In this document: piece by piece, positions 1-32,978 of the stretch | Layout of the letters: each line of letters begins with the position of its first letter | Position numbering within the stretch: position 1 is the stretch's first letter | NCBI GenBank assembly: GCA_029246985.1 | Contig: JAQWMC010000056.1 | Coordinates: forward strand, 1 to 32,978 | Reading direction: 5' to 3' | DNA from: Pirellulales bacterium | GTDB lineage: Bacteria > Planctomycetota > Planctomycetia > Pirellulales > UBA1268 | DNA length: 32,978 bases | Made by a program: the position numbers and the translations under genes | Notes under the pieces: generated by a model | Database searches by the model: none | What the model was told of the DNA's origin: nothing | What the model saw: the letters and a program-made list of their open reading frames with translations, nothing else

Positions 1-354
1 CCGCTGCCCCTGCATGGTGGGTATGCAGCAGCAAAAGCCGCACTGCATGGGTTTGCTAACGCAGTGCGTCCAGAGTTGGCATCTCTCGGCATTGATGTAA
101 AAGTTGCAATACTTGGCCCAACGGAATCAGAGTTCTGGGACAATCTCGTAGCTGGCGAAAGGGCCAGTTGGTCACAGGGTCGTCCGTTGTCCGCAGAGAC
201 TACAGCCGCTGCGATTATTGCAACGATGGAAGGAGGCGCCCCCGCTGTAACCCCTGGCTGGAGAGCGAAAACATATGTCTTCTTGGCACGGTTTTTTCCA
301 GCACTTATTGATTTGGTTGTTCGTTGGAAACGTCGACTTCCTCGCCAATCCTGA
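1..354 (+). CDS. Short-chain dehydrogenase/reductase (SDR), C-terminal part only
   Basis: The frame is open from the left edge, so the start is outside the window; about 117 residues are visible. They begin around the SDR active site: a Tyr followed four residues later by Lys (Y-A-A-A-K at residues 8-12) inside a GGYAAAKAALHGF stretch. A G-P-T segment follows about 30 residues later, as expected after the last core strands. The rest is a basic and hydrophobic C-terminal tail typical of DltE/YqjQ-type SDRs. The Rossmann nucleotide-binding half is missing, so cofactor and substrate cannot be judged. The last 50 bases overlap the 3' end of the opposing mtdB gene. I see no link between this enzyme and the C1 pathway. 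The family call is firm; the specific function is unknown. Confidence 0.8.
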   Translation, partial: PLPLHGGYAAAKAALHGFANAVRPELASLGIDVKVAILGPTESEFWDNLVAGERASWSQGRPLSAETTAAAIIATMEGGAPAVTPGWRAKTYVFLARFFPALIDLVVRWKRRLPRQS

Positions 355-1198
355 GTAATTCCTCTGCATCGAGCCATAAGTCATTGGTTTGAAAAAGCCT
401 CTTAATTGCAGCTTTATGAATTTTCATTTTAATTTCTCCGATGCCAAGGGCGCCGTAAAGAATTTTTGTGCTATCTCGTCTCGCGGTATCGTTTGCATGA
501 ATGCCAGTTATTCCGGCTGGTGGCACCGCATTGAGGTCAATGTAGACCGAGGTGGAAGTCGCTTGTAAATATTGTGCTTTGGTAAGCATCTCAACGCCCG
601 GTCCGCCTGCTGAGATAATCAGATTTACGGAGCCAATTACCTTCTCAAGCTTGTCTACTGAAGTAGGCTCGAGGTGCGCGTGAGGGAATTTTTCACTGAG
701 TAGGTTGCAGTATTGCGAGGCACGTTCAAAGGATCGCGAGGCAAGATGGACATGGGCTCCCTGGTTTCCGAGAAGCCGGCTCACCCTTTGTCCCACGGGG
801 CCGGTGCTACCTAGTACAAGAGCGTGACATGCTTTCCCTCCGCTCGAGGATTTGAAAGAAATGTGTCGCTTTGCTGCAATGACTGTAGCTGCTGCGGTTG
901 TGTTTGCACCGGCTGGGTCAATGAAGACACTGACCCGAACAGATTTAAAAAAAGTTTTTGAAATCTGAGAAGCAATCGCTTCCACTTGGGGGATGTTCTT
1001 GCCACCAAGGAAAATACTCGTTGAGGCAAGATCCGATGCTCCGCGAGTAAACATTACTCCATGGATCAATGAAACAACATTATCTGGTGAGACGTTGCCA
1101 TGCCGGAGAAGAATATCGGCACCCGCATCAATAGCAACAACAGCATCAAATGAGCAGGGTTGCTGATCAACATCAAGTTGCAAGAGGATTTTCTTCAT
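305..1198 (-). CDS. mtdB: Methylene-tetrahydromethanopterin dehydrogenase MtdB
   Basis: This cytoplasmic enzyme oxidises methylene-H4MPT to methenyl-H4MPT with NAD(P)+, the step after Fae in formaldehyde oxidation. The 297-residue product matches the usual MtdB length. The N-terminal third has the family pattern: MKKILLQLDVD, a D-A-G-A-D motif, G-N-V-S-P-D-N-V, and F-T-R-G-A-S followed by S-T-S-I-F-L-G-G. An A-N-T-T-A-A-A segment leads into a Rossmann fold whose nucleotide loop reads G-S-T-G-P-V-G-Q at about residues 130-137. The motif G-A-L-G-I-G-E-I-K-M-K-I-H lies near the C-terminus. It is downstream of fae on the same strand with an 85-bp gap holding a strong hairpin, so the two may share a transcript. 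The start is the ATG at 1198; no clear Shine-Dalgarno is visible. MtdC is a close alternative, but the association with fae favours MtdB. Confidence 0.9.
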   Translation of the reverse strand: MKKILLQLDVDQQPCSFDAVVAIDAGADILLRHGNVSPDNVVSLIHGVMFTRGASDLASTSIFLGGKNIPQVEAIASQISKTFFKSVRVSVFIDPAGANTTAAATVIAAKRHISFKSSSGGKACHALVLGSTGPVGQRVSRLLGNQGAHVHLASRSFERASQYCNLLSEKFPHAHLEPTSVDKLEKVIGSVNLIISAGGPGVEMLTKAQYLQATSTSVYIDLNAVPPAGITGIHANDTARRDSTKILYGALGIGEIKMKIHKAAIKRLFQTNDLWLDAEELLRIGEEVDVSNEQPNQ

Positions 1199-1240
1199 GG
1201 AAGAGCGCTAGCGTAGTCAGTCGTGTCACGAAGATCGAGG

Positions 1241-1269
1241 CCTGCAGGCCGAAGCTGTCGGCCTGCAGG
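1241..1269 (-). promoter_or_regulatory. Perfect 12-bp hairpin between fae and mtdB
   Basis: The arms CCTGCAGGCCGA (1241-1252) and TCGGCCTGCAGG (1258-1269) are exact reverse complements around a 5-nt loop. The element starts 15 bases past the fae stop codon and ends 43 bases before the mtdB start. On the transcribed (minus) strand it is not followed by a T-run, so it is not a standard intrinsic terminator. A 3'-end stabiliser, processing site or partial attenuator that keeps fae mRNA above mtdB mRNA is an inference. Confidence 0.6.
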
Positions 1270-1283
1270 TAATTCGTTTTACT

Positions 1284-1778
1284 CTAAAAGCCTCGGAATG
1301 GATGTGCAGCATCTTTTCCTGCAATCATCTCGTCTGCTGTAGGTTTGCCATGCATGGCGCTTGCAATAGAGTCGAGTGTTGCCTTGTAGTTGTTGTCATA
1401 AATCTTTTTATCATCCTCTGCCAGCCAGTGAATGAATACACCGCAAACAATCACAAGATCTTCGGCTTGATCTTTTGGGATGACTCCACTTTCAACACTA
1501 TCTGCAACGGCTTTTGCGACTGCTGCTTGTGCAGGACCAAACATTTGAACTGCTTGTTTTGCTCCCTTGATGGTTACCTTCGTAATCATCACAGTGGCTG
1601 GCTTGACTGCAAGATTTGGTGTCAGGACTGCAAGTAGGTTGGAATGCCCCTCGCTCTGCCGTGAAAGTGCGTTCGCAAACGCTGCTCCTACAGGGCCGTC
1701 CTTGGTGCCAATCAATAAATCGATATGAGCAACTTCATTGCCATCACCGGCTAACGATTCACCTATAAACATCGACAT
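1284..1778 (-). CDS. fae: Formaldehyde-activating enzyme Fae
   Basis: Fae catalyses condensation of formaldehyde with tetrahydromethanopterin to methylene-H4MPT and is usually very abundant. The 164-residue product has the family hallmarks: G-D-G-N-E-V-A-H-I-D-L near the N-terminus, with His18 at the place of the catalytic His17 of the Methylobacterium enzyme. These are followed by L-L-A-V-L-T-P-N-L-A-V-K-P, K-Q-A-V-Q-M-F-G-P-A-Q, and G-V-F-I-H-W. The C-terminus is H-P-F-R-G-F. I chose the ATG at 1778 because a GGAGGAG ribosome-binding site lies just upstream and the protein then begins like other Fae proteins. The open frame continues to 1829, but that start would fall in a hairpin and add a non-conserved 17-residue tail. 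The gene is divergent from the ATP-grasp gene and upstream of mtdB. Confidence 0.95.
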   Translation of the reverse strand: MSMFIGESLAGDGNEVAHIDLLIGTKDGPVGAAFANALSRQSEGHSNLLAVLTPNLAVKPATVMITKVTIKGAKQAVQMFGPAQAAVAKAVADSVESGVIPKDQAEDLVIVCGVFIHWLAEDDKKIYDNNYKATLDSIASAMHGKPTADEMIAGKDAAHPFRGF

Positions 1779-1821
1779 GTGCGAGATCTCCTCCAAACGA
1801 GTGCAGAAAGTGCTGATGGTA

Positions 1822-1848
1822 CATAGCAAGATAAAGTATCCTGCTATG
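1822..1848 (-). promoter_or_regulatory. Near-perfect palindrome in the fae leader/promoter
   Basis: Arms CATAGCAAGATA (1822-1833) and TATCCTGCTATG (1837-1848) are complementary at 11 of 12 positions around a 3-nt centre. In the fae transcript direction the one mismatch becomes a G-U pair, so RNA could form an unbroken 12-bp stem with a CUU loop. It lies 44-70 bases upstream of the fae ATG. It could be a 5' stabilising stem or a dimeric-repressor operator; the sequence alone does not decide. Confidence 0.5.
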
Positions 1849-1946
1849 CGAAAAGGTATCGTATGGAGGCGTTGTCAGCAATGAGGTTAAGTCTGTAAAC
1901 CTCACGATAACGTTTTCGGGCCACAGTACTTTGGGTTCAATGCCGG

Positions 1947-3128
1947 GTGTGTACAAATTTGCTTGTCATTGGTGCTAGTGCTCGTGCGTTTGCAGCATCT
2001 GCAGCGCGGCTTGGAGTACAGGTCAATGGAATAGATCTTTTCGGGGACCAGGATCTCCGAGAAGCTTGTGGCCGAGTGGTGCAGATTCATGCAGACGACT
2101 ATCCGGACGGTTTCCCTGCAATCGCGGCTACATTCCCAGAAAGCCCTGTGGTTTATACAGGTGGCTTAGAAAACCATCTCAAAGTTCTTGATAGATTGTC
2201 GTCCGCTAGAAGACTATTAGGGAATGTTTCAAAAGTGGTTGAGCGGGTGAGAGACCCTGTTTTCGTTCATGATGTAGCTCACGAGAACGGTTGTAGTTAT
2301 CCAAGAACTTTTTCTAGTTCGGTGGGCCTTCCAAAGGATGGAACATATTTAAAAAAACCGACACTAAGTGTTGGTGGTACGGGAATTGAACCTTGGAAAG
2401 GTTCTCGCAAAAAGCCTTCCGTGAGTGGTGAACTCTGGCAAGAGTTTGTTACAGGCATTCCAATGTCCATCAGTTTTTGTGTGAATCCAGAAGGGATTGA
2501 AGTACTCAGTGTGTGTCGCCAGCTTATTGGGCGTGGGTGGTGTCGAGCCAAGGAGTTTAGTTTTTGTGGTGCCGTTGAACTTTTAAATATTGGCTTGCAG
2601 CAAGACATGTTTGCGAGGTTGCTCCAGTTCGTGAATTCTCTTGTTGAAAGGGCAGGGCTTACGGGACTCGTTGGTGTTGATTTTATAATGCCGCGAAAGA
2701 CAGCAGGAAACCCTCTGCGGAAACCAATAATTCTTGAGGTGAACCCGAGGCCTACAGCTACGATGGAATTGGCTGAACGCCGTACCGGTCGGAGTTACGC
2801 GGGTTTGCATCTTTCTTCACAAGGGTTTTCGCTGCCAACAGAGTCAGTGGTTTCAACATCTGAACAAGATGTCTGTTGGGGGAAGGCGATTGTGTTTGCC
2901 AATAAACCGCTTTGTGTCTCTTCGGCTTTTAGCCGCCATCTCACAAGGTGTGCCTCATTCATGGAGGAGCAGAGTTTTGGATGGCCAATGGTTGCAGATT
3001 GGCCGCGTTGCGGGACTGTGATTCGAGCCGGTCACCCAATCGTGACTATTTTTTCATCAGCATCAACGCCGCGTCATGTGGTGCGCAGATTGCGAGAACA
3101 TGTTGATAAAATTGTGCAAGGTCTGTGA
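1947..3128 (+). CDS. ATP-grasp ligase of the H4MPT-linked C1 gene set
   Basis: This is a 393-residue ATP-grasp protein. The N-terminal pre-grasp fold begins L-L-V-I-G-A-S-A-R-A-F-A-A-S-A. The ATP-binding lysine region is L-K-K-P-T-L-S-V-G-G-T-G-I near residue 137-149. The metal-binding end is G-V-D-F-I-M-P followed by I-I-L-E-V-N-P-R-P near residues 243-268, with E and N as Mg2+ ligands. It resembles the predicted carboligases (COG2232 type) that accompany H4MPT/methanofuran genes in methylotrophs and archaea. Its place divergent from fae-mtdB supports a cofactor-assembly role, but the substrate is unknown. The start is a GTG with no evident Shine-Dalgarno. The ATG at 1940 is in another frame. 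It ends 15 bases before the opposing rimI gene. Confidence 0.72.
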   Translation: MCTNLLVIGASARAFAASAARLGVQVNGIDLFGDQDLREACGRVVQIHADDYPDGFPAIAATFPESPVVYTGGLENHLKVLDRLSSARRLLGNVSKVVERVRDPVFVHDVAHENGCSYPRTFSSSVGLPKDGTYLKKPTLSVGGTGIEPWKGSRKKPSVSGELWQEFVTGIPMSISFCVNPEGIEVLSVCRQLIGRGWCRAKEFSFCGAVELLNIGLQQDMFARLLQFVNSLVERAGLTGLVGVDFIMPRKTAGNPLRKPIILEVNPRPTATMELAERRTGRSYAGLHLSSQGFSLPTESVVSTSEQDVCWGKAIVFANKPLCVSSAFSRHLTRCASFMEEQSFGWPMVADWPRCGTVIRAGHPIVTIFSSASTPRHVVRRLREHVDKIVQGL

Positions 3129-3143
3129 GAAAATCTGACCTTC

Positions 3144-3659
3144 TTAACCCGCAAGCCTGCGGGTTGTCGTATCCTCATTGGCTTCAGCAAGGAAATGCAT
3201 CAAGTACGCATCTTCCGTGGTGTCTTGATAGAAGTCGCGGAGGACACTTGTGGCGAGAAATCCTAGGGAACGGAAGAAAACTTGAGCAGGAAGATTCGTT
3301 TCGCGCACTTCTAAAACAATTCTGTTACGTCGTTGAGGGCTGAGTTTTGAGATTAATTTAGTTAGCATTGCAGTGCCAATTCCCAGTCGCCTGTGCGTGC
3401 GGGCAACGGCAAAGTTTAAAATGTGTACTTTTGTTCGGTGGAGTTCGTACAGCATGTAACCCACAACGCCACCACTTATTTCGGCAACCATGCCAATACA
3501 GTTTCGTTGTCGTAAGCATCGAGTGAAATCCGTATCAGCCCAGGGGAACTCAAATGATTCCTCCTCAATACAGAGAATTTCAGCCATGTCTCGACGGATC
3601 ATCCAACGAATTTGCACCTGGTCAGTTGAGGGAAGATGGTGGTCGTAGGTGGTTTTCAC
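3144..3659 (-). CDS. rimI: GNAT N-acetyltransferase, RimI-type
   Basis: This is a single-domain GNAT protein of 171 residues. It has the RimI beginning I-R-R-D-M-A-E-I-L-C-I-E-E-E-S-F-E-F-P-W and the strand G-Y-M-L-Y-E-L. The acetyl-CoA pyrophosphate loop R-R-L-G-I-G-T-A-M-L is motif A (R/Q-x-x-G-x-G/A). It also has the late motif L-E-V-R-E-T-N-L-P-A-Q-V-F-F-R-S-L-G-F. RimI acetylates the N-terminal alanine of ribosomal protein S18 in E. coli; that exact substrate is inferred from family resemblance. The C-terminal tail after the GNAT core is short and Thr/Arg rich. The gene converges on the ATP-grasp gene, and a hairpin spans its stop codon. Confidence 0.82.
   Translation of the reverse strand: MKTTYDHHLPSTDQVQIRWMIRRDMAEILCIEEESFEFPWADTDFTRCLRQRNCIGMVAEISGGVVGYMLYELHRTKVHILNFAVARTHRRLGIGTAMLTKLISKLSPQRRNRIVLEVRETNLPAQVFFRSLGFLATSVLRDFYQDTTEDAYLMHFLAEANEDTTTRRLAG
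3146..3165. terminator. Hairpin between convergent ATP-grasp and rimI genes
   Basis: An exact 8-bp stem, AACCCGCA (3146-3153) with TGCGGGTT (3158-3165), closes a 4-nt loop 18 bases past the ATP-grasp stop and over the rimI stop codon. T-rich tracts are weak on both sides, so a bidirectional terminator is plausible but not certain. Confidence 0.45.
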
Positions 3660-3935
3660 AGAATTTTCTCCGAAGATCTCTTTGGCTCGATTTATGAAAA
3701 TAAGTCAGTAATTTGGTGTATTTGCTCTGCAACGTTGATTGTTTGCCGGTTTTGCTTTGGTGAGACGCTAGCAGGTCTTGGCGAGCCGACCAAGATGTTT
3801 CCTGCCCACGAAACTGCCTTGACCGCCTCGTACGAAGTGCCTACTTTCCCGGGGTCTGCCAGCCCCCGTTCTGTGCTGGCTTTACCTCGGTTGTTGGATA
3901 GTTGCATGAACTTGTTGCACATGCTTTCGCAACGA

Positions 3936-5684
3936 ATGCGAGGCCATATATATTGCAGATTTATTTCTTGCACCATTCTTGGTGGAATGGTGGTTGGGTG
4001 CGCTGGCCCAGCTATTCGTAGCCAAAGCCCAGAGCTTGAGGCTTTGGTGGCGGTCGAGTCTGCAACACAACTTGTAGGCGACTATGCTTCGCCGTGGGGG
4101 CTCAATAGCCAGCGAGTTGAGCGAGCGGCACTTATTACTGGCTTGTCTGATACGGGTAGTGATCCGCCTCCTGATCCACGTCGTCAGATGCTTTTGGAGG
4201 ACATGCAAGCAAGAGGAGTAGTCGATCCAAATCGCTTACTTGCGTCACGTTCAACCGCGCTCGCTTGGGTGAGTGGAACACTCCATCCGGGCATTCGTAA
4301 GGGTGACAGATTTGACGTCATTGTCGAAGTGCCAGGAAATCATGACACCACAAGCCTTTCTGGTGGTTGGCTTATGGAGGCCCGGCTGGTTGAGATGGCA
4401 GTTCTAGGGAATCGTATCCGCGACGGTCATACACTCGGGGTGGCAGAGGGACCATTGCTTGTCGATCCGGTTTCTACTGGTGTAGTCGATTCAGTTGCAA
4501 CTCTTCGCGGTCGAGTACCTGGTGGTGGTGTTGCGTTGACTTCACGGTCTATTGGTCTATCGATTCATCCGGAGCATCGATCTGTCGGGCTGTCGAAACG
4601 GATTGGCGATTGTATTAATCAGAGATTTCATGCAATTATTCGGGGAGTAAAGCGTGGTGTTGCAACTCCGAAAACAGACCGCTTTATCGAACTCGAGGTT
4701 CCTGAGATGTATAGGAATAATTTAGGCCGCTACGTAAGTGTTGTTCGGTCGCTGGCGGTTGCTGAGCCGAGTGGTAATCGCCATGCAAGGCTAGAGCTAC
4801 TTTCGAGGCAGCTTGAAGATCCCGTCACTGCACCACGAGCTGCGTTAAGACTTGAAGCTATTGGAAAAGATGCAATCGGCACTCTTCGTGAAGGGCTTGG
4901 GTCGACGGATGCGGAAGTGCGTTTTGTCTCGGCTGAGGCACTTGCATATCTCGGAGAGTCACTGGCGGCCGAAAGACTCGCAGAGGCAGCTCGTGATCTC
5001 AGAAGCGCTCGTCCAAAAGCATTAGCCGCACTCGCAATCTTGGATGATGCAAATGGGATCGATGCACTTCGTTCTCTTCTGAGCAGTCGTAGTGCAGAAA
5101 CTCGGTATGGTGCTTTTCGTGGACTTTCTATGATTGATGCCCGGTTGCCTGACATTCGTGGTGACATGCTTGGCGAAGCATGTCGGCTTCATGTTATTGA
5201 TGTTTCCGGCGAACCTCTTATTCATGCGACTAGAGCGGCTCGGGCCGAGGTGGTGCTCTTTGGAGACTCACATCCTGTCAGCGACGGGCTTCGAGTTGAA
5301 GCAGGGCCTTCAATTGTAGTGGTGGTGGAAGGAAATGGTGCGGTCGTGAACTGCTTTAGGCCAGACGAACCGGACCTTGTAAAGGAAGTTGACTCCCAGG
5401 TAGAAGATATCCTGCATGCGATTGTTGAATGTGGAGGTGGGTATCCCGATGTTATTCAATTTTTGCAACAGGCCACAGCACAGCGAAAAATAGAAAGTCG
5501 CCTTGCGTTTGATGCAATCCCTACAGAATTTGATGGACGGCTTAGCGTTCCAAGGGAAGTCGTAAATAGGAATCAGGATACAGAGAACGAGGATGATCAA
5601 AGTAAGGGTAGCAACAGCAAAGAAGAGCCAGAAAGTTACTGGCCTTCTCTGTTCGATACAGCCCTGTTGGAATCCGGCGCATGA
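3936..5684 (+). CDS. FlgI (P-ring)-like lipoprotein with HEAT-type repeats
   Basis: Predicted exported lipoprotein of about 582 residues. From the ATG at 3936 the N-terminus is a short basic segment, a hydrophobic stretch, and a V-V-G-C lipobox with Cys22. Residues about 90-230 resemble the flagellar P-ring protein FlgI. They include R-K-G-D-R-F-D-V-I-V-E-V, S-L-S-G-G-W-L-M and a run of short beta-like segments around G-P-L-L-V-D. The middle (about 290-410) has repeated A-L/A-E-A-L helical units typical of HEAT repeats. The C-terminal 40 residues are acidic and polar (E/D/N/S-rich). No other flagellar gene is in the window, so a true P-ring role is doubtful. The start is uncertain: in-frame ATGs also lie at 3906, 3921 and 3795, without a clear ribosome-binding site. 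The stop overlaps the smc start as ATGA, suggesting translational coupling. Confidence 0.6.
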   Translation: MRGHIYCRFISCTILGGMVVGCAGPAIRSQSPELEALVAVESATQLVGDYASPWGLNSQRVERAALITGLSDTGSDPPPDPRRQMLLEDMQARGVVDPNRLLASRSTALAWVSGTLHPGIRKGDRFDVIVEVPGNHDTTSLSGGWLMEARLVEMAVLGNRIRDGHTLGVAEGPLLVDPVSTGVVDSVATLRGRVPGGGVALTSRSIGLSIHPEHRSVGLSKRIGDCINQRFHAIIRGVKRGVATPKTDRFIELEVPEMYRNNLGRYVSVVRSLAVAEPSGNRHARLELLSRQLEDPVTAPRAALRLEAIGKDAIGTLREGLGSTDAEVRFVSAEALAYLGESLAAERLAEAARDLRSARPKALAALAILDDANGIDALRSLLSSRSAETRYGAFRGLSMIDARLPDIRGDMLGEACRLHVIDVSGEPLIHATRAARAEVVLFGDSHPVSDGLRVEAGPSIVVVVEGNGAVVNCFRPDEPDLVKEVDSQVEDILHAIVECGGGYPDVIQFLQQATAQRKIESRLAFDAIPTEFDGRLSVPREVVNRNQDTENEDDQSKGSNSKEEPESYWPSLFDTALLESGA

Positions 5685-8600
5685 TAACACTGAAAGCCCT
5701 GGAGCTTTTCGGATTCAAGAGTTTTGCTGACCGAACCAGATTTGAGTTTCCGGAAGGCATTACCGTTGTTGTTGGTCCAAATGGCTCTGGAAAATCAAAT
5801 GTCGTAGATGCAATCAAGTGGGTGCTTGGTGAGCAATCTGTACGCAATCTCAGAGGCAAGGCGTCTACTGATGTCATCTTTGCTGGTTCAGCAGCAAGAA
5901 AAGCACTTAATGCAGCTGAAGTTTCCCTTGTCTTCGATAATTCAACTCGCGAACTTCCCGTCGAATCAGATGAAGTACGAATTATGCGGCGGGTCTATAG
6001 AAGCGGGGAGAGCGAATATCTCGTCAATGACGGTATCAGCCGGCTTCGAGATATTCGTGAAATTCTCAGCGGAACAGGTACGGCGACAGACTCATATAGT
6101 GTTATTGAGCAAGGTCGGGTCGATGCCCTGCTGGTGGCGTCTGGTAAAGAGAGACGAGCCGTCTTCGAAGAGGCTGCCGGGATCACAAAATTTCGTTCAC
6201 GTCGGGCCGAAGCTATTCGGCGACTGGACCGAACAGAACAAAATCGTCAGCGGTTAGCAGATATTGTAGGCGAGGTCGCGTCTCGCTTAGAGACGGTCAA
6301 AAAACAGGCGAGCCGAGCTCGTCGATGGAAGCGGATGACAGAGAAGCTACAGTCTCTGCGTTTTGCTGCCGCATCTGCAGACCTTGTTGGCGTAAATGCC
6401 TTGCTTGAAGAGGTGTCGGTATCGATCAACGAAGCAGACAAGCGATCCGAAGTAGCTCAAGCTGAAAAAGCAGCCGCTGGAACGGAGATTCAAAGCCTTG
6501 AAGAACAGCAAAAAGAGATCGATCCAAAGCTCACGGCAATTCAAGAACGATTAGCAGCTGATCGTGAAAATGTTGTTGCAATGGAAGCAAGGCGTGAGGC
6601 CTTACGAGTGCGCCATATTGACGTAGAGCAAGAACTTGCGTTGGCTACCAGCTATGTTCGTACGACTGAGGCAGAACTGCAATCGACGTATGGGGCGATT
6701 GATGTCATTCAAACTGATTGCAGTTCTGCATCTGATGAGTTACGTCGCGTTGAAGGCGAGTTGCGGCAACAAGAAAAGGCGATTGTAGGTTCGCGTGAAG
6801 ACGCTCAATCAGCTCAACGACGTTTGTCAGAGTTGCGGAATACCAAAGAGCGGCAGGCGATTGATCATCAAAAATTCGAGGCTGTCGTAGTTCAGCGACG
6901 AGGGGAAGCAAAAGCGGCCTTAGATGCTGTAGAGCGAAGCCAGAACGAATTAGATAAGTCATGGGCCTTGGTCCATCGGTTAGAAGAGAGTTCTGCATCA
7001 CTCGAAGGTACTGTAGATGTTCTTGGCCGACGTCGCGTTGAGTTGCAGGCTCGTCATGACCAACTCGATGCTGAACAGCAAAGTGCTACGAAGAAAGTAG
7101 AACAGGCTTGGCAGACCCTCGCTGAGCGGCAGGGCCGACTCGAAGCTCTTCGTGATCGAGAGAAACTGCTCGAAGATTTGATTACCTCTCATGAGGGTGT
7201 TTCTGATGCTACTCGTCAAGTTCTCGATCGTTTTGCTAACGATATACCAGGTTTGCGTGGCCTGCCCGCTGATCTTATCGTTGCCGACAGTCAGTGGGCT
7301 GGTCTTGTTGACATAGCAGTCGGTGTACTTGGTCAGCGGGTCGTTGTGGAACGTCTTTCCGACATGCTTGACTGGTATGAACGTTGGCAGAATACTTCGT
7401 CTGCTCAGGGACTGGCCTCAACAAGTGGTCGGATTGGCTTTCTCGCAATCGATAGGTTGCCTGAGCCGCCGTCGTTGAATTTCAAAAAAGATTTCGGGGA
7501 GGCTGAGACCGGTGTCGTTGGCAGGCTTGATCATCTCGTTTCAGATGAGTTCGAAGAAGAGAGTGCAAGTGAGAAACATTTACACCCTGAATTAATACAT
7601 GAATATGGGCCCGAGCAATCTCCTAATCAGGCTGTGCAGCAGCACGATGGAACTGACGTAAGTGATGTATTAAAAAGACGCTTGCTCGGTCGAGTCTGGA
7701 TCGTTGAGTCCATTAGCAAGGTACGGCGGGTCGTCGATCGTATGCCGCCTGGATTGGTTTTCCTTGATCGAACAGGTAGCTGGCTATCAAGTGACGGAGG
7801 GTTCGAGACGGGGGCAAGTGGGGCTGATACGGGGCTTGTTTCTCGTCACAGCGAACTGCGGACTGTGAAAATAGACCAGCAGGCCATTCTGGTATCTGTT
7901 CGTGATGCCAAGAATGAATTACAGAATTGCCAAAAGAACATTGAAGACTTGAGGGAAGAGCAGAAGCGCCTTGTTGCAAAACAGCATGAGTTGGCAGAGT
8001 CGATAGCATCGAGTAGGAGCGAACAGCAGCGATTCCAGCGAGAAATGCTTCTTACTCGCAGTCAAGTGGATGAACAGCAGCAGGCGTTGCATGAAGCAGA
8101 GTCTCAAGCCGTCGAAGCAGCTAACGCTGTTCGTTCCGCAACGGGTGAGAGTGGGAAAATTACTGCTGAGATCAGTAGGACAGATAAGACACTTGAGGAA
8201 GTTGAATCGAATCTTGAGTCACTCGGCCAGTCGCATGAACAGGTTCTCGAGCAAATCGAGGGTTTTCGCGATCGGTTGTCTGTCTGCAGAGAACGTGTCG
8301 CAGGACTCGAAGCAACGGTTATTGCAAAGCAGGCTGATAAAAATCGTCAGGAAGCAGAGTCAACTGCAGCACTATCAAAGGTGAAGGCGGTCAAAGAAAG
8401 GGTATCTATTATTGAGCTCGACTTGCTTGTCGCCGGTGATAAATATGCAGAAGCGTGCTTGTTGGCGGAACGATCGGCTCGACTTGTCTCAACACTAGTC
8501 AATCAGCGAATGGCAATCGGTGTTGCTGAAAAGAAAGCTAAGAATGTACTTGATGGTGCTCGTGAAACTCTTCAGGACTGCAGCTCAATTAGTCATGCGG

Positions 8601-9424
8601 CTGACCTTAAAAAAGAAACGGCTATGCATCAGCGCACGCGGGTCCTCGAGCGATTGCACGATGACTATGGAATTGATCCTATGGCTGAATTGCCGCCTCC
8701 AGCAAGCACGGACTCCGAAGGGAATACTATTGAGATTCCTGAGGACCGTGAAGAACTCGATGGCTTAATAGAAGAAACAAGAAGAAAGCTCGGCACTGTT
8801 GGCTCGGTGAATCTCGAGGCACTAGCCGAATCAGAAGCCCTTGCCGAGCGCTTGGCTGGGCTCGAGACTCAGCTTGTCGATGTCACTGATGCAAAACAGT
8901 CTGTTGAAAAACTTATTGAGCGCATTGATGAAGAAAGCCGCCGTTTGCTCGGAGAGACAATCGAAAAAGTAAGAGCTGAATTTTCTGTTCTTTTTGAGCG
9001 GCTGTTTGGAGGTGGGCAGGCGGATATTATTCTTGATCCAGAGATCGATCTTCTGGAAACCACAGTTGAAATTATGGCTCGGCCGCCTGGTAAAGAGCCT
9101 CGCAATATTTCACTATTATCTGGAGGGGAGAAGACGATGACCTGCGTTGCACTCCTGCTCGCGATTTTCCGTTCTCGCCCCAGTCCCTTCTGTGTGCTCG
9201 ATGAAGTCGACGCTGCGCTTGATGAAGCCAACGTCGACCGATTTGTCGGAGTGCTACGAGATTTCCTATCTTCAACCCAGTTTATCGTGGTTACGCATTC
9301 GAAAAAGACAATGGCAACCGCTACTACTTTATACGGCGTCACCATGGAAGAATCGGGTGTTTCGAAGCGGGTGGCTGTTCAATTTGAGTCAAATTCATCT
9401 TCTGTACAGCCAAAAGCAGCCTGA
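5681..9424 (+). CDS. smc: Chromosome segregation ATPase SMC
   Basis: SMC organises and segregates the chromosome as a ring-forming homodimer working with ScpAB. The 1247-residue product has the whole architecture. The N-terminal ATPase half carries Walker A G-P-N-G-S-G-K-S-N at residues 32-40. It is followed by a long coiled coil, a hinge around residues 510-730, and a second coiled coil. The C-terminal half carries the ABC signature L-S-G-G-E and Walker B C-V-L-D-E-V-D at about residues 1146-1178. The hinge appears to hold an acidic, low-conservation insertion (about residues 620-660, E/Q/H-rich). The ATG lies inside the upstream lipoprotein's stop codon (ATGA). No scpA or scpB is adjacent. 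Confidence 0.97.
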   Translation: MITLKALELFGFKSFADRTRFEFPEGITVVVGPNGSGKSNVVDAIKWVLGEQSVRNLRGKASTDVIFAGSAARKALNAAEVSLVFDNSTRELPVESDEVRIMRRVYRSGESEYLVNDGISRLRDIREILSGTGTATDSYSVIEQGRVDALLVASGKERRAVFEEAAGITKFRSRRAEAIRRLDRTEQNRQRLADIVGEVASRLETVKKQASRARRWKRMTEKLQSLRFAAASADLVGVNALLEEVSVSINEADKRSEVAQAEKAAAGTEIQSLEEQQKEIDPKLTAIQERLAADRENVVAMEARREALRVRHIDVEQELALATSYVRTTEAELQSTYGAIDVIQTDCSSASDELRRVEGELRQQEKAIVGSREDAQSAQRRLSELRNTKERQAIDHQKFEAVVVQRRGEAKAALDAVERSQNELDKSWALVHRLEESSASLEGTVDVLGRRRVELQARHDQLDAEQQSATKKVEQAWQTLAERQGRLEALRDREKLLEDLITSHEGVSDATRQVLDRFANDIPGLRGLPADLIVADSQWAGLVDIAVGVLGQRVVVERLSDMLDWYERWQNTSSAQGLASTSGRIGFLAIDRLPEPPSLNFKKDFGEAETGVVGRLDHLVSDEFEEESASEKHLHPELIHEYGPEQSPNQAVQQHDGTDVSDVLKRRLLGRVWIVESISKVRRVVDRMPPGLVFLDRTGSWLSSDGGFETGASGADTGLVSRHSELRTVKIDQQAILVSVRDAKNELQNCQKNIEDLREEQKRLVAKQHELAESIASSRSEQQRFQREMLLTRSQVDEQQQALHEAESQAVEAANAVRSATGESGKITAEISRTDKTLEEVESNLESLGQSHEQVLEQIEGFRDRLSVCRERVAGLEATVIAKQADKNRQEAESTAALSKVKAVKERVSIIELDLLVAGDKYAEACLLAERSARLVSTLVNQRMAIGVAEKKAKNVLDGARETLQDCSSISHAADLKKETAMHQRTRVLERLHDDYGIDPMAELPPPASTDSEGNTIEIPEDREELDGLIEETRRKLGTVGSVNLEALAESEALAERLAGLETQLVDVTDAKQSVEKLIERIDEESRRLLGETIEKVRAEFSVLFERLFGGGQADIILDPEIDLLETTVEIMARPPGKEPRNISLLSGGEKTMTCVALLLAIFRSRPSPFCVLDEVDAALDEANVDRFVGVLRDFLSSTQFIVVTHSKKTMATATTLYGVTMEESGVSKRVAVQFESNSSSVQPKAA

Positions 9425-9782
9425 CCGGCGGCGTTACCAAAATCTTCCGAAAGAACGGCTCAAGTCTCACGACATGATCTTTCGATCTAACCTCTTGGAT
9501 GGTCATGTTTGCTGAAACTGATTCACTGTGAAACGGTTTTGCAAATATGAAGCAGGGGGGCCTGCAAGCCATGGTATTCACCAAGCTGAAGATGAAGGTC
9601 TTCGGTTTGTCAGGCGGAATGCTTTGGCTTGCCTTTCTTTGCTTTCACCGCCCCTGTCGGAAAGTGGCGACGCGGCCAAACCGACAGACATGCCGCGTCG
9701 GGGGGGCCGTGTCTCGAAACTCATTGCGAGTAGCGAGCTGGCCGAAATGAGTTCAGACACGAAGACAAAATGGAGTCTAGTA
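9425..9782 (+). ncRNA. Structured 5' leader with an apparent pseudoknot (candidate cis-acting RNA)
   Basis: This 358-bp gap has no convincing gene but dense complementarity from about 9552 to 9760. Paired segments are GCAGG/CCTGC (9552-9556 with 9561-9565), GCAAGCCA/TGGCTTGC (9564-9571 with 9625-9632), and CTGTCGG/CCGACAG (9654-9660 with 9681-9687). GACGCGG/CCGCGTC (9669-9675 with 9693-9699) interleaves with the previous pair, giving an H-type pseudoknot. The last element is a long stem of about 15 pairs with two bulges (9709-9725 with 9746-9760). It ends 11 bases before the GGAG ribosome-binding site of the downstream gene. I recognise no known RNA class. The region could be a riboswitch-like or autoregulatory leader, or an independent small RNA. 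Confidence 0.45.
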
Positions 9783-10355
9783 ATGAAGGTGTTTACGACA
9801 GGCCAGGTCGCGAAGATCTGTAAAGTTGCTCCCCGAACCGTAAGTAAATGGTTCGACTCGGGTAGGCTTAAAGGATATCGCATTCCAGGATCACAAGATC
9901 GCCGCATTCCACGCGAATATCTTATTAAGTTTCTAAAAGAGCACGGAATGCCCTTGGGCGACTTAGAAGACGAGGCAATGGCCAAAGTCTTGCTCGTCGG
10001 ACAAGATCAACTGCTCATTGAAAACCTCAAGCGGCACTTGCCGGCGGAAAATTCATTCAAGATACAAGTTGCTGCCAGTGGATTTGAGGCAGGTATTCAG
10101 GCTGAAAGCTTTCACCCGGACTGCATTGTCGTTGATTATGCAATCGGCCGGATTGACGCTCAGCAAATTTGTCAGAATCTTCGAAGGAATGCTGAGTATG
10201 CCGAAACAATTGTTATTGCTTTGCTACCCGATGATGGATCGCAGATAACAGTTGACAGAAACCACGTGAATGAGAGTTTTAAGAAGCCATTTGATGTGGC
10301 TTTGCTTGCCGAGAGACTCAGGACACTCATCGGTTCACGTAAAGAATTAGTATAA
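9783..10355 (+). CDS. HTH (excisionase/MerR-like) regulator with a degenerate receiver domain
   Basis: This 190-residue protein has two parts. Residues 1-54 form a helix-turn-helix of the excisionase/MerR kind: T-T-G-Q-V-A-K-I-C-K-V-A-P-R-T-V-S-K-W-F, then a wing with R-R-I-P-R-E-Y-L. Residues 67-185 resemble a response-regulator receiver. Asp118 in C-I-V-V-D-Y sits at the phospho-acceptor position, and a Lys-Pro pair (K168-P169) sits at the conserved lysine. The usual N-terminal acidic pair is reduced to one Asp (V-G-Q-D-Q, D75), so phosphorylation may be weak or absent. I chose the ATG at 9783 for its GGAG site; the frame is open to 9528, but that upstream part is structured RNA and not protein-like. 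No partner kinase is nearby. A DNA-binding regulatory role is likely; its targets are unknown. Confidence 0.75.
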   Translation: MKVFTTGQVAKICKVAPRTVSKWFDSGRLKGYRIPGSQDRRIPREYLIKFLKEHGMPLGDLEDEAMAKVLLVGQDQLLIENLKRHLPAENSFKIQVAASGFEAGIQAESFHPDCIVVDYAIGRIDAQQICQNLRRNAEYAETIVIALLPDDGSQITVDRNHVNESFKKPFDVALLAERLRTLIGSRKELV

Positions 10356-10382
10356 GTAGATCTAAGCGATGACTCCATGCAG

Positions 10383-10414
10383 GGGGTCGGCAGTCTGAAG
10401 AGGCCGCCGACCCC
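10383..10414 (+). terminator. Terminator-like hairpin after the HTH/receiver gene
   Basis: The arms GGGGTCGGC (10383-10391) and GCCGACCCC (10406-10414) are exact complements around a 14-nt loop, 28 bases past the upstream stop. The following tail (TCGTGTGTTT) is only moderately T-rich. It probably separates this gene from moaC. Confidence 0.55.
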
Positions 10415-10440
10415 TCGTGTGTTTAACGGTTCTAGCGGGT

Positions 10441-10950
10441 ATGCTTAAGGTGATGAGTAAGCAAATACAACCCGTTAAAATGATTGATGTTGGCCATAAA
10501 GCGGTGACGGCACGAACAGCAGAAGCTTCGGGCTCTCTCTTGTTGCAGTTGACGACGCTTGAACACATTCGTGCTGGCGAACTTGCTAAAGGAGATGCGA
10601 TAAATACGGCACGGGTTGCTGGGATTATGGCTGCGAAGCGCACCGCCGAATTTGTACCGCTTTGTCATCCTTTGCCACTCGATGCCGTTGCCGTTGACAT
10701 TCACTTTGAAAAGGGTGTTGACGGTCGTCGGGCTGCTATAACAGTTGCTGTGAAGGTTGTTACGAGTGCAAAAACAGGTGTCGAAATGGAAGCGTTGACG
10801 GCAGTCGCAGCTTCTCTTCTGTCTCTGTACGATATGGCAAAATCAATTGATCGGGATATGGTGATCAGCGAGATCAAATTAGATAAGAAAACGGGTGGAA
10901 GCCGAGGCTGTTATGTAAGGTCCGGTGAGGCATCAACGCCTTCGGAATGA
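10441..10950 (+). CDS. moaC: Cyclic pyranopterin monophosphate synthase MoaC
   Basis: MoaC converts the MoaA product (3',8-cyclo-7,8-dihydro-GTP) to cyclic pyranopterin monophosphate in molybdenum-cofactor synthesis. The 169-residue product has the conserved blocks: M-I-D-V-G-H-K near the start, A-G-I-M-A-A-K-R-T, L-C-H-P-L-P-L, and G-V-E-M-E-A-L-T-A-V. These are followed by Y-D-M-A-K-S-I-D-R and K-T-G-G-S-R-G. Either ATG 10441 or ATG 10453 could be the start; neither has a well-spaced ribosome-binding site. No other moa/mob genes are present. A Mo- or W-dependent formylmethanofuran dehydrogenase would be a C1-linked reason for needing the cofactor, but the bacterial Fhc complex does not need it, so I read the placement as incidental. 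The last 40 bases overlap the opposing nrdR gene. Confidence 0.95.
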   Translation: MLKVMSKQIQPVKMIDVGHKAVTARTAEASGSLLLQLTTLEHIRAGELAKGDAINTARVAGIMAAKRTAEFVPLCHPLPLDAVAVDIHFEKGVDGRRAAITVAVKVVTSAKTGVEMEALTAVAASLLSLYDMAKSIDRDMVISEIKLDKKTGGSRGCYVRSGEASTPSE

Positions 10951-11432
10951 GAAGACTTCGCCGTCTGTTGAGATCGTTTGGACTCAGCGAGAATCGGCTC
11001 GAGTTCGTCTACGAAATCCCGGACGTCCTTAAATTCACGATACACGCTGGCAAAGCGTACATATGCGACCTGGTCGAGAAGGCGGAGAAGCTCCATAAGG
11101 CGTGCCCCAAGGATACCACTGGGAACCTCGCTTTCGTACGCACCATAGAGTTCGGTTTCAAGTGTTGTGAGCACGCCCTCGATATCCTCTTCTGTCACGG
11201 GCCGTTTCCAGCATGCCTTGGCAAGACCTCTCTTGATTTTATCCCGATCAAAGGGTTCTTTTTCACCATCTTTTTTCACAACAGCAAGAAATTGTCGTTC
11301 AAACCGTTCGTATGTTGTGAATCTTTTTTTGCAACTAAGGCATTCACGACGGCGGCGAATGCTCGCTCCGTCATCACCAGCTCTCGAATCTATGACTCGG
11401 TCATTGTCTGTACGACAGAATGGACAACGCAT
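10911..11432 (-). CDS. nrdR: Transcriptional repressor NrdR
   Basis: NrdR represses ribonucleotide reductase genes in response to ATP/dATP. The 173-residue product has an N-terminal zinc ribbon (M-R-C-P-F-C ... C-L-S-C, four Cys) with the R-R-R-R-E-C-L-S-C-K-K-R-F-T-T-Y-E-R motif. An ATP-cone follows from about residue 49 (V-V-K-K-D-G-E-K-E-P-F-D-R-D-K-I). The region V-A-Y-V-R-F-A-S-V-Y-R-E-F closes the conserved part. I chose the ATG at 11432 because the zinc ribbon normally begins there and a GAGG site precedes it; the frame is open 10 codons further. The C-terminal tail after the core is polar and overlaps the moaC 3' end. It is the last gene of the minus-strand run after rpoN. No nrd reductase genes are in the window. 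Confidence 0.95.
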   Translation of the reverse strand: MRCPFCRTDNDRVIDSRAGDDGASIRRRRECLSCKKRFTTYERFERQFLAVVKKDGEKEPFDRDKIKRGLAKACWKRPVTEEDIEGVLTTLETELYGAYESEVPSGILGARLMELLRLLDQVAYVRFASVYREFKDVRDFVDELEPILAESKRSQQTAKSSHSEGVDASPDLT

Positions 11433-11494
11433 TGTAAATCCTCGTAAGGCGAGGCCTATCAAAAATTATATGGATTAAATGGACCGAACCTATT

Positions 11495-13069
11495 TTATTC
11501 GGTGACTGGCTTGTGGTTCGGATTGTCTCGTGGTTGCCTTGAGAGTTTCCAGTCACGTCGTTGCCGTGAGCTTGGAATATTCATTGCCTTTCGATATTTG
11601 GTCACTGTTCGTCGAGCAACGGTGATGCCTTGCTTTGCAAGTTCCTCAACCAGTTCATCGTCACTGAATGGCTTCTCTTTGGATTCATCGAGGACGATCT
11701 CCTGAAGCTTTTTACGAACTGCATCCCAGGCTACTTCGTCACCATCAGCGCTGACCGTGCCACCAACAAAGAATTTTCGAAGTGGAAAAAGTCCTCGTGG
11801 TGTCTGAAGCCATTTATCGTCAACAGCGCGGCTGACTGTGGTGACATGCATGCCGATCCGATCAGCTATTTGTTGCATTTTCAATGGCTCAATTGCTTCC
11901 GGACCTTCGCTGAAAAAGCGAGTTTGGTGATCAACAATGGCTTGTGCCGTTTTGAGAAGTGTGCCTCTTCTTTGCTCAATTGCCTCAATGAGCCATTGCG
12001 CGGAATTGATTTTTCGTTTGATATATTCTCTGGTCTGAGGATCGGTGTCAGAGGATTGTAGTATTCTTCTATAAGTGGGGCTAATGCGAAGGCTTGGCAG
12101 GTCAACGTCATCTAGCCGAACTTTCCATGTGCTATCAGCTTGCTGTTCTGCAAAGACATCAGGTTTCACCGGTGGAACAAGAGGCATCGTAAAGACCGCA
12201 CCAGGCTTTGGGTCAAGACTGTGCAAAAGGTCACGAAGCTTTTCAATTTCTTCGATCGTAAATCCCGTCTTCCGCTCAATCAGAGGAAGTCGGTTGGCGG
12301 CAAGGTTTTCAAGATGATCCTGAATAAGCTGTCTGATGTGCCCAGCATATGCCGCGTCCTCTGGAACCTGCAGGAGCAGGCACTCTTTGAGATCACGGGC
12401 GCCGACGCCTGGTGGATCCATGCTTTGAACAATACGAAGCCCCGATTCAAGAAGAGATGTCTGCTCTTTCAGAAAATCTTCCTTGCCTTTGCTTAAGGGC
12501 TGGCCGGTTGAGTCTGTTGGTAGAGCATCTGCGAGTTCATCGAGAGGCATTGGAAGGTATCCATTTGCATCGAGATTAAAGATGACTTTGTCGGCAGCTT
12601 TCTGGATTTCAGGCGAGGTTTCATAATTCGCTAATTGGTCATGGAGGTGGTTGAAGAGGGTCTCTGGGCGATCCTCCATGTTCGCTATTGTGTCGAAGTA
12701 GCGATCGGATGTCTCCTCACTTCGACCAGCCGAAGGCCTTCGTCTGTCTTCGTCAGTATCCGGGTATTCATTTGACCAATCGTAGGAGCGTTCAAAGTCG
12801 TCTTTGTTTGCATGTTCCTGGTCAACGAGGAGGGGCTGTTCAGACACTGTTGTTGGTAGGGACTCTGCTTGAGGCTCAACTGGGGCGTTGTTGTCGATCT
12901 CAGGCTCAACTAATTCAAGGGTCTCATTGTTTTGTATTTCCTGTTCGATTCGCTCTTCCAGAGCCAGGAGGGGAAGCTGAAGGATTTCCATGGACTGGAT
13001 CATGCGGGGCGCAAGCACTTGCTTTTGCGCCATCCGCATCTCCTGACCAAAAGACATCCGCATCGACAT
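11495..13069 (-). CDS. rpoN: RNA polymerase sigma-54 factor RpoN
   Basis: Sigma-54 directs RNA polymerase to -24/-12 promoters and needs AAA+ activator proteins to open them. The 524-residue product has all three regions. The Gln-rich activator region I holds L-A-P-R-M-I-Q-S-M-E-I-L-Q-L-P-L-L-A-L-E-E-R-I-E-Q-E. Region II, about residues 50-130, is acidic and Asp/Glu/Pro-rich. The core-binding and HTH domains follow, and the RpoN box A-R-R-T-V-T-K-Y-R-K-A-M-N-I-P-S-S-R lies near residue 490. Starts at 13069 or 13063 are both possible. It lies 113 bases after recR on the same strand and 62 bases before nrdR. No sigma-54 activator gene is in the window. Confidence 0.97.
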   Translation of the reverse strand: MSMRMSFGQEMRMAQKQVLAPRMIQSMEILQLPLLALEERIEQEIQNNETLELVEPEIDNNAPVEPQAESLPTTVSEQPLLVDQEHANKDDFERSYDWSNEYPDTDEDRRRPSAGRSEETSDRYFDTIANMEDRPETLFNHLHDQLANYETSPEIQKAADKVIFNLDANGYLPMPLDELADALPTDSTGQPLSKGKEDFLKEQTSLLESGLRIVQSMDPPGVGARDLKECLLLQVPEDAAYAGHIRQLIQDHLENLAANRLPLIERKTGFTIEEIEKLRDLLHSLDPKPGAVFTMPLVPPVKPDVFAEQQADSTWKVRLDDVDLPSLRISPTYRRILQSSDTDPQTREYIKRKINSAQWLIEAIEQRRGTLLKTAQAIVDHQTRFFSEGPEAIEPLKMQQIADRIGMHVTTVSRAVDDKWLQTPRGLFPLRKFFVGGTVSADGDEVAWDAVRKKLQEIVLDESKEKPFSDDELVEELAKQGITVARRTVTKYRKAMNIPSSRQRRDWKLSRQPRDNPNHKPVTE

Positions 13070-13182
13070 TGGGACTACCGCTTGTTAGTGACATTGAGAT
13101 GAACAATCGCGTCAACGATTAAGACTCCGCAATCATACCATTGTTGGTGTATTTCAGAATTACGCAATTAACACCTGAATCG

Positions 13183-13782
13183 TCAGAACGGCTGTCGGCT
13201 TGCGATTGCATCAGCCAACATATCGCGATTTGCTTGCTCTAAAGAGGCTCCCACAGTCAGTCCTCGGGCAAGACGGGTGATTGTTACGGGTAGTCCGGCG
13301 AGACGAGACGCAATAGCAAGTGCCGTACCATCTCCCTCAACATTTGGGGTGGTGCCCATGATGACTTCGCGAATCACACCCTCTTTGAGTCTGGTCACAA
13401 GTGTATTGATAGATAATTTTTCCGGCCCAACTCCATCGAGTGGTGAGAGTCGTCCTTGTAAAACGTGGTACAGCCCGCGAAAGCTGCCTGCCTGTTCTAT
13501 TGCAAGAAGGTCTCGGACCTGTTCGACGACACACAAGACGTTTTGATCGCGGCGTGGATCTTTGCAGATGTCGCATTCCTCGTTCTCTGAAAGGTTGAAG
13601 CACGTTTTGCACGGCCGCAGGTTTTCTTTGACAGCCCGAATGCTCTCTGCAAATTCGATTGCTTCTTCGTTTGGCATTTTAAGGACATGGTAGGCAAGCC
13701 GCTCAGCACTCTTTTTACCAATACTTGGGAGATTGGCGAAAGCATCAATTAATCGACTTATCGGCGACTTCGTTTTAGCCAT
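13183..13782 (-). CDS. recR: Recombination mediator RecR
   Basis: RecR acts with RecF/RecO to load RecA onto SSB-coated single-stranded DNA. The 199-residue product is of normal length. It has the helix-hairpin-helix region (F-A-N-L-P-S-I-G-K-K-S-A-E-R-L-A) and a four-cysteine zinc finger (C-K-T-C ... C-D-I-C). The Toprim domain starts V-L-C-V-V-E-Q-V-R-D-L-L-A-I-E, and the sequence M-G-T-T-P-N-V-E-G-D-G-T-A holds the conserved acidic centre. The C-terminal Walker B-like end has T-R-L-A-R-G-L. Its ATG shares one base with the dnaX stop codon (TAATG), so the two are probably translationally coupled. Confidence 0.97.
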   Translation of the reverse strand: MAKTKSPISRLIDAFANLPSIGKKSAERLAYHVLKMPNEEAIEFAESIRAVKENLRPCKTCFNLSENEECDICKDPRRDQNVLCVVEQVRDLLAIEQAGSFRGLYHVLQGRLSPLDGVGPEKLSINTLVTRLKEGVIREVIMGTTPNVEGDGTALAIASRLAGLPVTITRLARGLTVGASLEQANRDMLADAIASRQPF

Positions 13783-15581
13783 TATGTTGCTCCGTTTTCT
13801 TCCGTACTGTTTTCTTCTGCCTCACCCCTTCTTTGATGTGAGGGTGCTGGCTTTCTGGGTGGGTCAACTTTTCGAATGGCTGCATCAAACGTTGCGAGAG
13901 CATGACTCACAAGTGGGTTCTGAACCGCCTCTTTGAGAAGGCCGGCGGAGGATATGACCGTTTTGTTGAGCGGGTTCTTTGAGGGTTTGTTGAGTGAACC
14001 GTTCTGAGGAGGAGTCGACCCTGATGGAGTTGCAGCGGATTCTTGTTCCTGAAGAATCACCGAATATCGGCAGGATTGCCCTGTGAGGTTTTCCAACGCG
14101 TTTTGAAACTGTTTGGTGATCTCGTTCCGATTCAGAAAAGCAGCTGCGGATCCTGCTGATGCCGGGAACTCAATCTTGAAATGATTTGACTCCTGTGAAG
14201 CTGATGCAGCCATGGCGGCGAAGTCACTGGCAAGCCCCCCAACGATTCCTCCCGCATTTTTCCAGATCACGAGTGGCTCAGTGTCTAGGTTTGGGGTGTC
14301 TCTTTTAACTGGTGTCTGAGGGGTAGGTGTTTTTGATTTAATGCCTGAAAAGGTCGTAGGAGCGAGATGATCCGTTTTGGCTGTCTGTTGGTCAGTTTCT
14401 GGCGTCAGCTTTTTTTTTTCGTCACCCGGCTTTATTCCTGCAATTATTTCACTGAGATTGTCGAGATTTTCAAGTGCGGCAAGACGAATAATTGCCATTT
14501 CGGCGAGAACGGTTGTGTGCGTGCTTAGCCGCATTCTTGCAAGCGAATGATCAATGATCTGAAGCATGGCGAGCATGGTTTCTGTTCCCGCCTGCTTGCC
14601 AAGTTCTGCAAAGTCAATTCCGAACGAATTGCTTCCTATAAACGTTTCGGACCCACAGCCTACGCTAGCAACTAAGCAGTTACGGAGTGCGATGAGCAGT
14701 TGCTCAAGTACACCCCCGGCATCGGCTCCCTGTGTAAGGCAGTCGTGGAGTGCAGAAAGCGCTAGAGGAGAGTCTCGGTTGATAAGTGCTTGAGCAAGTT
14801 CACCGATTTTTTCATCTTTGCCTGTTCCGATAACAGCATGAACATCTTCAACCTCTATGTTCTTCTTGTCACCAGCTGCAATTCCAAAAAGTTGTTCGAG
14901 TAGCGACTGGCTGTCTCGCATGCTGCCGGCTGCTCGACGAGCAATGAGTTCAAGTGCAGCTGGGGCGACTGTGAGGCCTTCGCTCTCTACTATCTGTCCA
15001 AGGCGTTGCGCGATGGCGGGCGTATCAACAGACTGAAAATCAAATCGCTGGCATCGAGACAAAATAGTAATGGGTAGTTTCTCTGGCTCTGTGGTGCAGA
15101 GTACAAATTTGACATGAGGCGGTGGTTCCTCAAGGGTTTTCAAGAGAGCATTGAACGCCTCTCTAGTAAGCATGTGAACTTCATCAATAATGTATGTCTT
15201 GTAATTGCCGTTCGCTGGTCTCACAGCAACGTTCTGTCGCAGTTGACGGATTTCATCGATCCCACGGTTACTCGCTGCATCAATCTCAATGACATCGACG
15301 TCTTGGCCTGCAGCAATTGCCTGACAGCGTTCACAAAGATTGCAGGGTTCACCAGATTCTCGATCTGTGCACTCAAGTGCCTTGGCGTAGATGCGGGCTG
15401 CACTTGTTTTCCCCACGCCCCGGGCACCAGTGAAGAGGTAGGCGTGGCCAATGCGGCCGGAATCAATTGCTCCGGCAAGTCCGCGAGCGACATGTTCTTG
15501 ACCGATTAAATCAGCAAAACGCTGTGGCCGGTACCGGCGAGCAACGACCTGATAGGCAGCCGGATCAGCCATGGCACTCAC
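13782..15581 (-). CDS. dnaX: DNA polymerase III subunit gamma/tau DnaX
   Basis: DnaX is the clamp-loader ATPase of the replisome. The 599-residue product has an N-terminal RFC-like AAA+ ATPase with Walker A G-A-R-G-V-G-K-T at residues 52-59. A Cys4 zinc module follows (Cys71, 80, 83, 86), then V-I-E-I-D-A-A-S-N-R-G and Walker B I-I-D-E-V-H-M-L. The collar region follows, and from about residue 388 a long polar, low-complexity tail of the tau type. An A10 tract at 14410-14419 (codons for E-K-K-K, residues 388-391) lies at the domain III/tail boundary and could give a gamma-length product. The start is GTG 15581 or ATG 15572; the second gives the better family N-terminus. The gene lies downstream of the SRP RNA and upstream of recR. 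Confidence 0.96.
   Translation of the reverse strand: MSAMADPAAYQVVARRYRPQRFADLIGQEHVARGLAGAIDSGRIGHAYLFTGARGVGKTSAARIYAKALECTDRESGEPCNLCERCQAIAAGQDVDVIEIDAASNRGIDEIRQLRQNVAVRPANGNYKTYIIDEVHMLTREAFNALLKTLEEPPPHVKFVLCTTEPEKLPITILSRCQRFDFQSVDTPAIAQRLGQIVESEGLTVAPAALELIARRAAGSMRDSQSLLEQLFGIAAGDKKNIEVEDVHAVIGTGKDEKIGELAQALINRDSPLALSALHDCLTQGADAGGVLEQLLIALRNCLVASVGCGSETFIGSNSFGIDFAELGKQAGTETMLAMLQIIDHSLARMRLSTHTTVLAEMAIIRLAALENLDNLSEIIAGIKPGDEKKKLTPETDQQTAKTDHLAPTTFSGIKSKTPTPQTPVKRDTPNLDTEPLVIWKNAGGIVGGLASDFAAMAASASQESNHFKIEFPASAGSAAAFLNRNEITKQFQNALENLTGQSCRYSVILQEQESAATPSGSTPPQNGSLNKPSKNPLNKTVISSAGLLKEAVQNPLVSHALATFDAAIRKVDPPRKPAPSHQRRGEAEENSTEENGAT
14410..14419 (-). promoter_or_regulatory. A10 slippery tract in dnaX (candidate programmed frameshift/slippage)
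   Basis: On the coding strand, codons GAA AAA AAA AAG form ten consecutive A residues containing the A-AAA-AAG heptamer used in E. coli dnaX. After a -1 shift (or one extra A in the mRNA) the frame reads GCT GAC GCC AGA AAC TGA and stops after five codons. After a +1 shift (or loss of one A) TGA comes immediately. Either slip would make a protein of about 391-396 residues, a gamma-like length. No clear stem-loop follows, so polymerase slippage as in Thermus is at least as likely as ribosomal shifting. Confidence 0.6.
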
Positions 15582-15617
15582 TGGTTTTGGTTAGAAAAAA
15601 TGAAAAAACGCATTGGA

Positions 15618-15637
15618 CAAGGGTTCCAAGACCCCTG
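15618..15637 (-). terminator. Hairpin with T-run downstream of SRP RNA
   Basis: On the minus strand CAGGGGT and ACCCTTG (15637-15631 with 15624-15618) pair, with one G-U, around a 6-nt loop. Nine bases later there is a run of six T (15608-15603). It lies between the SRP RNA and dnaX and may end the SRP RNA or act as a partial terminator before dnaX. Confidence 0.4.
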
Positions 15638-15670
15638 TTGTGCAGGATATTCTGCGAATCAGAGCGACTG

Positions 15671-15770
15671 CCGATGAGAGGCCCACCGCACAAAGAGACG
15701 ACTGCTTATGGCTGCTGCGGTTAAGCCCTGACCAGGTTCACAGGCCTCCATCGCAGGGGCCCCTCATCGG
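15671..15770 (-). ncRNA. ffs: Signal recognition particle RNA, bacterial small (4.5S-like) type
   Basis: The 100-base segment folds as one long hairpin. The ends CCGATGAG and CTCATCGG are exact complements, and the pairing continues inward through GGCCC/GGGCC with one G-U. The tip has the universally conserved SRP pieces in order: GTGAACC, GGTCAGG and AGCAGCC, then ATAAGC. The apical part between the two conserved loops reads GCTTAACCGC instead of a GGAA (GNRA-type) tetraloop stem. The RNA binds Ffh to target membrane proteins. The position just upstream of dnaX on the same strand matches the scr/ffs-dnaX order of many bacteria. The exact ends are estimated from the pairing. Confidence 0.88.
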
Positions 15771-15833
15771 ACTCCGCTCCATTAAGGTTTTACGTCCTTC
15801 TCGCGGTTCGGTAAAGGCTGCTACATTCCTGAC

Positions 15834-18416
15834 ATGGCTTCCCCCATGATGCAACAATTTGAGGCGGCAAAGGCACGTTGTCCGGGTGCTCTGGTACTGT
15901 TCCGGATGGGGGACTTTTATGAACTTTTTGGAGACGATGCGAAACGAGCATCTGAACTGCTCGACCTCACTCTGACCAGCAGAGACAAGGGGCCAAATGC
16001 AACCCCGATGGCCGGTTTTCCTCACCATCAACTCGACCCACAACTCGTGAAGCTTGTTGCGGCTGGTGAGCATGTCGCAATCTGTGAACAAATAGATGAT
16101 CCAAAAACGACAAAAGGTCTATTGCGGCGGGAGGTCACACGCATTGTTACTCCCGGGATCGCTTCAGATGAGTCGTTACTTCAGCCTGATACTGCAAACC
16201 ATCTTGTAGCAATTGCACCCGAGGCTCCTCTGTCACGCGAGAATCTTGGCAAAGGTTTTTATGAAAGTGACGCGACTGTTGGGATTGCATGGATTGATGT
16301 GTCGGTTGGTCGCTTTCAGTCAGCAGTCCGAACTGTCGAAGAATTAAAAGATCATCTGTTGAGGCTTGAAGCGTCTGAGATACTTTGTAGTGAACGGGAT
16401 CGGTCGTTTGTAGAAAAACTTCTTGCTGAATCTGGAATCAAAACAGTATTGACGACACGTCCAGAATGGTGGTTTGAGGATAAGCAGGCTGAAACAAAAG
16501 TAACCTCGGCGATTGGTAGCCTTCGTCTCGATGGGCTGGGATTTAATCTTCCGGAAGAACAGCTGGCGATAACTGCGGCTGGGGGCATTCTGGCTTATCT
16601 CGAAGAGAATGAACCAGCAGCAATTGGTCGAATTAAGACGCTCTCAGCCTGGCGATCAGGATCGCGAATGGAGATTGATGAAGCGACCCGGCGGAGTTTG
16701 GAACTTGTACGAGGTTCTTCCCAGTCTGGACACCGTCGAGATGGTTCGTTGGCTGGTGCCTTTGGAAAAACACGTTCGGCTATGGGAAGCCGGCTTCTGG
16801 TCGACTGGCTGAGCGCTCCTCTGGTTGAGAAGACCGCAATCGAGGAACGAATAGATGCAGTCGCCGTGCTCGTGGATAACCCCGGTATTGCTAATCAATT
16901 GAGTGCAACACTTCAGGGAGTCGGTGATATTGAGCGATTGATAGGACGTGTTATGTCTGGTCGAGCAGGGCCACGAGACATTGAGCGGATCGGTCACGTC
17001 ACAAAAATCCTACCGGAATTGATCACGCTGCTGGGTGAAGCAGCGGCACTGGTGGCAACAGATGCACCCAATGGGTCTGCGCTACTCGCTCACTTCGGTG
17101 AGCATCTTGACCCGTGTCTTGATCTCTCGAAGCAAATCATGGAAACGCTTCGTGACGGCTGCCCGACGTTTGCGCGTGACGGAGGGTTTATTCGGCCAGG
17201 ATTCGATAGTCACTATGATGAGTTTGTCGAACTTGCAACGGGTGGAAAGGCATGGATTACGAAATATCAGGCCTCAGAAAGTGAGCGGACGGGCATTCCA
17301 AAACTAAAAGTCGGCTTTAACCGGGTGTTTGGATTTTTCCTGGAAGTTGGTCGGGGCTATTCAGATAAAGTGCCACCCGAATATGTTCGTAAACAGACCG
17401 TTAAAAATGCTGAACGATACACGACACCAGAGCTTGATGAGCGGCAGCGGCAAGTTCTCGGTGCTGAGGAAGAAGGTGTTCGTCGGGAACTCGAACTCTT
17501 TGAGAATTTACGAAATTTTGTGGCACAACATCGAGAGCGTCTAGATGAAATTGCAGAGCAGGTAGCGACCGTCGATGTACTCCTGACATTTGCTGATGTG
17601 GCGAGGTCACATCGATGGGTGCGGGCTGATATTTCTAATGACACAGTTCTCGCTATTGATCAGGGGCGACATCCGGTGCTCGAGCAATTGTTGCCTGCAG
17701 GCACGTTGGTGCCGAATGATCTTGCGCTCGTTGGGAGACGGGGGGAAGGTGTAGATGGGGGTTCTCTTCCCTCTGTCTTGCTAGTCACCGGACCGAATAT
17801 GGGTGGTAAGAGTACGTTTATACGACAAGCCGCGTTACTTACAGTTTTGGCTCAGGCAGGTTCTTTCGTGCCGGCAAAGGCAGCCAGAATCGGGATAGTA
17901 GATAGATTGTTTGCCCGCATTGGGGCTGGAGATGATCTTGCCAGCGGAGCGAGTACATTTCTCGTTGAGATGTCACAGACTGCACGCATTCTCAACAGAG
18001 CTACTGAGAAAAGCCTCGTGATTCTCGATGAAGTTGGTCGCGGAACAAGCACATTTGACGGGCTTGCTTTGGCTCAATCTGTTGTCGAGTACCTCTACAA
18101 AAAACTTTATTGTAGGACCTTGTTTGCAACGCACTACCTTCAACTTGCAGCGCTCGATAAATACGCAGGCGTCGCGAATGCCCAGGTGCTTGTCGAACAG
18201 CATGAAGGGCAGCTCATTTTTCTCCATCAGGTCACTGCTGGTGCTGCAGATAAAAGCTGGGGGGTGCATGTGGCGAGGCTTGCTGGCGTTCCAGACGCTG
18301 TTATCAATCGAGCCAGAGACCTGTTGCTAGCATACGAAGCGGGTGGAACACAGAAGTCTTCCAAAGCAAAACGTCCCCTAGATTCAAGTGAGGGACAGTC
18401 ACTTTTATTTGACTAG
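15834..18416 (+). CDS. mutS: DNA mismatch repair protein MutS
   Basis: MutS binds mismatches and starts repair with MutL. The 860-residue product is full length. The mismatch-binding motif F-Y-E lies at residues 28-30 in G-D-F-Y-E-L-F. Connector and lever domains follow, with R-I-K-T-L-S-A-W-R after the connector. The ATPase has Walker A G-P-N-M-G-G-K-S-T at residues 653-661, the S-T-F-L-V-E-M segment, and Walker B L-V-I-L-D-E-V-G-R-G-T-S. The A-T-H-Y motif follows. The C-terminal tail is short and lysine-rich, with a final L-L-F-D. No mutL is nearby. The start is ATG 15834 without a visible Shine-Dalgarno; ATG 15846 is an alternative. The last 12 bases overlap the opposing RimK-like gene. 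Confidence 0.97.
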   Translation: MASPMMQQFEAAKARCPGALVLFRMGDFYELFGDDAKRASELLDLTLTSRDKGPNATPMAGFPHHQLDPQLVKLVAAGEHVAICEQIDDPKTTKGLLRREVTRIVTPGIASDESLLQPDTANHLVAIAPEAPLSRENLGKGFYESDATVGIAWIDVSVGRFQSAVRTVEELKDHLLRLEASEILCSERDRSFVEKLLAESGIKTVLTTRPEWWFEDKQAETKVTSAIGSLRLDGLGFNLPEEQLAITAAGGILAYLEENEPAAIGRIKTLSAWRSGSRMEIDEATRRSLELVRGSSQSGHRRDGSLAGAFGKTRSAMGSRLLVDWLSAPLVEKTAIEERIDAVAVLVDNPGIANQLSATLQGVGDIERLIGRVMSGRAGPRDIERIGHVTKILPELITLLGEAAALVATDAPNGSALLAHFGEHLDPCLDLSKQIMETLRDGCPTFARDGGFIRPGFDSHYDEFVELATGGKAWITKYQASESERTGIPKLKVGFNRVFGFFLEVGRGYSDKVPPEYVRKQTVKNAERYTTPELDERQRQVLGAEEEGVRRELELFENLRNFVAQHRERLDEIAEQVATVDVLLTFADVARSHRWVRADISNDTVLAIDQGRHPVLEQLLPAGTLVPNDLALVGRRGEGVDGGSLPSVLLVTGPNMGGKSTFIRQAALLTVLAQAGSFVPAKAARIGIVDRLFARIGAGDDLASGASTFLVEMSQTARILNRATEKSLVILDEVGRGTSTFDGLALAQSVVEYLYKKLYCRTLFATHYLQLAALDKYAGVANAQVLVEQHEGQLIFLHQVTAGAADKSWGVHVARLAGVPDAVINRARDLLLAYEAGGTQKSSKAKRPLDSSEGQSLLFD

Positions 18417-19310
18417 TTGATTGCTTCTCACGTGAGTTTTTGTATCAAAATGTTGTCGGATAGTATACAGAATTGCAGCTGATATGTTTTCGCTTGTCAC
18501 AGTTTGAAGTGCCCGCCAACCGGGAACCGCATTTACTTCGAGTACCCATGCGGATCCATCACTGCCAGGTAATATGTCAACGCCCGCAATGTCGGCCCCA
18601 AGTGCACGGGCGGCAGCATAAGCGAGTTGGATCCATTCTGTTGGCGGCGTGAATAATTCAGCTCGTCCACCGCGTGAAATGTTTGTACGCCATTCTCCGT
18701 CAGTTGCGACCCGCCTCATTGCAAATACTTCTGATCCAACGACAAGAATGCGTGCATCCCACCCGTCATTGGAAATGTACTGCTGGGCTACGGCCACACC
18801 GGTTTCCGAAAGAAAAAGGGGTGCCTGTTTTGTGTTGCCTTTAAATCGCACAAGTCCTTGACCATTGGATCCAAAAATTGGTTTAACCACCACAACGCCA
18901 CCGAATTCGTCAGTACACCTTTGAAGGTCTGCAGATGATTGGACAATCGCTGACGGGGGGACAGGTATTCCAGCATCAACGAGCCGTGTTGCTGTTACAT
19001 ATTTATCAATTGCCGATTCCAGAGATTTTGGATTGTTGAGTACAACGCTCCCCCGGCTGGCAATCCGTGCAAGGATGTCCATGCGGCTAATGACCTGTTC
19101 GAGTGTTCCTGCTGGCATGGTGCGAACCAGGATTGCATCTGCGTTATGAAGAGAATCGGGCCAGAATCTTTCCCTACTACTGCCAGTCAAAGAACCTATC
19201 GTTCCCCAATCAATTACAGATCCACAGATGTTTTCAGAGGAAGACGCCCTGAGAAGCTCGGCGACATGCCAACTTTTAGCTGACCCCAGTATGGCGAGCG
19301 ACAATGACAT
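18405..19310 (-). CDS. RimK-family ATP-grasp ligase (MptN-like, probable H4MPT glutamate ligase)
   Basis: This 301-residue ATP-grasp ligase has the RimK/LysX pattern. An N-terminal pre-ATP-grasp domain carries D-A-I-L-V-R-T-M-P. It continues with N-N-P-K-S-L-E-S-A-I-D-K-Y-V-T, V-V-K-P-I-F-G-S-N-G-Q-G-L (ATP loop), and A-Q-Q-Y-I. The metal-binding end is A-G-V-D-I-L-P-G and W-V-L-E-V-N-A-V-P-G-W. In methanogens MptN of this family adds glutamate to the H4MPT side chain, and similar genes sit in methylotroph H4MPT clusters. Only 7 bases separate it from mch, which is transcribed first, so the two probably form an operon. The cofactor-glutamylation role is an inference from family and neighbour. 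Confidence 0.8.
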   Translation of the reverse strand: MSLSLAILGSAKSWHVAELLRASSSENICGSVIDWGTIGSLTGSSRERFWPDSLHNADAILVRTMPAGTLEQVISRMDILARIASRGSVVLNNPKSLESAIDKYVTATRLVDAGIPVPPSAIVQSSADLQRCTDEFGGVVVVKPIFGSNGQGLVRFKGNTKQAPLFLSETGVAVAQQYISNDGWDARILVVGSEVFAMRRVATDGEWRTNISRGGRAELFTPPTEWIQLAYAAARALGADIAGVDILPGSDGSAWVLEVNAVPGWRALQTVTSENISAAILYTIRQHFDTKTHVRSNQLVK

Positions 19311-19317
19311 GGTGCAA

Positions 19318-20334
19318 TTAACCGGCAGCTGAGAAAGATTTTTCGACGATTTCTGGTGATATCACACCGAATCGATGGCGGCGACCGGATTCAAGGTTGT
19401 TAAATTCAAGTACAGCCGGCGCAAAAAGAGCTGGATCAAGTGCATAGAAATCGTGGTTTGCATGCCTGAACAAATCAGAAAATAACTCGCCATGCAGGTT
19501 CGAATGGCTGCTCACAGCACGAGGACCAATAGCCTCCAAGCTGTCATCGTCACCGATAACATCAAGGCGTACGACGCCTCCGTAAAGAATTGCATCGTTC
19601 GCACAGCCAATTGCGGCAAGTGATCCTTGCATTGCAGGCGGAAGGGGTGCAGCCCCAGTGCCTCGAACAATGCGTTCTAAATCGAAGTCACACTCGTGAA
19701 GCTGGTGAAGCGCCGTTTCGAGCGATCGGGCAATGACCTGAACCATTCCAGCCGGACTCTTTGTGGCGGCGACAAGTAGTGTGATATCACGAGTGGAAAG
19801 ACCGGCTAGGGTTGCGAGTTCATAGCAGACAGCTTTCGAAGGCAGTCGATTGGTCTCGAGCAAACCGACTGTTTCTTGTGGTTGCTCTCGACGACCGATT
19901 GTTTCAAAAATGTTTTCTTTACCTATTGCTGCGCGAATTGGTCCACTTGCCATCGCTTTAAAGTCTTTATGATCAATCTGCCAGCCTGCATACTGCGAGG
20001 CAAGGCATGCTGACACGGGGTCATTCGAATGTGCTTGAACCAGGGGCCACGGGCACTGCGGCCAGATGTCTGAAAGAAACATCAATTTTTGATCAGAAAT
20101 CAGATCAGTTTTTCCGCGGCCACCCATCGCAACGTCAGCCATAATGACACCGAGTTCCGCTGTTCCTTGTGCTTCCACGCCGCAGTCAAGTATTCGTGTG
20201 CCTGAACAATCGAGAATAGCTGCTAGGTATTTTTCAGGTGACGCAAGAACCCCTTGAAGGCAGATTGCTGCACCGTCACTCAGTGACTTTACTGCTGGCG
20301 GAGAACTCCTTGGTGATGTCTCTGTATTATGCAA
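19318..20334 (-). CDS. mch: Methenyltetrahydromethanopterin cyclohydrolase Mch
   Basis: Mch hydrolyses methenyl-H4MPT to formyl-H4MPT, the third step of the H4MPT formaldehyde-oxidation route. The 338-residue product carries family signatures in order: I-L-D-C-G-V-E-A-Q-G, V-A-M-G-G-R-G, A-G-W-Q-I, and A-M-A-S-G-P-I-R-A. Then come T-K-S-P-A-G-M-V-Q-V-I-A-R-S-L-E-T-A, N-D-A-I-L-Y-G-G-V-V and F-Y-A-L-D-P-A-L-F-A-P. A Ser/Pro-rich stretch of about 20 residues precedes the conserved part, so the start could be slightly further in. It is divergent from the DtxR-type regulator and followed by the RimK-like ligase. Confidence 0.95.
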   Translation of the reverse strand: MHNTETSPRSSPPAVKSLSDGAAICLQGVLASPEKYLAAILDCSGTRILDCGVEAQGTAELGVIMADVAMGGRGKTDLISDQKLMFLSDIWPQCPWPLVQAHSNDPVSACLASQYAGWQIDHKDFKAMASGPIRAAIGKENIFETIGRREQPQETVGLLETNRLPSKAVCYELATLAGLSTRDITLLVAATKSPAGMVQVIARSLETALHQLHECDFDLERIVRGTGAAPLPPAMQGSLAAIGCANDAILYGGVVRLDVIGDDDSLEAIGPRAVSSHSNLHGELFSDLFRHANHDFYALDPALFAPAVLEFNNLESGRRHRFGVISPEIVEKSFSAAG

Positions 20335-20461
20335 CGGGTGATGATATGTTAGGGGGAGGTAAATGACGACAAATGTGAAATGGCCGGTGGCGAAACACTT
20401 GTCTCGATCACGCAGTCAGTGAGCCGTTTTTTATTGGCCCCAGATGAAATCGCAACGTGCA

Positions 20462-20485
20462 TGAAGATAGTGTACACCGACTATT
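20462..20485. promoter_or_regulatory. Possible operator/promoter between mch and the DtxR-type gene
   Basis: The 172-bp divergent spacer holds the perfect 8-bp palindrome GTGTACAC within ATAGT...ACTAT arms, about 25-40 bases upstream of the regulator's GTG start. It is a candidate binding site for that regulator, but it does not match a DtxR or MntR consensus that I can recall, so the call is weak. Confidence 0.25.
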
Positions 20486-20506
20486 CTTATTTTTCCGGAG
20501 ATTGTT

Positions 20507-21184
20507 GTGCCAAGCCTTACCGTGGAAAATTATATCAAAGCGATATATCAGATCTCTGTTCAGCAGGATAAGAAGCCTGTGACGACCGGACAATTAGCAA
20601 CAGCTCTTGGGGTTGCACCAGGGACCGTAACGAGCATGCTGAAAACACTCAATACTGCTGGCCTTGCTCGCCACACTCCGTATGAAGGTGTTTCGCTGAC
20701 CCGAACAGGCCAAGTCCTTGCGTTACGAATGATTCGGCGTCATCGACTCATTGAACAGTTTTTAGTTCAGACACTTTCAATGAGTTGGGATGAGGTGCAT
20801 GATGAGGCTGAACATATGGAACATGCGGTCAGTGATCTACTCGTTGACAGAATCGATGACTACCTTGGGAAGCCTGATGTTGATCCTCACGGTGATCCGA
20901 TCCCTCGGGGAACGACAGCATCTATTCCAGAGAGGATGGATGAGTATCACACGCTGTCAACTTTCCCGACAGGTGTCAGTTTTCAAGTGACTCGGGTGCT
21001 TGATCAATCACCAGTTTTTTTAAGGTACCTTGCAGAAACCGGATTGGTTCTTGGGTCAAGGGGACATGTTGAGGAAACTGGGAATCCTACAGGTGTGCTT
21101 TATATCAGAGTTAATGAGTCGATTGTCACCCTTGCACGTGAGGCTGCAAGCAATTTACTCGTTGAAGAAGTGGCTATTTCGTAG
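20507..21184 (+). CDS. DtxR/MntR-family metal-dependent transcriptional regulator
   Basis: This 225-residue protein has DtxR-family architecture. The winged HTH covers residues 1-65 (V-E-N-Y-I-K-A-I-Y ... T-G-Q-L-A-T-A-L-G-V-A-P-G-T-V-T-S-M-L-K-T-L). The metal-binding and dimerisation helices follow (R-R-H-R-L-I-E-Q-F-L ... W-D-E-V-H-D-E-A-E-H-M-E-H-A-V-S). The H-G-D-P-I-P motif is next, then a FeoA-like C-terminal domain from about residue 155. It is closer to the long IdeR/TroR type than to short MntR. The start is GTG 20507 with CGGAG upstream. It is divergent from mch and overlaps the 3' end of the opposing queD-like gene by 11 bases. Whether it senses Fe or Mn, and whether it regulates C1 genes, is unknown. 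Confidence 0.88.
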   Translation: MPSLTVENYIKAIYQISVQQDKKPVTTGQLATALGVAPGTVTSMLKTLNTAGLARHTPYEGVSLTRTGQVLALRMIRRHRLIEQFLVQTLSMSWDEVHDEAEHMEHAVSDLLVDRIDDYLGKPDVDPHGDPIPRGTTASIPERMDEYHTLSTFPTGVSFQVTRVLDQSPVFLRYLAETGLVLGSRGHVEETGNPTGVLYIRVNESIVTLAREAASNLLVEEVAIS

Positions 21185-21683
21185 GGGCGTTGTTTTCCCA
21201 TACTGCTGATTGGCCAAAGCATTCATCTACTTCCAGGCGAATGCTTCTTGTCTGTGGATAGTTATTTCTTTTAAGTGCTTGGATCAACTCGTTGCCAATC
21301 CATTCTGCCAGCAACTCGGCAGTTGCATTAACAAGAGGGAGTAGCCTGCATTCGGCAGCGGGAAAAACCCACCGTCGTTCTCCAAACTTTACGAGAACTT
21401 CGTCCTGCTCTTTTTCGGTCTGCATGGTGACTTGAAGGAAGGGGTTCTTTGTCGGAAGTAGCATGCAGTGGTCAAGTTTGGAAATGATTTCTGTCAGTGT
21501 GTCACGGAGGAAAATAAAATCAATGACCATTCCGTGGTTATTTGGAACTCCGGAGACCAAACAGGAAACAGTCCAATTGTGGCCATGCACCGCCTCACAG
21601 ATGTCGTCTGTCAGGGTGATGAAGTGGCCAGCTGAAAAAACATGTACTGCTTTTTTTAAAGATACGGAATAGAGATCTGTCAT
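21174..21683 (-). CDS. 6-pyruvoyl/6-carboxy-tetrahydropterin synthase family (QueD/PTPS-like)
   Basis: This is a 169-residue T-fold pterin enzyme. The zinc ligands appear as H in F-S-A-G-H-F and the H-G-H motif. The catalytic cysteine precedes H-G-H as C-E-A-V-H-G-H, the C-x3-H-G-H arrangement of QueD-type (6-carboxytetrahydropterin) enzymes. G-M-V-I-D-F and L-D-H are the other core motifs. Before the last helix there is an extra segment (about residues 85-110, Q-T-E-K-E-Q-D ... R-W-V-F-P) that short QueD proteins lack. In this location, 12 bases after the CitG-like gene on the same strand and near mch, it may supply a pterin precursor for H4MPT. Queuosine synthesis remains possible, though no other que gene is visible. 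Confidence 0.82.
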   Translation of the reverse strand: MTDLYSVSLKKAVHVFSAGHFITLTDDICEAVHGHNWTVSCLVSGVPNNHGMVIDFIFLRDTLTEIISKLDHCMLLPTKNPFLQVTMQTEKEQDEVLVKFGERRWVFPAAECRLLPLVNATAELLAEWIGNELIQALKRNNYPQTRSIRLEVDECFGQSAVWENNAPTK

Positions 21684-21695
21684 TTGGAACAGTCT

Positions 21696-22619
21696 TTACA
21701 AGAGGGTATAAAAATTTGAATTCCACAGATGGACGTATAAAGCGGCGGCAACAAGGTCAGCGGTGGTGCCTGGGTTTATACGGCAGGGGTGACGAAGACG
21801 CCAGTCAAGTGCCTCGATGGCAGATGCGCGACTATCATGAGGCAATTCAAGTACAGCAGAAGCCTCTGATGAAATCTGAACAGCTTTTTGTCTCCCATGT
21901 CGACGGATGATAAGTGAGTCTGGTGTACGAGCCAGTTGCGATAGTGCGGTGAAAATAATTGACTGCTCCCACGACTCGCCATGTGCTTCGTTATATTGTA
22001 AATCAGATACCAGACTATCCCATAATGATTGGTAGCCAGATGCCCATAGGGCAGCGATGCTGTCTGTTGGTTCTGTTGTAGCCGCATGTCGCATGGCGTG
22101 ATGGATTGATTCTGGAGCTGGGCTGTGAATGTCGTATGAGTCACGTGTGCTGAGTGATCGAGCTGTTGAAAGTTTGATTGCATCGTAGATGTCTAGGGAG
22201 TCTTGAGCATTACATTTTTTGATTTCAGCGTCTGCATCGGCTGGCTTCAAAGGGTGCCCGGGTGACGTACTTGCAGCAGCGAGAGGAGAAATCGCAAGAA
22301 TGATCCCCAAATTTGCATTCGACCGGGTCTTTGATCGTGAGCAGACGACAGCATCCTTGATCATTCCTCCAAGAGAAGTTTTTTTTTCATGGTTTAGGGC
22401 CGGCACCATAGCAAGTGCTGCATTGCAGAGGTCATCATAAGACAGGTCACTGAAGCTTTTATCAGGACTAACATTGCCGGGCTTGCATGCGGTTGCCTCG
22501 AGGATGCTCGCTACGGCGGCGCACCAGCCGGGAGTCAGGCGGGTCGGCCGAGGCAGCAGTTTCCGACTGATTGCCACAGCCGCTTCAAGAAGAGTCAAAT
22601 TGTCAGATATTTCGATCAT
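21696..22619 (-). CDS. Triphosphoribosyl-dephospho-CoA synthase (CitG)-like protein of the C1 cluster
   Basis: This 307-residue protein of the CitG/MdcB family has the signature L-E-A-T-A-C-K-P-G-N-V-S-P near residue 45 and S-L-G-G-M-I-K-D-A-V. It continues with N-A-N-L-G-I-I-L-A-I-S-P-L-A-A-A, which holds the conserved nucleotide-binding blocks. CitG itself makes the citrate-lyase prosthetic-group precursor, but no citrate or malonate lyase gene is here. CitG-like genes recur in H4MPT gene clusters of methylotrophs, where they are presumed to take part in building H4MPT; the family's chemistry (ribosyl transfer from ATP) would fit. A GTG at 22625 and an ATG at 22619 are the start choices; neither has a ribosome-binding site. 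An A9 tract (22379-22387) codes E-K-K-T. Confidence 0.8.
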   Translation of the reverse strand: MIEISDNLTLLEAAVAISRKLLPRPTRLTPGWCAAVASILEATACKPGNVSPDKSFSDLSYDDLCNAALAMVPALNHEKKTSLGGMIKDAVVCSRSKTRSNANLGIILAISPLAAASTSPGHPLKPADADAEIKKCNAQDSLDIYDAIKLSTARSLSTRDSYDIHSPAPESIHHAMRHAATTEPTDSIAALWASGYQSLWDSLVSDLQYNEAHGESWEQSIIFTALSQLARTPDSLIIRRHGRQKAVQISSEASAVLELPHDSRASAIEALDWRLRHPCRINPGTTADLVAAALYVHLWNSNFYTLL

Positions 22620-22670
22620 TTTCACGGAGTTTTAGCCACATTGGCCTTTGGAATATGAAACAATTAACCG

Positions 22671-22731
22671 GGTAGCTGAAGGCTTGTATCCCGTTTTCGT
22701 GGGGTGAGGACTGTTGGCGTGGTAGCTGAAG
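22671..22731 (+). repeat. 11-bp direct repeat upstream of ppk1
   Basis: GGTAGCTGAAG occurs at 22671-22681 and again at 22721-22731, exactly 50 bp apart, in the divergent spacer between the CitG-like gene and ppk1. The spacing is near five helical turns, so paired binding sites on one DNA face are possible. It does not match the Pho-box pattern. Confidence 0.35.
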
Positions 22732-22771
22732 CAGCAAACTCGAAGTTGCCTTTCTCGAAAGGATAGTACCG

Positions 22772-25027
22772 TTGGCTAAGAAATCTGAAATGACGATTGG
22801 ACCAGAAGCGTTTATCAATCGTGAATTAAGTTGGCTTGAGTTTAATCTGCGAGTTCTTGAGGAGGCAGAAAACGAAGAAAATCCACTACTCGAACGGATG
22901 AAATTTCTCGCCATTTTCAGCTCGAACCTCGATGAGTTTTTCATGGTCCGGGTGGCCGGTGTTCGAGAGCAGGCATTTGGTGACGGTGCACCCCAGGACT
23001 TTGCGGCTGATGGTCTGACGGCTAGCGAGCAGTTGCGGGCCATAGCTGCTCGAAGTCAGGAACTCGTGGCAAGACAATATCGGTGTCTCCGGGAAAGTAT
23101 TGGCCCGGCTATGCGTGAAGCAGGTTTTAATCTTCTGAGGAACATGGAATTAACGCGAGAACAGAAGGAATACGTCGATCGATTCTTTCGTGAGCGAGCA
23201 TTGCCAATCCTTACACCGATGGCATGTGATCCTGCACATCCTTCACCTCGATACCATAACCGTGGTCTCTATCTTGGCACAATGCTTGAACATGAAAAAG
23301 GCTTAGGGCCGAAGCAGCTGTTTGCTGTTGTGCAGGTTCCTCAGGTTTTGCCGAGAGTGATCTTGCTGCCAGGGAATAACACGAATAATGTTTCCTTCGT
23401 ACTTTTGGAAGAACTAGTGGCAGCAAGACTGCCAGAACTATTCGGAGGATTTTCTGTCAAGTCGTGGACAACTTTTAGAATTACACGTGACTGTGATCAG
23501 GAACTGCTTGAGCAAGAGTCAGATGATATGCTCAGGCTGATTGAAGAGCGATTGAAGGAACGGCAGCGAGGGCAAGCTGTTCGGCTGGAGATTGCAGCAA
23601 AGGCCGATGAGTCAATTGCTCAAAGAATTATTGATGACGAAGATTTAAAAGGATTGAGTGAGGAGCCAGGTGCGACGACATACAACGAGGTCTACCGAAT
23701 CGATGGCCCTCTTGATCTCACGGGGCTTTGGGAACTTTATAAACTCCCTGGTTTTGAAAAGTTTCATGACAAACCACATGCGCCGACAAGGCCTGCCGCA
23801 TTCCGGCAACAGCGAGATATTTTTTCAACAGTCTCTCGGGAGGATGTCTTGGTTCATCATCCGTATGAATCGTTCGATCCAGTCGTGGACTTTGTCACAT
23901 CTGCGGCGAGAGATCCACGTGTATTAGCTATCAAGCAAACGCTTTATCGCACGAGTGGTGATTCACCGATTATTCGTGCTCTCATGGATGCTGCAGAGGC
24001 GGGCAAGCATGTGACGGCGCTTGTAGAGCTAAAGGCCAGGTTTGACGAAGCTAATAATGTGAGTTGGGCCCGTCAGTTGGAAAGGGCGGGAGTGCATGTC
24101 GTATTTGGCTTTCTCGATCTCAAGACGCATTGCAAGGTGTCACTCGTGATTCGAAATGAGCGCGAAGGACTCAAGCGATACGTTCATCTTGGGACAGGTA
24201 ACTACAATCCAGCGACGGCAACCTCGTACACAGACCTTGGTTTGTTCACAGCCGATGCAGAGATTGCCGAAGACGCCTCCGCACTTTTCAATCTGCTTAC
24301 GGGCTATTCCCAAGGGCATCAGTGGAAGAAGCTCATAGTGGCTCCTAACGACCTCCATAGCCGCACGCTTGAGCTGATACGATCCCAAGCTGCCCTAGCT
24401 TCAGCTGGAAAACCATCAAGAATTTTTGCAAAAGTGAATTCGTTAGCGGATCATCAGATCATCGAAGCCCTTTACGGTGCCAGCCAAGCTGGTGTGCCGA
24501 TCGAAATCCTCTCTCGAGGAATTTGCTGCTTGCGGCCCGGCGTCGCTGGGCTGAGTGAAAACATCCAGGTTCGGAGTATCGTTGATCGTTTTCTGGAACA
24601 CAGTCGAATATTTATATTTGGTGAGGGAGTCGATGCAGAGGTCTATTTAGGAAGCGCAGACTGGATGCCTCGCAACTTCTTCCGTAGGGTTGAAGTGATG
24701 TTTCCCGTGCTTGCAGAACCACTCAAGGAACGTTTGCTTACGACTATTGTTCCCACATATAGCGATGATACGGCACGAGCCAGAAGGCTTTGTTCAGACG
24801 GTACTTATACTCTCGATACTCCATCGAAAAAACAAACACCGCAACGTAGTCAGATTCTCTTTATGGAAGAAGCATCTGCTGTGAGTGAGACGATTACACA
24901 ACTCCCAGATCATGGAATCAGTAACGAAAAAAAGCAGTCTTCGGGTTTAATTAGTTCGCGGGTTTCATCCCGAAGTAATTCGTCGCAGAGGCAGAACCGT
25001 TCGAGGTCGAGGAAGAGTTCGTCGTAA
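22772..25027 (+). CDS. ppk1: Polyphosphate kinase Ppk1
   Basis: Ppk1 reversibly polymerises the gamma-phosphate of ATP into polyphosphate. The 751-residue product has the N-terminal F-I-N-R-E-L-S-W-L-E-F-N motif and F-S-S-N-L-D-E-F-F-M-V-R-V. The head domain follows, and then two PLD-like catalytic domains. His453 in L-K-T-H-C-K is the expected phospho-histidine, and His472 in V-H-L-G-T-G-N-Y-N lies 19 residues later, as in the E. coli enzyme. The late motif is S-A-D-W-M-P-R-N. After the catalytic core there is a Ser/Arg-rich tail of about 35 residues that is not typical. The start appears to be TTG 22772, which has AAGGAT well placed, over ATG 22790. That site lies in a small CCTTT/AAAGG hairpin, which may restrain translation. 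Confidence 0.95.
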   Translation: MAKKSEMTIGPEAFINRELSWLEFNLRVLEEAENEENPLLERMKFLAIFSSNLDEFFMVRVAGVREQAFGDGAPQDFAADGLTASEQLRAIAARSQELVARQYRCLRESIGPAMREAGFNLLRNMELTREQKEYVDRFFRERALPILTPMACDPAHPSPRYHNRGLYLGTMLEHEKGLGPKQLFAVVQVPQVLPRVILLPGNNTNNVSFVLLEELVAARLPELFGGFSVKSWTTFRITRDCDQELLEQESDDMLRLIEERLKERQRGQAVRLEIAAKADESIAQRIIDDEDLKGLSEEPGATTYNEVYRIDGPLDLTGLWELYKLPGFEKFHDKPHAPTRPAAFRQQRDIFSTVSREDVLVHHPYESFDPVVDFVTSAARDPRVLAIKQTLYRTSGDSPIIRALMDAAEAGKHVTALVELKARFDEANNVSWARQLERAGVHVVFGFLDLKTHCKVSLVIRNEREGLKRYVHLGTGNYNPATATSYTDLGLFTADAEIAEDASALFNLLTGYSQGHQWKKLIVAPNDLHSRTLELIRSQAALASAGKPSRIFAKVNSLADHQIIEALYGASQAGVPIEILSRGICCLRPGVAGLSENIQVRSIVDRFLEHSRIFIFGEGVDAEVYLGSADWMPRNFFRRVEVMFPVLAEPLKERLLTTIVPTYSDDTARARRLCSDGTYTLDTPSKKQTPQRSQILFMEEASAVSETITQLPDHGISNEKKQSSGLISSRVSSRSNSSQRQNRSRSRKSSS

Positions 25028-25107
25028 ACTAGAAGTTTTCAGGGAGTTCGGTACTCTAGTATGTGGCGTTTTCACGAAGTCTGTAGGAGCACATGTGAGT
25101 AATTTGT

Positions 25108-26046
25108 ATGTCGGATGATCACTATCAAATACTGGGAGTTTCTCGGACTGCGACATCGGAAGATATTCAGAAGGCGTACCGAGAAATGGCGCGGAAATAT
25201 CATCCGGATTTACATCCCGACGACGATGCCGCAAAGGAACAGTTCAAAAAGGTGCAAACGGCGTTTGATGTTCTGAACGACCCCAGTAAGCGTGAGATGT
25301 ATGATCGATACGGAAGCTCTTTCGAAGGAGTAGGAGCTGGTGGAGGAGGAGGGTGGTCGCCGCAAGGCCAGCAGGGCGGTTTTCAGTCTGGGGGAGAGGT
25401 TGATTTAGAAAGCCTTTTTGGAGGTGGTTTTGCTGACCTGTTTGGTGGTGGGAAACGGCGGTCAAGTCGCCCAAGACGCAGCCCTAGCGCACCAGGAGAG
25501 AACATTACTGCCAATATCCGTATTCCTTTTCAGTTGGCAATTGATGGTGGAAAAACAGAGGTTCGTTTTGACAGAGATGGTACCAGTGAGACTCTCAGCA
25601 TAACGATTCCTCAAGGGCTACCGGATGGTTCTCGTATGCGGTTACGGGGACAGGGGAGACCTGGTGTCGGTGGTGGTGCGTCGGGTGATCTTCTTCTTGA
25701 CGTGGGAGTTGAACCACACCCGGTGTATCGCCGAGAAAGAGACATGCTCGCAGTCAGTTTGCCGATAAGTCTTTCAGAGGCATTGGAGGGTGCAAAAGTT
25801 GACCTGCCAACTCCTTGGGGAGTCATTAGCCTGCGGATACCAGCAGGGACGTCTTCTGGCAAGAAACTTCGTGCCGCTGGCATGGGGGTTCGGCATGCGA
25901 ATGGTTCAAAGGGAGATCTGATTGCGGAGGTTCAGATTGTACTGCCAGAGATAGATGATGAGGCTGTATCAAAATCCCTGCTAGAGTCGGTAAAGGCAGC
26001 CGAATTGAGCTTACCAAAGGACCCCCGAGCTTCAATCAAGTGGTAA
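25108..26046 (+). CDS. J-domain co-chaperone, DnaJ class without zinc finger (CbpA-like)
   Basis: This 312-residue Hsp40 stimulates DnaK ATPase. The J domain is at residues 4-68 with the H-P-D motif (Y-H-P-D-L-H-P-D). It is followed by a Gly/Phe-rich linker (G-G-G-F-A-D-L-F-G-G-G), a short basic patch, and the two C-terminal beta-barrel substrate domains (from N-I-T-A-N-I-R-I). The Cys-rich zinc-finger repeats of true DnaJ are absent, so it is CbpA-like. The stop codon region overlaps the rnpA start by 7 bases. No dnaK or grpE is adjacent. Confidence 0.9.
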   Translation: MSDDHYQILGVSRTATSEDIQKAYREMARKYHPDLHPDDDAAKEQFKKVQTAFDVLNDPSKREMYDRYGSSFEGVGAGGGGGWSPQGQQGGFQSGGEVDLESLFGGGFADLFGGGKRRSSRPRRSPSAPGENITANIRIPFQLAIDGGKTEVRFDRDGTSETLSITIPQGLPDGSRMRLRGQGRPGVGGGASGDLLLDVGVEPHPVYRRERDMLAVSLPISLSEALEGAKVDLPTPWGVISLRIPAGTSSGKKLRAAGMGVRHANGSKGDLIAEVQIVLPEIDDEAVSKSLLESVKAAELSLPKDPRASIKW

Positions 26047-26438
26047 CAAAACACGGAATAGAATTTTGTTTTCAGAAAAAGCTACGCTTGCTTCGTACGA
26101 CTGATTTTCGTCGCGTCTATGCTCAACGTCAGTCTGTCGCTATCGGACCGCTCGTGATGTACGGTGCTCAGCAAGTCACAAACCTGAGCCATGCTCGGTT
26201 TGGAATATCCGTCTCTCGTCGTGTTGGGAATGCAGTTGTAAGAAATCAATGGAAAAGAAGATTACGAGAGGCGTTCCGAAAAGTAAAAAGACAGTTTTCT
26301 AACGACCTCGACATTGTTGTAGTTGTTCGTGCTACTGGGAAACCTGCTACGGGTGAGAAAGCTGCGCAGGACACAGAGCAACTTCTTCTTACTTTAATAA
26401 ATCGACTCAGGCCGAAGATCAGGCATTCTGGCGAATAA
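26040..26438 (+). CDS. rnpA: Ribonuclease P protein component RnpA
   Basis: RnpA assists the RNase P RNA in trimming tRNA 5' ends. The 132-residue product has L-L-R-T-T-D-F-R-R-V-Y, R-F-G-I-S-V-S-R-R-V-G-N-A-V, and the RNR motif V-R-N-Q-W-K-R-R-L-R-E-A-F-R. An 11-residue extension precedes the usual start region. The GTG at 26040 lies within the J-protein gene, so translation is probably coupled. Unlike the common order, rpmH is not upstream, but yidD follows as usual. Confidence 0.94.
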   Translation: MVTKHGIEFCFQKKLRLLRTTDFRRVYAQRQSVAIGPLVMYGAQQVTNLSHARFGISVSRRVGNAVVRNQWKRRLREAFRKVKRQFSNDLDIVVVVRATGKPATGEKAAQDTEQLLLTLINRLRPKIRHSGE

Positions 26439-26486
26439 TAAAATGGTCACCCGCTTCTATCGTGAAATGTTTCTTGGAGAAATTAA

Positions 26487-26753
26487 ATGAGCGCCCAAGC
26501 ATTTCGTTTGTATATTTCTTGGCTCATCAAAGGAATCAGTTGGGCTGTGGGAAGGTTGCTAGTTGCGATCATCGGTGTGTACCAAGTCCTGATAAGTCCA
26601 TTGCTTGGGAAGCAGTGTCGATTCAAGCCAAGTTGCAGCAGATACTTCCAGGAATCTGTCATGAAGTACGGGCCACTCCAAGGGACGTGGAAAGGCCTTG
26701 TTCGTATCTGTCGATGCCATCCATGGAATCGTGGTGGCTATGATCCACCCTGA
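26487..26753 (+). CDS. yidD: Membrane protein insertion efficiency factor YidD
   Basis: This 88-residue small membrane-associated protein assists YidC-dependent insertion. The core is I-G-V-Y-Q-V-L-I-S-P-L-L-G-K-Q-C-R-F-K-P-S-C-S-R-Y, with the two conserved cysteines. It is followed by C-H-P-W-N-R-G-G-Y-D-P. A Leu/Ile/Val-rich N-terminal stretch of about 25 residues is an amphipathic or membrane helix. GGAG precedes the ATG. It follows rnpA by 48 bases, the standard pairing, but yidC is not in the window. The 3' end overlaps the opposing Nudix gene by 16 bases. Confidence 0.95.
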   Translation: MSAQAFRLYISWLIKGISWAVGRLLVAIIGVYQVLISPLLGKQCRFKPSCSRYFQESVMKYGPLQGTWKGLVRICRCHPWNRGGYDPP

Positions 26754-27145
26754 ATGGTGGACAAGGAGTCACGTAGCCAAGTCACAACAGATCTATTGGC
26801 TGCAGGGAACGTACACAAATCAAGTTCAGCACAAGAGAGCCATTTGAATGGTTCACAAGGCTCAGGATGCGCGCATGATTCGAGTGATCCTAAGAAAAAA
26901 ATGATCTCAAAGTGCCCCTCATCAGTGAATGTTCTGTCAAGTTGTCGCTCGATGGAAATGTGAAGCCCGGTCTCCTCGAGGCATTCTCGTACCGCTGCCC
27001 TCGATGCACTTTCACTTTCCTCGATTTTACCGCCTGGGAACTCATGGAATCCTTTTGCTGTAGCCGCGTTACTCGCGCGCTTGCCTACAAGCACTCGTTG
27101 CTGATGGACAACGATAACAACAGCAATATGTTGTTTTTCAGGCAC
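26738..27145 (-). CDS. MutT-type Nudix hydrolase
   Basis: This is a 135-residue Nudix protein with a complete Nudix box at about residues 37-59, G-K-I-E-E-S-E ... R-E-C-L-E-E-T-G-L (G-x5-E-x7-R-E-U-x-E-E-x-G-U). The start V-V-I-V-V-H-Q-Q-R-V-L-V-G-K-R and the F-P-G-G-K context are typical of 8-oxo-dGTP diphosphatase MutT. A sanitising role is likely, but other small-substrate Nudix enzymes look the same at this level. It is 10 bases downstream of fabI on the same strand. Confidence 0.85.
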   Translation of the reverse strand: MPEKQHIAVVIVVHQQRVLVGKRASNAATAKGFHEFPGGKIEESESASRAAVRECLEETGLHISIERQLDRTFTDEGHFEIIFFLGSLESCAHPEPCEPFKWLSCAELDLCTFPAANRSVVTWLRDSLSTIQGGS

Positions 27146-27155
27146 GTTGAATGGA

Positions 27156-27980
27156 TCAGTCTTGTTTTGGCACTAGATCAAGGAGCCGTCCAGGCGATCC
27201 CATAATGTTGTAACCAGCATCCACGTGAAGAAGTTCTCCTGTAATTCCTAGCGAGTCACGTGATACGAGCCAAGCACCTGCTTTCCCAACTTCTTCATGC
27301 GTGATATTCCGGCCCATCGGAGACATGTGCTGGTACAAGCCAAGCATATCTTCGACCCCCGCTCCTCGGCCTGCAAGTGTGCGCAAAGGGCCTGCACTGA
27401 TCGCATTTACACGTACGCCCTGAGGACCAAGATCAAAAGCCATATACTTCACGCAGGCGTCGAGCGTGGCCTTGCAGACACCCATGATGTTGTATCCGGG
27501 GACAACTTTCTCGCCACCAAAATAGGTGAGAGTCAAGATTGAGGCGTCCTTGGCAAGTATTTCCCTGGACAATCGTCCAACAGCAAGAAGACTGTAGGCA
27601 CTTGTTTCCATTGCGGTGCGAAAGCCTTCGCGGCTACAGTTTGTTGTTTCGCCCTTGAGGTCATCCATCGGTGCATACGCAATGGAATGAATGAGGAAAT
27701 CAATTGTCCCAAATTCTTCCTGTGTTTTTTTCATGACTGCGGCTATTTGCTCGTCACTTGAAACGTCCATCGGCACCAGAAACTTTGCATTTGGCTCATC
27801 GTCGGTAAGTAAGGCAACACGCCGCCGGTTTCGCTGGCGTGTGTCATCTGGTCTGTCCGGGAGATGACTGAAGCCGATCGTCGCACCTTCGGCTAGTAAT
27901 TCTTTAGCAATTGCCCAAGCAATCGAGTGATCATTTGCTACGCCAAGGACAAGGCCCTTCATTCCGTCATACCGGCCCAT
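27156..27980 (-). CDS. fabI: Enoyl-[acyl-carrier-protein] reductase FabI
   Basis: FabI reduces trans-2-enoyl-ACP with NADH in each round of fatty-acid elongation. The 274-residue SDR-like protein has the FabI N-terminus G-L-V-L-G-V-A-N-D-H-S-I-A-W-A-I-A. It has the S-I-A-Y-A-P segment, T-L-T-Y-F-G-G-E-K-V-V-P-G-Y-N, and the catalytic Tyr-x6-Lys (Y-N-I-M-G-V-C-K). A-G-P-L-R-T-L-A-G-R-G and G-E-L-L-H-V-D-A-G-Y-N-I-M-G complete the pattern. The loop after D-R-P (residues about 40-60) is Arg-rich and longer than in E. coli FabI. GGGAG precedes the ATG. The Nudix gene follows, probably on the same transcript. Confidence 0.95.
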   Translation of the reverse strand: MGRYDGMKGLVLGVANDHSIAWAIAKELLAEGATIGFSHLPDRPDDTRQRNRRRVALLTDDEPNAKFLVPMDVSSDEQIAAVMKKTQEEFGTIDFLIHSIAYAPMDDLKGETTNCSREGFRTAMETSAYSLLAVGRLSREILAKDASILTLTYFGGEKVVPGYNIMGVCKATLDACVKYMAFDLGPQGVRVNAISAGPLRTLAGRGAGVEDMLGLYQHMSPMGRNITHEEVGKAGAWLVSRDSLGITGELLHVDAGYNIMGSPGRLLDLVPKQD

Positions 27981-28140
27981 GTGGAAAGTCTCCCGTTGAA
28001 TAGTGTCTTAAGGTGAAGAATGTAACTGCTTCGATCAATACACTCAATGCGCAATCAAGAACTCGAGAAAGATTCACGTTTCGTGGTAGAGGGCTGCCCC
28101 TTGCCACGTGGTCAGGCGAAGGGTAAGTTTTCGATCAGAT

Positions 28141-28214
28141 GCCCCGTTAGCTCAATTGGTTAGAGCATCTGACTCTTAATCAGAGGGTTCCAGGTTCGAG
28201 TCCTGGACGGGGTA
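28141..28214 (+). tRNA. tRNA-Lys (anticodon CTT)
   Basis: A full cloverleaf is visible: the acceptor arms GCCCCGT and ACGGGGT pair with G1-U72 wobble. The D loop is TAGCTCAATTGGTTAGAGC-like. The anticodon stem TCTGA/TCAGA encloses CTCTTAA, giving anticodon CTT for Lys AAG. The T arm is CCAGG-TTCGAGT-CCTGG. The discriminator is A and CCA is not encoded. A recombinase relic begins five bases downstream, so the 3' end probably served as an attachment site. Confidence 0.97.
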
Positions 28215-28218
28215 CTGC

Positions 28219-28461
28219 TTACTTCTCTTCAATGCCGTAGATACCTGCGTTTTCGGCACTCTCAAATTGTGGTGTCGTCGCCTGACACTCTGAGTATTCA
28301 ATCTGCTGGGTGAATTTTTGGGTGAACTTTTCGTCCGATTGGGTGAACTTTCCATTTACCGCTGATGCGAAGTGCTGGTCAATGACTTGCAAGTAATGTT
28401 TCTGAGCAAGCCTCCCCCCGTCTCGGTGTTGATCCCTTGCCGTCTGTCTGGTGTGTAGGTT
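28219..28461 (-). pseudogene. Tyrosine recombinase (integrase) C-terminal remnant next to tRNA-Lys
   Basis: On the minus strand an 80-codon open frame ends at a TAA only 5 bases from the tRNA-Lys 3' end. It contains L-A-Q-K-H-Y-L-Q-V-I-D-Q-H-F, the segment around the tyrosine nucleophile of phage-type integrases. A polar tail follows with three K-F-T-Q units (the TGGGTGAAYTTT repeats at 28307, 28319 and 28340). There is no start codon and no upstream catalytic core (R, H-x-x-R), and the residues before L-A-Q do not look like integrase. The gene is therefore a truncated relic of an element that used the tRNA as its target. Confidence 0.65.
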
Positions 28462-28693
28462 TCAGAACCATTCACTTCAATCCCTACCACCCTTGGCCCA
28501 GTGTTTATAGGTACATCTGGCTCTTTGTTTGGATCTCCAACCAGAGGAAAACCAGAGAAACCAGATGCCGTGTAATGAGAGGCCTGAGATAAAGAAAGTC
28601 TGCCTGTTTCTGTAGGTGTTCGCGATTTCGCCATGCGTCCCATATCCCCAACCAGAAACCATTTGTTTCCAATTTTCAGGAAATCCGCCCCGA
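28462..28693. other. Non-coding stretch between integrase remnant and sugar-binding protein
   Basis: There is no convincing coding potential on either strand and no recognisable RNA. The open frames here lack family-like sequence. It is probably leftover island DNA and may hold the junction where the integrase was cut. Confidence 0.4.
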
Positions 28694-29713
28694 TCAAGGC
28701 TGATAGTTCTTGATGAGCTTGTCCAGCAGCATCTGATCGCTTTTCGAGGCGAGCACGGTGGGAGTTTCCACGACCGTCGGACCCGTTCCCGCGATGGCAT
28801 TCAACGCCTGATCGACGATGTTCGCGCCAAGTTCGTTGACAAGGATGGCCGCCGACGCCTTGTACGCGCCGCCCTTGTTAACCGCAGCCAGCCCTTCCTG
28901 CGATCCGTCCTGACCGGCTACGAAGATCTTGTTCGGTGCGATGCCTGCGGCTTCCACGGCTTGCAGTGCACCGAGAGCAGATTCATCGTTGAATCCAATG
29001 ATGATGTTCAGGTTTGGGTGTTGCTTGAGTGTGACTTCGGCGGCCTTCAACCCCGAGGTCTGGTTCGCGGAATCCTGGTCATTCTTGGCGACAATTGTTA
29101 TGCCGTTGGCCACAAAGATGCGTTCCACTTCAGTCCATCGTGGGGAAAGGCTGGGGAGACCGTTCAATGTGGTCACCAGCGCGATCGGATCCTTGACCTC
29201 GTTGTCCTTGACCCACTTGACGGCTGCGTTGGCGACAATCTGGCCTGACTGAGAATGATTGAAAGACACGTAGCCGTCGCTCTGTTCCATTGTTCCGAGG
29301 TATGTCAGCCATTTGATCCCTTTCTTCTCTGCCTCTAACTGAAGCGGTTTTAGAGCCCGTTCGTCGATCGGCGTAACGACGATGGCATCGACACCTTGCG
29401 TCACCCACACTTTCACCGCATCAATCTGCTGCTCGAGGTTGTTAGCCTGCGTATTGTCGTGCAGCATCGTGACACAGCCGAGTTCCTTCGCCCGCATATC
29501 GGCGAAGCGTCGTACCGCTTTCACGATCGCCGCTTCGGAGAGGGAGTGGCTAAAAGCGATCCTGAACTTCCTGCCCGTCGCGCAGGCCTTCAGGCCGCCG
29601 GCACGCGTTTCCTGAATCTCGGCGAGGGAGCTCGCATCCTGGGCAACCGCGGGTGCCTGCGAGACCACAAGACTGAATGCAGTGATTGAAAAAAGCAAGA
29701 CTCGCGACGCCAT
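28694..29713 (-). CDS. Periplasmic sugar-binding protein (RbsB/Peripla_BP_4-like), orphan
   Basis: This 339-residue exported substrate-binding protein has a signal peptide ending A-V-A-Q at about residue 25. It is followed by a type I periplasmic fold. K-F-R-I-A-F-S-H-S-L-S-E begins lobe 1. Q-Q-I-D-A-V-K-V-W-V-T-Q-G-V-D-A-I-V-V-T-P and I-I-I-G-F-N-D-E-S-A-L-G-A-L-Q-A-V-E-A-A-G are standard ribose/galactose-binder segments. F-V-A-G-Q-D-G-S-Q-E-G is the late one. GGGAG precedes the ATG. There is no permease or ATPase gene beside it, and its G+C looks higher than that of the neighbours. With the integrase relic and tRNA on one side, this suggests horizontal acquisition. It could serve a transporter encoded elsewhere or act as a sensor partner. 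Confidence 0.85.
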   Translation of the reverse strand: MASRVLLFSITAFSLVVSQAPAVAQDASSLAEIQETRAGGLKACATGRKFRIAFSHSLSEAAIVKAVRRFADMRAKELGCVTMLHDNTQANNLEQQIDAVKVWVTQGVDAIVVTPIDERALKPLQLEAEKKGIKWLTYLGTMEQSDGYVSFNHSQSGQIVANAAVKWVKDNEVKDPIALVTTLNGLPSLSPRWTEVERIFVANGITIVAKNDQDSANQTSGLKAAEVTLKQHPNLNIIIGFNDESALGALQAVEAAGIAPNKIFVAGQDGSQEGLAAVNKGGAYKASAAILVNELGANIVDQALNAIAGTGPTVVETPTVLASKSDQMLLDKLIKNYQP

Positions 29714-30318
29714 AGGAGTTTCTCCCTGAAGGGAACTGGTCAGAAAAAGTCAGAGCCCTTGTTCACGCATGGAGGTGCGTCGCTGCTTTCGGTACCGCAT
29801 GCTAGAACGGTCAACGGCATTTCGCAAGCGTCGCACCTGCCAGAAATTGCATAACAGTTGGCTTCTGCACTTTTTTCGGGCAAGTCCCGGACTCACACGC
29901 CTCGTGAACGGCAGAAAAAGGTGAGAAAGAGCGGAGCAACGCGGGGAATTTTGCCATCCGCGCAAACCGCTTCCGAATCGTCTTCAATGGGGCAGCGCGA
30001 TCGAGCGTCGTGAAGGAATGGCACCGGGTCTCAGCGGTGATAAATATCGATCATGGGCAGATCATCCGGCGATGGTGCTCTTCAGTCATCTCTCGTGCGG
30101 AATTCACGTCACATGATTAGCTTTTGCTCTAGCAAATCCGTGGATGCTGTTTTTGCTATGACGATCGATAGAGTTTTTGTCTTGTAGTGTTCTTGAAGCG
30201 GGTTGAGCGAGCTATTGATCGGAGCAATCGGATGCGTATGTTTTCCATACTGCATGAGAAATCTGGTTGCATTCTACGGTTGTCGAACTTGAATTTGAGC
30301 GTGAGCCATCGCTCGGTA
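29714..30318. other. 605-bp intergenic region without a recognisable gene
   Basis: The first 350 bases share the higher G+C of the sugar-binding gene, and the rest returns to the local A+T-richer composition. That change near 30080 may mark the outer edge of the acquired segment. The short open frames on both strands lack family-like sequence. I see no tRNA-end duplication, no terminator and no known RNA. Confidence 0.4.
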
Positions 30319-30972
30319 TCAATAGTTATCGAACCCCTGCCGGACTGCCCAAACCGCGGCCTGAGTGCGGTCTTTGACTTGAAGTTTTCGTAAGATGTTT
30401 TGGACGTGTTCTTTCACTGTTTCGATGCTAATTCCAAGTGAGTTAGCAATTTCTTGATTAGAAAGTCCCAGTGAAATGATCTTTAAAACCTGAAACTCTC
30501 GTGGCGTTAATGGAGCGTTGATGTCTGAGGGCAGCCTTCGTTTCGATAAACGTGCAGTCAATTTTTTTAATTGACTGTCGGGGCGAGGTGTCGCATTAGC
30601 GGCGGCACCCTCGATGGCAGCACATAAGGTGTCCTTACTTGCTGTCTTAAGGATGAAATCAGTAGCGCCGGCAGCTGCAGTTCGGGCTATAGCAGTGGGG
30701 CTATCGAAAGCGGTGAATACAATAACGTGGCACTTCGGGCAGATATCCCGTAGTGGCTTGATGAGTGAAATCCCATCCTCGCCAGCATGAAGTCTCACAT
30801 CGAGCAAAACAACGTCGGGCTGAAGCGTGCGGCAGTCTTCCAGGCCCTGCTCTCCTGACGGTGCTGTTCCTACGACGGTGATGTGGCCGCCGTGCAAGAT
30901 CGCAGAAATTCCTTGCAGAACAACTTCGTGGTCATCAATTAGAAATACGTGTATTGGAGGAGCGTTAGTCAT
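30319..30972 (-). CDS. NarL/LuxR-family response regulator
   Basis: This 217-residue two-component regulator has a receiver domain at residues 6-125. The acidic pair is D13-D14, Asp58 in V-V-L-L-D-V-R is the phospho-acceptor, and Lys109 is the conserved lysine. A linker follows, and then a LuxR-type HTH at about residues 150-212 (L-T-P-R-E-F-Q-V-L-K-I-I ... S-N-Q-E-I-A-N-S-L-G-I-S-I-E-T-V-K-E-H-V-Q-N-I-L-R-K-L). All key residues are present, so it should be phosphorylatable. No histidine kinase is in the window, so its signal is unknown. It is on the same strand as, and 166 bases downstream of, the glycosyltransferase fusion gene. Confidence 0.92.
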   Translation of the reverse strand: MTNAPPIHVFLIDDHEVVLQGISAILHGGHITVVGTAPSGEQGLEDCRTLQPDVVLLDVRLHAGEDGISLIKPLRDICPKCHVIVFTAFDSPTAIARTAAAGATDFILKTASKDTLCAAIEGAAANATPRPDSQLKKLTARLSKRRLPSDINAPLTPREFQVLKIISLGLSNQEIANSLGISIETVKEHVQNILRKLQVKDRTQAAVWAVRQGFDNY

Positions 30973-31138
30973 CGAAGATATGTTCCCTGCTCAGTCTAGG
31001 AATAGCCATCGTAGTCGTTTGAGCGTTTGTTGACATCCTGTAGCTCATCTCCTGCTTGTTTTGATGGTTTTTACGGTTACTTTTAAACTATCTGTCGAAT
31101 TAAAAGAGCCGTCCACGCTGTCAGCAAGCGAACAAACA

Positions 31139-32978
31139 TTATCCCTGATAATTAAGCAACTGGTAAAGCCAAGGATGTGTCCATGGGTTCCAAGTTGGTG
31201 CTGCAACGGATAGTACCGAAAGTCCAAGCAGTATAAATAAGACCAAGCAGCCGCTCCTGCTAACAGCCAAACGATCAGCAGCCGGCGTAAGGGCAGTGAT
31301 CCAAATTGGTGCCAGCCAAAAAACCCAGCGGAACCCACTTGTTGATCCACCGTAGTTGCGGTCCCACGGCTGTCGGGTCAAATAAAAGACAATAACGGTG
31401 ATCGAAACAGTGATAATTGCAAACGATAAAAGCTGCCATCCATGTCCGGTCCTCCGAAGCATGAAGATGAGTCCAGGAAGTACGAGAATCCATACAGGTG
31501 TGAGTGAAAATATTCCGTGATGTCCAATGATTGCGTGGAAAGCATAGTGGGTAATTGATGGCTCACCACGGTCTATACCACCCGGTGATCGCCAATAGCT
31601 TTCAATCACTCGACCATTCGGCATCTTGAATCGATAGTCATACCAATTTTCTGGATTCCACTGATTTACGGGGACTTGTGTTTCAGTAGATATCGATGAC
31701 ATTTTAGAAGAAGTTGGTGCCGCACGAAATGCGTATGGTGGCCAAGCCGAATCATGAGCAAGAATATTTGATCCAACGGCTGCAATCAAAACGGCAATCA
31801 CGGCCGGAAGAGTAGCGAGAGCAGTCTGTCGCCAGTCGAATAGAGCTAACATTCCTACGACAGCCGTAGTCCAAGCAAGTGCGGGTAGGTCAAAAGCTGC
31901 AGCAAGACCAGCCGCCAGTCCGGCTGCGGCAAAAAGTGACCACGAGCGGCAACCCTTTTTGGTAACTGCCAAAACACAGTAAAGACTTACAGCTGTACAC
32001 GCTGCAGCAAAGGAGTGATTGGTAAGCGCCACTGCAAATGTTGTAAGGAGGGTGCCAAAGGCGATAGTTGCGGCAGACCAGATCTTTCCTCGATCAGTCA
32101 TCCCAGTAAGTTCAATGCAGCAACACGATGCAAGAATGATAATCCCTAAAGGGATCAATCCATAAAGAACCAGCATGAAACGACCAAGAAAAAATGGATG
32201 ATCTCCAAGAGTCCATCCCGTTGCTTGAACAATCAACCAATATGGCCCAGCCAGCAGAAGGGAAAGGAGTGGCGGTTTGCTCGAGTAAAGATGTAATGTG
32301 CCGTTTTTGTCTGGATGAACGACAGCGTCAATGGTATCCCATCCGGGTTCTGCTGCGAGGTCTTCAATCGCAAATGTCCCGCGTTCTGCGAGACTTCGAA
32401 TTGTCAGCCATCGGCTACGATCATTCGCTGAGAGAAAGGGCCGAAAGAGTCCCTTCTCGCGTCGGATGCGATCCGACAGTTCTTGTCGAAGAGCCGATTC
32501 TTCAGCAGGGGTGAGTTGAGTTGCACTTCCTGTCGTTCGTCGTGCAACTGCTTCTTGAACCAGCCTCTTCTCGAGCGCTAATCGATCTACAGTTGTAACC
32601 GTAGTGATCCGACCGAGAACACTGCTGCACGCAATAAGAGCAAAAAGTCCATACACGAATTTACGAAGAGGAGCCTTAGGGTCGACTGGAGAATCCTTCC
32701 GGGATGCTTCGCCGAGTCGACCGGTCTGTAACTTCAGCCACACGGAAATGAGATCGAAAAGTCCACGGAAGAAACGTCCAACTCCATATTTGGAAACTCC
32801 TTGGGTACGTGCGCGGTGATGGACCGGCTGTTCGACAATACGGTTTCCAGAGGAGGCAGCTAAGACAGGTATAAATCGGTGCATGCCGGTTGCTAGCGGT
32901 AGCCGTTGAGCAACTTCACGACGCATTGCTTTCAGTCCACAATTGTGATCGTGTAGCGATACGTTTGTAAGCCAGCTG
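31139..32978 (-). CDS. GT2 (DPM1-like) glycosyltransferase fused to a multi-membrane domain, 5' end outside window
   Basis: The frame is open to the right edge, giving at least 613 residues. The first 80 visible residues are the end of a GT2/dolichol-phosphate-mannose-synthase-like domain: H-D-H-N-C-G-L-K-A-M-R-R-E-V, M-H-R-F-I-P-V-L-A, and V-S-K-Y-G-V-G-R-F-F-R-G-L-F-D-L. A basic linker and one hydrophobic helix come next. After an extra-membrane loop of about 120 residues (K-P-P-L-L-S-L-L-L-A-G-P-Y-W) there are roughly eight hydrophobic segments, as in GT39/ArnT-like GT-C enzymes. A second loop is rich in N, W, Y and G. The fusion suggests a lipid-linked sugar made and then used by one polypeptide, but no specific substrate is visible. 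Confidence 0.7.
   Translation of the reverse strand, partial: SWLTNVSLHDHNCGLKAMRREVAQRLPLATGMHRFIPVLAASSGNRIVEQPVHHRARTQGVSKYGVGRFFRGLFDLISVWLKLQTGRLGEASRKDSPVDPKAPLRKFVYGLFALIACSSVLGRITTVTTVDRLALEKRLVQEAVARRTTGSATQLTPAEESALRQELSDRIRREKGLFRPFLSANDRSRWLTIRSLAERGTFAIEDLAAEPGWDTIDAVVHPDKNGTLHLYSSKPPLLSLLLAGPYWLIVQATGWTLGDHPFFLGRFMLVLYGLIPLGIIILASCCCIELTGMTDRGKIWSAATIAFGTLLTTFAVALTNHSFAAACTAVSLYCVLAVTKKGCRSWSLFAAAGLAAGLAAAFDLPALAWTTAVVGMLALFDWRQTALATLPAVIAVLIAAVGSNILAHDSAWPPYAFRAAPTSSKMSSISTETQVPVNQWNPENWYDYRFKMPNGRVIESYWRSPGGIDRGEPSITHYAFHAIIGHHGIFSLTPVWILVLPGLIFMLRRTGHGWQLLSFAIITVSITVIVFYLTRQPWDRNYGGSTSGFRWVFWLAPIWITALTPAADRLAVSRSGCLVLFILLGLSVLSVAAPTWNPWTHPWLYQLLNYQG

Follow-up and report, generated by a model that had tools for sequence, protein, structure and literature searches.

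A pseudoknotted leader upstream of an HTH/receiver regulator gene in Pirellulales, a candidate family of cis-acting RNA

The mRNA leaders of ribosomal proteins S15 and L20 of Escherichia coli are autogenous and contain pseudoknots, and the preQ1-II, SAM-II and fluoride riboswitches are also pseudoknotted. Leaders of 340–550 nt that are highly conserved are rare; they generally mark riboswitches, key genes under autogenous control or RNAs that have an activity of their own. The Rhodopirellula-1 motif is listed for Proteobacteria and Planctomycetes, without an Rfam number and with cis-regulation judged likely (PMC2864571), while the main text of three surveys leaves planctomycetes unmentioned (PMC11109978, PMC8632094 and PMC6429828). 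A literature search in open papers returned nothing on the leader of the HTH/receiver gene described here.

The window, a stretch of 32,978 nucleotides from a Pirellulales bacterium (contig JAQWMC010000056.1), contains the structured leader of this gene at 9446–9782. An SMC-like gene (5681–9424) is located upstream of the leader, and moaC (10417–10950) is located downstream of the HTH/receiver gene. The parts of the leader and the gene are as follows:

9446–9508, + strand: 5′ conserved block (AAGAACGGCTCAAGTCTCAC...TTTCGATCTAAC...GGATGGTCATG), up to 93% identity between genera
9552–9565, + strand: G-run hairpin GCAGG-GGGG-CCTGC, near-invariant in the window's family
9564–9632, + strand: long imperfect hairpin between the G-run hairpin and the pseudoknot (z = −3.6)
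9654–9687, + strand: pseudoknot helix S1, 9654–9660 with 9681–9687 (covariation; rank 2 in the stem scan)
9669–9699, + strand: pseudoknot helix S2, 9669–9675 with 9693–9699 (covariation; rank 1 in the stem scan)
9700–9706, + strand: second G-run, GGGGGG invariant in the family (invariant columns, stem scan, nested fold)
9708–9761, + strand: bulged stem with a conserved outer part, 9708–9714/9755–9761 (GUGUYC/GGACAC in the family; 92% of cells paired)
9772–9775, + strand: ribosome-binding site GGAG, invariant in the window's family, with fixed spacing to the start codon
9783–10355, + strand: gene of a 190 aa protein with an HTH_17 (BldC/excisionase-like) domain and a response-regulator receiver (Pfam, NCBIfam, order-wide homologues)

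Homologues of the HTH/receiver protein were found in 77 of the 78 Pirellulales genomes searched, and the HTH part is nearly invariant throughout the order; according to NCBIfam, it is closest to BldC and excisionases, with scores below the cut-offs. The receiver of the protein encoded at 9783–10355 retains the phospho-acceptor aspartate and one lysine; its start (VGQDQ) has a single acidic residue, and the usual Thr/Ser is missing. The predicted receiver is of an atypical type, conserved across Pirellulales. A second HTH-receiver paralogue with 35–40% identity is present in nearly every Pirellulales genome. A number of MAG records that bear the Pirellulales leader and gene (L168, L173, L174, L183, L195 and others) are titled ‘Candidatus Kuenenia stuttgartiensis’ or ‘Planctomicrobium piriforme’; these titles look mislabelled. 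The window also contains an ordinary bacterial small SRP RNA (15670–15768, − strand) and an ordinary tRNA-Lys(CTT) (28141–28215, + strand).

All pairings proposed in the initial annotation were found where it had placed them. Helix S1 joins CTGTCGG to CCGACAG, and S2 joins GACGCGG to CCGCGTC and can be extended to 9 bp. The two helices are interleaved, with loops of 8 (9661–9668), 5 (9676–9680) and 5 nt (9688–9692), in agreement with the lengths given earlier. The bulged stem is 78% paired over 9711–9728/9743–9760, and the pairing of its outer part is perfect. Segment 9425–9782 has a folding z-score of −5.4 against dinucleotide shuffles, with 0 of 100 shuffles as stable; the 210-nt stretch from 9552 has z = −4.5 on the + strand and −1.5 on the − strand and ranks second for fold stability against 313 overlapping 210-nt segments covering the whole sequence. 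The z-score of −5.4 and this rank bear out the suggestion that the region is more structured than its neighbours. The range first assigned to it, 9552–9760, was too narrow, as conservation begins at about 9446. Folded alone, 9648–9708 reaches z = −1.0 only, and a nested fold cannot hold a pseudoknot; the case for the pseudoknot therefore rests on covariation, not on energy. Two other stretches of the window's + strand fold with unusual stability: 30451–30660 (z = −4.8) and 3886–4095 (z = −4.4), the latter inside a FlgI-like/HEAT ORF (3636–5684).

Covariation was assessed in an automatic alignment of 39 leaders from other genera of the family, with the window's genus excluded. Double changes occur at three of the seven pairs in each pseudoknot helix, with 92% of cells paired in S1 and 99% in S2; in one relative, for example, GACGCGG/CCGCGTC has become GGTGCGA/TCGCACC. 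The tested family structure as a whole has double changes at 10 of its 27 pairs and a covariation score of 0.169, compared with 0.126 ± 0.006 for shuffled (0/500) and at most 0.089 for slid controls. An unsupervised scan covering every 5-bp stem, used in place of a ranking of single column pairs, which G-U noise dominated, placed S2 first and S1 second, above every parallel-diagonal control. A home-made G-test and a pair test with a tree-based null found nothing significant in the leader; they also missed the strongest helix, which served as a positive control, and were discarded. Covariation in homologous leaders had been named beforehand as what the proposed H-type pseudoknot would have to show, and it is present, in the double changes and in the top ranks of the scan. 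The H-type pseudoknot is thereby confirmed at the level of sequence comparison, by compensatory changes in S1 and S2 across the 39 leaders. The window's genus has its own S1 sequence (CTGTCGG/CCGACAG; CATCGG/CCGGTG in one member), mostly still paired over five to seven pairs. In the bulged stem, the family alignment has a double change at one pair only, and the sequence of the hairpin at 9564–9632 is specific to the window's genus. One further candidate, a closing stem of the family (GGCCGGC/GCTGGCC), was considered and dropped; its 3′ side is invariant, its 5′ side is variable and it is missing from the window's genus.

A covariance model (R2) was made from the same alignment, free of the window's genus; it includes S2 and two stems and omits S1. 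R2 matches the window at 9624–9785 (E = 1.3e-12). It also recovers each of the six further members of the window's genus that were tested, the E-values of these seven matches ranging from 2e-18 to 2e-11, and four outlying leaders. Exactly one copy was found in each of 17 family genomes, and none in the other families sampled. The element AGAACGGYYCAAGTCKCAC of the 5′ block occurs a single time in almost all genomes of the family; in other families it was not found beyond chance-like matches with mismatches. Of 56 leaders measured, 55 have 331–365 nt between the 5′ block and the start codon, and the remaining one has 511 nt. The block is conserved as sequence, not through compensatory pairs; it may be a promoter/operator or the 5′ end of the RNA, and a part of the conserved region may thus act as DNA. 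The 5′ element was also examined as the possible mark of a regulon spread over the genome, but GTTTCTAAAGTC is not repeated in eight genomes.

A longer leader, of about 450–550 nt, occupies the same place before the gene in the 19 other Pirellulales families sampled. Its blocks follow a fixed order: TTTCTAAAGTC, TCGAAACTAACTTTCGGAAGGCTT, GCAGGGGGGACCTGC, TACGGATTTTC, GCCGATG, GGATCAGAGGGAACTGAGCC, GCCCCGACCCAGATG, CAAGGGGC and GGAGAGCCTG. Of these, GCAGGGGGGACCTGC is the form that the G-run hairpin takes in most other families of the order, where the ribosome-binding site reads GGAGAG. An automatic alignment of 40 sequences from these families has double changes at 15 of 21 tested pairs (64 cells, versus 15.8 in shuffles), and the order-wide stem scan ranks GTTTG/CAGGC and GCCCC/GGGGC first and second. 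A model (R1) of an 80-nt part of the order-wide leader gives one strong match per genome. Of 20 loci fetched, 19 have this match adjoining the HTH/receiver gene, and the twentieth is at a contig end; R1 gives no match in some Pirellulales genomes or in the window's family. In Planctomycetales, where the gene is 67–69% identical, it is again preceded by GGGGGGA and by GGAGAGCCCGC, and in some members also by ACCCCGACCCA, enclosed by a stem whose sequence differs; these Planctomycetales features were read by eye. Beyond the leader, about 550–600 nt upstream of the HTH/receiver start, other Pirellulales families contain a conserved GTTACGACTGG.GAAAGTTTCTAAAGTC, which may be a promoter/operator and has no repeat elsewhere in eight genomes.

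Three things, as judged here, link the leader of the window's family to the order-wide leader: both stand at the same place, both have the G-run hairpin and their 5′ blocks match weakly. The best of the block matches has an E-value of 3e-4; many others are correctly placed, with E above 2. The 3′ domains of the two leaders differ, and the pseudoknot therefore has no demonstrated homologue among the order-wide helices. The best explanation of these relations is that the window leader would be one uncultured family's version of a leader kept across Pirellulales and at least partly in Planctomycetales.

A search of the window and its relatives against Rfam (4227 families), at the gathering threshold or at E < 1 with lax filters, produced no match to the leader; the sole lax match, in one relative, falls in a coding region. 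This agrees with the initial annotation, which had recognised no known riboswitch class, and the predicted pseudoknot leader is an RNA family that Rfam lacks. Two features of cis-regulatory leaders were found here: a compensatory structure and a single copy, on the same strand, directly upstream of the same gene. The genes further upstream vary between families (an SMC-like gene in the window and, in a relative, a divergently oriented gene resembling IMP dehydrogenase), and leader and gene stay linked; the RNA would thus belong to the gene's own transcript. Strand-specific folding and compensatory changes point to transcription, and the strict cis linkage points to a regulatory role. The earlier suggestion of a cis-regulatory RNA gains support from this linkage, seen wherever it was checked, from covariation and from the lack of an Rfam match. 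The best reading is a new family of leader RNA that would act in cis and control the regulator after the start of transcription.

According to this reading, the HTH/receiver mRNA would have 9446–9782 as its 5′ leader, and this RNA would fold, in order, into the 5′ element, the G-run hairpin, the variable hairpin, the H-type pseudoknot with the second G-run and the bulged stem, followed by the ribosome-binding site. Alternative folds are predicted. In the family alignment, a C-rich run could pair with any of three partners, the loop of the G-run hairpin, the second G-run or the strand of S1 that is rich in G, the pairing of 9648–9654 with 9700–9706 being a possible one in the modelled folds; S2 could compete with a small hairpin formed by pseudoknot loops L1/L2. 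The alternatives of the C-run and G-runs are nearly invariant and hence lack covariation, and the window's genus retains only a shifted C-run. Switching between folds would control expression of the regulator in cis. The signal may be a small molecule, although the gene context suggests no ligand, or it may be a protein; one candidate is the regulator itself, whose HTH is of the DNA-binding type and which the initial annotation had named as a possible autoregulator. No intrinsic terminator was found on the + strand within the leader up to the start codon, which rules against a transcription attenuator; the controlled step would therefore most likely be translation or mRNA stability. There is no support for simple sequestration of the ribosome-binding site, as the complementarity of the leader to it is no higher than in shuffles (5.67 versus 5.56 ± 0.11 in the order, 4.93 versus 5.33 in the family). 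We assign a probability of about 0.68 to 9446–9782 being a multi-domain pseudoknotted 5′ leader of the HTH/receiver mRNA that acts in cis on expression of the regulator via alternative folds.

A free-standing structured RNA acting in trans, which the HTH/receiver gene merely follows or from which it receives read-through, would also account for the large size, the complex pseudoknotted fold, the class-wide conservation of the RNA and the conservation of the 5′ block on its own. We consider it unlikely: about 300 genomes searched with R1 and R2 contain no convincing copy apart from the gene, the length to the start codon is fixed, no terminator precedes the gene and, outside the window's family, the ribosome-binding site and its spacer are within the conserved motif. 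Conservation mainly at the level of DNA, as a promoter and operator array by which the gene would be under the control of its own HTH/receiver product, appears improbable for the leader as a whole. S1, S2 and the order-wide helices change sequence yet keep pairing, interleaved pairing is meaningless in DNA and the stability of the fold is strand-specific. The 5′ block, in contrast, is kept as sequence, other families have an imperfect dyad CGAAA-N5-TTTCG and the varying upstream genes mean that the gene needs a promoter of its own; DNA-level conservation probably holds for this block only. As for coding, ORF 9528–10355 is open, and the leader could in principle encode an N-terminal extension of the protein from 9528. 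About half of the family leaders, however, have in-frame stops, at places that differ between species, which makes the leader non-coding; indel lengths are not multiples of three, and the start of the protein, together with its ribosome-binding site, is fixed at 9783. The comparison of leaders across the family refutes the extension, and the chance of its being real is negligible.

With the cis-acting leader as the preferred reading, a wider proposal can be made tentatively, as a possibility that we rate well below an even chance: large structured RNAs (about 340–550 nt) of a new class would precede one near-universal regulator gene in the class Planctomycetia and would sense a ligand or protein, or have a function of their own. 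If this is true, RNA folding would govern expression of the regulator throughout Planctomycetia. The regulator is BldC-like, with an atypical receiver and an almost invariant DNA-binding domain, and is near-universal in Pirellulales; the RNA would offer a handle on the control of this core planctomycete regulator that is testable in cultured relatives.

Among known RNAs, tmRNA, RNase P RNA and 6S RNA resemble the leader in being large single-copy structured RNAs. As identities for it they were rejected: tmRNA and RNase P RNA are located at other places in relatives and have no match at the leader, and matches to 6S RNA, where there are any, are located elsewhere. The Rhodopirellula-1 motif is, like the leader, a candidate cis-regulatory RNA with planctomycete members; its reported range differs in that it is also listed in Proteobacteria (PMC2864571), whereas the leader goes with a single planctomycete gene, and the two may nevertheless be the same RNA. 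With the preQ1-II, SAM-II and fluoride riboswitches the leader shares a compact pseudoknot of the H type, located upstream of a gene; unlike them, it is far larger, has no Rfam match and always precedes one regulator gene, not metabolic or transport genes. The S15 and L20 leaders belong to ribosomal proteins, whereas here the product is a transcription regulator, its binding is putative only and Rfam has no match; like them, the leader is a long 5′ one, with a pseudoknot near the ribosome-binding site and a cis link to one gene.
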